In this document: in pieces, positions 1 to 64,000 of the stretch | How positions within the stretch are numbered: the first letter of the stretch is position 1 | Layout: every line of letters starts with the position of its first letter | Origin: Solicoccozyma terricola | Lineage: Eukaryota > Basidiomycota > Tremellomycetes > Filobasidiales > Piskurozymaceae | Assembly (NCBI GenBank): GCA_001600875.1 | Contig: BCLD01000004.1 | Span: 28,794-92,793, forward strand | Direction: 5' to 3' | DNA: 64,000 nt | Translations under genes and position numbers: made by a program | Notes under the pieces: model-generated | Told to the model about the DNA's origin: nothing | The model's input: the letters and a program-made list of their open reading frames with translations, nothing else | Database searches by the model: none

Positions 1-1445
1 AGTACCACTATTTGCCTTCTTTGGTACCGCTCTAATATCAAGTGCGCCCGAACAGGATCATCACACTGCCTATCGCCCTTCTTGGCTTTGTGTTCCTCCC
101 CGACTTGCCCTGGAATGCAAAGCCTTCCTTCATTTGGAATCAGACTGTTAGTCACATCGCCCTGGCAGATCGCTAGATCACTAAATCCTGTTTGCGATTT
201 AGGAAATCGACTTGGCTGTAGCTCGACTCGATAGTATTGGACGAAAAGGTCCACAACCTTGGACTAAAGCCAAGGTGGGTCCACTGTAATGATGTCCTCA
301 CAACAAGCTAACATCCGCCCTCTGCTACAGCTTCGCAAGTTGTTTGGATCCTGGCATATCTATGTTCTGCGTGAGTTCCGCGCATATAGCTCCAGCCTCA
401 CCTGTACCCTGACACTCGACATGCTTTAGCTATTCTATACGTGCTTTGGAACAATGGATTCATCTCAAATCCCATGGGCTATTGGCTGAAAAGCTTCAAC
501 AGCAAAACACATACCGTCTACACCGTTTCCCAAATCAATCTTTGTGAGTGAGGTCAATACAGCTGTGCAAATGTCTTCGCTAACATGGAGCACTCTTCCA
601 GTACCCTTGCCGACGACTGCAATCTTCGTCGTTTCTGCTCTCATTTGGGCTTGGCTTTCAGACGGTCCGCTCAAAGGCAAACGGTATCCCTTCTTATACG
701 TCGGCGCTATTATCACGGTAAGTTGCGAATGCTTTTGCCCCTGAAAACGAAAACCTGAATCATTCCCTCCTAGATTTCCATAGCCGCCGCTTTGAAAGTT
801 TTACCCGTTTACGGACATGATAAAGCCCATTTCGCGTTGTACTATTTGATACAAGTGGGCTCGGGTGCTGGGCCTATGATCCTCAACTGGATTTCCGAGA
901 TCAACAGTGATGATGTGAGTAGAGGGAATACACGATGATGGATAGAGATAGTAATTGTCTTCGTGATTCCCATAGACTGAAGCTAGAGCTATTATGGTGG
1001 CTCTTGGAAATGACCTTGCTTATGTGGTGCAGGCAGTCGTGAGTTTTTCAACCCCCTAGAGAACGTTGGCGAACAAGAGCGATAGTAACATCTGCCCCCC
1101 CCCCCCCCCCTTCTAAAAAAAGGCTCCCAACTTTGTTTGGAAGACGGTCGAATTCCCCGCAGCAAGGAAGGGAATGACCTGGGTCATCTCACTGAACGTA
1201 GCGCTTAGTAAGTCTTCAGCGCATCATATTCGTTATGGAATTCACGTTGACGAGGTGCCACCATAGTTTTCTGGACCACTCTCGTTTTGTATCTCTTGCG
1301 CCGTGACAAGATCAACAAGGCGAAGAAAGACGCTATCCTCGCCGAAGAGACCAAACCGGACTCCGTCTATGATGCTTCTGAGAGCGAGAAAGACAGCGAA
1401 TTGTTTGAGTCTTCTGGATCCGGGGAGCCAAAACATACGACATAA
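1..1445 (+). CDS. Major facilitator transporter, anion:cation symporter (Dal5/Fen2/Seo1) type, 5'-truncated by the window
   Basis: This is the C-terminal half or more of a 12-helix plasma-membrane permease for small organic anions. Exons read RKLFGSWHIYVL, then ILYVLWNNGFISNPMGYW, VYTVSQINL, a membrane segment around TTAIFVVSALIWAWLSDGPL, GPMILNWISEI, EARAIMVALGNDLAYVVQA and a last helix VFWTTLVLYLLRR, followed by a charged cytosolic tail ending at TAA 1443-1445. The order matches the second half of ACS-family permeases (allantoate, pantothenate, sulfonate carriers). At least six exons are present, and the intron before APNFVWKTVEFP carries a C16 tract next to its acceptor. The N-terminal half lies outside the window and substrate cannot be read from sequence. 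It converges on the FAD monooxygenase gene downstream. Confidence 0.82.
1095..1110 (+). repeat. C16 tract in transporter intron
   Basis: Uninterrupted run of 16 C on the coding strand, followed by ttctaaaaaaag at the intron acceptor. It occupies the place of the polypyrimidine tract. It is one of about a dozen such tracts in the window. Confidence 0.95.
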
Positions 1446-2017
1446 ACTTATCTGAGATGGAGGTAGGGTTTGGAAGGGGTGTTTTGTATGGGAGGCTGAG
1501 AGGAATGCAGCACATCGAATAGACTGTAACCCATAGTACGCTAGTATGGGTGTGTGATTATGAATGAGACCGATGATAGATATTCCAGAAAGTAACAAAC
1601 GCGGTGTCGTGTTGCAAACAGCACATCAGGACCAGTCTCCATGTAATTAGTCGGGTACATCATCAACGGTGCAGTTTGTGGAATGCCATGACAAAATGCA
1701 TCCTGCGATTGCAAAAGAGGGTTCCCTATTCTCGTTGCATCATCCGTATTCGAAAGCTGTACCTACCTACACTTGACGGTCAGCTGATGAAACGCCTAGA
1801 CTGGCGCCCCTTTCGCACTCTCTCCTTGGTGGCAGATCTCGCGGGCCTGTCATGATATATATGCCTTGGTCCATGTTCGCACAACCCAAGCTGCTCAATT
1901 GAAATAAAACATAAACCTACTTTCCCCAGATGTTCGAACCATTTACATGAATCCCGTATTCCCCTTCATCTCCGGATGACATCCTGTGTGAGAACATGGC
2001 CCTAGGCTGGAGAGCTT
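1446..2017. other. Convergent intergenic region, no gene seen
   Basis: This separates the stop codons of the transporter and the FAD monooxygenase. It would hold both 3' UTRs and polyadenylation signals (for example aataaaac near 1902-1909). The open frames here are short and lack family motifs. Confidence 0.5.
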
Positions 2018-3851
2018 TCAGGAGATTTTTGCTGCTTTGCTACTGTTTCCGCCCACGCAGCTGTGACCTGCAGTCGGGAGCTTGCACTTAGCATGAATCA
2101 CCCAGTGAAGCTCAAGTGCACCGCTCACATCAAATTCGTAGATCCACGTTGTCGGACCCGCTTTCCAGTTCCTTTCTATGGCTGTTTTTACCTTCTCGTC
2201 ATCGGTTAAAGTGCTGTTGGGGTCGGAAAGCTCTTTTCCAATACGGCCATACCCTTCGAGAACATTGTACTGTAGCAATAGTGGTTAGTATGCACCCTGG
2301 CTTGGTGACATCAGATGCTAGACTTGGACTTACGAGATTCTTGTAGTGCCTTGCGCGAGTGATATCGAACAGATGCAAAGCGTGGGCCAACGTGTGCCCA
2401 TGCGTTTGGGCGTATGCGATAGCGGACCCCAGGGTGTACGCATCTTCCAAGGCAAATGCAGCACCAGAACCTGGGAGGGCCGGCGAGCGACGTTAATAGA
2501 GGGTGACGATTTCAGTTATGACCACCTACCGAATGCACCAGACAACGCTGTAGTCACATGTTTGTCAGCATTATCAGCATCGCTTCATGATACACTCCAC
2601 AGTCACTGACGATGAGAAGCATCCCCTATCAAAGCGATGTTGCCCCCGTGCACGACGGAATCCAAGCGAGGCCCGCCAAACATGGCGAATTCCAGCCACT
2701 CATCTGGGGCGCCTACGATCTGCTTTATCGTCTCACAGTAGCCCTGGAAACAAGGGGTGTCAGTTGCCCCAGCGACGGGAGAAATTCTGCAACGCACTGC
2801 CCACCTCGTAATGCTTCACAACGTGATCCTTGGTGACTGGCTGACCCCAGGAGACCTTTTTCGCATGATCTTCGGATTCTGTTGCTCGAGTGGCGATCTC
2901 AAACAACCCGTTGTCCAAAGGGCAAGTATATACATGGGTCGTTGGCGTATGCCAAAAGCAAGAGGCTGGTGGGATGCCTTTGATATGGGCTACCTTTTCC
3001 TGCGGAATTAACGTACGGTATGCAACCTTGCCCGTGTAAGAAAGCTTGTGGTCAGGAAAGGCGTGTTGACGAACGGTCTGATCAATGGGCCCGATGGTGA
3101 ATTTAGTAGCTGTGTCGATCTGCCTCTGCAAGATCCAACTCACCGAGCGGATGCCATCAGCGCCTATAACCAGATCAAATGGACCTTCAGTGGTAAGGTC
3201 AGTGAACCGGAGCAAGATTCCGCCATTTGTCGTCGGTTCCAGCTTGGACAACCGCTTTCCCAGCTGGACAAGGTGTTGGGGTAGTCTGCTCAAGAGTGCT
3301 TGCTGCAGCTTGTATCTTTCGATACGTGCTCGTGGAGGTCCTTGTTCAGTGTCTGGAAAGGGCCGCTTGGGTCAGAGCTTCTGCCGTTGCTGCTAGCAAA
3401 ACTTAGGAAACGCCCCGCAACGTACTATCCTGGTATTTGCGGGCAAGAAGCTCTCCGGTGTTTCCATTTTGGGTAGGTTTTTTGGTCATTTGCGTTAGCA
3501 TTGCGATTGTCGACCCGGGATGCCCAAATTTACATACCGATGCTCCGAATCAATCACCGCCTCATTCGGCACCTTGTCGTGATACAGCGACAGGTGATCC
3601 GCAGCACCAAGGATTCTCAAAACACGCCATGTGTTTGCATTGATGCTGATACCCTAGTGGTCACTCTGCGTCAGAGAATGGGTCACCTCCGAAAAGCTTC
3701 ACTGACTTACGGCTCCGATCTCCTTCAACTCCGAGGCTTGGTCGAATATCGAGACCTGGACACCTGATAGCTCGCGCAAAGCAATGGCAGTGCCCAATCC
3801 ACCTGGACCAGCGCCCACAATAGCTATCTTCAGTTGCGTAGCGTTAACCAT
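2018..3851 (-). CDS. FAD-dependent aromatic-ring hydroxylase (salicylate hydroxylase-like)
   Basis: Flavoprotein monooxygenase that would hydroxylate an aromatic substrate with NAD(P)H and O2. The N-terminus has the dinucleotide-binding motif IAIVGAGPGGLGTAIALREL (GxGxxG) directly after MVNATQLK. The second FAD motif appears as DLVIGADGIRS and the third as GNIALIGDASHR. The start at 3851 is the only ATG that puts the Rossmann fold at the very N-terminus, as is usual in the family. The gene has several short introns (first donor near 3713) and ends at TGA 2018-2020; its length is near the usual 400-450 residues. It is divergent from the flavin-containing monooxygenase gene across a 439-bp shared promoter region, suggesting co-regulation. 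The true substrate is unknown. Confidence 0.85.
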
Positions 3852-4290
3852 GCTGTCGCTGAAATCAAGATGGAGATGGTGATGGTGCAGGTTTGCTACC
3901 TTCCAGCGGTCGGTACCTGGTAGGTACCAGCTATCGGTTCAAGACCGAGCAGGAAGCCTGACAACCCGACATACAGTGCCATGGCTTGGTGTTGGCAGTA
4001 TCTGTGCGATTGCGTGGACGCCAGCCGATCAGTCAGCCTGCCTATCACCACATCTCGCGGGCTTGCGTGACTCGCAGCTGAACGGTCTCATGCGTTGCAG
4101 CATACCGTCGTGCTGAATCTCGCTTTTCCTTATCAAATAACGCGATGGCGTAACTTTCGTGTGGCGGGGGGCGAGCGGGTGGCGACATCGCCGAGTCGGG
4201 GGAATGCAGCTTATGGAGAGGGTCCCTGGCTACTTGAGCGACTCCGTCGTGCCAGATCACACTGCCATCCACTCGTCCATCGCCGTCGAC
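3852..4290. promoter_or_regulatory. Bidirectional promoter region between two monooxygenase genes
   Basis: Noncoding stretch between the divergent starts at 3851 (minus) and 4291 (plus). It contains two GGTACC palindromes, 3912-3917 and 3923-3928, separated by 5 bp (tggta), so the 17-bp block is nearly self-complementary. A dimeric regulator could bind there, but no protein is implied by sequence alone. Confidence 0.45.
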
Positions 4291-6327
4291 ATGTCCACGC
4301 AGCATACATTTGACCGACCCATATGTTCTGTGGCTGTAATTGGTGCCGGACCAAGCGGAGTGAGCTTCGCTGCATGCAGCAGGCAGGCAGCGATCAAGGT
4401 AGCTGATTTTCCATCCCATTCTGCCAGGTGCCGGCGGCTCGCCATTTTGTGGACGCCGGCTTTGCCGTCCGTGTTTTCGAAAGACAATCCGCACCTGGTG
4501 GGATATGGTCTTGGAGTCCCGATCAGCCACTCCCGACATCACATCCCAGTCCTCCTGCCAGCGTTGGTGACTTCACACCGATCCTTCCCTACAATACCAA
4601 TGGAGACAACATTCTCGACGATGCGAATGGTCATCGGAAAGCTGCTTTCTCTCCTCCAAACCCCGTGTATAGCAATCTGCACAATAATGTTCCCACTCCG
4701 ACGATGCAGGTGCGGAATAAGAGTGTCAATTGGTGTTATCAAAACTGACTCGTCTTCATCTTTCAGTTCAAAGACTTTCCATATCCCAAAGATACAGTGA
4801 GTAAGGATGTCCTCCAGGTGCACCCACGTACTGGCTCATATGCAAATACGTTGTTCGTCCTCTCACAGCCGTGGTATGTGAAACACTCGACGTTGGTGAA
4901 CTATGTACGCGAATACGCGAATGCGTTCAATATCGGCAACATTACTTCTTTCGACACCCGGGTGGAGAGAGTGCACAAAGTCGGGAACAAGTGGCATTTG
5001 ACTCTAAGGTCCCTGAAGGATCTAGGAGACAAACAGGTCAAGGAGACTTTTTGGACGGAAGTGAGTCGATTTTCATTAGCACCGCCACCCATATATATAT
5101 TCACCCTGCTTCACCCAGGAATTCGACTCGGTTGTGGTCGCCACCGGCCACTACGGAGCACCTTCTATACCGTACTTTGCGGGAGCCAAGGAATGGGCTG
5201 AGAGATGGCCAGACAAGGTCATCCACTCTCGTGCCTATCGGTCACCGGAGACCTACAAGTTCCAAGTGAGTGGCCTGTCTGCTGCTACACAGCAATGCAT
5301 GACCTGACCTATGTTCCTCAGACCGTTCTCATTGTAGGGACAGGGACATCCGGCGTGGACATCGCCCGTGACCTGAGGTTAGTGATTCTACAGTGCTAGA
5401 CCGGAATGCGAGGAATTAAACTTTGCTTCACTCACACACAGTACCCACGCAAAAAAAATCTACCAAGTTTCCCGTAACAAGCTGTATGGACCAAAGCAAT
5501 ACCGAGCACAACGGGCACTACAGAGGCTGTTCTTGCCGGCAAACGGGGTTCACGTCAGCGAAATCAAGGCATTCCTTTCGATAGACGGATGTGACGACAT
5601 TCGCCAGGCTGGTGTTGAGCTTACCAACGGCGACATCCTCACTGGTATAGATCAAGTAATCTTCAGCACCGGGTATGTCTTCGTTTCCATGCACCGGGAT
5701 TAAGGTCGACTTATCTCGATATACCACTACAGCTACCAGTATTCTTATCCATTCCTTTCCGATTACCACAGCGACGGGGCCACCCCCGTGCCGTTGGAGG
5801 GTAACCTCTCAGCTGACCATGTCATAGTCACTGATGGTGACAGCGTGCACAATCTTTACCGCGATGTATTCTACATTCCCGACCCCACACTCACCTTCCT
5901 TGGAATCTCCATCAATACCGCAACTTTCTCCTTCTTTGAATACCAAGCAATCTCTGTAGCTCGAGTGTTCTCTGGCAAGGCTCGACTGCCAAACCTAGAC
6001 GGACGGCGTGCCGAATATCAGGCACGAGTGCGCGAACATGGGGATGGCAAATTTCTGCACCTACTAGGCAAGGAGGGCGAGATCAAATACGTCCAGGAGA
6101 CCGTAGAGTGGGTGAATAGGGATGCGGAGCTGTACGGTGCAGACAAAATTGAGGGACACTCCCCAGCATGGCATCAGGTCAGTCAGCAGACATTAGCAAA
6201 GATGGCAGAGAGGAACGGCCTCGATCTGGATGTCATCAAAACTGCGCTCGCCAACCTGGACGCACCAGCCGAAGCGGTGAAGGAAGTTGGATTTGGGAGC
6301 TTGCCTACTCCGATAGCCGTAGAGTAG
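4291..6327 (+). CDS. Flavin-containing monooxygenase (FMO family)
   Basis: Would oxygenate a soft nucleophile (N or S) or carry out Baeyer-Villiger-type chemistry. Residues 1-25 contain the FAD site VAVIGAGPSGVSFAA. The next exon gives FAVRVFERQSAPGGIWSW, where the GGxW motif follows the FAD strand. The FMO signature region appears before VVVATGHYGAPSIP, and the NADPH site is VLIVGTGTSGVDIARDL. The C-terminal exon begins near 5730 and runs to the stop at 6327 without interruption. At least seven exons are joined by GTGAGT-type introns. The start is the ATG in the context gtcgacATG that puts the Rossmann motif about 15 residues in. It is divergent from the FAD hydroxylase and convergent with the TauD-type dioxygenase, and is probably part of the same accessory metabolic group. 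Confidence 0.86.
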
Positions 6328-6603
6328 CTTTCGCTTGTAGATTTGTGCCATGATCCCCATTGAATAAACTTGCTAGACAACAATTGTGCCGCCTGGCCTA
6401 CCACAATCACGCTGCGTTGAAAACTAAGCGGTTGACGAAGGGGCATTGTACAGCCACTGTTTAGCGGGTCTGGAACAGGCATTGTCCCTCCAGTGTTACT
6501 ATAATCACATCTTTTGGCAAATGTGCGCACAAGGCATCTCGATTGGCAAACTGCTTCGATAAATTTTCGTGGGTTTTTATCCCGGTACAACCCTAATCTA
6601 AAC

Positions 6604-8228
6604 TCAATAGGCCTTGACGTCTGCAGTGCCAGCCCAGCCTGCAAGGTTGAGGCTTTCGGCCCTGGACTTGGATTTGGGATCGTAGAACGGCTTCTCGGCA
6701 AGGGAGGAAACACGAGTACCCTGATAGGTGGTAAGAAGCATATCAGCCAACCAGCTGTCACCGTTGTTACCAATGAGCATGCTTACGTGGCGATCGCCGC
6801 TATAGTCGTAAGAAACGGTATGGATAGTCGACCTGTTGTCCCAGATCGCACTGGTTCCAGGAGTCCAATGCCAACGAAGCTGGATATCGGTACTCCTCTC
6901 AAAGACACTGCGGATGGGTCGTACGATTGGTAAGACATATGCAATACTTTGTTGCTCGAGGCCATCGAACTCACCCGTAAAGATAATTAAGGATGACATC
7001 CGATTCGGCTTTGTCCAATCCATCGATACCGACAGTCATAGCCTGGTTGATCCAGAGAGCCTTCCACCCAGTGACAGGGTGTGTGCGCACCAGTGGATGT
7101 AGTCGAGTGACGTAGGTAGCATCGGCCTCTGGGTCGTTCTTGTTCTTGTATCGGTGGGCGGATCGATAGATGCCACTGTTTCAAGATTGCAGCAAGGTCA
7201 GATGGATTAGGACTTCAACTTTCGCTAGCCGCGGCGCCCTCACTTCAAACCATCGAGCAATGTCTTGAAAGTAGGAGACAGCTTGTCGTATGCGGCATAT
7301 CCCGAAGCCCATAAAGTATCCCCACCAACTTCAGGCACGGTGTCTTGGTGTAAGTGAGTATAGCCAGGAGGGAAGGCTGGATAGGTCCAGGGCAATTGAG
7401 ATGTCAGGGGGTTGGAAATTTCACCCAAGTGCAATTGTTCCTCACCCTCGTGGACAAGATCAGTGTGCCAACCAAATTGGCCGCCACCGTATGGCACACG
7501 GAAGCTCCTTGCTTGGAGGAGCTTGTCCTTGCGGCCATTCTCCCAGATCAAGGAGACACCGCCGCCAATGCCAGGGACCTGAGCTGCTTGGGGGTGGCGC
7601 TCAATCTCGCCGTCACCAAGGTAAAGACCGAGTGACTGCTGTTCTTGGGGAGAGATGTCCTGGTCGCGGAAGACTGGGCAGATGGACAGACAGAGTCAGT
7701 CTGCCGTTCCTAGAGTGACAGGCAGTCTCACTCACAAACGACAGAACGCTCCGCCACCAACAGAGCAAGTTCGTCCTTTTGTTGGTCTGTCAGCTTGGCC
7801 AGTTGAAGCCCATGGAGTTCAGTCTGAATCGAATTTCACAAATGGTATCAGATCAAGAACGGTGAGATTGTTATCAATCGTCGACTGACTCCGATGTGTG
7901 TGGTAAGATCGACGACCTTGGTAGCAGCACCTAGCAGCGCCCGCTTCGCAGGGTCCGCGCGGGTAGCCGGGTCTACGTACTCGCGAAGCTGACTCCTGAT
8001 TGTGCTAACATCCTCCACGAACTCGGGTTTGGGAGGGAAGTAAGGGTAACCATTGGTTAGATCGATACCTGCCTTGAGGTAACGTCTCAAGGCGTTGTCA
8101 GGCGGTAAAGTGAGACTGGCGTCGGTGAGTTTCACTTGTGCGAGCTGTTCCTTCAATGCAGTGACGTCGTAACGATCCTCGCCTGATGTAGCGGTGTCTG
8201 ATACGGTTCCGGTAGCAATGGGAGCCAT
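6604..8228 (-). CDS. TauD/TfdA-type Fe(II)/2-oxoglutarate dioxygenase (sulfonate dioxygenase-like)
   Basis: Predicted cytosolic Fe(II)/2-oxoglutarate-dependent dioxygenase that would release sulfite from taurine-like sulfonates or hydroxylate a related substrate. Iron ligands are visible: FGWHTDLVHE gives the H-x-D pair and RSTIHTVSYDYSGDR gives the distal His and the 2-oxoglutarate-binding Arg. TELHGLQLAKL followed by LALLVAERSVV and VFRDQDIS is the typical first third of fungal Jlp1-type enzymes. The start at 8228 and the TAG at 6604-6606 give about 400 residues, usual for fungal members, which carry an N-terminal extension over bacterial TauD. There are at least four introns. Its neighbours are two flavin monooxygenases and an ACS-type permease, fitting a peripheral catabolic cluster. 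Confidence 0.85.
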
Positions 8229-9132
8229 GGCTGGGATGTGGAGAAATGAGTCTGGTGGGGTAGAAGTAGGTGGCGGACGGTGACCACTGTGCTCGACGAT
8301 GGTCTCGTCGATCGTCCCTCCCTATTTATCCCAGATGCCTCTTCATTGGTAAGCATGGGTTGTACCATCGGGTTGCACCATCTTCATCAAGCTGACAGAC
8401 CGATGCGAACGATGTCGCCATATTACAACCACCTTGACAGCCATCTGAGTTCTGACCTAACAGACGCTTCGGCGTTGTCCTCTATCACGCGATTACCGGG
8501 AAAGCAGTCATCTCGGTGGCAACATCAAGCAAATTAATGCAAGGAATGTCGTTTGTCTTCGATTGTCGCATTCCTCCGCTGAGATTCAGGAAGAGTAAAG
8601 GAAGGTTTGGCTCGAGGCTTGGCTCGAAGAGGGGCTCGAAGATGGGATCACCATTCGAGGGCTGATAGCTGGAAAATTGTAGAAAATAAAAACTGTCAAT
8701 TACTAAAACATAACCATGTTGCATAAAACATAGGATCCAGAACCTATGGTATAGAGGCCAATTGCCATGATGATCAACGTATTTATCTGGCGTAGAGACC
8801 AGCAGTCACAGTGTGTCTTCGGCCACCGCACCTGCTGCTGCGTCTTTGCGGTGAATTATTATGCCGGGTTTGGCTTTCCGCTCCATGGAGCCTTAGGACG
8901 TGCAAACCAGTCGGAGAATTGGAGTGTCAGAACTCAGGACCAGGTGTGTGGATGTTCGCCTAGCCTCCGTAGCGGTATCTTCGGCGCTCGACGAGTGATT
9001 GAGAACGTGATTGCGGTGTCGCAGATGTGGTACAATCCAGCATTAAAGATCAGATGATGTGGCGTGGCGTAACGTCACTGATCGAATTACTCTGCGGATC
9101 AACGATCTATGTATACAACAAAACAACTCCGA
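8229..9132. other. Intergenic region (904 bp), no gene seen
   Basis: Upstream region of the TauD-type dioxygenase and downstream region of WC-2. No open frame with recognisable motifs or plausible intron pattern was found on either strand. A short tandem ggctcgaggcttggctcgaagaggggctcgaagatggg lies at about 8608-8645 (three diverged copies of GGCTCGA). Confidence 0.5.
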
Positions 9133-10862
9133 TCATAACCCCACTGTATGCCCCATGTCCCCATCCTCCGGCTTGCCCGGCTTATCCTTTGGTTTCTTGG
9201 GTGTTGGTCCAGCATTGCGTTTTGCCCAGCGAAGACCGCATGCGTTGCACAGCGTTTTGGCACCAAGTGGGCCCTATGTGCGTGCCGTCAGCGGTTGTTT
9301 CGTTTTAAACCCGAGCAACCCCACTCACCTTCCTCCACTCTGGTGAATCGTTGCGCCCGCAATTCCTGCACAAATACTCTGGCTGCTTGCCATTTTTGAC
9401 CTTTTTCGGTTTCTTCTCTTCGCCCCCTGATCGACCTGATGCCATTGGACTCTGCCTGCCTGAGGACACGTCGTCCTCGTCCTCGTCGATGTCGACTTTG
9501 CGTGTGTAATCTGGGCGGGACGGAGTGAGGGTGGGTGTAATGTATGGTCGGCCTGTGGGTACATGGATGCATGTCAGCGGGATGTCCAAAATCGCAACCC
9601 CCCCCCCCCCCCCAACGTACCATTCGCATATGGCCTCGACTGCAACTCTTTCAACTCCTGACGCAGCCGCTCGTTCTCCAATTTCAGCTCTAAAAACGAA
9701 TCCAGCATCTTTGACCCTCCCTCCCCTTGATTTGTCCATTTCCGGCCCATGATCCAGAACGCCTTGCAGGGTTTTTCTTCGCCATTGTCGACAGGTTGCG
9801 GCCGCAGATGCTGGGAGGTTACGCCCATGACCCCGCCACCATCGAACCCCCCATTATCCTCGGACGACGGCGTCTCCGGTACATCGTCTTCGCCTGAGGG
9901 ACGTCGTTAGCAAGAGGGCGTCTTTCAGAATTCGGTCAATACCCACCGAAATACGCATGCCCACGCAATTCAAACAACACCTCCCTCCCGCTCTTGTTCA
10001 ACAACCGACTGTACACGCTCATCGGACGACTAGGACCGACACGTCCAAGACCGACACTTGGTGGCTCGAACGTGACGTCGCTGGACGATCGAGAATTGCT
10101 GGTTTGGTAGGTGAGGGAAGAGGAGCCGCGGGATGGAGAGGTGGCGGGTGATATCGTGGTGGTAATCGAGTGTAGCAGTCGAGGGAGGTCGACGGCTGAT
10201 AGAGGGAAGGGGTTATGACACTGAGTAAAATCTTCTATGTTGTGGCACTCACGATATACCATCTCTGCCCAATCTCGTCCTTCCAACTCCTCTGGCTTAT
10301 AACCCAACAGCTCATGGGAAGCTGGGGATGCGAAAACGATCTGCAGTGGAGCGCACCAGTATTCGTGAGTTGATTGACTCACTCACCCCCCCCCCCGGGG
10401 GGGCGTCCCCCTTCTTTTGACCCACCTTCCAACCACTCGCCGAACCATTCACCGCACTGCCTTGATACGGTATCAAACACCATACGGCGGCGCCCACCAA
10501 CTCCTGCATGAGAAGATGAGGCCAACGTTTACGTTTAACGAACTGCGGGACCCAACAGTCAGCGCTTGCCCCTCCCTGCCCCCCGCGCTACGCATGGAAA
10601 ATGCATCACCCACATCAAAAACCTCGACGTCTGTACTCGTCAACCCCTGAGCTCCGTCACTCTGCCCACCTGAATCATTCGAAGATGTTTGTGCATGTAG
10701 TGCCTGAATCGCTTGTTGGGGAAAGTATTGACCTGGACCTTCTTGCGGCATCGACTGATACTGCGTTGGATAACTGTACCGTCGCGTGTCGTAGAATTGC
10801 CCACCAGACGAGGACGACGACGATGCTGCGTTGGGTGGAAGTCCGTCGTTGGGGAATGACAT
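9133..10862 (-). CDS. White collar 2-like blue-light regulator (PAS domain + GATA zinc finger)
   Basis: Partner of the flavin photoreceptor WC-1; the complex binds GATA-type light-response elements in the nucleus. The N-terminus is Ser/Gly/Gln-rich (MSFPNDGLPPNAASSSSSSG). After an intron the PAS domain begins with FVKRKRWPHLLMQELVGAAV and continues with IVFASPASHELLGYKPEEL. A coiled-coil-like stretch, SFLELKLENERLRQELKELQ, precedes the GATA finger, LCRNCGRNDSPEWRK joined across an intron to GPLGAKTLCNACGLRWAKR, that is C-x2-C-x18-C-x2-C. The stop is TGA 9133-9135. Two introns contain long G/C tracts. The splice structure after DWAEMVYR, around 10220-10255, is uncertain: a 32-nt GTGAGT...CAG candidate intron would shift frame, while reading through stays open. 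Confidence 0.88.
9598..9613 (-). repeat. G16 (sense) tract in WC-2 intron
   Basis: Sixteen C on the plus strand, so G on the coding strand, three bases after a GTACGT donor. Confidence 0.9.
10386..10403. repeat. C11G7 palindromic tract in WC-2 intron
   Basis: C11 directly followed by G7, self-complementary over 14 bases, inside the intron that interrupts the PAS domain. It could form a GC hairpin in the pre-mRNA. Confidence 0.9.
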
Positions 10863-11588
10863 GGCGTGGTGGGAATGAAGCGTGTGTTTTCTTTCCGGGA
10901 GGTGGAGTGTGAATGGTGTGGGTGTGGTGGTCTGGTAGAGCGAAGGTTGCTCTGATAGGGTGGAGACGTGTGCAGGTGTTGACGTCTGGTGGTGGTGGTG
11001 GTGATGTCGTCAGATCAGTCTGTAGGCGGGGGAATGTACGACGCTCCACTCACCGTTTGCAAGGCCATCAGCTGTTAATACGGGTTGGATGTTCGTGGAT
11101 GAGTCAACGCTGAGGCGGGTGTTGTGATGGGTCTGGAGGTTGACTGTTATGTATCAGAGGACACGGCCTCGAATCCGAGACGAGGTAGTGACGAGGGACT
11201 GGCGAGGAATCAGTCTGGTGCGTTCACCTGGTGTGTCCCTTGGGAGGACAATCAATCGTTGCTATCGATACGCGGCTTGGTGGGTGGGACAGAGGCTGGC
11301 GTGCTGCTGGTGGAAGGACGCTGGCGGCTGTGCTGTGCGAGGGGTGTGGACTGTCCTGGGGAGGTGTACACGGACGAGCCTGCCGACCTATTGCTGCCCA
11401 CCAGACTACCACTCGAGATACCCGTTTCCTGTTTCTTTCGTTCAGATCGGGATAGCCATCGAATGGATCGAGCGCGGGGGCAGATCTCAGGGGTCGACGA
11501 TGTCCGTGTCGCGGTGGCGCGGGGTGGCGAATCCACGTGGGCCGGGCACGTGCAGGGGTCGTCCATGTCCGCGGTCTGCTAATACACG
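10863..11588. other. Intergenic region upstream of WC-2 (726 bp)
   Basis: Would hold the WC-2 promoter and the HCNGP 3' UTR. It contains a CACCACC-rich stretch on the minus strand around 10985-11000 and two CACGTG E-boxes near 11534-11551. The long plus-strand frame that crosses it is antisense to HCNGP and shows no family motif. Confidence 0.45.
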
Positions 11589-12951
11589 TCATCTCCGCTT
11601 GTCCGCCCATCTGCCATCCGGCCGTCGTCCACCCCGCTCTCTCTCTCTGTCTCTCTCCCTCTCCCTCTCCCTCTCCCTGTCTCTGTCCCGGTCCCGGTCG
11701 GTGCGCGACGACCCCGTGAAGGCGATGCTGGACCGAAGACCAGCTGTCTGCGATGCAGTCACCGCCGCAGCTGCAGACTTTTGTAATTCCGCTGGCGGGA
11801 GCACACCCAAAAAGCCTGTCAGGCGCGGACCACCCATCCAACGCATCGAATACGCAATTCCCACACCACTCACCAACCGCTGCCTTGCCCCAACTCGGCA
11901 CCCTCTCCTCCAACCCTCTCCGTGTCAGCCACCCTCCACCAGGAAACGACGAGCCTCTTTCGTCGATATCCACGAATTCCACCTGGCCACACGCGGTCTC
12001 AGTCGAGGTTTTCGCCCCCATCGGCCCCTCTTCCTCACTCACCAGTTTCGCATAGATGTGCGGATTTGCAAATGCCGTCGAAGACAGCAACGTCGTGTTG
12101 ATATGCATCCCGCGATCCTGCTTCATCTCGAGGAAACTCGCCACCTTGGCCTGTATGCGAACCAGTCAGCCCCCTGCCTGCCTGCATGGGAGAACACGCC
12201 TCGGTCTGACCGTGATCGCTTCGTCCGGCTGTTCCTCAGTCAACGGCGGTATCCCCCAGTCCACCTTTCCATCAATAGCCCTCGGCATCGTTGCCCGTCT
12301 GAATATCTCATCATCCGTCAACCCATCCGAGCTCGCGTCTCCCTTTCCATTCTCAGGTGGGGTATTCGCAACATTCACAGGTGACCGCGGCGAGGTCCGT
12401 CCTCGATCAGAGTGATTTCCATCAGAGGACAACTTGGACGACGATGCGACAGGTTGTTCGGAGCGGGAACCAGTCGGCGAGGAGAGGTAAGGCCGAGTGT
12501 TCAGGCGGATGCCGACAAGATGCTTCCTGGTTGCTGCTTTGCCCGAGGCAATGGCGATAGCAGGTGATCTCAGTCGCTGATCTGCGAGAGTAGACAAACA
12601 CGTCAAAACGCCTAGCATCTGTCGATTATATCTCACCACCAACCTTCTGAATTCCGTATCGTCATCTCCGCATTCTGTCCCTGGAAATACACCATTCGGG
12701 AGCACGAAGCAGGGGATGCAAGAGGGAGCAGATATATTTCCTTATCATCCAGTGTTCCATCTTTTATATATCCAGTGCCGGCCAAGTGATCTGAAAAGGT
12801 AGACATACATTGGTAGAAGGACCTGCGACCGGTCTAGACGAGACATGTTCATCTTCAGAGTCGTCCGAATACGAAACGAGGCCTGGGACGTTGTTCGCGT
12901 CAGTTGCTATGTAAAGGGGGGCCCTGCAAGACAGTCAAGCTTACCCTGCAT
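11589..12951 (-). CDS. HCNGP/SAP30-binding-protein-like regulator
   Basis: Nuclear protein of the HCNGP (SAP30BP) family, linked in other organisms to transcriptional repression and splicing. A tiny first exon, ATG CAG G at 12951, splices to give MQGLVSYSDDSEDEHVSS, the usual acidic N-terminus. The middle is disordered and Ser/Pro-rich. The family core follows: KVDWGIPPLTEEQPDE, KVAKFLEMKQDRGMHINTTL, FANPHIYAKLV, then VEFVDIDERGSSFPGGGW. The last exon, AELQKSAAAAVTASQ, leads into a basic-acidic tail of alternating Arg-Asp and Arg-Glu and ends at TGA 11589-11591. The tail is encoded by a CT/GA microsatellite whose length may vary among strains. Exon joins in the middle third are approximate. 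Confidence 0.83.
11638..11700. repeat. CT/GA-rich microsatellite coding for an RD/RE repeat
   Basis: Imperfect (ctctcc)n/(ccctct)n tract. Read on the minus strand it encodes alternating Arg-Asp and Arg-Glu near the HCNGP C-terminus, so contractions by multiples of three would be tolerated. Confidence 0.85.
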
Positions 12952-13273
12952 CACTAACGCCTGCAAAAGAGCACAGTGGAGGTGACTTGGGATGATACGT
13001 TGTAGTGGAAATAAATGTACAAGCAAAATGGCCATCGAAGGTGGTTGAAAGGCCCAGCTCTGTTGATCCGTTGATTAAGTAATCACGTGACCGCCGAAGG
13101 ACTTGCATGTCAGGTCACAGAGAAAAACAATTGTTCATAGAGAGAGACACTACAAGTGGTTCGTGGATGACATAGAGTAGAGATACTAGTTCTGGGAGAG
13201 AGATCCGATGTCCGCATCCTCATTCCAGGGACGGAGTTGATCTTTGCGATTCTGTGCCACGACCCCGACCGTA
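12952..13273. other. Intergenic region upstream of HCNGP (322 bp)
   Basis: No open frame with motifs. It holds the HCNGP promoter and the 3' end of the DUF7598 gene. Confidence 0.45.
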
Positions 13274-14558
13274 TCAGCGTTCGTCCGCGCCTTCAAGCAC
13301 TCGCGCGCCGGCCATTCTCGACTCACGACCCAACGCCTCCCTCTTCACCCTAACATAGACATGTCCCGCACTCGCACCTCCAAATACGACACTGGGAAGA
13401 GCGGCTGATGATGGGACAGTGATCGGTGATGGGACGGTCATTGGTGATGGAGCGACCCTCGGTCCCTTAACCTTCGGCTCCCTGGCCTCCCTCGCCTCCA
13501 CGGAAGACGGCCTGGTCATCTGAGGGGAGGGGATGAGGGTTTCGCTACTAGATGTGGACGATCGTTGCAGGCGGGACGACTTGCGGTCGAATACCTCGGG
13601 TGAGAACTGCTTCTCGCCGTCGTTGGTGGGGAGCGAGGGAGGAGGGACAGAGGTCGTTCTGTACCTCAAGAATGTCAACGATGCGACCACTACAACGTAT
13701 CGTGGCGCGGAATGACTCACTCTCCCGGAAGCTTTCCCCACTTGAAAACCAGTCGTCTCGACTTGGCAGACGTGCGGAAGCCGATTCCCTATCGTCGTTT
13801 TACCCATCAGCGCGAATTGAGAAGCTACGAAGATCGTTCACCCGCATCCCCGCTACTCACCGCCACAGTATTCAAACCCCCCACAATAACCAACAGCCAC
13901 GCAGCGATCTGCTCAAACTTGTCGACATACTTTGACAGCACCCCGCAGCCGATGATGACCTGCACGACACCCAAGAAACCCAGGCCGTGGATATCAGAGA
14001 GGATGGCGAGGTGCGATTCAAACACTTTTTGTATGAAAGCGACTGGTAAAGAGAGCTCCGAGAGGATGAGAACGAGGGATTGCAAGATGACAAAGACTCG
14101 ATTAGAGATCGACCAGAACTCGCCGCCAGCCTGGGTGGGTACGGCTGCGCGGGGTAGTTGGTGTCAGTATGCACATACTGCCTTTGACTTCAAAGTCCGC
14201 TCACAGCTGTACTGATAGTAGTCGCATTCCCAATCTTCACTGCTCGGCTTATTAGCCTTGTTATCAGCTTGAATGGCCTTGACGTCGCTGAGGCGCCCGG
14301 GTGATCAGCGGCACTCTCTCTGCCTGCCCTGCCGGACATATGCTCCACTCACCTAACACACGCCAAAACTTGACTGGCAACGACCAACGACAAAGCCACC
14401 AAGCTGAGCATCCTAAGTGCATTCAAGGCAACCCATAGCAACGTCGACTTCTTGGGCATTGTTTTCGAGGTGGACGAGTATGGTTTCTCCGCGACGACGA
14501 CGATGGGCGGTACGGGTGGTTGGTACGGGTTGCCATAGTAGCCCGTTTTGGTGGACAT
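13274..14558 (-). CDS. DUF7598-like four-helix membrane protein
   Basis: Matches the basidiomycete family now called DUF7598; function unknown. After a Pro-rich N-terminus (GNPYQPPVPPIVVVAEK), helix 1 is STLLWVALNALRMLSLVAL running into VVASQVLACVR. A soluble loop ends in SSEDWECDYYQYS. Helix 2 is VFVILQSLVLILSELSLP, helix 3 IHGLGFLGVVQVIIGCGVLS and helix 4 IAAWLLVIVGGLNTVAV. A basic segment, GIGFRTSAKSRRLVF, then leads into a long Ser/Pro-rich cytosolic tail ending at TGA 13274-13276. The loss-then-regain of frame between 13690 and 13860 is explained by two short introns with GTGAGT donors. Confidence 0.72.
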
Positions 14559-15029
14559 GTTGTGGAGAGATTAAGAACAGTGTCCTGCTCAACGAAGTTA
14601 CCAGTGAAGTTGGAAGTGTGAATGGAATATTGGAGATGATCGTCGAGCGTCGAGGGGGCTGACCAGCAGCTTGTGGAATATGCGAATTCGAGGATCCAAA
14701 TGAATGAGTGTGTTCGACGAGTCTGAGACGTGTGTTGGATGCAAAAAGTGGTCCCCCATCCAGAGGGATGTGAAAACGGACAGCTTTTCTTCTTTAAATA
14801 CAGGGAAAGAGAGCAGGGAAAGAGCAGGGCAAGAGCAGTCAGCAGGAGACCCTTGTTCCATGGTGGATCCTATCCTGTCATGCCTGTGACTCGAAACACC
14901 ATTGTACACGGCGCCATGTTGTTTTGCTACATGTTTCACATTTTCAGCGTGGTTAGTAACCAACGGAACGAGCGGCGACCAGCAGCGAGTCTCGCTCGCT
15001 CCAAGAACATGGAACCTGGAACCGCAACT
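14559..15029. other. Intergenic region (471 bp), no gene seen
   Basis: Lies between the DUF7598 start and the Dph2 stop. No supported frame on either strand; contains the DUF7598 promoter. Confidence 0.45.
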
Positions 15030-17233
15030 TCATTGCTCTCTATGCCTCTCCTCTTCTCCGTATCCTCTCGCTATACCCGCCCGTCCATCCTCCAACATAG
15101 AAGGCTCAAACGCCACCACACCATCCTCACCCGCAGCATAGCCCTCCGAAGGATCCAGTCCCTGGTATGAGCGAGTCGCGAGGTGGTCCGCTGGAAACTT
15201 GAAGTGTTAGCAGCTCGGACTCTCCGTGAAACCGCTCAAAAACTCACCGGCAGCACCAACACCCCGTGAAGCTTTGACAACCGCTTGTTCGGCATCTCGA
15301 CGCACCATGGTACCATCAGCTTGAACCTGCTGGACCTTCTCGTGTGCTTGTTCACTAATGCCGACGGATGGAACGAGCCTAGCTGAATGGTATTGCCCCG
15401 ATATGAGAGAGAAGACTGGTTGATCTACGTCGTCGGCCGAGTTCTCCGCTTCCGCTGCATCTGCTGTCGACTCGAACGTCGATGTCGTGGTCCCAAGCTC
15501 TGTAATTTCTGATCAGTTGTAAGCCTACAACGCACACACGCCTCGCTCACCTCCCAACACCCTATCAAAATCCAGCGTCCAATCCTCCTCCTTCCAACGC
15601 GAGACTCCTTGTTCGCCGTCGAGAGCCAGTAGCAGCTCGTACGGCGTGATAATAGGTCGGTAGTAGTCCTACAGGCATTTACGGTCAGACAATGTTACAC
15701 GACAATGCGAAACCACTCACCTTGCCGTCCACCAACCCACCCTCCCGACATCCAATCATCACCCAGCATTCCACGACTTCGAAATTTCCTAGCTTTGCTG
15801 GATTGAGTCTCCCGACCGAGATGGTGTAGCTTTTCCGTCGCCTCGCCTTGAGTAAATCCCTCAAACGCTTTAGCAGATGTTGGGAAGACGCCAATCCGAC
15901 ATTGTTGACGAGGAGACCGAAAACGGAGGATTGGATTGCACGATGAAGGGTAAAGAATCGACGCCGCAGTAGGAGAGGTGTCCGCGTATGTAAGGCGTTT
16001 GTAGACAGCGACGACGGATCATATTGATAGATCTGCGACCGACCAGCGTTCAACAACCGACGAACTGACAACCCATCAGCAAACTCACCTCATTACCAGC
16101 ATTCTCCATCATCATATTGACCATTCCTCTCGTTTCCTCGCCAATGTAGAAAATGATGCAGTCGCGGATGGAGAGGCCAGCGGCAAGTCGATAATCGCGC
16201 AGAGAGGGTGGTGGCGAGTTGGAATCCAATTCATCGATTTGAGAAGGTGTTGGTTCTGAAGGTCTTGATACCGACGATACCGACGGTGTCTCTTGTCGCT
16301 TAGATGCACACGATTGTCCACTTGAGCAACAACCGGTCGTCGTCTCTGCCCCATCGACTCGTCCGCAGCATTCTGCTGAACCGCATCCCGCATCTACTCT
16401 CATCTGATCCGTCCGAAGAGAAGTCGAACGATGCGAAGCTTGCGCGTTGATACGAGAGATAGTCACACTGAGATGAGGTATAGCAGTCGCTTTCTGCTTG
16501 AAGACTTTCGCGATGTCATCTGGTGACATGCGTGGATGCATCAGCTTTACACCAGAGCTGAGCAAGCAGTACCCGTACCCCGCTCACCTGCCATCCAGTC
16601 ATATCCAACATCCAACACCACAAGCACGTTCACCTCCTTCTCTTTGCCTTTTGCACTGATACTTGGCATAGCTACATCGAACAGTGCCTCCGCAGAAGCT
16701 TCGACGTCGAAAGATCGCTTGGGGAAGACGTAGCGGACTGGGATGGAGTCGGTTCTAGTGCTGGATGTTAGTAAGTCATCAAACATCCGACCCTGCAATA
16801 CTCACGGTGTCAAGCAGGCATGGCCATAGTGTACAAGGAAATCTGCCGGGAGATGGGAGCACGATAGTATGTCAGGACAGCATCTGGTGGAATGGGGAGT
16901 CACGTCAGATTGGATGGATGCCTTCGAGGCGCTGCCCACTTGCACTCACGACCCATAAGTGCTATCCCCCAAGACAAAGCACTGAACATCTTCCGCCGAA
17001 CCACCCTCTCTCAACCCCTTCATCAACGCTCTATACACCAGCACACTCTCCCCCAAGAGCTCGTCGGGGAACTGGAGCGCTATCGTGCGATACCCGTGGG
17101 TAAGAATGTCGTCCACCGTCGACTCGATCTCATACCGCTCGGTCAGAGGCAGCGCCGAGTTGGAAGACGAGCTGGATTCGATTTCCACAGACTGCTCGAT
17201 GGCATGAAGCGCTGGGGTGGAGAATTCGGGCAT
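15030..17233 (-). CDS. DPH2: Diphthamide biosynthesis protein 2
   Basis: Subunit of the Dph1-Dph2 radical enzyme that transfers the 3-amino-3-carboxypropyl group from SAM to eEF2 histidine, the first step of diphthamide formation in the cytosol. The N-terminal exon gives YRTIALQFPDELLGESVLVY and ends in FVLGDSTYGS. The next exon carries CCPDILSCSHLPADFLVHYG with the family Cys and the HYGHACL motif. Later exons give IFYIGEETRGMVNMMM, VFGLLVNNVGLASSQHLLKR, GNFEVVECWVMIGCREGGLV with the second conserved Cys, then DYYRPIITPYELLLAL. The C-terminal signature RSYQGLDPSEGY leads to TGA 15030-15032. A Cys-rich insert (GCGSAECCGRVD, about 16330-16385) sits in the middle domain; such inserts vary between species. 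Confidence 0.9.
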
Positions 17234-17579
17234 GCTGACTGGTGTGTATCCGCTGCAAGGTTGACGATGTCGATGAGGATGGCTATGGCTAAGTTAATTT
17301 TTCAACTGTCGCTTACGAATTGTAAACAACGCCCCGAGTCGAGTGTTAGTTGCCATCCTGTTCTCCATCTGCGCATCGTCTGAGCCATCAATCCAGCTCA
17401 TGGTCAAGATGGCGTATTGCAATGCGCTGGACAGTCTTACTACGATCATTGGATGTACTAAAAGGTCGCGAGAAAACATCTCAAGATCCCGAGGAGGGTC
17501 GCGATCTACTGCTGAAGTAGAACAATGCCATAAATAATTCCATGCAACAAACCCCATCTATCACCATTCCACCTCCCCT
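17234..17579. other. Dph2 upstream region (346 bp)
   Basis: Between the Dph2 start and the Rce1 stop. The minus-strand frame here (17294-17557) has no family motif and is probably chance. Confidence 0.4.
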
Positions 17580-18978
17580 TCACAGAGATCGCACACCCCA
17601 CACAAACCCAGCGATACCGAGCATGTAAGCCAGAAGAATGCCTGTAGCGGAGGCAAGAGCGTCAGCGACATCTTCACCTATTCCAGAAGTCCCCTCCCAC
17701 TCACGAGATCTCTGTCTTGGATACGATGCGATGGTTGGTAAGGGATTCGGCAGTCCCATAATATTGCAGAAGATGTGAGATGCAATGGGTGGAAAGATGG
17801 AATCTGGACCGACCTCAAAGAGTTAATAAATCTAATTCGAAGCAAACCGACGCACTCACTCGTTTTTACAAACAAGAACGCCGCAAACCAACCAAACAAG
17901 GTGGTATACGTGAATTGGAACACTGAGAAGACGTCAGAATGTGTAGTATCCGGCTTGAGGTGTGCAAGGAACAAACTCACGAGATGCCACAAAGGCTTGA
18001 ATTGCAGCTGGAAATGTTTGACCACCTTTGATAAACATTTCGACTGCGTGGTGTGCATGTGCTGATGTAGGGGATTGGAAACAGGAACGGGGGTCAGATG
18101 GTCGACAAGCTTACAAGGATACCCGAGGCTCGGCCCTCTCGACACTCACCTACTCCAAACCACATCGGTGTCCCAAACACCAACCACTTCCAACCTTCGC
18201 CACTCAACGAATAGACGGCGATGATGCAAGATCTGAACACGAGCTCCTCAGATATTGGACCCTGCAGCGACAACTACTGATCAGTTGACGTCGGACACCC
18301 CCTTCAGGAACGGATTACGACGACTGACCACAATGTAATTCCTAACCTCCATCAAGCTCAATTTCCCATTTCCGGTCCCCAACCACCCAAAACCTCGTCC
18401 ATGGGATTGACACATCAACTCGTGGTCCAGATAAGCAGTGTACAGAGGCCCGGCAAAGAGTGCGGGAGCGAGAATGAACGGGAAGGCCGAGTATGGAAGG
18501 GTAACGCCGAGGTGGGATTTGGTGAGGAGGAGTTGGGATAGAAAGGGCGTTGACTGGCATGTATTGTGCTTGTCAGCCACGCAAGGAATGTCTTGAAAGA
18601 TAGTAGACCCACCATCCGACCTTCGCCTAACCCTGCACGAATTACACCCCATACGCCCACCCAGCTAACAATAGTACTGCCCGTGACAGCCTTTATCCTA
18701 GCTTTGATCGTGTCAGGATGATCTCTTGTACCGGGTGCAGGGGACGGCGAGCGTGATGGTACCCTGTCCCGTAACTCCAAGACAGGAGACCCGGACATGG
18801 GCTCGATAGACGTGGTCATGTCGTCCACGGCCGACTTGAAGACGTCATTTGGCGAGGACGAGGAGCGACGAGAGGGAGGCGGTGAAGGAGCCAGTTTGGA
18901 GAGGTAGAGCGAGCCGACATAGGACAAGGTGAGCGCTAGTGCGGCTAGGTGGGCCTGCGTGGTGGTGAGGATGGCCAT
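17580..18978 (-). CDS. RCE1: CAAX prenyl protease 2 (Rce1, CPBP family)
   Basis: ER-membrane glutamyl protease that removes the -aaX tripeptide from prenylated proteins such as Ras and a-type mating pheromones. The N-terminal helix is AALALTLSYVGSLYLSKL, followed by a Ser/Pro-rich loop. The core reads FILAPALFAGPLYTAYLDHE, then across an intron GPISEELVFRSCIIAVYSLS with the catalytic EExxxR motif. AHAHHAVEMFIKG supplies the second motif (HxxxE) and ASHIFCNIMGLPNP the third conserved His/Asn. The C-terminal helix GILLAYMLGIAGFVWG ends at TGA 17580-17582. All CPBP catalytic residues are present. There are at least six short introns. Confidence 0.9.
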
Positions 18979-19144
18979 GATGCTGTGCCGGACATGGGAC
19001 GACGGTGGTGAGGGTGGTGCGTACGGGGTGTAGGTATAGGAGGATGTTACAATGGGAAATGTTATGTTTAGCAGCCACGTGGTCGGGTCACGTGATCACC
19101 GAACGGGCAACCCCCCATACAACCATACAACCATACAACGTCCA

Positions 19145-21575
19145 TCAGTTCATGTCGAGCACCTCCAGTCGCGCACTTTGGGACGGGTTCATGCTCTCCT
19201 GTGACGCAGAGCGGGGTTTCAATAACCACGGTCGAGCGAGAGACGCAGCAGAAGCACACTCACCGAGATCGTCACAATCCTCGCGTCATCGATCATAATC
19301 CCATGACAGTGGCGACCCTTCGGATCCATCACACTGATATAAGGCATCTGAGACGGCATACGTCGTCAGATCATGGCCATACCAACGCCCAACCTGACAG
19401 TTCACCCACCTTGCTTCCCGACCTCACGCTCTCCTTGATGTGCTGATCCCCATTCGCATCGACGAAATCCTCCTCGATGTGGAGGAATATCCCATCGTCG
19501 TCGAGACCACCTACTGTGTGACGTCTGTAGCCATCCCCATCCACATAACGTGCTGGACCCGGCGTCTCTGATTCCGTGGCAGTGGTAGCCGGGTCACTAC
19601 CTGGCCATGCGCCAGGCAGCCGATCGTTTAGTAGCGCTTCAGCGATGTTGGAACCAGAGGGTGTCATTGCGGCTGACATCGCTTCCATTCCGTCTTCCTC
19701 GTATTCCCACTCCCTTTTCCTACGCAATATCTCCCTCTTTGCCTTTCTCGGATCGAAATCGGCCACCACAATATTCTTCTGCCCATTCTCGTCCTCGTCC
19801 TCGTCCTCGTACATCGTAACGTATCGATAGTGATAGACGAAACACACCCACCCCTGCTGCTCGTCGGTTGTGCGAAAGCGACAGAGCGGTGCGATGGAAG
19901 CGAAAGGTATTAGAGGCGGAAGGTACCTCTCGTCGCGCGATGCCACTCGCATATCCTGCGTGATCAACGACAGCAGCGTTTCTCGCAGGATCACCAGGGT
20001 ATAAAACGTTGGTTGTCCGGGGTTCACTGGATGACCATCCGCGCAGTCAAAAGTAATGACGATCGTTCCCGTTTCAGGCTGTGGGTAGAGCTGGAGAGGG
20101 TTCTCATGAGGGAAGAACGCCCGAGGTGGTGGATCAGCGCGAAGGCCTGGAGGGAGATAATATGTCAAGTCATATCACAAATGCCCTTGTCGTTGCCACG
20201 CACCGACATCACAAATCAGTCGGAATGCAGGCAATGCCAGTCTCAGAAGCAACCGACAAACATGTGTTGGTTGTCTCAACGCTGCTGGTGTAGCTTCCGT
20301 CGTCTTCTCTTTGACCGAGACAATCGGCTCAAATGAATAGAAATTGAGTGTGCTGACGAGTTCGCCACCCGCCAAATCCGGCGCGGAGGTGTACGTTGCA
20401 GCACAGAACATATCACTGGAGAGCAGGAGGAAATCTTCGAGAGTTTGCAAGCCTGTCTCCCGAGTGGCGTTCGAGGTTCTCGATGTTTCGGTCTGTTCGG
20501 GAGAATCATGTCAGTGGCCCGCAGACACCACACCCAATGGCAGGTCACCCACAAAGAGCAACTGTCCCGTCTTCCAATTCCAAGCCCTGACAACCGCCTC
20601 TGGAATCCTGAAATCACTTATTCTCGTCGCAAATACAAATAGATGATCGTCGCAAACCTGGAGAATGAGTGATATGATCCTTGTTGGCATTTCGAGGCAC
20701 GCTTCGATGCGGCCACCAGGTACCGCAGATGGATGAAGTTCGAATGTGGAGAGCGTCAGAAAATGGATGTGCAGTCTCCACGATGCTGTGTCGTCGTGTC
20801 GGACGTTGCTGTGTTGGCCGCGAAACACACGGTCTTAGCACTTTGCCAAGTCAATTCTGCTTCCCCCCACACACTCACACCATCTCCGCAGCGACGAACA
20901 AGTCTTGTCCTGGATCCATTGTGATATCTTTAACCTCGAACGGTGCAGCCCATCTCCTCTTCGTATACTCCTCTTTTGCGTCATCTTCGGTCGACTCTAT
21001 GACCTCGGGAGCGTTCTCTGTTTCCACTCGAGCAAGACTTCCACTCGCATACGGTACCTCGGTTTCGTCCAAGGTTTCCCACTCGCTACTCTGCGTAAAG
21101 TCGTATAGTGTTGTTCCGGATGGAAGCGGATGTAGGTTCCTAGTTACCGGCAGTCCATTCCCACGTAAGAGGACACCCTCTAAGTACTCGTATAGTCTAC
21201 CCTCGTCCGCTTCCAGATCTACGTTGTACGACCTTGATGGTGCGAGATTCCGGAAGCGAGTTTGACGTTCTCGGAGGGTGCTGAGAAGTGCCTTGGCGGA
21301 AGTGGACTTGCGGATTTTCAAAGGAGCTGACAGGCCTGCACCGAGGAGTTCAAAGTGTAGCAAGAGTACCGGACTCGTGGCAAGGAGGCTATTGATTGTT
21401 TTGCAGACCTGGGGGTGGGGGTGGGGGAAACGCGGAGGTGTGTTAGCCGATAGCTGGAATGACGGTTCCTGGAACACACCCTCTTGGAAATAGCTAGATC
21501 ATGAAGATCCAGCTGAAGGAACACGTCCTCGAGGATGTTCTCTGGCAGGAAGAGGAGGTTCTTTGCGAGATGCAT
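19145..21575 (-). CDS. F-box domain protein
   Basis: Probable substrate receptor of an SCF ubiquitin ligase. The first exon encodes the F-box LLFLPENILEDVFLQLDLHDL followed by AISKRVCKTINSLL across an intron. The rest resembles fungal F-box proteins with a beta-rich C-terminal half: ITMDPGQDLFVAAEMV, CDDHLFVFATRISDFRIPEA, VRAWNWKTGQLLF, GIMIDDARIVTIS. The last short exon gives ESMNPSQSARLEVLDMN and the stop at 19145-19147. About eight exons. An acidic patch (YEDEDEDENGQ) lies near 19800. It shares a 135-bp divergent promoter with the URI-like gene. Substrate unknown. Confidence 0.78.
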
Positions 21576-21710
21576 AGTTGGTCTGTCGAGCGGTACTGGT
21601 GGTGAAGAGGGAAGGGGTGCGAATGAATCAAAGCCAGCCGAGTTTTGGATTCGCGCACCGCGGAATTGCAGTTATTAATAAAAGTTACCGGTGCCTGTCC
21701 TCCTACGACG

Positions 21711-24079
21711 ATGGATGCAACGTCAGGTTCACCTCCCTCCCATACCATGTCCGTCATGACGAGGGACAGCGACCTCATCAGCAGGCTCGTAGGCCTCAAT
21801 GAGCTGTACAAATCTCTGGTACTTCGAAGACGAGACGGCCGGACGGTTCGTATCCATCTCGGAGAAGATTGGTGGGCAGACATGGACACAGTGCAGGCGT
21901 TGGGATTCGTCGACCGAAGGCGAGCAGGTGAGGGAGTCCGTCCAGCTAGAATCCATACCACCCAGCAGGCTGACAAAGTGCAATCCAGATATACTGCGGT
22001 GGCTGAAACCAGATGTATTTTGGCCTGGAGCCGAATCCAGTCTGATACCGGCCGTCAGCACCACTTCCTCCGACATGATTAATGCCAGTCCAGAATCTTC
22101 TCCCAACAAATCCATCAACAAACCCATTCATACCATTCCAGATTCCCTTCACACCCTCTCCGATGTGATATCAGGCATGGTAGATCCTGGTACTGGTGGC
22201 GCGGAGGGTGTAGAGGTCACTCTGGACGGCAAGGTAGGTCACTGGTCGGTCGTTTCTGTGGTACAGCAAGTGTAAGGCCGACAAGCTACCTCACCTCTAG
22301 GTCCTCAATGAAGAGGGAGAACCATTCCTGGAGATAAGAGAACCGATAGCTGCCATTCCGACGACGTCAAACCCAGTCACGGTATCGAACTCTAACCCAT
22401 CGACATCCGAGGATGACGAATATTGGTCACCTGCAGCCGTGGAACGACGTCGGAAACTGCGTCAGCAGGTGTTGGCAAGTGACAGCGAAGATGAAGCAGT
22501 GGATGACTCTGAAGAGGATGGAAATAACGAACCCATAGCAACAAAGACAGCGCCACCCTTGCAAACACCGCCATCGTTTCCTTCAGAAGGCCCCACAATC
22601 ATCTCAACGGTTCCGGGACGTATGGTTCGTTCGACCATCATACAGCAGGATGGTCTACCAAATCCGATCCTCAAGGACGTCCTACCCCCATCCCGACCAG
22701 ATACGCCCAAGAAATCAGTATCGTTTGCACCAAAATCGGAGGTCTCGGACGGCGCTGGGTCCGTCAGCCAGGTAGTCACGAAGAAGGAAGATGTTCACAT
22801 TGAACCGACCAGAACAAACTCCTTTGCAGGTTTCAAGAGGGGTTTCTTGACGCCATCACCGGATGTTGTACCTACATCATCAAACGCTATGGTGCTGTCT
22901 TCCCGATCTCCGAACGCAGAACCGCCAGGCATTCCAGTGATCCAAGTGAATGGTGAACAGGTCCCATCTGCTTCAACAGCAGCGACCGCTTCGGCACCCA
23001 GACCTGCAAAGAAACAGAGTCTTTTCAGTCAACGGAAAGCCCAGGCAAGGGCGGCAAGTGAAGCTGCGTCAAAGCCTACCGTCGTCAAGCCACCAGCAAA
23101 GCCTCCGGCAATGCAGTCCGTAGTTCAAGAAAGGGTTCCAGAAAGGGTTCCAGAAGCACCTCAAATGACCAAATCTCCCTTGTCAGCAGCCACCTCCAAC
23201 GCAGGACCATCCTTGCCACCTACAAAGAAGAGGGAATCAGCATCTGACAAGGTATTCAAGGGTAGAGTCCTTGAGAAGGTACCGGCGGAAAAAATCACCG
23301 CCCGCGCCGTTGAATCAACTCCACGTACTCCCTCCAACGCCGCTGCCTCTGCCTCTCATGACGACGATTCCGACCAGGATATGTTGGAATATTCGGACAA
23401 CGAGGATGATGCATTTGACATGGACGATGCGATGTTGGCCCGGGAGGCGGCTTTGGAGTATCATACAAAGCGCGCGGAGATGGGGAGAAGGGGATTAGGT
23501 GGATGGACGGGAGGAGTCCGTGAAGATGGACAGGTTGAATGGGATCGAACAGTAAGCATTGGTCACGGGGTACCTGTACCTGTGGACGGGGTATCGAGTT
23601 GACCATCGTATCAGGCCACACAACGGCACGACCCAGATGACGACACGCATCACTCGGAAGTGGTCGGGTTCGGCGAGCGTGTGCTCCCTGCAGGCCTACT
23701 GGAGACCATGAATGGCTCCCCCGAGCAGGAATCTATTTCCTTGCCAACAGTAGTGCCCGCCGGCGCCTCCCTTGCATCTGCCATCCGCACTGGCAAACTA
23801 GAAGACGGGAAACTTGTGATACCGGCCGGAGATGATAGCGACGACTCCGAGGACGGTGATGAAAGCAACGTCGACGACACATTCGCTCGCGAGCGAAGAG
23901 AAGCCCGCGCTCGGCGGAAGGAGATGATACGGAGAATGCTCGCTGGCGATTGGCGCGATCTCGCTGCTCAAGAGGAGAAAGACAGGCTGGTAGATACGAT
24001 TTCGCCGGGGCCTATACCAGATCAGCTGCCCGCGATAGCAAGTACAGCGAGCAAGGCTGGCAATACCGCTCCACGATGA
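21711..24079 (+). CDS. Unconventional prefoldin RPB5 interactor-like protein (URI/Bud27, DUF3835)
   Basis: Prefoldin-like scaffold that in yeast links translation, TOR signalling and cytoplasmic assembly of RNA polymerases. The N-terminal exon has a short helical region (DLISRLVGLNELYKSLVLRR). After two introns comes VLNEEGEPFLEIREPIAAIP, close to the URI signature around the conserved NExGEPxxEI motif. A long disordered Ser/Pro-rich middle with acidic DSEDEAVDDSEEDGN follows. SQRKAQARAASEAA lies in the middle, and the last exons end in FARERREARARRKEMIRRML and TGA 24077-24079. Start chosen at 21711; an in-frame ATG at 21645 is also possible. The coiled-coil N-domain is shorter than typical prefoldins, so a first exon could have been missed. 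Confidence 0.68.
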
Positions 24080-24329
24080 GCATGACGAAGACGGTTGGAA
24101 GGCACACCGCGCATTTACCACAAACTCATTATATCCAGTACATCCATCCGCTTTACAATCTTCATGCCGTTGCGATATAATATCGTTCATTACAACCCGG
24201 TGCTTTGTCGTGGCAAGCATGGAGGTCGCCTTGTTTCCGCTTCAGAAACTTGCGGCTTGTGATGCTCCTACTTTATGTTTGGCAGCTGATCGCCGCATGT
24301 CGAAGCTTTTCCATCATCGACGCCCTTGC

Positions 24330-25167
24330 CTACGGCTCCTTTGTCGCCGAGCTCAAAGAGCGGAAGAATTCGTTGTATGCGTTTTCAATGTCGAAGAGCA
24401 TCTGTCCGTTTCGCGATCAGATCTCGACCGCTTCTTCGTCTGAGCACTCCCAGAACCCACCTGCCTCGACTGCTCATCCGTGATCTCATCCGACGCCTTC
24501 ATCGCGTTCAACTCGATCAGCCAGTGGAGAATCTTTGCTCTCCCGTCCCATTCTGCACTTCCTTTAAACTTCGAGTACCCGCTCATGAGCTCTGTGAGGA
24601 AAGGGTGTAGTTGATCTTTCGCTTTCAGGTTGAGCTTGAGGGCGTCCATGAAGGTGATGAAGCACTAAGAGGCGTAGACGTGAGCGGAAACTCGACGGTG
24701 GATGCGCTCTTCATCTCACCGAAGTGGTCTCGGCGACCCATTTCCCTATCTCTTGACCACCTTCGCCCGCTTCGGTGCTGTGCTCTACTGTTGCAGGTAC
24801 TCCAACGCTCAGCCTATGCAGCGCTGCAGGATAATCCATTCGATACCGTCTCATGAACCCTTCGAGACCCGCCGACGAGTCTAGCTCCGGCCCGATGAGT
24901 TTGATGAGGGATTTGTATTGAGCAAGAAGTTTGATGCATGCTGGTGCGTATCTGCAGTGGGTACTCGGACGTCAATGCCGCCTCGTGTTACCACCACCAT
25001 CACCGCCGCCGCTGCCGTACTCACTCCTTGCTGGTGACTGAATCCCTTACATACGCTCGCTCGAGGTATTCTAGCGAGACGATGATGCTGTACAGCGTTG
25101 CAAAGTTTTCCACTCGCTCCCGTTCCGCATTGGTAGTGTATAGCCGCACCTCTTCGTCCAGATTCAT
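24330..25167 (-). CDS. VPS28: ESCRT-I subunit VPS28
   Basis: Endosomal sorting component that binds Vps23 through its N-terminal half and ESCRT-II through its C-terminal four-helix bundle. The start MNLDEEVRLYTTNAERERVE is the canonical N-terminus. It is followed by NFATLYSIIVSLEYLERAYV and, after an intron, YAPACIKLLAQYKSLIKLI. The C-domain reads FITFMDALKLNLKAKDQLHP, LTELMSGYSKF, AKILHWLIELNAMKASDEIT and, in a last exon, MLFDIENAYNEFFRSL. The stop is TAG 24330-24332. Three introns. Convergent with the URI-like gene and divergent from Sen15 over 246 bp. Confidence 0.93.
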
Positions 25168-25413
25168 GGCGAGTTATGGTGCTCGGGTGGGGAATGATGC
25201 TGGAGATGAAGCTGAAGACGCTGTCCTGACCCTTCTGCCGGTTGCTGTTGACTCTGCTTGATGACGAATCTGCTGTCTGTTCAAATAATTTGCTGAGCGT
25301 CCCGTTCAGAACATCCTCTGGAGTCTTGACATCGAATCTCATGGATCCAGTATCAGCCGTAGGTACCATACCACCGTCTCCTGACGCTCCACTGACCACT
25401 CACCATTCATCCC

Positions 25414-26038
25414 ATGTCGCAGCAAGATGAGCTGCGGAATCTTGCCGCGGCCTATCCAATTCAAGCAGGCGCTCTTTACACGACCTTCACGGATCTAATG
25501 CTTTGTGAGCTCAAGTTGGCGGCTGCCGTGGCACAGTGTACCAACCTCCCAGATCTGTTCTGCACAGCTCAACAATGGTACTCCCTGCGACTACTCGATC
25601 TCAAAGCCGCGGGCTGGGCGGTGATTCTCGGTCAGAAGACGATAGAGGTGAGTGCAAATGTCGTCGGGCCAGATGATCCCCAAGCTGAGAGAACGATGGC
25701 AGCACCCTATCCGTGTAATCATCTCGATCCCGATCGAAACGGACGCTCTTACTCCTTCTCGTTTGAAATCAACATTCGCCGCCATCTCCTCCCTCACCGA
25801 CGACTCTCTCCCACCACCCATCCCATTCCCTCTCGCACGAGTAGCGAAAACGGACGGTCAGCTTGTGGACACCTCGGAAGGAGCGGTTGCGCCGGAACCC
25901 AGCAACGAGGAAAAAGAACGGGCTGGGACACTAGACAAGGAAACGATATATATCTCCATCGCAACGCCGGATAGTTCGGTGGTGTATTACAAGCTGTCAA
26001 AGGGTATCAAGAAGCCTCACGATGTGCCGGATGAGTGA
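25414..26038 (+). CDS. SEN15: tRNA-splicing endonuclease subunit Sen15
   Basis: Non-catalytic subunit of the heterotetrameric endonuclease (Sen2/34/15/54) that excises tRNA introns. The first exon gives FCTAQQWYSLRLLDLKAAGW and VILGQKTIE. After a 37-nt intron (25648-25684) it continues with LRERWQHPIRVIISIPIETD and ends in the family C-terminus SVVYYKLSKGIKKPHDVPDE followed by TGA. The length, about 195 residues, is slightly above yeast and human Sen15, from a loop rich in Glu/Pro. Divergent from VPS28. Confidence 0.85.
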
Positions 26039-26128
26039 ACGATTGGTGCGGTATCGTGTTGCAATGTCTTCTTTGGATTATAATTACGTTTGTCTGTAAA
26101 TGCATACATGCTGATGTTCCCCCGAGCT

Positions 26129-27315
26129 TCACCTTCCCCATAACGCTCTCAACACCGCCCCGCCCAAATTCTTCTCCTGCTCTTCACTTTCAACCTCCCC
26201 GCCCCCAGATCCCCTCTCCTCTTTTGCATCAGTTTCCCCGATCTCAAAGTAGCTTGCCACCATCGCTCTTGTTCCCACTCTTGCTCCTCGTGGCAGTGCC
26301 TCGATTTGACCCTCCGAACTGTGGCTCATCTCATCCGCTATGGATAACAACGGCAACGTGTACCTCGCATAACTGCCTCCCCCGGGCGCTTGCCGTTCCC
26401 TTCAATAGTGCGTCCAAATCTCCCTTCTCCAGCATTTCCATCGGGATGTAACACCATCCGATCACCGCGTCAGTGTGTACATCTCTTGCGATGTTGACGA
26501 GTTGCAACGCTTGTCCCATCTCCCTGGCTTTGATGAGCGTACAACTGCGTTCCATTGGGTCTGCTGGTGGTCCTTGCACCAGACTATACCATGCGAGATA
26601 ACACATCATCGCAGCGACGGAACCCGCCACTCTATCAGCTTAGAGTGTCAGATCGTCCTGCGTCTGAATCGGAATCTTGTCAGTGGTTTGAAATTCCCAA
26701 ATCCGTTGCATAAACCTGCCGAGAGCTCGTCGAATGATTGGCGAGGGATCATGCGTGATATCAACCTTGCAAAGAGGTAGAATGCATGTACGGCGGAGAA
26801 TGGGAGGTCGTTCGTGTCGAATGTCTTGAAGGGAGATTCACCCCGATAAACTTGGTCCAGGAACGACTGCATCATCTGCCAATCTTGCTTGTCTTTGCTT
26901 CGGATCCACTTTGTCCTCGATTAAATTGTCCTTGGTGTGCAATTCCAGTGTTCAGCGACCATAAAATTCAACGCAATGCCATTTATTTCAACTCACCGTC
27001 ACCCGACACCACCAGCAATCAACCCAATTCTCATCTCTCGGCCCCATAGCAACTTGGCCACATGGAAACTCTTAGTTGCCTTTCTGAGCGTCTCTTGTCC
27101 GTTTTTAAGCGCTACGATGATCCCCGCGTCAACTAGCGGTGGGTGGAGAACCAACCGAGTGAGAAGATTGATGTGTCAGATCGGATTGGAAGGTGGGCAT
27201 GGTGACGTGTTCGCAAGGGGCGCAAAGGAAGAGTAGGATGTGAAGGTGGGAAATGAGAGAGGAGGAGAGGATGATGAGATGGGATGTCAGTGCAAAGAAG
27301 ATTGCTTCTCTACCG
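26129..27315 (-). pseudogene. Decayed bifunctional lycopene cyclase/phytoene synthase (crtYB-type) gene
   Basis: Carotenoid-pathway remnant. Recognisable in order on the minus strand are a cyclase last-helix piece (GREAIFFALTSHLIILSSSL, near 27250-27315), linker INLLTRLVLHPPLVDAG, then synthase pieces NGQETLRKATKSFHVAKLL, WCRVT|DNLIEDKVDP across an intron, SFLDQVYRGESPF, IPIQTQDDLTL, RVAGSVAAMMCYLAW, LQLVNIARDVHTDAVIG and MVASYFEIGE. These pieces lie in different frames. Breaks are seen near 27013, 26877 and 26712, a nonsense TAA at 26640-26642 where the family has Tyr (DLxxY-ADRVAG), and a shift in the C-run at 26378-26383. An Arg of the NIARD...GRCY motif is Trp. Most of the cyclase domain is gone. 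Some indels could be sequencing errors, but not all five lesions plausibly. Confidence 0.82.
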
Positions 27316-27822
27316 CGGGGGGGTTGGACCCGATTTAGTATCCAGTAGGCGCACAGGGACGTCTGATCATTTTATTAAATTTCCTCACTCGATAAGCAAT
27401 CCTCTCCATAGGAATATATCCAAGCTCGTCTCCGAGGAGATATTCCAAGAGTCAGCTCTTATGGCAATTCTGTTGTTTCCAAAAGATTTTTCTGTCAGTC
27501 TCATTCGCAGGTCCCTCTCTGCTATTCAAACACTCGCGTATCAACACCAGTCACCACACAACAGCTCGGGTGGCGGAGTGGTGGAGTGGCGGGACCGAGA
27601 GATGTCGGCTTCCCACGTGATGTTATCAAACTGTGATTGAATGACGTGGAATCTCTTATCAACATTCCCAAACATGACGTGTATTCCATGTCTCCGCCTC
27701 ATCTTTCAATGACGTGGATTAAATATTCCCCCCCGAAGTTTCAAATTATTTCTCCAACCCGTTCGTTCTCCTCGGTGTCCTCAGCAGTATTCCCCTATCT
27801 CATCGTCCGACCACCAAACATC
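27316..27822. other. Intergenic region (about 500 bp), Nhp2 promoter side
   Basis: No gene seen. It may contain unrecognisable remains of the crtYB cyclase domain. AT-rich TTTTATTAAATTTCC at 27370-27384 and GACGTGGA repeats at 27643-27650 and 27711-27718 precede the Nhp2 start. Confidence 0.4.
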
Positions 27823-28808
27823 ATGTCAGAGGCAATCACAGCAGCATCATCATCCAAGAAGAAGAGGAAGTCGGAGGGTGTGGCAATGGACGTCGATGTG
27901 ACGGTGAGTTCGGAGTGCTGGAGTTGCTCGTGTCAACAATTTTCTCGTGGTTCAATTCCATATACTAATACCGCTGGCGTTCGCCCACCACCCCCCCTCC
28001 CCCCCACCAGACCACCGAAGAGACCCCCAAGAAAAAGTCCAAAAAGGAGAAAAAATCCAAGGATGCAGACGTATCCATGGCTATCTCTGAAGGTGGTGAC
28101 AAGAAGGAGAAAAAGGACAAAAAGGAGAAGAAGGATGATGACAAGGTGAGATTGGGATTCATCAGATCCTCCTGGTTGCGGGACGGCCCCGATCCTAAAC
28201 CCACCCACTACCCTCTACACCTCTCCCCCCGGCTCCCTCAGCCCTCGGCATTCCAAGTCCCCGCAGACGCCATCCTTGCCATTGCATCTCCGCTCGCTCC
28301 ACCCAAACTCTCTCGCCGAATCTTCCGCATCATCAAAAAGACCTCCAAAGCCCGTCAACTCAAACGTGGTGTCAAAGAAGTCATCAAAGCCCTTCGAAAG
28401 GGTGAAAAGGGTCTGCTCATCTTGGCGTCCAACATCACTCCACTAGACGTCATCTCGCATCTCCCCGTCCTCGCTGAAGAGTCCAACGGTGTCGAATACT
28501 GCTGGGTGCCAAGCAAAGAGGAGCTTGGTGCTTCTTCGGGTACCAAACGAGCCACCTCTTGTGTTCTCGTCTGCACGACCCCGAGGAGGCGGCCAACCCC
28601 CAAGGATGGAGCGGTGGCGAAACCGGCTCCGACAGCTGAGGAAATCAAGGACTGGCAGGAGCCATTGTTGGAGTGCATCGAAGAGGTCAAGGCACTGGTG
28701 AGTGAGATTGAGAATTTGGGGGTTTTTGTGTTCGGAACTCGGGAATGACTCGCTAAATCATTATCCATTACTCCCTTTTTTCAGGACGGTCAACGAATCG
28801 CTGTATGA
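27823..28808 (+). CDS. NHP2: H/ACA snoRNP protein Nhp2 (L7Ae family)
   Basis: Core protein of box H/ACA pseudouridylation particles, acting in the nucleolus. Exons: 27823-27903, 28011-28145, 28242-28697 and 28785-28808, all with GTGAG donors and AG acceptors. The N-terminus is Lys-rich (SSKKKRKSEGVAMDVD, KKEKKDKKEKKDDDK), longer than in yeast Nhp2. The L7Ae fold follows: SRRIFRIIKKTSKARQLKRG, VKEVIKALRKGEKGLLILAS, ITPLDVISHLPVLAEE, GTKRATSCVLVC. The final exon is only eight codons, DGQRIAV and TGA. The PolyC-rich 3' part of intron 1 is a pyrimidine tract. Confidence 0.92.
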
Positions 28809-29007
28809 TTAACTCTCATGTCATCGCATTCCCTTCCACCGAAAACACCCCCTCCAGTTGTCTGTCTGTTCCCCTCTTCCCTTAACCCTTCGTATTTCGA
28901 AAATGTGTTGTATCACCAGATGGGCATCAGATTGGAATCTTCTTTTACTTTCAACCGGTAGTTGACACTGCATACTGCGTGCGTGCTACAAGACGATATG
29001 TCGTGCC

Positions 29008-30233
29008 CTACTTCTTGACCAAGCCCTCCTCCTCACCCATGATCGGTTCAAGCCACTCTACGACCTTTGCTCTCAACGCATCGCTCGCGTCCGGAAGTGG
29101 CTTCCGAGAGGATCCACCGTAACCATAGTAATGAATCACTCCGTACTGCGTTGATTATCCCATTGTTTCCGATCAATCACCAGGCGAACAAATGATCCCC
29201 CGCCCCCTCCTAAAAACAAACTCACCCTCATACCCGGAATTCCACCGCCAACCTCGATCCCTCCAGCGAGAGACAAAGCGAGCTGAGCTTTCCTCGCTTC
29301 TTCAATCTTTCCCTCCTTGAACAAATTGTACACCTTGACACATGCTCTAGGGGCGATATTGGCGAGACCAGTTACAGCTCCAGAACTACCCGATGCGAGC
29401 AGACCGTGAAGAAGGGTATCGGCTAGTCCACCGAGCACAGCGAATTGAGATTGAGGGAACGAAGCGGAAAGGCAGGCACCTTTACCAACGTTACCACATG
29501 ACAACTTTACACCGACAATGTTTGGGTGAGGTGCAAGACTTTGGATAAGAGGGAGGGAAAGGTCGAGACCATTCGCGATACCTGGAAAGTTGTAGATCTG
29601 AATTGGGATAGCGGATGTGTCTGCGATCTGGGTCGAGGCGAAACAGCGCAGACAGACGTTAGCTTGAGTCGATACCTCTTGGACCAGTCCTCCCTCCCCC
29701 ATCTCTCACCTCCTTGTAGAAATCATACAAAATATCATCCGTCATCGCTTTGGCGAACGTGGAAGGAGGAATGACCATGACGAAGTCGGCACCAGCGTTG
29801 GCAGCTTCAGCGATGAGTTCTTTGGTTTCCCAGAGTGATGGTACACCACAGCCAACGACCATGACACATGGCGATTGAACATCGTCGAGCGCCTTGCGTA
29901 CCGTCTTGATCACGGCAAGACGTTCCGCTCGAGACAGGAACATCGGCTCGCCGGTCGTGCCGTGGACAGTGATGCCATGAACGCCAGCTGCAGACAGTCT
30001 GCCAGAGAGAGGTCATGAGATGTAGCACACAAGTACCCCTGTCACCCAACGCAAACACCCACCTCTGCACATGCTTCGCCAGCGTCTCGTGGTCGATTTC
30101 TTGCTGTTGTTCGCCCTTGTAGAAGGTGAGGATAGGCACATAGATTCCTGGAGGAGGTGGCGAATATCAGCGAATTTGTCCACCGGATGGGCTTTTCTTG
30201 TCACTTGCCAGCTGGGGGTTGACGAGCGGGCAT
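29008..30233 (-). CDS. DapA-superfamily aldolase (dihydrodipicolinate synthase-like)
   Basis: Class I aldolase of pyruvate-derived substrates; fungal members include 4-hydroxy-2-oxoglutarate and 2-keto-3-deoxy-L-galactonate aldolases. Reads GIYVPILTFYKG, VHGITVHGTTGEPMFLSR with the TTGE motif, VMVVGCGVPSLWETKELI, ADFVMVIPPSTFAKAM, PIQIYNFPGIANGLDL with the catalytic Tyr, NIVGVKLSCGNVGK with the Schiff-base Lys, and AVLGGLADTLLHGLLASGSS. Ends in EPIMGEEEGLVKK and TAG 29008-29010. The start at 30233 (MPARQPPAG) requires a GC-AG first intron: donor GCAAGT right after CCAGCTG, acceptor CTCCAG before GAATCTATGTG. Fungi lack the lysine DAP pathway, so a sugar-acid or hydroxyproline role is more likely. 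Confidence 0.82.
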
Positions 30234-30720
30234 GATGGATCGAGTACGCAAGGTGTGTGATGCTATGATGGTGTGTGGGGAGACCGAGACGAGATGCTGC
30301 TCGGAGGTGACCCTGACCGTCACACAACCGCTTTTGTAGAGAACACGTCCAAGACGGTCTAAAGTCGTCCCGAGCCTCCACTTAGGAAATCTCCGGCCAT
30401 GGCCACCATGCACTTATAAAGACAACATCGCTTACACTTTACAAAGTATCATCAGCCGTTCGTTGGACAGCATGCAGTGTCAGTCAGGATGGTTAGGTGG
30501 TAGCAGCAGTCGGGCATCCCGTTACTGGACATTTTTCTCGTTCGAGACCGGCGCCTACAGGCAACAGTCAACGCCGCTGGTTCGCAGTCACACTGTGCAA
30601 ATATCTGTCAGAGCGACAAAGCGAGACGGGCAAGACGGGAAGAGGGAACAGATGTATTTGCATACGGATAACAGAACAAACATCTTCGAAATATGATTTT
30701 GCCGACTACAGCACAAAACA
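30234..30720. other. Intergenic region upstream of the aldolase gene (487 bp)
   Basis: No gene seen. The aldolase promoter side lies next to 30233; the BCS1-like 3' UTR lies next to 30720. Confidence 0.4.
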
Positions 30721-32797
30721 CTAGGTGGCTTGTGTGACTGCCTTCTCGGTCACTTTGGTATCCTCCTCCTCTTCCTCCTCCTCCTCCTCCTCCTCCTCCT
30801 CTCTCTTGGTCGACTTGGCAGCCGCTTTGGCCGCACGCTTCGCCTCTCTCGCTGCAGACTTGGCTTTGGCTTCCGCTTCTTGCTTTGCCCTCTCCGCGAG
30901 CTCGTTCTTGACCCACGCAGAAACATTGACAACGGCATCCTCCGGTTTGAACTTGTATTGCATGAGCAAGCCTTGCAAGGACGCGGTAGAGAACTGGCGG
31001 TCAGGAATGCTCTCACTCCAGTCCTTGGCCAACAACTCGAGCTTCTCCATGTCCACCTCGGTCTTCCTGATGTCATTCGCCCCTTTGATAGCCTTTGCAG
31101 CGACAGTTTCAGCGTGATTGCCGTAGAACACCTTGAAAAAGTACTTTGCTTGAGCTTGAGAAGCATTATAGTACTGGACGGAGAGATCCGCACGACCAGG
31201 ACGGATAAGAGCAGGGTCCAACAGCTCGCGATGATTCGTAGTCATAAACACTGGGCGTTAACCGTCAGTGAGGTCTCGTTATTAGGTCTCGTTATCTGGT
31301 CTAAACCCGACCGCCACTCACAGACACGACCTTCTGATCCGGCTATGCCATCGATCGCATTCAGTAGACCGGACAAGGTGACACGACTGCCGGAGCTGTT
31401 GTCGCCGTCACTGTCGCTATCCGCATCCTCGTCTTCATCGCTATCGCTGTCCTCCTTGGGCTTTGCTGGCGACCTTCGGCTCTTGCGTTTGGATTGGAGA
31501 GCGACGTCGATGTCCTCCATCACGACCACCGCTCCGGCAGGGCTGTTAAGATAGGTCAAGAGCCGATCTCAGCTGGAATATATTCGCATGCACTCACACG
31601 AGGGTCATGCATCGGTTGAGCATAGAGTCAGTCATGCCGGCTGTGGTGAGGACGCCGAGGCCGCTAATCAGATATCGATACGAATCTTTTTATCCCCGTT
31701 CCACTCACCCGTAGACAGGGAGAACACATAGACGTCCAACTTCAACTCTGATGCGAGCGCGAGGATGGTGCTGGTCTTACCTGAGCCTGGTAACCCATAT
31801 AGCAGAATCCCTCGACGCCACGGAATACCCCGTTCGACATAAAAGTTCTCGCTGGCCAAAAACTCGCGAATGTCGCCGAGAAGACGCTCCTTGACTGACA
31901 GGTGCAGGTGCGTGGGTCAGTTTAAAAGATCCCCTTTCGCAATACACCTATGCTGAACTCACCGCCATCCTCGGTCACCACACTTTCCAGTCTCCTCGGA
32001 TGCCTCAAAGCGGTCTGACGCCACCCACTGCCTCTATCATCGACCGCTTTGATGGATAATTTTCCTTCATTGGAATCGAGGTACTTGAGTTTGGCGGCGG
32101 CAAGCAACTCGATGAACGTCGACTTGTTCCTTGCAAACATGGTGACTGTGATCGCCTCCTTGAGGTGCGAACCAGTCTTTTGGACTAATGGGCGGTGAAG
32201 CCTGACAAGATGCCCCTTGAACCACAAATAATGGGAGTTATCTGCATCTCTTGGAATGTGAGCGAGAAGCGTGCAACGGCGAAACTCGTCAGAACTCACC
32301 CTTCTGAGGCACATAGTAAGGCTTTGGTTTGGCAAACTTGTCAATAATTGATTCTCCTTCTTCCCTCCTATCAAAGATTAACCATGGGTAGACGCGGGAG
32401 CCTGCGGAACCTTGTGTTGTTTCACATTGGCTGTCAAGACAGGGATGAGCGATCAGACCAGAGTAAGGAGATGGATTGTTCCTCACAAATCTCTTGACGG
32501 TTGTTGCCATGATGGGTGTGAAACCCAGTAGGCCATCAACCAGTCGTACGACTCGTCGGTGGCAAGGTGGACACTATATATTGCTGAATAATATTTGAGC
32601 CAGGCGCTCAGGGCTATTACCAGCCTCCTTGCGGCCTCTCCACAGACACCAAGAAGAAAGAGCTTGACAAAGTCGATGATGCGCGGGTGGGTCAGAAGGT
32701 GGATTAGGAGACCTACGGGGCCGAGGCCAGAGACGAAGAGGGGGATGTCGGAGGTAGAGGATAGGTTGACAGCAGGGGTGTCGGCATTGCTGGACAT
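30721..32797 (-). CDS. BCS1-like mitochondrial AAA ATPase
   Basis: Related to Bcs1, which translocates the Rieske protein across the mitochondrial inner membrane. A single membrane segment lies near residues 30-60 (GLGPVGLLIHLLTHP and FVKLFLLGVCGEAARRLVI). The BCS1-N domain follows (YYVPQK, HYLWFKGHLVRLHRP, EAITVTMFARNKSTFIELL). The AAA module has Walker A GILLYGLPGSGKTSTILALA, Walker B AVVVMEDIDVAL and sensor/arginine region VFMTTNHRELLDPALIRPGR. Between Walker B and sensor there is an acidic insert (DSDSDEDEDADSDSDGDN). The C-terminus adds an Ala/Lys-rich stretch and a poly-Glu run. Both additions are absent from canonical Bcs1 and typical of fungal BCS1-like paralogues, so it may not be the true Bcs1. 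Start 32797 is preferred; 32986 is in frame. Confidence 0.82.
30766..30801. repeat. (CCT)n trinucleotide repeat coding poly-Glu
   Basis: About a dozen cct/ctc triplets; on the minus strand this is a run of 13 or so Glu near the C-terminus of the BCS1-like protein. Confidence 0.9.
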
Positions 32798-33331
32798 GTT
32801 GATGGAGAGATGGAAGGACTTTGAAGATGGCGTTGATCGATGATGGGTGGCGGGAAGGGGGAAGGCAGGAAGTGGCAAGGGACGAAGTGGGAAGGGTGGA
32901 ATGGTAGGAACGGTCAATGTTTCTGCCATTCCTCTTCCTTTCCTTATATAGGATAATCGACCCTCATTGATCGCCCAGGCAGTCAAAGGTATGAGCCCCT
33001 GATGATGAGAAAGGAAAGGAAAGGACGGGAGTCGACAACGTTTGAAGGTCCCAACCCCATGCGGAGGCGTTTCGCAGCTGCCGAGGTCGCGGCCGCATCA
33101 AGCGATATTCTATGAGCCTTTCGTATGAGCCTTTCGTATTTGTATTTCCCCAGAGGACAGGACAACGAAAGGGGAGCGAGTCCACGTAACTAATGCCATC
33201 GACACAATTCAAATCCGACCATTCTCGTGTCGCAACCACCGACAACCCTCATCTAACGCTCGTTTCACCTCCCAATTTCAGATCACCATCCCATCTTCCT
33301 CCAATTGCCCAGGTTAGCATGCCAAACTGGT
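32798..33331. promoter_or_regulatory. Upstream region of BCS1-like gene (534 bp) with TATA-like box
   Basis: The palindromic ttatata near 32942-32948 lies about 145 bp upstream of the preferred start. A duplicated tatgagcctttcg occurs at 33111-33123 and 33124-33136. No additional gene supported. Confidence 0.4.
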
Positions 33332-34739
33332 TTAATCCGCTTTCTTATTCGATAGGGATCCGGTCTGCACAAGGTCGGACTCGGTCAACATTCCCCCTCT
33401 CGATCTGTTAGCTTCCATCGTAGAATGCCATCAACTCACTGCCTGATTATGTTCATCAGCCAAACGACCATATTCCTGAGCTTGTTGATCGGCTTGCTTC
33501 TTGAGCGTAACTACGAAACCCCGTCCCTTTCAATCAGTACCTACAGACCGCGATTCGCACAGGGCGTTTCCTCCATATACATACCGAAATCGCGCTCTTT
33601 CGCTTCACTCGCCTTGAGCTTGGCTTCGAGCTCTGTCACTTTAGCTTGAAGGTCGGCGGTCTGTTTGGTGGTAGCTGAACCCTTCGCGGTCTGTGGGTTG
33701 GGAAGAAAATGGGGTGCATTAGATTGAGAAAGGGAGGGAGGGAGGGAGGGAGGGAGAGAGGTTAATCACGAACCTTGGTCTTCAAAGCATTCAAATCCTC
33801 TTGAATGGTAATCAAGTCGAGGACGATGTAGAAAACCCTGGCAAGGAGTAGAGAGAGGAAAAGTGTGGAGCCGGTCAGGTAGACTAAGGAGAGTGTAAAG
33901 CATGACCATTGATTCAACATGCGGCACGAAAAATCGGAGGGAAAAGCAACACGAACGATTTCGTTGAGCGTAGAATTTACGTGCGGAGCTAACAGAATCC
34001 CCAGACAAGTCAGTGATCCTTTCTTCGGAAAGTCTTCTGCTGCACACCTTCCAGCACTCACTGGTTAGTCTCCACCCTGATATCTTGCACGCCCTTCTCC
34101 TGCTTTGCTGCTTGACTCTCTTGCGCTACTCTGAACATGCGTTGCAAGGCGTCCAAGAAGAGGATGGCAACGAAGCTGTGCGTGAGATGAGTTCCCGTCA
34201 GCGTTGTTTGAAGAGAACGGGAGACAATGTGACGTGCGGCTCACATGAAAGTGATTTTGAGCTAGATCAATTGTCCGACATGGAATTGTCAATTCGACGG
34301 TATCAGCGCCTGGAAGAAGATTACGAAATGCCACGAAATGCCTTTTTCAACCATCTCAACTCACACCGTACTGAATCTTGGCAACCTATAGAAGGAAGAA
34401 GGTTCTGTGTCAGAGAGAGGAAGAAATACCACGGAGAACAGGGTACATACGATCGGATTCTCGCTGAGGAAGTGGATCATCCTATGAAAAGGTGCGCGTG
34501 TCATCAATACCAACTCTTCTCCCTGTCAAAACACACACGGCAGCCCACCTCTTCTTCATCGAGAAAGGCATCGGACAGATGATGGCGGAGAAGAGGAAGA
34601 GCTCCATGACGAGGAGCGCAAAGCAGACTGTGAGAGTTTGAATTGTGAGTAGATGGGAAATACGTTGGACGGGTGCTTGGGGTGCCAACGCACTGGTGTA
34701 GTAGAGCTGGAAACGGTAGAGAATGGCTGGATCAGACAC
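33332..34739 (-). CDS. BAP31/Yet1-family ER membrane protein
   Basis: Three-helix ER protein that sorts and escorts membrane cargo. Helix 1 region reads VCFALLVMELFLFSAIICP; a later exon gives IQYGLKITFIFVAILFLDAL, and helix 3 is LFLSLLLARVFYIVLDLITI. A cytosolic coiled coil follows: TADLQAKVTELEAKLKASEA and VTLKKQADQQAQEYGRLADE. The last exon encodes TGSLSNKKAD and TAA 33332-33334, so the C-terminus is KKAD, a KKxx ER-retrieval signal characteristic of the family. Seven or so exons; one intron carries (GGGA)n. The start is uncertain: 34739 gives an N-terminus longer than the usual BAP31 start, and an upstream exon could replace it. Confidence 0.85.
33731..33760. repeat. (GGGA)n microsatellite in BAP31 intron
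   Basis: Seven near-perfect ggga units on the plus strand. Confidence 0.9.
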
Positions 34740-35059
34740 GGAGAAAGAAGGATAAGATGAGTACGCAAGGACTGACGGTCATGATGAGCTTGATGACCTA
34801 GATGCTGATGTCGTTGTTGAGATGAGCAATTGTTGAATCGGTTGAAACAAGTTGTTGAATCTATGATCCAGGTCACTCATGATGTCATTCAGCGATCACG
34901 GACATCGGACAGAGATGTCCGTGAGAATCTTCATGTCCGTGCAAGTCGCCACCGCCACCGTCATCCCTTCAACCCATATGATCGTCCACCGTCCTCCATA
35001 GTTTCACATTTGAGCTCAGGTACAGACCATATACATCACATATGCATCGTATAGACCTC
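34740..35059. other. BAP31 upstream region (320 bp)
   Basis: No independent gene seen; may contain a missed first exon of the BAP31-family gene. Confidence 0.4.
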
Positions 35060-36499
35060 CTATTCCACCACCGTCTCCTCTTCTTCGATGATCGTGACCC
35101 CCCTTTTCTCCTGATCCTGCACCTGGGCTTCGTAATCCCACTGCTCTACATAGCGGATCACATCGTCCCAATCACGAGCACGAGCGGTGCCCTCGAACAG
35201 TCGATCATCAGTCAGTGTCTTCAGGTAGTCGACATGACCCGCAGATATCCTCTCATCGTACGTCATCGTATCTTGAGGGGTCTCCACTCCCCATCGAAGC
35301 TGGTTCCATGGGTAGGCACCGAATAGTATCGACTTGATCGGCGGGTTAGCTTGGACAGCGGCGTCGACGTTGCGGAAGTGGTCGTCGATTAGGAGTTCAG
35401 CTTTGATGGCGTGGAGGATCTGCAAGGGGAACAAGGAGCGGGGGCAAGGAAGAGAAATCAGTCATCATCTGAACAATCGCACCAGACCAAACTTTCGATA
35501 AAGACCAACCTTGATCTTATGCTGTTTCCCACTATTCGCAAGGAACGCCTTCAGCAGCACCTGATTCACATCAAGCTCATCCGACTCCGCAACTTTTTTA
35601 TCCACCACCTCGCCTGTATCCTTCCCTTCGATCAGATCCTCCATGAATTCGAACGCACCGACAAAGTGCACATCGTCGAACATGTGTTTCAGGTCGTGCT
35701 CTTTCGACCACTCGAGTACCATCGGCCGTTGACGCCATGAGCGCGCTGTGACAATGTGCAGCGGGTGACCCATTGCCCGGAGGCGAGCTAGAGCCGTGTG
35801 GATTCCAGGAACTGGTGGAGTGTGCTTCAACACGCCGATCTCGACGTGGAACTGGATAAGCTTGTGTTCGGTTTCTATGTGGTGTGCAAAGGGGGGGTTC
35901 AGTCGACTGCACAGCAGGACTCGGTGAAGCAGAGCACTCACCCTGGACCGTCCCCCAGCCTCTGTTCCGGTATACATCATACGACGTCCAATCTTCGATG
36001 GTGAGATCCGTACCGTAGTACTTGTTGTGAAAGTTGGTGAGCGTGAGATTGTTCTGAGCGAGTACGTCGTCCTGTAGGATGGGAAATTTTAGAAAGTGGA
36101 AGGGATGGCGATCCCCCCCCCCCCCCTTCCCCTCCCTTTTCCCTCCCTTGCACTCACAAAATCAACCGCAATCACCCTCTTGTTCTGAACCTCGCTCGGA
36201 GGAATCTCCTCCATCCGAGTACCCTTCGACAAACCAGGAAAATACGACACCATCTCACTACCTCTCCTCATCGCCCCCATTCCGCCACCCGGCGTTGGCG
36301 GTGCAGATACCGACGCATCCGCATTCGCATCGATCGACCACCGCCTCTTTGAAAAGGAGAGGAGGTGGAAAGGCAGCTTGCTGATCTCGTCTGCAGGGAG
36401 ATCAGAGGGTGATGGAATGGAGGTTGGTGCGGGACGGGGTACATTCGACGGTGACTGAGCACGAGTCGTCGGCTCGGTTGAGGCGTGCATGTTGGTCAT
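35060..36499 (-). CDS. HAD-superfamily phosphohydrolase (NT5C-like)
   Basis: Probable phosphatase of the haloacid dehalogenase fold. After a disordered Ser/Pro N-terminus (PAPTSIPSPSDLPADEI), motif I spans an intron: KRVIAVDF joined to DDVLAQNN, giving the DxD nucleophile pair. Motif II is PLHIVTARSWRQRPMVL. Motif IV is KAELLIDDHFRNVDAAV with the paired Asp. The second exon (YYGTDLTIEDWTSYDVYRN) resembles the cap of 5'(3')-nucleotidase-like members. Ends with EEEETVVE and TAG 35060-35062. Start 36499 (MTNMHAST) chosen; an in-frame ATG at 36601 would add a hydrophobic 34-residue leader. The first intron contains a C14/G14 tract. Substrate unknown. Confidence 0.75.
36113..36126 (-). repeat. G14 (sense) tract in HAD-hydrolase intron
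   Basis: Fourteen C on the plus strand in the intron that splits catalytic motif I. Confidence 0.92.
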
Positions 36500-37021
36500 G
36501 TTGAGTGGGAAGGGGGTGATTGAGAGAGGGGAAGAGAGCAGACTGTGTGTGATGTAGAAAAAACGATTCAACAAGCTCCAAAGGGAAAGGGCATCCGCCA
36601 TATCCTCCCTAGACCACGACCACCACGGGCGGTTTTGTACCCCTCAAACGTGCCCTATCGCGAAGCATGGTTCTCCGACTACCGCTTCAAGGGGGATACT
36701 CTGACGACGATGAAAGGAGGTAGACGATGCTTACCCGGAATTCAGAGGGGTTTAAAGTGACCACTGCCGAAGATCCCGGCGGATATGGCGTGTGGGCAGA
36801 TGAAACCGCGAACCAAAGGACCGGGTGAGGTTTCATCGATATCAGCCGAGATGGAGGGTTTGCCAGCGTCCTCCTAATTCTGCAGTTGAAGCGACGTCCG
36901 AATGGCGTAGTGGCCACCACTTCATGGCACGAGTCGACGGTACCGTATGCATATCGAACAAAAGACCTCCTGGTCTCCCAGTTACAAACCACTCCCCCTT
37001 GCCTTGCCCCTTCCCTTCATC
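36500..37021. other. Intergenic region (522 bp), no gene seen
   Basis: Upstream region of the HAD-hydrolase gene and downstream region of the next minus-strand gene. The in-frame extension of the HAD gene to 36601 cannot be excluded. Confidence 0.4.
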
Positions 37022-37864
37022 TCACCGCCCACCATCCCTCCTCGCATGCTCTTCCACAGCCTCCAACCCAGGCAACACCTCGTTCCCAACCCTCTTCACG
37101 CCATACATCGCCTCCCTGATCCTAACTTCCCTCTCCATCAACCTATTCTCCTCCTCTGGACTCTTCTGTTCACCATGCGTCATCCCTCTAACAGTGAACG
37201 TCCCCGGATTGCTCAAAGTGCCTTGTTGAACGGCGTCGAGACGTTGTCGTGCGGCAGCCGCTTGATGTAATATCGACCCAGGTGAACGCCATGGAATCTT
37301 TGCTCGTGGGTTGGTCACTGAATCGTACGTCTGATCTAATGACTTGTCGGTTGACTTGGAATGCCGTGCGAGAGGGTCGGTTGTTCCTCTTCGATGCGCT
37401 TGCTCTGATGGCTCGAGACCGCCGCCGTGAGTCAATCGGGAATGAGCGACGTATCTAACGAGTTGATCACTATCTCCCAAGTCCAAGTTTTTGGAAACGG
37501 GTACGGTCGTCGTATCCCGGAAAGCAGCTTCGATCGTCTCGTCGAGCGTTGATGGGGTGAGGAATGTACCGGAGAGGTGGTGAAAGTCAACGAGGGTCCG
37601 AAGAGCGGGTGTGGTCAGTTTCCCACCGGGAAGATGAGGAGCGTTCGGTTGTTTGCGTGATGAAGAGGTGGGAGCAGAGGGTGCTGGTCTCCCAGTTGCG
37701 TTGGAAACCTGCTCCTTGGTGTATCGGGAGCGTGGGTAGAGTCCGAGTTGTTCGGGAGAGGGACGGGATGTGGAAGAGCTGGCGAGTGTACGGGTGGAGG
37801 AGGGGATAACACGGGGTGATGCCGAGCTGAGAATGGACCGCATGGTGGAGGACGAGGTGGCCAT
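37022..37864 (-). CDS. Unrecognised protein, probably mitochondrial
   Basis: One open exon of about 280 codons starting MATSSSTMRSILSSASPRVI, a Ser/Arg-rich, acid-free N-terminus like a mitochondrial presequence. The body is hydrophilic: LGLYPRSRYTKEQVSNATGR, PALRTLVDFHHLSGTFLTPS, TLDETIEAAFRDTTTVPVSK, then ENRLMEREVRIREAMYGVKR and GLEAVEEHARRDGGR before TGA. The C-terminal third is predicted helical and charged. The composition and targeting leader would fit a mitochondrial ribosomal or assembly factor, but no family motif was recognised. Frame integrity and conserved-looking segments argue that it is real. An ATG at 37939 adds 25 residues. Confidence 0.62.
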   Translation of the reverse strand: MATSSSTMRSILSSASPRVIPSSTRTLASSSTSRPSPEQLGLYPRSRYTKEQVSNATGRPAPSAPTSSSRKQPNAPHLPGGKLTTPALRTLVDFHHLSGTFLTPSTLDETIEAAFRDTTTVPVSKNLDLGDSDQLVRYVAHSRLTHGGGLEPSEQAHRRGTTDPLARHSKSTDKSLDQTYDSVTNPRAKIPWRSPGSILHQAAAARQRLDAVQQGTLSNPGTFTVRGMTHGEQKSPEEENRLMEREVRIREAMYGVKRVGNEVLPGLEAVEEHARRDGGR

Positions 37865-38239
37865 GATGAAAACTGCTATCCCTGTCAACTTGTATAGGTC
37901 GGTGAACTGGGTACGGACCAAACTCAACATTTCGGGCAAATCACGGACATGAGGTAGTTGAAATCCGCTTTCGCCACCGGAAATGGGTGGTGGACAAGGT
38001 AGGGACTAGGGTCGTGGGTCGTGCGGTCGTACACCTCCCAGGACTCCCTGAAGTCTCGTGAGCGATCTCAATTTTGCTGCAGACTTTTGCCCACGAAGAA
38101 AGGAGCTGAAATCATTTTGCTTCTTATAAAGGCATTCGTCGCATAGTGTGCTATTCGAGGCATGGGGTTCTTACACTATCAGCATCCTCCTTTTGCGCTG
38201 GGATCCTTTCAGAAGTAATGAGCTGATTGCGTCCATCTT
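37865..38239. other. Intergenic region before the tandem array
   Basis: No gene seen. ggggttcttacactatcagcatcc at 38164-38187 weakly resembles the promoter box of the array and might be a decayed further copy. Confidence 0.35.
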
Positions 38240-38367
38240 GGTTCTCACGTATTGCCATCCAGGTGTCAGCACTGAAGGTTCGCATCTCTCCTACTCCTAT
38301 CACTCCCTTTGAGAAGCATCAGATTGGATCTAGCAAAAATGGGTTCTCACATGGTGCTATCCAGGCG
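38240..38367 (+). promoter_or_regulatory. Duplicated 26-bp promoter box, unit 1
   Basis: Boxes at 38240-38265 and 38342-38367, 102 bp apart, share GGTTCTCA-N6-TGCYATCCAGGYG. ccctttgagaagcatc lies between them (38305-38320) and recurs in all three units. Confidence 0.6.
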
Positions 38368-38562
38368 CAGTCCTGGCTATCAGTCCGCCCTCGTTTATAT
38401 TGGTGCAGACTTGGACAAAGGAAGCCTACCTTCCCCATAAAGAAAGGCAACCTTCCTCCAAGGAAACAGAGGCATCCTCTTTAACAACCATTCCACCAAC
38501 ATCTACGCCTACACCCACACCAACGAGATACGTCCAAGTCAAAGTCATAACCCACACGTCAA

Positions 38563-38943
38563 ATGGATGAACCACGAGCAATTGAGCCAAGCGACATCCA
38601 CGTGGATGATGAGAGGTTGTTTAAGCAAGGCTTTTTAAATCAGAAGAAAGTTGATATTGTGAAGAAAAATAAGCTGTACCAGAAGGAAATTGATAATATT
38701 GACCAATCCGGCTTCAAGAGAGATCGTCTGAAGGCCAAAAGAAAAGCTTTATTGTATTACTACTATTTACTTTCAAAAAACCAACTCAGCGACAACGCCC
38801 CCAACGATGAGATTGGAACAAACCCATCAACCGATGATCCGACGGGACACCAGTCACCGGCCGACAATGCTAGCAGCGGCATGTCCGGCGGAGGCGGCGC
38901 ACGTACGACGCTCAATCCAACCACCGAGTCAAACACCTACTGA
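38563..38943 (+). CDS. Cassette ORF 1, unknown lineage-specific protein
   Basis: Intronless frame of 126 codons. N-terminal half is charged and helical with a Lys-rich segment (KKVDIVKKNKLYQKEIDN and DRLKAKRKALLYYYYLL); the C-terminal half is disordered, Asn/Ser/Gly-rich (NASSGMSGGGGARTT). No signal peptide, membrane helix or known motif. AT-richer than neighbouring genes and without introns, unlike almost every other gene here. Its flanks match those of the two downstream cassette ORFs although the proteins show no visible similarity. No translated leader match to the shared CAATCCTTCAGCAATCATG start context of ORFs 2 and 3. Coding status is plausible but unproven. Confidence 0.5.
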   Translation: MDEPRAIEPSDIHVDDERLFKQGFLNQKKVDIVKKNKLYQKEIDNIDQSGFKRDRLKAKRKALLYYYYLLSKNQLSDNAPNDEIGTNPSTDDPTGHQSPADNASSGMSGGGGARTTLNPTTESNTY

Positions 38944-39473
38944 GGTACCGGGCACAGCGTGTGTCAGAAATTGGACGCAAGCAGAAGCCCTGGCCGCGTA
39001 TATTCTAGTAAAGCAGAGAAAGGGTCAACTGTACTCTCGTAGGTAAAAACCAAATAAACCCACATATGCGTTCGAATTATATTCAATATACCTGCTCTAG
39101 TAATATGATGCAAGGTTCTGAGCTGGCGTGCACACGCTTTGAGTGGTCTACGCTAGTAGGTCGCACGTCATGATGATAGGTTGAAGGATGGATTCATGTG
39201 GAATGCGTTGGTCCCTGTCCCGACCGGAGCGATAGTAGATGTATTTACTGTGCATTCTCCCCCTCCACATTCCCCTCAATTCCCCGACCCATCGTGAGAA
39301 CAGCCTCACGTTGCACCCAATGCCCCACAACGGCGCCCATCCGCCCGGTGGCAAATTCCTCCCGCCACCGCCACCGCCACCGCCAGCTACGCGACTGTTA
39401 TTTGCAATCACTCGTTATCTCTGCTTCGCTCCGCCGGTGCCTTTGAGATGCATCAAGTGGCAGCTGTCAAACT

Positions 39474-39604
39474 GGTTCTCATACTATGCCATCCAGGTGT
39501 TGGCACTGAAGGTTCACATCTTTCTCCTACTCCAAGTACTCCCTTTGAGAAGCATCACCATTGAATCCCAGCAGAATGGGTTCTCACACGGTGCCATCCA
39601 GGCG
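39474..39604 (+). promoter_or_regulatory. Duplicated 26-bp promoter box, unit 2
   Basis: Boxes at 39474-39499 and 39579-39604 match those of unit 1 with nearly the same spacing (105 bp). A TATA-like tatatatac follows at 39713-39721, about 90 bp before the ATG. Confidence 0.6.
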
Positions 39605-39806
39605 CAAGTCGTGAGCACGCACTACCAGGGTTCTCGCTATGCTGTCCCTCCTTACAACGCAGTTGGAACATATTGCAGCTTCCTTGAGTGGCGAATTTGG
39701 CTTTTCCAGCCGTATATATACAAGGGGGGAATTCCGCAGAAAGGGTAACAGAGGGATATAAGCAATACCACCGAAGACATTCCACAATCACAATCCTTCA
39801 GCAATC

Positions 39807-40256
39807 ATGACCAGCGGCCGAGTTATAAGACTAGTAAACAACAACGTCCACCAAGAGCAAACCGAATGGAGGAACAAAGACACTAATGAGGTGTGGATGA
39901 TATTCAATAATAGTTCACCACCGGATTCATCATCGGTACCGCATCACGGAAAACTGGACGTGGCACCAACGGAGGATTCCAAGCCAGGGATTTATCAAAC
40001 AACCGACCACCGCGGGTACTGGCAAGTATTTGCGGCAAGCGAATGTATCTTCGTGAGGCGGGTGGGAGAAGAAGTTTCCATCCGGGATGAGGAGAATGAC
40101 ATCGTTTCGAACAGCGGAATCCCGACCATCGGGGCCCAAGAAAATGAGCAGTCCCAAGAGTCCGCCAGCATCGCTGGTACAGGGTCAAAGTCATGGTCAG
40201 AGTCAGCCATTACCAATCTCACTAACGAAGACTCCAATGCTGGGTCTGAGAATTAG
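39807..40256 (+). CDS. Cassette ORF 2, unknown lineage-specific protein
   Basis: Intronless frame of 149 codons starting MTSGRVIRLVNNNVHQEQTE in the context agcaatcATG, the same leader as ORF 3. The middle contains GIYQTTDHRGYWQVFAASEC and IFVRRVGEEVSIRDEENDI, a beta-rich pattern; the tail is acidic and Ser-rich (SESAITNLTNEDSNAGSEN). No signal peptide or membrane segment. A TATA-like box and a leader conserved with the next unit support transcription. No family recognised, and no visible similarity to ORFs 1 or 3. Confidence 0.58.
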   Translation: MTSGRVIRLVNNNVHQEQTEWRNKDTNEVWMIFNNSSPPDSSSVPHHGKLDVAPTEDSKPGIYQTTDHRGYWQVFAASECIFVRRVGEEVSIRDEENDIVSNSGIPTIGAQENEQSQESASIAGTGSKSWSESAITNLTNEDSNAGSEN

Positions 40257-40792
40257 GCACCACTCACGACAAACAAGGGGGGATATTCAGAAGTAAAGAA
40301 GTAGGCGTTATATCTTAGTGAGCGGAGGACATACAGTCCTCCCATAGGTTAAAAGAAAAAGAAATAGAAAACCCATATGCATTCGAATTAGATCATAAAA
40401 ATACCTGCTCTAGTAACATGATGCAAAGTGCCAAAGTCACCGATTCACGAGTGATGGGCTCACGTTATTGATTCACCAGGAATGCTCTGTCCCTGCTCGT
40501 TGTGTCTTTCCTGTGGCAGATTTGCCGGGCCACCGAGGAGACCGGGTGGTGAATTCTACCCATCGAACTACCGCCGCCACCGCCCGCTACAATTCACAAA
40601 GGATGTGAGTGTTATTTGCAATCACTCCTTATCTCTACTTATCTCCGCTACTCCATCCTTGCCCCCTTCCCCTTTCTGGTCCCTTTGAGAAGCAGTAGAT
40701 TTGCCCCCAGTAAAGCACGGTTTGAATATTCAAACAAGGTGCCATCAAAGGAAGCGAAAGGTGTTCACTATCTTGTGTCTCCGTAGCGTAAA

Positions 40793-40848
40793 CCCCTAAC
40801 CACTAACCACTAACCCCTAACCCCTAGCCCCTAGCCCCTAACCCCTAA
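40793..40848 (-). repeat. Interstitial telomere-like repeat, eight heptamers (TTAGGGG type)
   Basis: Eight consecutive heptamers on the plus strand: CCCCTAA, CCACTAA, CCACTAA, CCCCTAA, CCCCTAG, CCCCTAG, CCCCTAA, CCCCTAA. The complement is the TTAGGGG class used at fungal telomeres, including Cryptococcus relatives. Two variant forms show it is no longer maintained by telomerase. Confidence 0.85.
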
Positions 40849-41011
40849 CCCGGGTAGCACCCCTTTGATGTCGCTCGTTGAAACGGAAATACAGTACTCT
40901 TACCTTGAGCGGCAAATTGCCCTTTTGAGTCGTATAAAAGACAAGGAAGGGCGGGCGAGGGGGGAGGGAAGATCCGAATACATTCCAAATTCTCGCAATC
41001 CTTCAGCAATC

Positions 41012-41578
41012 ATGTCAATTCCAAGCACCAACACAAGAAAGCCTCAAGAGGAGGACCGTCCTGATGGTCCAAATGACGAAACCTCATCTCTCCCCGAAAG
41101 GCCATTGATGACTAGTGGGTTCGATACATTATCCTTCAAGTACAATGGGCCAGAGAGCGTCGACCCATTGGTGTATGGTATCGTTGGCGTGTTGACAGGC
41201 ACCGGCGTTTGCAAACCAGACAATTCGGGAGGTTTCATTATTCCCGCTGCCGATCAGAATAAGCACGTTTTCTTCGAAGTAGACACTGGTAGTCATATGA
41301 GGACTCGGACTACCTTTGATGGCAAAGCGAGTAGGCTTCTCTTCGTTTACAATGTCATCGCGGAGTTAAGAGAGGCAGGCCTAGGCCCGGAGTCATGGGC
41401 AAGCGTGAAGACTGTCGGCGCACAAACGATTCATGAGGACACCGGCGAGCAATTAATAGTGGAAATTGTACGAACACAAGATGACTACACAGAGGTCTCC
41501 ACAAAGATCTTCCAAAAGGACCAGGTCCTAAATCCGACTACCTTGGACAAGAACAATCTCAGCACTCGGGAAGGGTAA
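41012..41578 (+). CDS. Cassette ORF 3, unknown lineage-specific protein
   Basis: Intronless frame of 188 codons beginning MSIPSTNTRKPQEEDRPDGP in the context agcaatcATG. A disordered N-terminus precedes a folded-looking region: SVDPLVYGIVGVLTGTGVCK, GGFIIPAADQNKHVFFEVDT, RLLFVYNVIAELREAGLG, WASVKTVGAQTIHEDTGEQL and IVEIVRTQDDYTEVSTKIF. This reads as an alternating alpha/beta domain, but no family was recognised. A TATA-like gtataaaag at 40932-40940 lies 72-80 bp upstream. Of the three cassette ORFs this looks most like a stable folded protein. An in-frame ATG at 40865 would start upstream of the TATA-like box and is less likely. Confidence 0.62.
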   Translation: MSIPSTNTRKPQEEDRPDGPNDETSSLPERPLMTSGFDTLSFKYNGPESVDPLVYGIVGVLTGTGVCKPDNSGGFIIPAADQNKHVFFEVDTGSHMRTRTTFDGKASRLLFVYNVIAELREAGLGPESWASVKTVGAQTIHEDTGEQLIVEIVRTQDDYTEVSTKIFQKDQVLNPTTLDKNNLSTREG

Positions 41579-42063
41579 TCCAGTCTTTGGCAATAATCCT
41601 CTCTCCTCTTCCTCTTCCTCTTCCTCGGATCTTTCTTCAATCTGTTGTACCATTATACGATGCGTAGACTTCCTAAACAAATCTCTCCTTTCCTCTCCTC
41701 GCAAGTTTGTCAAGTTCCACCAACCACACTGAAGACTCCCATGACAATGATCGATAGCGTGAGGATACAGCGCACCAAGTCATCTGGCATATTAGAGTAA
41801 TGAATGAGATCCCCAATGTCTCTGGAATGTATCTTGGTAGAATCGAGTAGAGGATGTAAAAGTTGCTCGTGTTGTACTATCAACAATGGTTAAACCCCTG
41901 TATGTTCGATATCGATGCGTGCTCTAGTAACAACCTTCAGGGCGAGCTATTGCATCCAGGGGAGCTAGTGATTGTCATGATGATGTGATAGGCCGAAATG
42001 CAGGCGCACTGCATAACCCCCTCCCTCCCCTCCTTCCCCCCCCTCCTCCCCGGGGGGCGACAC

Positions 42064-43470
42064 TCAACCAAAGTTCCCCCACTCCAGACTCCAACACTCG
42101 ACGCTCCCCTTCCCCACCGCCCCATCCGTCCTCGGTTTCTCCACATCATCAGTCTCCTCATCGAAACAGCATATCAAATGGGCCTTTTTCGTCGCAGTAC
42201 CCAAACGACCCCATGCTACCAATTCCATCGGTCGTATGACGGTGTCTGGTGATGGTAAGGTGTTGTTCACGAAATGTGAGTGGTATCGGAGGGGATCACC
42301 TGTGGGTGTAGGTTGTCAGGGAATCGAATCCACGCGTGATGCAGCGTGTGTCTCCGCGTAAGCCAGCCAGCCAGCTAGCTAGCCAACCAGCCAACCTGCC
42401 AGCCAGCAAAACACCCTTCCACTCACCAGGATAAATCAAGAATTCGCCACCAAATTTAACACCATGACCGAGATAAAACCCTTCTTCCCAAACTTTTCTA
42501 AAACTAGCGCATCTCGCTCTTTCTATCAATGTACGAGGGTAATTCCATACATTCGCCTCTCGCGCTGTTTGTAAATCGTGATACAAGGAACCTGTTGTTT
42601 CCGGTGAGAACCATGGGTGGTGAATGGGTGTCGCTGGGACCTCGGTGAAGTAAGCGAGACCTTCGGATGGATTTGAAGAAGGTCCAGCAACTGGTACGTC
42701 GTCTTTTATCGGAGAACTAATTCGCTGTGACCCACTTGCTACTGCCACCTCTGCAGTTTCAGGAGTGAATAAAGATGGTAATTCCCCCGTTGCATCGACC
42801 GCACCCGTACCCGTACCCGCAGCCGCAACCCCACTCTCCTTCCCTTTCCCATTCATCCTCGCCAATTCCTTCATCCGTCTTCTCTCTTCTCTCTTCTTCA
42901 TCACCTCTGCCGAATCCGTGATCTTATTCGCAAACACTTTTTGACGTTCTGCTTGTTGTGCTGCTACATCTTCCTGTAATGCTCGAATGGTTACCAATCG
43001 AGAGGTTTCATGTGCTTTTATCTGTGCGGCGGTGGGAGGGATTATTGATGACGGCGAGTGGATGAGGTGACAGATGTCTGAAAGAAGATTGATTGATTGT
43101 AGTTTAGGTCAGATTACCCATTGAAAACCGTCGAAGGGGAGGGGGGGGGAAAGGGGTCAACGAACGGTTCTCGACCAACAACACGACTTCCTCCGGCATC
43201 AACAGCTGCGGTAATCCAAGAAATGCATTCTGTTGAGCTACACCGGGTAGAGTTCCAGCCATGAGACCGCATATCCGATGACGAACGCGGAGATTTGCGA
43301 CATCTAGTCAGGGGGTTTAAAACATGGAGCATGGTTTATACGTCAGGTTGAGAGCTCGAGCGAATGGGACCGATGTGGGCTTCCTCACCTTGTGCGTCCC
43401 AGCAGTACGCTTTGCCGTTGGAGAGATAGAGCGGGATGGTGCTTGGTCCTGGCTGTGGTGTGTGTGCCAT
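42064..43470 (-). CDS. SEN34: tRNA-splicing endonuclease catalytic subunit Sen34
   Basis: Cleaves pre-tRNA at the 3' splice site in the Sen complex. N-terminus: STIPLYLSNGKAYCWDAQ, then LRVRHRICGLMAGTLPGVAQ, NAFLGLPQLLMPEEVVLL. A coiled, Ala/Gly-rich linker follows (AQQAERQKVFANKITDSAEV). The catalytic domain reads FRKVWEEGFYLGHGVKFGGE, FLIYPG joined to DPLRYHSHFVNNTLPSPD, then VIRPMELVAWGRLGTATKKA and CWSLEWGNFG at the C-terminus. The Tyr (GFYLG), His (YHSHF) and Lys (TKKAH) of the RNase A-like triad are present. The intron between FLIYPG and DPLRYH holds a (CCAG)n repeat. Stop TGA 42064-42066. Confidence 0.9.
42360..42407. repeat. (CCAG)n imperfect microsatellite in Sen34 intron
   Basis: Ten or so ccag/ctag/ccaa/ctgc tetramers on the plus strand within the intron of SEN34. 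Confidence 0.88.
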
Positions 43471-43646
43471 TGCGGTGTGGAGCTGGTGGACTGCTGTTAC
43501 GGTCTACGGTGTTGAACTGGTTGGTGGTGGTTGGTGGTAATTATTGTCGATGCACGTGACTCACTCTCTCTCACTCAACTCTCTCTCTCAACTTCTCCAA
43601 CCATGGTCAACGGCAACAGCAACAGCAACACACCCGTCCCCCCGTC

Positions 43647-46600
43647 ATGGAGGGCCTCTACAACGTCATAGCAGGAGCCCTCAACTCCCCACGCTCCTTT
43701 CTTGGAATGACGTCTCAACCAGCGTCGTCCGCGTCCGCGTCCGCGTCGGCATCGCAGTCCCAGTCCCAGTCCCAGGCGGAGACACAGGAGGTAGAGCAAA
43801 CCGACCTACCGGTGTTGATGAGGCAAAAGAGGACAAAGAAGAGAAAGGTGTCGGAGAATGGTCAGGGAGTTGAATCCACCTTGATAAAGCAGAAAAAAAG
43901 GAAGGGTGATGTAGAAGGAGTGGAAGATGTGATGGAATCCGGTCAAAGACCACCACCGTTTCCACGTACGTCCCCCCCCCCCCCCGGGTCGCTGTCCTTT
44001 GCTCTCTTTTTATCGGTCTTGACGCAACAACCCGCCAACCCATCCGCCAACCCATCTTTCACAGCCATTGATACTCTGGAAAAACAAGCAAAAGTTGATC
44101 GCCAGCGAAAGCAACCAGTTGACAGCAAAACACGATCTTTGGAACTATCTTCTGAATCATCACTACGAACGCTACCAACTACTTTAGCTGCTACCGGATC
44201 CTTACAACCCAAATCGTCTCATAGACCTCATCTTACAGCCAACAGCACTAACCACCAACCATCTACCACCGAGCCAGCTCCATCACGGTATCAAGAAACA
44301 CAGACAACAGAGGATCTCGAGTTATTAGCCACAAAGTGGTTGAATAGTACTGCTTTGAAGAAATTGGTAGCGGAGCGTGGTGAGTGGCAGTGTGAGAGAG
44401 AGTGGGAGAGTGGAGGGAGGGAGGGAGGGAGGGAGGGAGGGAGGGAGGGCGGAAGTCCACTTGTTTGAAATCTTTCAGCCAATGTATCTCAAATTGTCTT
44501 GGTTTATACCGACAGGTATCCAATTCAAGTCCGGTATCTTCACTAAAGAAGAGACTGGACAAGTAGAGAAGCGAATCGATTCTTACAAGAAAGTTAGTCG
44601 CTCTGTTCCAGACTTCACCCCTATTTCCTCGCACTAACGTCCTCTTCACAAACTCTCCCTCAGGCATATAACCTCAGCGACGCAGACATCTCAACCATCA
44701 TCTTCACAAAGGGAAAAGGGAAACGAAACGAGCACAACGGGTTCATGTCCGAGATAGGTGAGGACAATTCCTCTACCGAAACCAGGCGCTTGCCGGGGTT
44801 TGGTCCATTCCTTCCCACTTAAGCCCCCCCCCCCCCCCCGGGATTCCAAATCAATCTACAGCACGCTCGGTACCCGGACGACCACTAAACAATGTCTTCC
44901 AGTACTTGCGAAGGAGATATCATCCGCAGTATGCAAAGGGTCAATGGACTCCAGAAGAGGATGCCGACTTGCTAGCGTGAGTGTGTGTGTGTTCTCAATG
45001 TCACGCGGGGGGGGGGGGGATCAAAGTTAACAAAACATATACTCTTTCCTTCTCAAGCGCCTACCAAGAATACGGTCCTCAATGGCTAAATATTGCGATT
45101 AAAGTCGATCGATCAGATGTGGATTGTAGGGATCGATATCGGAACTTCATCGTTGGGAAAGGGGTGCGAGACCGTGGTGCGTGGCGTGTCCCCCCCCCCC
45201 CCTCCCTACGGTCTTCAAAACGGGAACACACACTGACAACCTGGTTCCGTTCTCAAAGGCCATTGGAGCAAACTTGAAGAGGAATCCCTCACACGAGCAG
45301 TTGCGGAAGTCGCCGCGCTTCAAGGTAAAGAAATCACTGATACCTGGTCGGATGTTTTCTGGACGACTGTGTCTGTGAGGATGGATCATAAACGAAGTCG
45401 AGCACAGTGCAGGATCAAGTGGTTGGTACATATTCGTACATTTTACGACGGGGGTTTGTTTGAGACTGATGACATCGTTTCATCGCTTTCAGGACCGATG
45501 TGTTGCTACCGCGGTTGTTGCAAGATGGGGTGGTAGTCGATTGGTCGAAAGACCATGTCAAAACATTGGTAGAGCGGTGAGTGTACGAGTTTGTTTGCTC
45601 GAATGCCCCCTCCCCCGCGCGCCGCCCTGCTCATGATTCGTTACATACCCACAGAGCTCGCGCTCAAAACGCTCGCGACATTTCCCAAGTCGATTTCAAA
45701 CGTATCATCACGTCGGATTTCAATGCGTTCAGTGCCCACACGCTTCAGAAAAAGCTGCGTGCTTTGGTGAAGGGAATCATTGGAAATGACCAGGAGGGAT
45801 TCAATGGTCGGTCCGAGTGTTCCTTTTATGGCGACATGGTCCACAGCTGAACGATTCCACTCCAGACACTCTCGATCGCATCCTCGTTGCCAACGAGCGT
45901 CATTCAAAAAGCCGGGAATCCACCGCGGTTCCATCCGTGGCCGTAGTATCCAAGAAATCAAACAAATCCCAAGAGTTCATTGAATCCGATTCAGACACCG
46001 AGGCGAATAAATCTGACAACGATGATAATCTATCCCATTTCGGTGCGATGCAAAGCGGTCGTCGTGCTATACCGCCGCGGGTCACAAATACTCGCACTGC
46101 AGAGTCGATGTCTCCGGAGTTGGTGGATACTGGCGACTTGCCGAGACAAATGGAATCATCGGTACGAGGCTCCGTAACTCCGACACCTAGTGCAAACGAC
46201 AAGACGTCGGTGTTGGAGCAGACGTCACCAGTGGTGAGCGCGAACGTTGATCAGTCGAGGGGTGATAAAGAGGAGGACGTTGCAGAGGATGCCGATGTCG
46301 TCGAACAAGAACCAGAACAGCTCGTCAACGGCGACATCGAACTACCCGAGACACCTGACGCGCCACATGACCCTTCGCCCGAGAAAAGGAAGAAGAAGAA
46401 GAAGCGCAAGTCGGTGAATGACGCGCATGGTATAGAAGCAATGGCTTTGGATCAGTCGGGAAGAATGCGCCTGCCTGAGAATGTCAATTCGAATGACGCG
46501 GGGGGCCCGGGGTCGGGGCCTCTGGATGACCTTGAACCTCAAACGAGGGGGCCGACGACGGACTCTCCGCACAAGAAGAAGAAGAAGAAGCACAGGAAGG

Positions 46601-47076
46601 ACCGCGCCGACGTTTCAGTCCTCACAGTGGACCGAACCTCCCCCCCTCCAGAACCTACTACGACCACCTTGGAGAAGAAGAAACACAGGAAGGACCGCGC
46701 CGACGTTTCAGTCCTCACAGTGGACCGAACCTCCCCCCATCCAGAACCTACTACGACCACCTTGGAGAAGAAGAAGAAACACAGGAAGGACCGCGCCGAC
46801 GTTTCAGTCCTCACAGTGGACCGAACCTCCCCGCATCCAGAACCTACTATGACCACGTCGGAGAAGAAGAAGAAAAACAAGAAGCGAAAGTCGGATGCTC
46901 TTGATTTTTCCCACTCGCATTCTTCTAAACTTGCAATCGACGTTGTGAACGACGATGTTCAAAGCGCCGCCGCCGCCGAAGCCGGCTCGAGAACCGGTAT
47001 TGAACATTCGGAAACTCCCAGAAAGCATAAGAAGAAGAAGAAGCGCCACCATGGATCCGGAGGTGTGGATATATGA
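43647..47076 (+). CDS. Reb1/TTF1-like Myb-domain DNA-binding protein
   Basis: Nuclear factor of the family that binds rDNA terminators and replication-fork barriers and acts as a general regulatory factor in yeasts. N-terminal half disordered and basic (RQKRTKKRKVSENGQG). The DNA-binding region is split by many introns: IQFKSGIFTKEETGQVEKRI, FQYLRRRYHPQYAKGQWTPE with DADLL, YGPQWLNIAIKVDRSDVDCR with DRYRNF, then GHWSKLEEESLTRAVAEVAA and WTTVSVRMDHKRSRAQCRIK: Myb-type Trp residues are visible. The C-terminal third is acidic then Lys-rich with three tandem 31-32-residue repeats (each HRKDRADVSVLTVDRTSP). Four introns contain C13-C16 or G13 tracts. Start 43647 chosen for MEGLYNVIAGALN. Confidence 0.8.
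43972..43985 (+). repeat. C14 tract, Reb1-like intron
   Basis: Immediately after a GTACGT donor; sense C. Confidence 0.92.
44411..44449. repeat. (GGGA)n microsatellite, Reb1-like intron
   Basis: Nine or so gagg/ggga units on the coding strand. Confidence 0.9.
44824..44839 (+). repeat. C16 tract, Reb1-like intron
   Basis: Sense C in the middle of an intron. Confidence 0.92.
45007..45019 (+). repeat. G13 tract, Reb1-like intron
   Basis: Sense G, in the intron after DADLLA. Confidence 0.92.
45190..45202 (+). repeat. C13 tract, Reb1-like intron
   Basis: Sense C, in the intron before GHWSKLEEE. Confidence 0.92.
46591..46860 (+). repeat. Three-copy coding tandem repeat (93/96 bp)
   Basis: Copies begin at 46591, 46684 and 46780. 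Each encodes HRKDRADVSVLTVDRTSP followed by Pro-Glu-Pro-Thr and a Lys tract; nucleotide identity is near complete outside a few bases, implying recent duplication or gene conversion. Confidence 0.92.
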
Positions 47077-47326
47077 TTATAACGAGACCGAATAAAATTC
47101 TACCCATTCCTTTCTACTTGTGACGACCCCTTCCTGAAGGATAAATTTAATGATTATATGCGCTCGACCTTGACCATGCTTGCCCCAGTATGCCCAGTCG
47201 CACGGGAACAAAAACAAGCAATTACTTCATCTCATTGCGAAGGAACATGCTGTGGATGATATAGACTGTATGTACAAAAGGGGGGCGGAAGGTTGATCGG
47301 TTTTAAAAAAGGGAGAGCTATTTAGT

Positions 47327-47865
47327 CTACTCGTCACCCTCTAGCGATTCCGCATTAGCCTGTGGTCGGCCCGAGTATAAGCTTGGCTTTTCTTTGCTAG
47401 CAACCCCCACAAGTCTCTTTGTACCCTCCCAAATCAAACAACAAACTCACCTTGCAAGCTTCAATCCCACCTAATTCCTCCTTCAAACCATCAAACGGAT
47501 ACGACCTCTTCGCTACCGGTCTTTCCAATTTGTTCTTGTAAATCAAATATCCAAAAGCACCAACGGCGGAGAATGCGATTGTCATTTGAAATAAAGCGGA
47601 TGAAGCTGGCATCTCGAAAACATCTGGACCCCACATTGACAATGCATCTTCCTGCTCGTGAAGCTGGTGGGTGAAAAGGGGGGGGGGGGGTGNGGGGTTT
47701 TTAGTCGGGTACCGTGGGGTGAATTGGGGGTGATTTGAAACCCACCGTCTCGCCAAAGTTTTTGCGCTCTTGTTGGTCCCACCAACCCTTGGCTGGCCGA
47801 TTCTGAACTGAGATGGAGGGTAATTGAGGGTATCCAGCGACTATAGGTATGGAACACGGCGCGCA

Positions 47866-47919
<54 letters not shown>

Positions 47920-48199
47920 TATTTAATTTTGTGATCAGAAAACCGTTCGTCTAATAGACGCTCCTCTGACGAATCCCTGCATGCATTGCATCCCATCGAT
48001 CACTCAGAAATCCCCACTCACGCTGCGGATCCCTCTCTTCGCCATTCTCCAAGAATGGACCTAGATTGTCATTAATATTGCTATCGGTATCCGCTGCTGG
48101 TTGTACGACGGCTGTGTGAGCGAGTCTGCTGGAGGATGCTGCGAGACGACGGGGTAGGCGTAATGGGAGAGATGGACGGAGGATGCGAAGAGAGGCCAT
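47327..48199 (-). CDS. Mitochondrial complex I subunit NDUFB8
   Basis: Accessory membrane-arm subunit of NADH:ubiquinone oxidoreductase. Exon 1 is a presequence (MASLRILRPSLPLRLPRRLA) and ends NGEERDPQ. Exon 2 supplies LAGYPQLPSISVQNRPAKGW with WDQQERKNFGET; exon 3 LHEQEDALSMWGPDVFEMPA and one membrane helix ALFQMTIAFSAVGAFGYLIY; a final exon gives ANAESLEGDE and TAG 47327-47329. The DPQLxxYPxLP and FGETLHE..D.LSMW motifs are characteristic. Introns 1 and 2 both have a sense C tract just before the acceptor, 50 and 13 nt long, the latter next to an N. Confidence 0.88.
47678..47697 (-). repeat. G13 tract with ambiguous base, NDUFB8 intron 2
   Basis: Plus-strand G13, then t, g, N and g4: sense C near the acceptor. 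The N indicates uncertain base calls here. Confidence 0.8.
47868..47917 (-). repeat. G50 homopolymer, NDUFB8 intron 1
   Basis: Fifty G on the plus strand, C on the sense strand, ending about 40 nt before the intron acceptor. True length uncertain; could be a no-signal sequencing artefact. Confidence 0.6.
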
Positions 48200-48375
48200 G
48201 GTGAGTGGTGGGTGGGGGGTGGGTGGTGGGTAGGTGTATGTGAGATGAAGGTTGGAGGGATGGTTGAGTCGAGTTGAGACGGGCTGATTGTCATTTTCTC
48301 ACGGTGGGCGGGGAGGGGGCTCGGGGGGAGGGGCACCTAGCTACAACACCCATACAGTCCACCAGTCCACCAGTC

Positions 48376-49551
48376 ATGGCAGCAAAGTATCAGGACGCTA
48401 TAGTCCTCTTCGTCAGTATCCCCCACCAGCACACTCCCTGCACTTCCTACTCTCTATATTAACCCACCGGTTTACCCACACTGCAGGGCGATTCCCTCAC
48501 TCAATCGTGGGCAGAGGGTTCTCTCGCTAACCGTCTATCAGGTGAGGCACCCGAGTAGCTGTAGGGCTAGAGCAATACAATCCGAATAGTCCCGCTAACA
48601 TACTATACCTGACCGCACAGAGACCTATTCCAGGAAGTTGGATGTGCTGAATCGAGGATATGGAGGTGAATTACGGGAGAATCGATGGTGGTGGTCATTA
48701 TCATTGTCTACTGGGACAAACTGACAGGTGACCTTTTTTTTCTTGCTGTGTACAGGCTTCACCTCTGAATGGTACGTACACTGACATCAAAACCTGAAGG
48801 AGTTCCCATCCCATGTCCTCCCTCTAACCCATCTCGTCGTTCCTCCAACACCACAGGGCTCTCCCGGTATTTGAAAAGGTGTTTGCAAAAAAAGAAGAAC
48901 AACGACATGTTCCAGGTGTACGACTAGTCACAATTTGGTTCGGTGCCAATGACGCATGTCTCCCCGGATCACCACAACACGTTCCACTCCCCCGATTCAC
49001 AGCAAACATAGAACACTACCTTACATCTCTTACATCTCCCTCATCAGAATGGTATATCCCATCAGCAAATATCATCCTTATAACTCCACCTCCACTCGTT
49101 GAAAGTATGAGAGAACAAGTCATGCTTGCATACCCACCTGATCAGAGATTTAAAGGTAGAGAAATAGATGTGTCGAGAGCGTATCAAAGGGAAGTATTAA
49201 GGATCGGACAGGAATGGAAAGTTAAAGGAAAGAATCAAGGTGCGGAGAGTTGGAATGTTGGCGTGGTGGATTTGTGGAAGGCTTTGGTGGATAAAGCTGG
49301 TGGGGAAGGGGATGTGTTGATTCCGTATTTTACGTGGGTTTCGGTTTACAGGGGGGTGGTTTTTTTCTTTCTCGTCTCTCATGTTATTCACGTCCCCTCC
49401 TGCCCCCTCGAACAGCGACGGCCTTCATCTGACTAAAGAGGGATACGCAGTTCTTTACGACGAGGTGATGGACGTCATCAAGAATGAATTCAAAGACCGG
49501 GGCCTTGGACCTGAGATCGAAGATGGATTACCATTGACCGTACCACAGTGA
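48376..49551 (+). CDS. GDSL esterase, isoamyl acetate-hydrolysing esterase type
   Basis: Related to yeast Iah1, which hydrolyses acetate esters. Block I spans an intron: DAIVLF joined to GDSLTQSWAEGSLANRL, giving the nucleophile Ser. LDVLNRGYGG and FTSEW carry the oxyanion Gly, and LVTIWFGANDACLPGSP the Asn block. The Asp-His pair lies in YFTDGLHLTKEGYAVLYDEV, split by the intron near 49330-49415. Ends LTVPQ and TGA 49549-49551. Six short exons before one long exon. All four GDSL blocks are intact; no secretion signal, so cytosolic. Confidence 0.88.
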
Positions 49552-49869
49552 GTGGATATTAATCCCGGCCGGACCTTGGCAGTAGATGGCTCGGGCTGAG
49601 AAGGAACATCATCATCACCCACAGCTGGGCGGACATTGACGTGAATAATCCAAGGGCCTCGATCGAGGGTAGGAAAGTTCGAGTTGGATTGAGAGATGAG
49701 TTGTAAAAGGAACGGAACAAGGACGGACATTTTTTGCATGTTAGATGATTGACCGATTAGATGTGTGCTATTACATGATAGAAGTGATCCCTTTCAGATC
49801 GTCGCTGTGACATTCTGGCCCCAAACCTTTTACAAAGCGTCCCACCCCGCCCCCGCCCCAACCCCACCC
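49552..49869. other. Convergent intergenic region (318 bp)
   Basis: Between the GDSL esterase and sugar transporter stop codons. No gene seen. Confidence 0.45.
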
Positions 49870-52029
49870 TCACGGCAAAGCACCATCATCGAACCTCCTC
49901 CCATCAGCTGTCTCACGTTCCGCTAAATCCCGCTGAACGTCCGTGATGTAACCGTTGAATTTACGAGGAGGTACTTTCACCTCGAACATCTCGTCGATTT
50001 CTGCTGGACTTCGTCTAGCGAGTTCTGGTAGGATGAACCATGCGGTGATGACCGCAGGAACACCGGTGGCTGCGAAGCTGTCATGGGTAGGTAGGTTTTC
50101 ATGTCAAGGCGATACTGTTGGAACTCGCTCGCTCGCTTGCTCCCTTGCTCGTTCTCACTCACAAGAAACCAGTCTTGACGCCCCATTTAGGCTTTCCAGT
50201 GAGCATGATAGGAACAGTAAAGGAAAACATGATACCGAACAGGTTGGAAATGGCGAGACCCCATCCAGCGGTTCGGGCTCGGAGTTGTTGTGTCGGGACT
50301 TCTGCCAAGTATGCGTAACCGATAGCAGATGCGCCAGTGGTGGAGAAGATGGCGATGCAAGCGAAGAAGATCTATAGTCGTTTTCCAGTTCAGTATCATT
50401 TCGCCTGAGGAGCCGTCCTTCCCCCCCCCCTCCCCCCAAATCCCCCTCCACTTACCAACAATGCACCGAGCTGAGCCGATTTGTAGTCAAAGCATCCCAC
50501 GATTCCCAGACCAAGAACGGCAACTACGGTGATCGCATACCCATACACGGTCAACGGCCGACGGCCGATCGAGTCGGTGGTGGAGATGGTGAGGATCATA
50601 GAAATGAGCTGAACACATGCCAGGATGACGGTGACGGTGAACGGGTTCTTGTTACCGGCCAGTTGGACTGTGAGTCGTCACGTCTCTTCTCAATCAACGT
50701 GCTGCTCGCCACCCAGGCACGCGACATCCCTCCACTGCTCACAGAAATACGTTGCATACGTGTTGAAGATGGTAAGCCCGACGAGCTGCTGCATGACTTT
50801 GGGCCAACATGCAATGAAGAGACGCCATCCGTTTGTACCCTTGAAGATGGCGAAAGCTCCAACCCTGTTGGCCTCTTCGGCGACACGACGTTCGGTTTCG
50901 ATGGTGGCTTGCATGATGGCCTGCGGTAACAAACGTCTTGACCGCTTTGCAAGCGGGAGATGAGCCCCACTCGACTACACTCACAATCTGCTTCTCAGTG
51001 GAGAATCCCGGAACTTTACCATTATTCCGCGCAATAATATTCGCAGCATCATCCACCCTTCCTTTGCTAACCAACCACCAAGGCGACTCGGGCAAGAAAA
51101 CAAAGATGATTGCAAGAGCGCCTATCATACCCCATTCCGTGTAAATTGCGATTCGGAAGTTGTACGGTTGAGTAGCGTTCAGCTCTCGTAAGGCAACGGG
51201 TGCCATAAGTTGCCCAACAACAAACCAGCTAGAGAGTAAGAGCTGAAGGTGAGTCCTCCGCTGTGATGGGGGCAAATCCTGGCACACCCAAACTCACAAA
51301 GTGTACGCATTGATCAACGCTCCTCTTAGCTGCGTCGGCGCCAACTCGGCGATATACATCGGCAGAGTCCCCTGAATGGCACCTACTCCGATACCGGCCA
51401 ACAGCTTGGCTATCAACCAAGTCCACCAGTTCGTCGCCAAAGACTCGCAGATGATACTAGCCACCATGACGACCCAGATAATGTAGAATGCCAGCTTTCG
51501 ACCAAAGTAGTCGGTGGCGTACTGCAGGAAGATTTGACCGAGGAACTGACCAGCACTGTGTGACAAGTCTCCCTGTCAGCTCAACGATGTGTTAGACAAG
51601 ATTCACCGTTCGGCTCGTACCTTTGAATACCTCCCCAAGCAGACACATACTTGGCGTTGATAATAGTGGTACCTGGTGTCGACATCTGCTTGATGAATCC
51701 CTTATTAGATACGATAGATCCGTTCAAATTGACTGATCAGAAATGCGAGGTAGGTAAATGATCGCCACCTAGGGGGAGTTCCTGCACTGCACTGCACCGC
51801 CGAACTCACTCTGGTACCCGTCGAGAGACGCCGAAAACGCAGCGATGAAACAGATCAAACTGGTCTTCTTGTAAGCCTTGACCGCAGCCCAGACGGACAA
51901 GCCGTCGAGACTCGACTTCATCTGAGCATGTTGCTCGAGAACGATGTCATGTTTCTCCCCGATGTAGACGATGTGCTCGATTTCATCCGCGGGTTTGTGC
52001 TCTTGATACATGGCGGTGGGCATGGGCAT
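49870..52029 (-). CDS. MFS sugar transporter (hexose/maltose permease type)
   Basis: Twelve-helix proton symporter of the sugar porter family. MPMPTAMYQEHKPADE begins a hydrophilic N-terminus. Helix 1 is TSLICFIAAFSASLDGYQ. The loop 2-3 motif reads ATDYFGRKLAFYIIW, helix 4 region KLLAGIGVGAIQGTLPMYIA then ELAPTQLRGALI. The middle-loop motif PESPWWLVSKGR and the loop 8-9 motif TTDSIGRRPLTVYG follow. C-terminal part: YAYLAEVPTQQLRARTAGWG, AVITAWFILPELARRSPAEI and DGALP before TGA 49870-49872. The central PESPWWL and PE(L/T)xxR motifs are diagnostic; which sugar is moved is not evident. Eight or so introns. Divergent from the alpha-mannosidase. Confidence 0.88.
50421..50437 (-). repeat. C10-T-C6 tract, sugar transporter intron
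   Basis: Sense G-rich, shortly after the intron donor. Confidence 0.85.
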
Positions 52030-52660
52030 GGTGGGCAGTGGTCTGGTTTGAGGGTAGTAGAAGGGTAAGGATACGCTACCCGTAGGGCATGGTTTTATAT
52101 GCCTGCATGTCCCTTGCGGTTGCTGCGTAGACATCCGGGGCACCACCCGAAGGTTACAGGCACAGTCAACCACTCGTGACCTGCTATGAGATCGCCACTG
52201 CGATCCGGCGTTCGCTAGGTTATTAGCGCGAAGCAAAAAATCAGAGCAAGTGCACTTCGCGGTCCTTCAATTTACCGGTCAGAGAGTGCCTCCGTAGAGC
52301 ACCATCAATTCCGCCCTCGGCTCGTCAGCCTCGGACGGACCGGTAAACAGGCAGGATAGCAGAGAGTATCTTCGGAAGTTCGACCGATGCTATTCATGTC
52401 CTCGAAACAATCGTAGCGCGAAGTCATACCCATACGGACCGGAAAGAAGAGGCAGACCAGCATGAATCAGGACCGATATCAATCAGATCTTCACGACGTC
52501 ATGTTGTCAGACCTCGAATGTGGGGCAGGGTCGACGGTCGATCGGTACATCTTTACGCGATGTCGGCGGCCATTGTGGGTCAACCATTCAAGAGAAGCCG
52601 GAAGGCTCTTGCACCTAGGTCCAATCCTGCCTGCTTCCCATCACCAATGTCGGAACTGCA
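52030..52660. promoter_or_regulatory. Divergent promoter region, sugar transporter/alpha-mannosidase (631 bp)
   Basis: Contains ggaccgg twice (within 52338-52347 and 52437-52443). CGG-type motifs are often bound by zinc-cluster regulators, but the factor is unknown. Open frames crossing it have no support. Confidence 0.35.
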
Positions 52661-55600
52661 ATGAAGCCTTCCACCACATACCCACGTCTGACCGAATCAG
52701 TACACCATCCGATCCTACCAGGCATAGTAAGTCGCCCCGCACTGAACGCCGAAAACACGTGACTTCTAACACTATTCGCCTCTGTCTCCATAGACCAACA
52801 AACGTCTCGACCTGTTCACAGGAGGGCACTATGCCTCGCAGAATCTCTCTTCGGCTCTGGATAGAGCTCGGCTGGACTCGTCTGACTATGTATCCATGTC
52901 CCTTTGGTCAGCACCGGGTCTTACAAAGCCCTCGTTCGATGAAGCCAAATCGCGTTTGCTGCAGGATGAGGAGGGCAAGAAGTTCCACAAGGACGACTGG
53001 CTAGGTCCGAGTTGGACAAATCATTGGCTACGCGTCAAGATCAATATTCCAGCAAGTTGGAAGGATGTGGATGAGGAGGTCGTCTTCGAGTTTGATCCGT
53101 CTTGTGAAGCGCTGATCTTTACGCCGGAAGGAGATCCAATTCATGGTCAGTAACCGCGAAAGCGGTAGCTAGAGTCCGCGCTGAAGTTACCCCCCTTTAC
53201 CAGCAATTACGGGAGGACCACACTCCTCCAAAGACGGAGTACCAGGTGATCAAGAAGATCGTCGCATCGAACACATCGTTCCCAGGTCCGCAGTGATCGC
53301 AGGCTCCTACGAGTGCTACATCGAAGTGTCCTGCAACGCCATGTTTGGCATCGGGTTGAATGGCTTCAGACATCAGCAGCCCGATGTAAGTAGACGTCAG
53401 CGAGATGTCAGCAGTTCTCTTCATCTTGGTATCCTTGACTGAGGCTCGGATGCCCCCAGATGCATATGCGGTATCAACTCAAAATCGCCGACCTCGTCCT
53501 GGTGAATTCCGAAGCCATCGCCCTCCAAATCGACTTCCAGATCCTTTCACAGATCGCTCGAGCATCAGATAGAGAGTCTTCCAACATCTCACAACGAGCT
53601 CTCATTGCCACGAATGATATCATGAACACGTTCCGCAGACGAGACGAGGACATTAGCGATCCGGCAATCTTGGACGATGTGATTGTTCGATGCCGAGAAA
53701 TCTCACAGAGCGTTCTGGGACCACTGGACAAGGGCGCGCAGAAGAAACTGTGTACGCATGACGCTGGTTGCTTTCCAGAGGCGAAGATTTGGGCGATCGG
53801 ACATTGGTGAGAGCAGTCATTTGGCTGTCATGGCGCCTATGACCAACTGACCTATGACCAACTGACCAACATATCGCACAGCCATATAGACACCGCATGG
53901 CTTTGGAATTACTCCGTAGCACAGCAGAAGATAGCTCGTAGCTGGTCGAGTCAGATAGACCTCATGGAATCGACCTATCGAACGAACCCCTTTCCAAATC
54001 ACCATTTCGCTGCGTCGAGCGCGCAACAATACGCTTGGCTCGAGGAGTTATATCCTTCCCTGTTCAAACGCGTCTCACAAAAGGTCGAGGAGGGACACTT
54101 CCATCCCGTCGGAGGAGCTTGGGTCGAACATGACTGCGTGCTGCCCAGCGGGGAATCTCTGTGTAGACAATATCTTTATGGACAGCGATACTTTCAGGAA
54201 AAGTTCGGTGTGCGGAGTCGGGAAGCTTGGCTGCCGGATACTTTTGGGTATGCTTCGCAATTGCCACAGATCTTGCGACTCGCGGGGATAGATTACTTTT
54301 TCACTCAAAAGGTATGTACAAGATGAGATGGAAAAAGGAAAGTTGGGTATCGTTTCGAGGCCTCGTTCGTCACAGCTCTCATGGAACAACATCAATATTT
54401 TCCCTCACTCGACATTCAACTGGTGTGGACTTGATGGATCGCAAGTGCTCGCTCATATGACACCTGTGGACACATACAACGCAGGTGCAAACTAGTGAGT
54501 GAGACAGAGTCTCGGCGCTAGGTATCCACTGATCAGGAGCACCTCCGCCTCAGCGAAGAACTCCTCAAGGGCGCTCGGAAGAACAAAAACCTCGGCGTGA
54601 CCGACGAGTGTCTGCTACTCTTTGGAAACGGGGACGGTGGCGGAGGTCCCACGCCGTTGATGTTGAACAAGGTACGGGGGCGGGGGAGGCATCGGCGACA
54701 AACATCAGTACTGACGTTGGGAGTCACACAGCTCCAACGTTTGAGCTCAGTAGCCATGCAAGATCCACAAGTACCTTCGGTTAAGATTGGCAAAGTTGTT
54801 GACTTTTTCGATCACCTCTGCAAGAAGACGGAGGGCGGGAAGACATTGCCAGTGTGGCGCGGCGAGCTGTACTTTGAGTTGCATCGAGGCGTAAGTAGTA
54901 GTAGCTACATGCTGATGTGTATGGCCCGCTGATACCTCATGAGCAGACATATACCAGCCAGGCCGATCTCAAGAAAGGTAACAGGACTATGGAGAAGCTC
55001 CTCCGAGACCTCGAGTACTTTGCAACGATGGCAAGCATCTTGGTGGATGGTTTCCGATACCCCAAGTGAGTGTTGGACGGTAAAAGGCTATCGAACCCTT
55101 CCTAGAATCCCAAAATCTTCGCAGAGACGAGCTCGATGAGATATGGAAGGATACACTACTAGGACAGTTCCACGATGTTCTCCCGGGAACTAGTATCCGT
55201 GAGTGGGAGTCGGTCCTCCTAAAAAGGCGAAGAGACGAATCTAACTCGTGAACCGCACAGGAATGGCAATCGATGACCAATTGGATATCTATAAAAGACG
55301 GAGCGCACAAGCAGAACAACTCATCGAGGACACGCTGCAGCAGCTCCTTCCGGTGTCAGCTGTGGCAAACGGACATTCGACCGACGGACGTTCTCTCTTT
55401 GCGATCGACCCAATCCGTTTAGAACGAACGCAGGTGGTCGAGATCAGCTCTACTGTGGCTGCCAATCTATCGCTTCCAGGCGCACAGATCACATCACAAG
55501 GCACCGTTCTCGCTCTCGTTGGCACTGAATCAGATGGGACTGGCGGTGTGATCCCGGTGCCCGTATCGATGCAAAGCCCCAGAGCATACACGTCTGGTTC

Positions 55601-57165
55601 CGATTTCATTCTCGAGAACGCCCATTTCAAACTCGTCATTTCTAACGGCCGGATCACCAGCCTGATTGACCTCCTCCTCAATCGCGAGCTCATCATGGCC
55701 GGTCGATCAGCCCGCGATGCTGGTCTCATGCTGTATGATGATCTCCCTCTCGCGTATGACGCATGGGACACAGAGATCTACCATCTTGATTGTTGCGAGG
55801 TTCTAGAGTTTGAGGAGGTCGCAGTGAAGGAGAATGGACCGTTGAGGGCGTCTTTGCTTGCCACTGCGAGGTTTGGAAAGAGTATTGCGAGCATCACGGT
55901 GAGTCAGGGATGATCGATGAATAGCCCAGCCCGTTGACCAGTGTTGCGTCCTGTTCTGCTACCCTTCCAGCTTTCACTCGACGCAGTGTTACTCGACTCG
56001 CCAATATCGTCCCGAACTTGGATCCGGGTGGATGGCTTTGTGGATTGGCATGAGAAACACAAGTTTTTGAAATGTCAGTCTCGCATTATGACCGCTTGTC
56101 TTCCCTACCTGCTTCCTCTGACTCAGTGCAACCCCCAAACTCACCGTCTCACCCTCTTGCCCCCACTAGTCGCCCTCCCTGTCGACATCCACTCTCCCAA
56201 CGCCACCTACGGAACCCAATTCGGTCTTATCGAACGACCGACGCACCGAAATACCACACTGGACCAGGCGAAATTCGAAGTTTGCGCGCATAGGTTTGGT
56301 GATTTGAGTGAGACGGGGTATGGTGTGAGTTATTGAGATGCTGACATTTATGGAGAATGCTTAACGTTGATGGGAGGCAATCGATGTTACAGTTGGCGAT
56401 TGTAGCAGATACCAAGTATGGTTACGCAGTTGAAGGGAATGTAATGCGGTGAGGGTAATCTCCTGCACCATCCCTCAAAATCTCTTCGCTGAAAGCTTTC
56501 AATTCGTTGCAGGCTATCTCTACTCCGCTCAGCAACTGCCCCTGATCCGAATCAAGACCAAGGCCAACACTCGTTCTCATTCGCTATCATGCCTCATCCA
56601 GGTCGTCTCGTCGAGAGTGAAGTGCCAGTGAATGCCGCGAAGTTCACGAATGATTTGTATTGTGAGTCGTGCGGTGGGGTTTTCGTGTGTCAAGCCATGT
56701 ACTGATGGAGATGTATGACTCAGTGCGGACTGTGGTCTCCAACGCAAAGACGTTGATGGAAAGCATGGACTTGAGAATCATTGGCTCGAATAGTAGTGGC
56801 ATCATCATCGACACTATCAAGCGTGGGGAGAACGATGAACAAGATGGGCCGAAGACGATTATCGTCCGGATGTATGAGAGCTTAGGCGGACGAACCAGGG
56901 GTTTCTTAGAGCTGTGAGTGAGGAATATCTGTGGGACATTCAGCAGAATTACTGACGCTGAAGTGGTGGCTGGCGTGATATTCACGTCAACAGCTCGGGA
57001 GTCCGAGTGGTCGCGGTGCACTCGGTGAACATCCTTGAAGAGGTGATGGAGGATGAGCCGGAGGTGGACTGGGAGGTGACACTGAATTGGAGTACTCGGA
57101 TCGAACTTGACCTGCGTAGCTTCGAGGTGCGGACACTGCGTGTCGAGGTCATGCCACCTGCGTAG
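52661..57165 (+). CDS. Alpha-mannosidase, GH38 (vacuolar/cytosolic Ams1 type)
   Basis: Trims free oligomannosides; in yeast it reaches the vacuole by the Cvt/autophagy route, consistent with no signal peptide here. Start [20 protein letters not shown], intron, then [20 protein letters not shown]. The active-site region is [20 protein letters not shown] (second His and Asp metal ligands), with the nucleophile in [19 protein letters not shown]. Further exons: [38 protein letters not shown] with a conserved His-Asp, [21 protein letters not shown]..-type beta domains, [40 protein letters not shown], and the last exon [12 protein letters not shown] with TAG. About 15 introns. Length near 1,100 residues fits Ams1. 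Confidence 0.9.
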
Positions 57166-57458
57166 ATGCCACCCGTTTTCGCCACCCGGTTCGCCACCCA
57201 GTTCGCCACCCAAGTCCCAAGTCCCGTGACACGTGAAAATCGAAAAAATAAAAATAAAATATTTCCACGTGACCATAATTTTCTGCCGACTTTGTTTAGT
57301 TGGACCGCAAGATTTCGAACAAACAGGACCAGGATATCATCTGGAACGACATCGATCAGTGAACCTTGCATCACCGGTTCAACGTCGACTAGCAACCCCC
57401 TTCCCCCCCCCCCCCCCCCCCCCCCGTCCTCCCCTCCCCACCCTACCAACCGTCCACC
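57166..57458. promoter_or_regulatory. Alpha-mannosidase/Nog1 intergenic region, including Nog1 leader
   Basis: Just after the mannosidase stop is a short tandem array gccaccc(g/a)(g/t)ttc repeated about four times (57171-57210). CACGTG occurs at 57230-57235 and again at 57267-57272. A C23 run lies 33 bp upstream of the Nog1 ATG. Confidence 0.5.
57403..57425 (+). repeat. C23 tract in the Nog1 5' leader
   Basis: Homopolymer of 23 C ending 33 bp before the start codon; sense C. Confidence 0.85.
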
Positions 57459-60031
57459 ATGTCTGGAACAGGCGGTCTCAAGGCCATCGCGCCCGTCCCA
57501 ACCGCGGACGAGTTCATCGACCGTATCCTCTCCGGAACTCAGAGGAAGACTCCCACCGTCATCCACAAGAATTTCAAGATCTCTCGTATCAGAAATTGTG
57601 AGTATCTGTTTAATGTCGAGGGTCGTGTGACACTGTCGAGGGGCAATTTTTCGCTGAATATTCTCATATCTCTCACTCCGATAAAGTCTACATGCGAAAG
57701 GTCAAATTCGCTCAAGATTCGTTTGATGAAAAGCTTGGTGCCATCCTCACAGAGTTCCCTATCCTAGACGTGAGTGCACAGCCGTCGATTCTTCCATTCC
57801 AGCAGAGTCCCAGAAAACTCATCACCTCCCTCTGCTCCACACTAGAACCTCCATCCTTTCCTTTCCTCCCTTCTCAACGTTCTCTACGACAAAAACCACT
57901 ACAAGCTCGCTCTTGGTCAACTCAACACCGCACGTCATCTCATCGATTCCATCGCCAAGGACTATGTCAGGTTGTTGAAGTTTGGTGATTCGTTGTACAG
58001 GTGTAAGCAGTTGAAGAAGGCTGCACTTGGTCGGTGAGTGCATTATGTGTCAATTTTCCGCCATGGCGGGACTCCCACACCGAACTGATCGAGCCATATT
58101 TCCCCTTTAGAATGGCGACCATCATGCGTCGTCAGAAAGACCCCCTTGCCTACCTCGAGCAGGTCAGGCAACATATCTCTCGTCTCCCAGCCATCGATCC
58201 CAACACCCGGACGTTGTTGATCTGCGGTTACCCCAACGTTGGGAAGAGTAGTTTCATCAACAAGATCACTCGAGCGGATGTCGATGTTCAGCCTGTGAGT
58301 GATAGATCGAGTTTTAAAGCCTGTTGAGATGACCGGCTGGATCTCAAGTACTGATGATACGCTGTAAATCCTCCAGTACGCCTTCACGACGAAATCCTTG
58401 TTCGTCGGTCACATGGATTACAAGTACCTCCGTTGGCAAGTGATTGATACCCCTGGAGTCCTCGACCACCCTCTTGAGGAGATGAACACGATCGAGATGC
58501 AGTCGATTACCGCTCTCGCCCATTTGCGTTCCGCCGTTCTTTACTTTATGGATCTCTCCGAGCAATGTGGTTACACTGTCGAAGCTCAATGCAAGCTCTT
58601 CCATTCGATCAAACCCTTGTTCGCGAACAAGCCTACTATGCTCGTCATCAACAAGATCGACGTGTGTAGGTTGGAAGAACTCTCCGCGGAGAACCGTGCG
58701 TTCGTCGATGAGATCATCAACAGTGAGGACGTCATAGTCGTTCAGGCTTCATGCTACACTGAAGAAGGAGTGATGGCCGTTCGTGACGCTTCATGCGATG
58801 CTCTCCTCGCTCATCGAGTCGAGCAGAAACTTCGTGGTAACCGTCTCGAAGCGGTGGCTAACAAGATCCACGTCGCTGTACCTCAACAACGTGACACTGT
58901 CGAGCGTCCGGCTTTCATCCCAGATGCCGCAAAGACCAAGAAGAAGTACGACAAGAACGATCCGGAGAGGGTCAAGTTGGAGAGGGATCTCGAGCAGGAG
59001 ATGAGTCACGGAGCGGGAATTTTCTCCGCCGATACCAGGAGTGAGTCGTCGTTTGTGTGGCCGATCAAAGTGAGCGTACAAGTCCGCTAATCACATCTTC
59101 CCTTAACCTTTGCAGAACCTTGGCTACTCGAAGATCCATCGTGGAAGTACGATATCATCCCGGAGATCATGGACGGCAAGAATGTTGCCGATTTCATCGA
59201 TCCGGATATCGCAGAGCGATTGGATGCTCTCGAGCGAGAGGAAGAGCGTTTGGAGGCGGAAGGTTTCTACGCGAGCGACGACGAGGATATCGTGAGTTGG
59301 TCGTCTGCCTGGTGGCCTTGCGGATTGACTTGTTGTTGTTGTTCTTTTTTGTTAATTGTACCCTCCTCTACCACCTTCCACCCTTCACAGCTCGATTCGG
59401 AAGAAGAAGAGATCCGCGATGCAGCTCAGCAAATCGCAGCTAAGAAGGCCAAGATCAAGAAGATCTCCCAGGACAAGAACACGCTTAAAAACCGACCTAT
59501 CATTCCTCGCAAAAACCAACATCAATCCCTCAAGGATTTCACCACTGGTATGCGCTCGATTGGTTTGGACCCCAAGACGATCGAGAAGCGAGCCAAGAAG
59601 ATGGTGGAGAAGCGGAGGCAGGAGTACGAGGAGGCGGAGGCCAAGCACGATGCGGAGGCTGCAGAGGGTGGTGCAGATGGCATGGACTTGGATATGGATG
59701 GTTCGGTGGATGTCAAGGGCAAAGGAAAAGCCGGAGCTGTCATCGACCGTCGTCTACCAAGGACCAATAGGCAGTTGGCTGGTATGGCTACTCAGGGTGT
59801 GAGTGTTGCGGTGGTTTTCGTTTCCTGGTTTTTTTTTTTACACCCCCCGGTACTTACTCCCCGCACCCCGCACCACAGCAATCCGAGAAAGCGCGCGAAC
59901 TGCAGATGTTCGCATTCCGAGAGCCCAACAGGTTGGCCAAGGCGTCCGAGTCCGATCGTCATATTCCAATCATGAAGCCAAAGTGGATGTTGGCTGGAAA
60001 GAGAAAGGGTGGAAAGACTCAGCGCAGGTAG
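57459..60031 (+). CDS. NOG1: Nucleolar GTP-binding protein Nog1
   Basis: Essential GTPase of 60S subunit maturation. N-terminal exon [20 protein letters not shown] and [58 protein letters not shown] and [20 protein letters not shown] form the helical N-domain. G domain: G1 [21 protein letters not shown]3 [21 protein letters not shown]4 [21 protein letters not shown]-terminal NOG1/NOGCT parts: [60 protein letters not shown], and terminal [18 protein letters not shown] with TAG 60029-60031. About eight exons. All GTPase motifs intact. Confidence 0.95.
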
Positions 60032-60195
60032 AATACTGTGCTGTTGTTTCTTCTTTACGGGTGCTCTTTTTTCTACCATTACGTGTATCTGCACTTGTGC
60101 ACCTTCCCTTTCCTGGATTCGTTCGTGCTGTGTTGTATTTTATTTTCATCTACATGGCATGGAACGTGGAACGATACATGGCATGGCTGGGGGGT

Positions 60196-60229
60196 GGGGG
60201 GGGGGGGGGGNGGNNGGGATNTTNCNCCN
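60196..60229. repeat. G15 tract with a cluster of ambiguous bases
   Basis: G15 at 60196-60210, then a 19-bp stretch with eight N between 60211 and 60229. The sequence is unreliable here; probably a homopolymer-induced consensus failure. Confidence 0.85.
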
Positions 60230-60276
60230 CCCGGGCTCCGGGCTAGGAACCCCGTCGGAGCAACTTGAAACATCCA

Positions 60277-60315
60277 ACCACACACCATCCATCCACCATC
60301 CATCCATCCATCCTC
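60277..60315. repeat. (CATC)n microsatellite upstream of start codon
   Basis: Imperfect ccatccatcca... run on the plus strand, directly before the ATG at 60317. Confidence 0.85.
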
Positions 60316-60316
60316 C

Positions 60317-62785
60317 ATGCTCTCACCGTCAGCCATGTCTCCCTCCCCTGCACCACCACACGACCACGACACTCGCAAGATACATGCTCTCCATCGCATG
60401 CTCATGGCGGAAAAACCCAACATCGACATCGTCCGTGTGAGTCCGGAAGGCGCCCCCCCCCACCCCCTTTGTCCACCACCAAGCGACGTATTGATACATT
60501 TCATCTCTACATCCAGCAACGTAACCTCGAAGACACATCACTCGAATACCTCGATCTATTCTTCGACTCGGCTATCATCAATTCCAATGCAGAAGCAGTC
60601 GATCTCCTTCACCTCACCGCACGATATGCTAATCCCAGAGAGATGGTGTTGGCTATCGGAGAACAGGTGGAAATAGTTGGAACCTGTTTGAATGGGCAGT
60701 TCGTGCATGACGAAGAGGAGGAAGAAGTGGAAGAAGAGGAAGAGAAGGATTTGATTGTGGAAGGATCGGGAAATGGCAAGAGTGTCGATGAGCGGCAAGA
60801 TCTGAATAAAACAATGTTACGACTGGAATTAGCTATCGATTGTTATACAACAAGTGAGGAGCACATCCCATCTACTGTCTCACTCTTTCAACATATCATA
60901 CACGTATCTGACGAACTGGTTCATCACACACACACACACAGCCATCCCTCGACTGACGCTCAAATCTCCACTCCCAACGCTCTCATCTATCGTTACCTCC
61001 CTCGTCGACACCGTGGACCGTCTCATTGAAGCTCGTTCATTCTCCATCAACCCTTCAAAGGAAGCCATAGCGAAGCTGTTGAAAGGTATTTGTAGCGTGG
61101 TACAAAGTGGTGTGAAATGGTTGAACGATACAGCGAAAGAAGACGATGCTAAGAGTGGTAAAGTGAGTTGATATTCGAAATGGCCATTTTTTTTTTCCAA
61201 ACCAAGGATTGGGATTCACTGATAAAACCTCGGTTGGACCCCGTGATTAGGATATACTTTCGCGACTACTTTGTAAATCCGTCGTATCATTCCACTCTCA
61301 ACTTGATCTTCAACTTTTAGAGTCCTGGTTCAGACATAATTTCCCGGAGAGGATTCTGCACAAGGAGGATGGTAAGACGAATGTGCTCGTGCGAACAGAC
61401 ACGATGGATGAGATCGTAGTAAGTTCGCGATAGTATTCACCGGATCAAAACCCTCCTCGAGATCCTCTTCTCATCTATCCCCATTCGCCCAATCCAGACC
61501 ACCCTCGCGACTCTCGATCATCCCACCGAACTCCTATACTCAAATCTCCAAACTCCATCACTCACGAATCCCTACCTGCCTGTGACCCTCCTCATCACCA
61601 TCGCATACCTCTCGGTACATGGATCTCCAATACCACTCTCCAAACCCATCGACATACTATCCACCTCGATGCCGCTCTTGGGATCCGTAATGAATGGATT
61701 GGCGGTAGATGCGGGATTGACGGTGATTTGGACATTGTTCAAAGCGATGCAAGAGACGGACGGATGGATGGATGAGGGTGATGCATCGATGTTGATCGAG
61801 GTGAGCGATTGTTTTGTGTGCCTGCGGGCCGCCACCATTTTCAAACCCAAGCACGCAAAAATCATCAACTGACCCCAGACTGTTTGAGAGAATTTTTCAG
61901 CTGATCATGCCGAATATTGCGCAAAACCCTTCCGATATTGGACGATACGCTGCTCATCGTCTGCTTGGCGCGATAATAGATCGATGTGAGCCCGGGTTAA
62001 CGAGGGTGATGTTGTTCGATCAAGTGCGTGACGTGAAAGGCCCGCCGATGAAGAAGTCCGTTGGACCTGGCTGGCCGGGCGCTGAGCGACGTCGGTTGTT
62101 AACAGATCCTGTCTCCGGAGAACCCTTGGGATAACGTGAGAGTCGCTGGTATTTCCCTACTACGCGATGAGGTAGTCCGTGCATTCAAAGAACCTGTGAG
62201 TGCTGGGTTGATGTTGCGCCGCACCCGCGCCCGGCAGTCGGCAGCCTACCTACCTCCAACCCGCACTCCGCCACAGACCGACAGACCGACCATCCTCATC
62301 CCCGAGTTCGACTCGATTATCCTGTCCTACCTGTTCGTAGTCCCAGATACCGGGGAACCTCGACTGGATGAAATGAGCATGGAACAGTTGGGTGGTTCCC
62401 CGTGGTTGGCGTGGTTGGTAGAGGTTTTAAATCTCGCTTTTCTGCTGACGAGTCGAGGGAAGGTGAGTGAGGTACCGCCCGGGTTGACCGACCTTACAGT
62501 TCGCTGACATGGTTTGGATACGGAAAGAATGATCTACCGAGTCTGGAAACGTTGGAAGAGACCCTGCTCACTCCAGTAAGGATTTTGAGTGAACGCTGGC
62601 AAACCGAACAGGATGATGTGACGGACGGTGAGGGGTTCTCCCGAAACTCCAACAACCTCGAAAATGCTAATCCATCGGAAATTCTAATCCGTCTTATTAT
62701 GCTCTCAGACGACCTCCGTAACCACCTCATTACCTCGTTATTCTCTCTCAGCGACGCTCTGACACGGACGACCGCCACTCTATAA
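60317..62785 (+). CDS. Helical-repeat protein, possibly glomulin/ALF4/YBP1 family
   Basis: Multi-exon protein of about 600 residues, almost entirely helical. Exons give RKIHALHRMLMAEKPNIDIV, NLEDTSLEYLDLFFDSAIIN, LLHLTARYANPREMVLAIGE, an acidic loop DEEEEEVEEEEEKDL, LSSIVTSLVDTVDRLIEARS, LLKGICSVVQSGVKWLND, LLCKSVVSFHSQLDLQLL, PYLPVTLLITIAYLSVHG, AVDAGLTVIWTLFKAMQETD, IGRYAAHRLLGAIIDRCEP and the end LITSLFSLSDALTRTTATL. The arrangement of paired helices and the ESWFRHNFP segment suggest ARM/HEAT folds of the fungal Ybp1/glomulin type, regulators of redox signalling or cullin ligases. Family assignment is tentative. Start 60317 or the in-frame 60335; (CATC)n lies just upstream. Confidence 0.6.
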
Positions 62786-63660
62786 CGACGGAAGGTAATG
62801 AACGACGAACAGCAATGACTGTAACTAACTGCATGACGATTGTGTAACGAAAAACGGGATCCTTGCGTGCAACGAGGGGGGGACCACATGATGAATAAGA
62901 GAAAGAAAGAAAGAAAAGGATGTATGTTAGAAAGCAAGAGTCGACGAGGTTCCCTCTGCCCTCTCCTCCGTCCTCCTCGTTCTTTTCTTTTCTTTTCTAC
63001 AAGCGATATGATAAAGATGTATGAATGAGTTCGATGTATTGGGAAGGGGAAAGCCAGGCGTGAATGAAAGCCGAGAAAAAGAGATCGGGAAACGAGTAGA
63101 GAGAAGTGGAGGTTGAAACGAGGTGTATTGCTATTTTGATATGGCGGACGTGCGCCTTTTTTTTTTTTTTTGGGTTGTTCCGGGTTTTTCTTTCTTGCCA
63201 AGTCCCCCGGCTCATCGCCGTCGCCATCGCCGTCGCCGCCGCCGTCTTTTTTTCACTCCGGAATACATCCACTCCGAAAGTCATTCATGGAAGGAGGAGT
63301 CGATGTGTGTGAATGACAACCAGGTGATCGATCAGGCGGTGAAGAAAGCAGAACGAACGGAAGGGAAATATGTTTTGTGAAAAAAAACCCCCCAAATGAA
63401 AAAAAGAAACGACGTGGATACTTTTTTAATGTTTTATGTATCATGATCAAAGGGGTGGGGGCGGGGGGAAAGAAAAAAATACCAATCCACCCTCCCTTTT
63501 TACTCTGTCCTCTCGCCTAACAAGCAAATCCTCCTATCACCTCGCCAGCCCTCATTCCCTCATTCCCCCGTCTCCAACCCCCATTCCTCGGGAAAAAGAA
63601 ATCGGTTGCAGTCCATCAATCCAATACCCCTCCCATCACACTCTACAGCCCATTCCCCTC
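62786..63660. other. Convergent intergenic region (875 bp), no gene seen
   Basis: Holds the 3' UTRs of the helical-repeat gene and eIF5A. Low-complexity tracts: aaagaaagaaagaaaagg (62899-62918), ttttcttttcttttc (62981-62995), T15 (63157-63171), and a gccgtcgccatcgccgtcgccgccgcc run (63217-63243). No supported frame. Confidence 0.5.
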
Positions 63661-63850
63661 TTACGCCTGAGTCTCCTTGAAGGCGATACAAGCCTCCTCA
63701 CCCATCGCCGCGATGATAGTAACGGTGACTTCTTTACCTTCATCGAAAGAAGTTTGGATATCTTTACCCATTGAACCTTCGGGGACTTTGACGTCGTCCT
63801 TGGATGAACCGTCCGGGAGCATGAGGTTGAGGAATCCCTGTGGGTGGGGT

Positions 63851-63927
<77 letters not shown>

Positions 63928-64000
63928 GGTTAGTGAGATGGTGTACGCGACGAGGCGACGGGACACGACTCACATCATCAATGTTGATCAAGACGTATTC
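63661..64000 (-). CDS. Translation factor eIF5A, 3' part (5' end beyond the window)
   Basis: The C-terminal OB-fold of eIF5A, the hypusinated elongation factor. The exon at the window edge ends EYVLINIDD; after an intron the last exon reads GFLNLMLPDGSSKDDVKVPE, GSMGKDIQTSFDEGKEVTVT and IIAAMGEEACIAFKETQA with TAA 63661-63663. The hypusine-bearing loop lies upstream and is not in the window. The intron (about 63841-63973) contains a G76 homopolymer on the plus strand, C on the sense strand, directly before the acceptor. Confidence 0.95.
63851..63926 (-). repeat. G76 homopolymer in eIF5A intron
   Basis: Uninterrupted run of 76 G (sense C) ending close to the intron acceptor. Length should be treated as unreliable. 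Confidence 0.6.

Follow-up and report, generated by a model that had tools for sequence, protein, structure and literature searches.

The window, a 64,000-nucleotide stretch of the Solicoccozyma terricola genome, contains a tandem array of three consecutive uninterrupted ORFs of 126, 149 and 188 codons, in which neighbouring units share flanking sequence and the coding sequences are no more alike than chance. The ORFs are located at 38563..38943 (ORF1, a candidate gene), 39807..40256 (ORF2) and 41012..41578 (ORF3, also a candidate), on the + strand like the other parts of the array given below. On either side of the array lie an ORF at 37022-37930 and a tRNA-endonuclease-like gene at 42.3-43.1 kb. 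All three were found as listed in a first-pass annotation of this DNA; ORF3 has a further in-frame ATG upstream at 40868, from which it would have 236 codons. Our preferred reading, held with moderate confidence, is that these are three small fungal genes of a one-locus family, in which the units were duplicated in tandem, the coding parts were driven apart by selection and the products have an intracellular role. The first-pass annotation also took the lack of introns as a sign of unusual origin. The ORFs are indeed uninterrupted, but because they are so short this is weak evidence for such an origin.

Local alignment scores of flanks and coding sequences were compared with two controls: 200 dinucleotide shuffles, from which z-scores were computed, and real sequence, in the form of 1000 segment pairs of matched length taken from the window outside the array. 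The upstream regions of units 1 and 2 (up1/up2, z 25.1) and of units 2 and 3 (up2/up3, 22.0), as well as the downstream regions of units 1 and 2 (dn1/dn2, 16.1), gave scores that were reached by 0/1000 of the length-matched real pairs. The remaining flank comparisons were weak: the score of dn1/dn3 (z 4.1) was reached by 18/1000 real pairs, that of dn2/dn3 (2.8) by 105/1000 and that of up1/up3 (1.9) by 107/1000. All CDS pairs were at chance level, with z-scores of 0.2, 0.1 and -1.8 for 1/2, 1/3 and 2/3 and scores reached by 417, 647 and 931 of the 1000 real pairs, respectively. None of 1465 real pairs of 600 bp reached the up1/up2, up2/up3 or dn1/dn2 scores; these pairs are too long for the shorter comparisons, a matter of length that the matched set of 1000 addresses. 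Three of the six flank pairs are thus far above both controls. Chance likeness of low-complexity flanks could explain the three weak pairs, which taken alone are near chance, but not the other three, whose scores occur in neither set of real pairs, nor the leader and spacer elements, which were not found elsewhere in the genome; we regard it as scarcely credible. Pairwise alignment of the units had been proposed in the first-pass annotation, with flanks no more similar than chance as the outcome that would speak against its description of shared flanks around dissimilar ORFs. That description stands for up1/up2, up2/up3, dn1/dn2 and all CDS pairs, but the shared blocks are not in all three units. 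A C-terminal LNPTT in ORF1 and ORF3 was considered as a sign of homology and rejected (9/1000 shuffles of the last 20 residues, in one of nine protein tests).

BLASTN HSPs between units were confined to the flanks, except for the ATG that ends the proximal HSP of units 2 and 3. The unit 1 distal promoter block (38205..38375) matches the unit 2 distal promoter block (39440..39613) with 78.5% identity over 177 columns (E 7e-32); box search and module alignment show that the bipartite module (CCTTTGAGAAGCATCA-like ... TTCTCACnnnnTGCCATCCAGG) occurs twice in each, while in unit 3 module alignment found a single, degenerate module (40678..40760). The proximal promoter and leader of unit 2, ATG included (39637..39809, with the element TATATATA at 39713-39720), matches that of unit 3 (40863..41014, ATG included, with TATAAA at 40933-40938) with 64% identity over 176 columns (E 7e-9), and this HSP stops at the ATG. 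The promoter blocks described in the first-pass annotation as shared are therefore shared in part, the distal block by units 1 and 2 and the proximal block by units 2 and 3, with up1/up3 weak. ORFs 2 and 3 both carry the 19-mer CAATCCTTCAGCAATCATG exactly, and a genome search allowing up to 2 mismatches gave no further site. Likewise, GTTATTTGCAATCACTC has 2 genome occurrences at up to 1 mismatch, both inside the array, in the spacer blocks of unit 2 (39344..39434) and unit 3 (40542..40648), which form an HSP with E 5e-11. On the 3' side, the blocks of unit 1 (39028..39116) and unit 2 (40333..40429) match with 75% identity over 97 columns (E 8e-14) and contain the box CTGCTCTAGTAA at 39092-39103 and 40405-40416. 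In unit 3 the box search found GTGCTCTAGTAA (41919..41930), in a region whose wider similarity to the other units is weak. At up to 1 mismatch, CTGCTCTAGTAA has 3 occurrences in the window, one 3' of each ORF, and 0/100 shuffles gave 3.

The sharing is chain-like: unit 2 resembles unit 1 on one side and unit 3 on the other, and units 1 and 3 have little directly in common (the short 3' box and one stretch of 37 bp with E = 0.002). Among paralogs, flanks are more similar than coding parts for 1/2 and 2/3; the direct similarity of 1/3 is weak. Identities within the flanks are clustered no more than at random (p 0.42, 0.31 and 0.56), and therefore we do not claim the flanks as islands of constraint. 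Gene conversion between adjacent units would give such chain-like sharing of different blocks. It is improbable, although not negligibly so, that conversion has homogenised the flanks, or that these are simply dense in functional elements, and that the coding parts have drifted in the ordinary way under weak constraint, with no diversifying selection; against this, the same contrast appears along a single gene when ORF2 is compared with its relative from another genome, with divergence going up at the start codon.

This relative, the metagenome protein P0001 (E 2.5e-41, from a contig of 1444 bases), was the single one found for ORF2; searches with ORF1 and ORF3 gave none, and a profile of ORF2 and P0001 matched neither of them. 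ORF2 can be divided into a diverging N-terminal part (residues 1-88) and a conserved acidic, Ser-rich tail (89-149), with a boundary that was chosen by eye after the alignment was seen; the C-terminal end is common to both proteins. Identical codons or residues number 48/55 in the leader, 49/88 (56%) in the N-part and 51/55 aligned in the tail. The comparison covers one ORF and one relative known from its protein sequence alone, so that nucleotide differences are minimum counts: 9/165 in the leader, 50/264 in the N-part and 4/165 in the tail, an excess in the N-part with Fisher p = 4e-5 against the leader and 6e-8 against the tail. These counts suggest a higher rate of change in the N-part than in the leader and tail of the same gene, and ORF2 at least is thus a conserved reading frame. 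With the same single protein as reference, they favour a dN/dS above 1 in the N-part. The leader frame contains a stop in the S. terricola genome (X in the alignment), and its conservation is for that reason not protein constraint there. As core promoter, however, the leader may evolve more slowly than neutral sequence, and an N-part faster than the leader is therefore not proof of positive selection. Trp, Tyr and Phe residues of the N-part are kept at 7/8 positions against 49/88 overall (p 0.059), which is suggestive only. Of the two explanations offered in the first-pass annotation, fast divergence under diversifying selection has partial support: P0001 favours fast divergence for ORF2, and no relative was found for ORF1 or ORF3.

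The other explanation was that different ORFs had been swapped into a standing expression cassette. Unrelated ORFs or ORF parts would be recombined into fixed expression sites with the flanks as homology arms, and the dissimilar CDS, the edge exactly at the ATG of units 2 and 3, and the near-identical leader and tail of P0001 around a different N-part are consistent with this; recombination of old allele classes would likewise yield the last. Yet ORF2 and P0001 can be aligned over the whole N-part, where differences are scattered along the domain with no block replacement, and the two N-parts look like the same domain. Nor is the 3' edge sharp at the stop: similarity of units 1 and 2 resumes about 24-26 bases past it in a loose alignment and 77-85 bases past it in the BLASTN HSP. 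At the array, six pairs of inverted repeats with lengths of 14-26 nt were found (chance expectation not given). Two weak pairs surround ORF3, one of 26 nt at 77% and the other of 14 nt at 86%, and a third, of 16 nt at 81%, encloses the array as a whole, which counts for swapping; these bracketing pairs are short, imperfect and partly low-complexity, and none of the six surrounds ORF1 or ORF2 alone. No donor ORF was found elsewhere in the genome. Clear positive evidence for swapping is thus absent, and we consider it unlikely as the origin of the array. No second copy of the array units was found in the 23.9-Mb genome, and a query with the whole array, made for dispersed copies of the kind left by a mobile cassette or transposon, had no match elsewhere within the limits of the search. 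An Rfam scan of 36500-43600 gave no match over the gathering score.

Promoter and 3' elements may instead have been duplicated around ORF1 and/or ORF3 as de novo or chance frames, with only ORF2 an old gene. Synonymous codon preference gave no coding support in any ORF (-0.013, -0.011 and -0.026), and the lengths of ORF1 and ORF2 are moderately likely by chance, being reached in 24/500 and 12/500 shuffles; the lack of recovered relatives for ORF1 and ORF3 points the same way. By contrast, the codon-frequency score is best of six in the proper frame for all three ORFs, which is partly a by-product of lacking stops, each ORF is followed by a 3' box, and the length of ORF3 was reached in 0/500 shuffles (the longest ORF in shuffled unit 3 had 183 codons, whereas the real one has 188 or 236). 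Length and codon-frequency score are the two indications that ORF3 is coding. We judge this origin rather improbable as an account of the array; swapping, or the birth of ORFs beside copied promoters, may still apply, most of all to ORF1 and ORF3.

None of the three ORFs had a Pfam family over cut-off. A match of ORF1 to PF04558 (E 0.11, 12.9 bits against a cut-off of 28.6) was taken as chance, the best match of ORF3 to PDB sequences had E 0.19, and no occurrence of the three ORFs in viral contigs was confirmed. Structure prediction, also proposed in the first-pass annotation, was run for ORF2 and ORF3, but the mean AlphaFold pLDDT (42.1 from 2 sequences and 47.6 from a single sequence, respectively) was too low for use in comparison; Foldseek with this ORF3 model gave 0 matches at E <= 0.001. 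No membrane segment was detected by hydropathy (maximum 19-residue Kyte-Doolittle means of -0.19, 0.84 and 1.34 for ORF1-3), nor a signal peptide such as secreted effectors or toxins carry (N-terminal 12-residue peaks of -0.43, 0.06 and -1.27). From these hydropathy results we infer that the proteins act inside the cell.

In the duplication and selection that we favour, a promoter-ORF-3' unit would have been duplicated in tandem to give three small genes at a single locus. Common promoter elements would keep them under joint control, and selection for novelty in the N-part would drive the coding parts apart until the paralogs became unalignable. Judging from hydropathy, the products would act in the cell in recognition or conflict, with allorecognition, spore-killer-type drive and suppression, and defence against an intracellular parasite as candidate roles. 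The coding parts with duplicated flanks are perhaps intracellular recognition or conflict proteins, and the array is a candidate for a fungal locus engaged in an intracellular arms race. A more specific proposal, which we advance as doubtful, is an undescribed recognition or drive locus of standing co-regulated units with quickly renewed coding parts and the conserved tail as an adaptor. If true, fast renewal would make neighbouring genes, and alleles of close relatives, unrecognisable. The descent of orphan genes is usually untraceable; here homologous flanks reveal, from each unit to the next, a shared ancestry of proteins that do not align, and P0001 appears to show one array protein in mid-divergence. 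At this one locus, how fast and why proteins diverge would then be open to direct measurement.

Spore killers of the wtf type have transmembrane segments, whereas ORF1-3 are without them by simple hydropathy. As described for fission yeasts, the wtf family resembles the array in being fungal and fast diverging, the closest S. pombe/S. octosporus pair having 16% amino acid identity against an orthologue average of 65.3% (PMC9562144). It differs in copy number, with dozens of copies in S. octosporus (48 intact candidates) against a single locus with three ORFs here. The gene wtf4 is multi-exon, with poison and antidote on separate transcripts; the array ORFs are uninterrupted, and ORF2 and P0001 end alike, but further exons or second transcripts may exist. 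The FLEX cis-element of wtf intron 1 is reported in 42% of S. octosporus candidates and in 0/31 intact S. osmophilus candidates (PMC9562144). In snake venom toxin families, accounts of accelerated exon evolution and ASSET describe coding parts that change faster than UTRs and introns, or segments that are switched, with introns over 85% similar (PMC2711939). The array is alike in that coding parts appear to change faster than flanking noncoding sequence; venom toxins, as described there, have a signal peptide, introns and a shared disulfide-bridged fold. The array paralogs, unlike venom toxins, are unalignable and without a signal peptide by hydropathy. Among the open-licence papers listed, judged by title and the start of the abstract, no such array was found in a basidiomycete or tremellomycete.

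Fungal allorecognition and mating-type genes combine a variable N-terminal and a conserved C-terminal part within one gene, and their products are intracellular. ORF2, with its variable N-part, conserved tail and probable intracellular action, is similar, but ORF1-3 lack a Pfam family over cut-off. Linkage to mating type was considered and rejected: a STE3 receptor on the same contig is ~535 kb away, and among ORF1-3 no homeodomain or STE3 match over the Pfam cut-off and no CAAX end was found. In the genome, STE3 matches lie at 606-607 kb of C4 and on C10, and the only homeobox (PF05920) match lies on C1. The C-terminal residues of ORF1-3 are TY, EN and EG, respectively.

The array comprises three consecutive promoter-ORF-3' units (units 1-3), whose small ORFs were located on the + strand with the lengths predicted in the first-pass annotation: ORF1 (start 38563, 126 codons), ORF2 (start 39807, 149 codons) and ORF3 (start 41012, 188 codons), with start-to-start distances of 1244 and 1205. 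The anticipated common 3' box, CTGCTCTAGTAA, was found behind each ORF (starts 39092, 40405 and 41919), its first base being G in unit 3. The identical 19-mer reported at ORFs 2 and 3 was recovered and ends in the ATG in both; these ORFs are also preceded by TATA-like elements, identified by reading the sequence. ORF1 and ORF2 are each preceded by two copies of a bipartite upstream module, a CCTTTGAGAAGCATCA-like element followed by TTCTCACnnnnTGCCATCCAGG, and ORF3 by a single degenerate copy. The promoter region of unit 3 also contains a degenerate telomere-like repeat, (TAACCCC)n, at 40791-40855. Exact matches to CCCCTAACCCCTAACCCCTAA number 8 in the genome; with two of the pairs overlapping, they amount to 6 sites, on contigs C2, C4 and C20, and are possibly interstitial telomere repeats.

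Flanks and coding regions were aligned between units and compared with 200 shuffles per pair and with real segments of the window, taken as 1000 pairs of matched length per comparison. Similarity well beyond chance was found for the upstream flanks of units 1/2 and 2/3 (z 25.1 and 22.0) and the downstream flanks of units 1/2 (z 16.1), with 0/1000 real-segment pairs reaching the observed score in each case. Values for the other pairs were lower: downstream 1/3, z 4.1 (18/1000); downstream 2/3, z 2.8 (105/1000); upstream 1/3, z 1.9 (107/1000). As originally claimed, the coding parts are mutually dissimilar: ORF1/2, 1/3 and 2/3 gave z of 0.2, 0.1 and -1.8, with 417, 647 and 931 of 1000 real-segment pairs reaching the observed score, and for the full-length proteins 943, 559 and 177 of 1000 protein shuffles did so. 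BLASTN (E <= 0.05) returned seven HSPs, two self-matches set aside, all of them flank matches reaching no further than the ATG. The principal HSPs join -358 to -188 and +85 to +173 of unit 1 with -367 to -194 and +77 to +173 of unit 2, and -170 to the ATG of unit 2 with -149 to the ATG of unit 3, ending exactly at the start codon. Similarity passes chain-like along the units, 1 with 2 and 2 with 3. The proposal that conserved flanks surround all units holds for neighbours, but units 1 and 3 directly share only 37 bp (E 0.002).

The in-frame codon-frequency score was the highest of six frames in all three ORFs; synonymous codon preference gave no support for coding in any of them. ORFs of at least the observed length arose in 24/500 shuffles for ORF1, 12/500 for ORF2 and 0/500 for ORF3, the last counted for a 236-codon version (longest shuffled ORF 183). 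The coding status of ORF2 is independently supported by P0001, a metagenome protein of 206 aa (E 2.5e-41) that aligns across the whole ORF and has the same C-terminal end. No relatives of ORF1 or ORF3 were found at E <= 10 in this search, which requires shared five-residue words in a database of uncalibrated fungal coverage.

Codon identity to P0001 is 48/55 in the frame upstream of the ORF2 ATG (leader), 49/88 in residues 1-88 and 51/55 in the tail, residues 89-149, of which 6 of 61 lie opposite gaps. At least 9/165, 50/264 and 4/165 nucleotide sites differ, respectively (Fisher, N-terminal part versus leader 4e-5, versus tail 6e-8); the 88/89 boundary was picked by eye from this alignment. 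Sliding windows reproduce this stepwise contrast, the lowest window being 11/15 in the leader, a smaller dip, and 6/15 in the N-terminal part. The leader is not protein in this genome, because its frame holds a stop. Differences in the N-terminal part are scattered, and Trp, Tyr and Phe are mostly retained (7/8, p 0.059). This part looks like a diverging domain flanked by slower stretches. Of the suggestion of fast coding divergence under diversifying selection, the rate contrast in ORF2 stands; it does not prove positive selection, since a protein comparison hides silent changes and constraint may also act on the leader.

Such a pattern has precedents. Venom genes combine slow non-coding with fast coding parts (PMC2711939), and the wtf genes are a fungal example of extreme divergence, with one cis-element retained in part of the family (PMC9562144). 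Neighbouring units of the array follow this general pattern. ORF1-ORF3 have no membrane segments, a wtf trait, and no hydrophobic N-terminus, the defining feature of secreted effectors, by simple hydropathy. The wtf genes also have a two-transcript structure, which the three ORFs may or may not share. The three proteins are hydrophilic (GRAVY -1.08, -0.84 and -0.53; pI 6.1, 4.6 and 4.7), and from these properties our best inference is an intracellular role in recognition or conflict. Prediction on ORF2 and ORF3, with only one or two input sequences, gave no usable structure model.

Dispersed mobile cassettes would have copies elsewhere, but in the 23.9 Mb genome (33 contigs; window at C4:28794-92793) the whole-array query matched only itself and two short telomere-like stretches on C20. 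Allowing up to 2 mismatches for the 19-mer and up to 1 for the 17-mer spacer, neither was found outside the array. When up to 3 mismatches were allowed, 27 sites in the genome matched the promoter box, against 7 for a reversed-pattern control; the four with 0-1 mismatch all lie in the array and the remaining 23 are weaker. The three proteins matched only themselves, save one weak ORF2 match on C10 (36%, E 0.02), which was treated as chance. We favour duplication of a promoter-ORF-3' unit, after which the coding part would have hyperdiverged. Weak, short and imperfect inverted-repeat pairs, which may be terminal repeats or chance matches, bracket ORF3 (40944-40969 with 42022-42047; 40964-40977 with 41625-41638) and the whole array (38153-38168 with 42208-42223).

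Defining features of fungal mating-type genes were looked for in the array and not found. The array and a STE3 pheromone receptor (C4:606416-607415, -) are both on C4, some 535 kb apart, and a second, weaker STE3 match is at C10:869434-869619 (+). The genome is taken to be that of a fungus, probably a basidiomycete. Directly upstream of the array, on the opposite strand, is a 302-codon ORF with no Pfam family (37022-37930, -). Adjoining the array is a tRNA intron endonuclease match (42299-43108, -; PF01974, E 1.8e-4, 22 bits, below the 27-bit cut-off), presumably a SEN34-like gene. Ordinary conserved genes in the window include HCNGP-like (11227-12165, -), L7Ae family (27969-28745, +), BCS1-like AAA (30724-31257, -), GH38 mannosidase (53811-55910, +) and NOG1 GTPase (58368-59972, +), the last two with Pfam matches split over separate open stretches.
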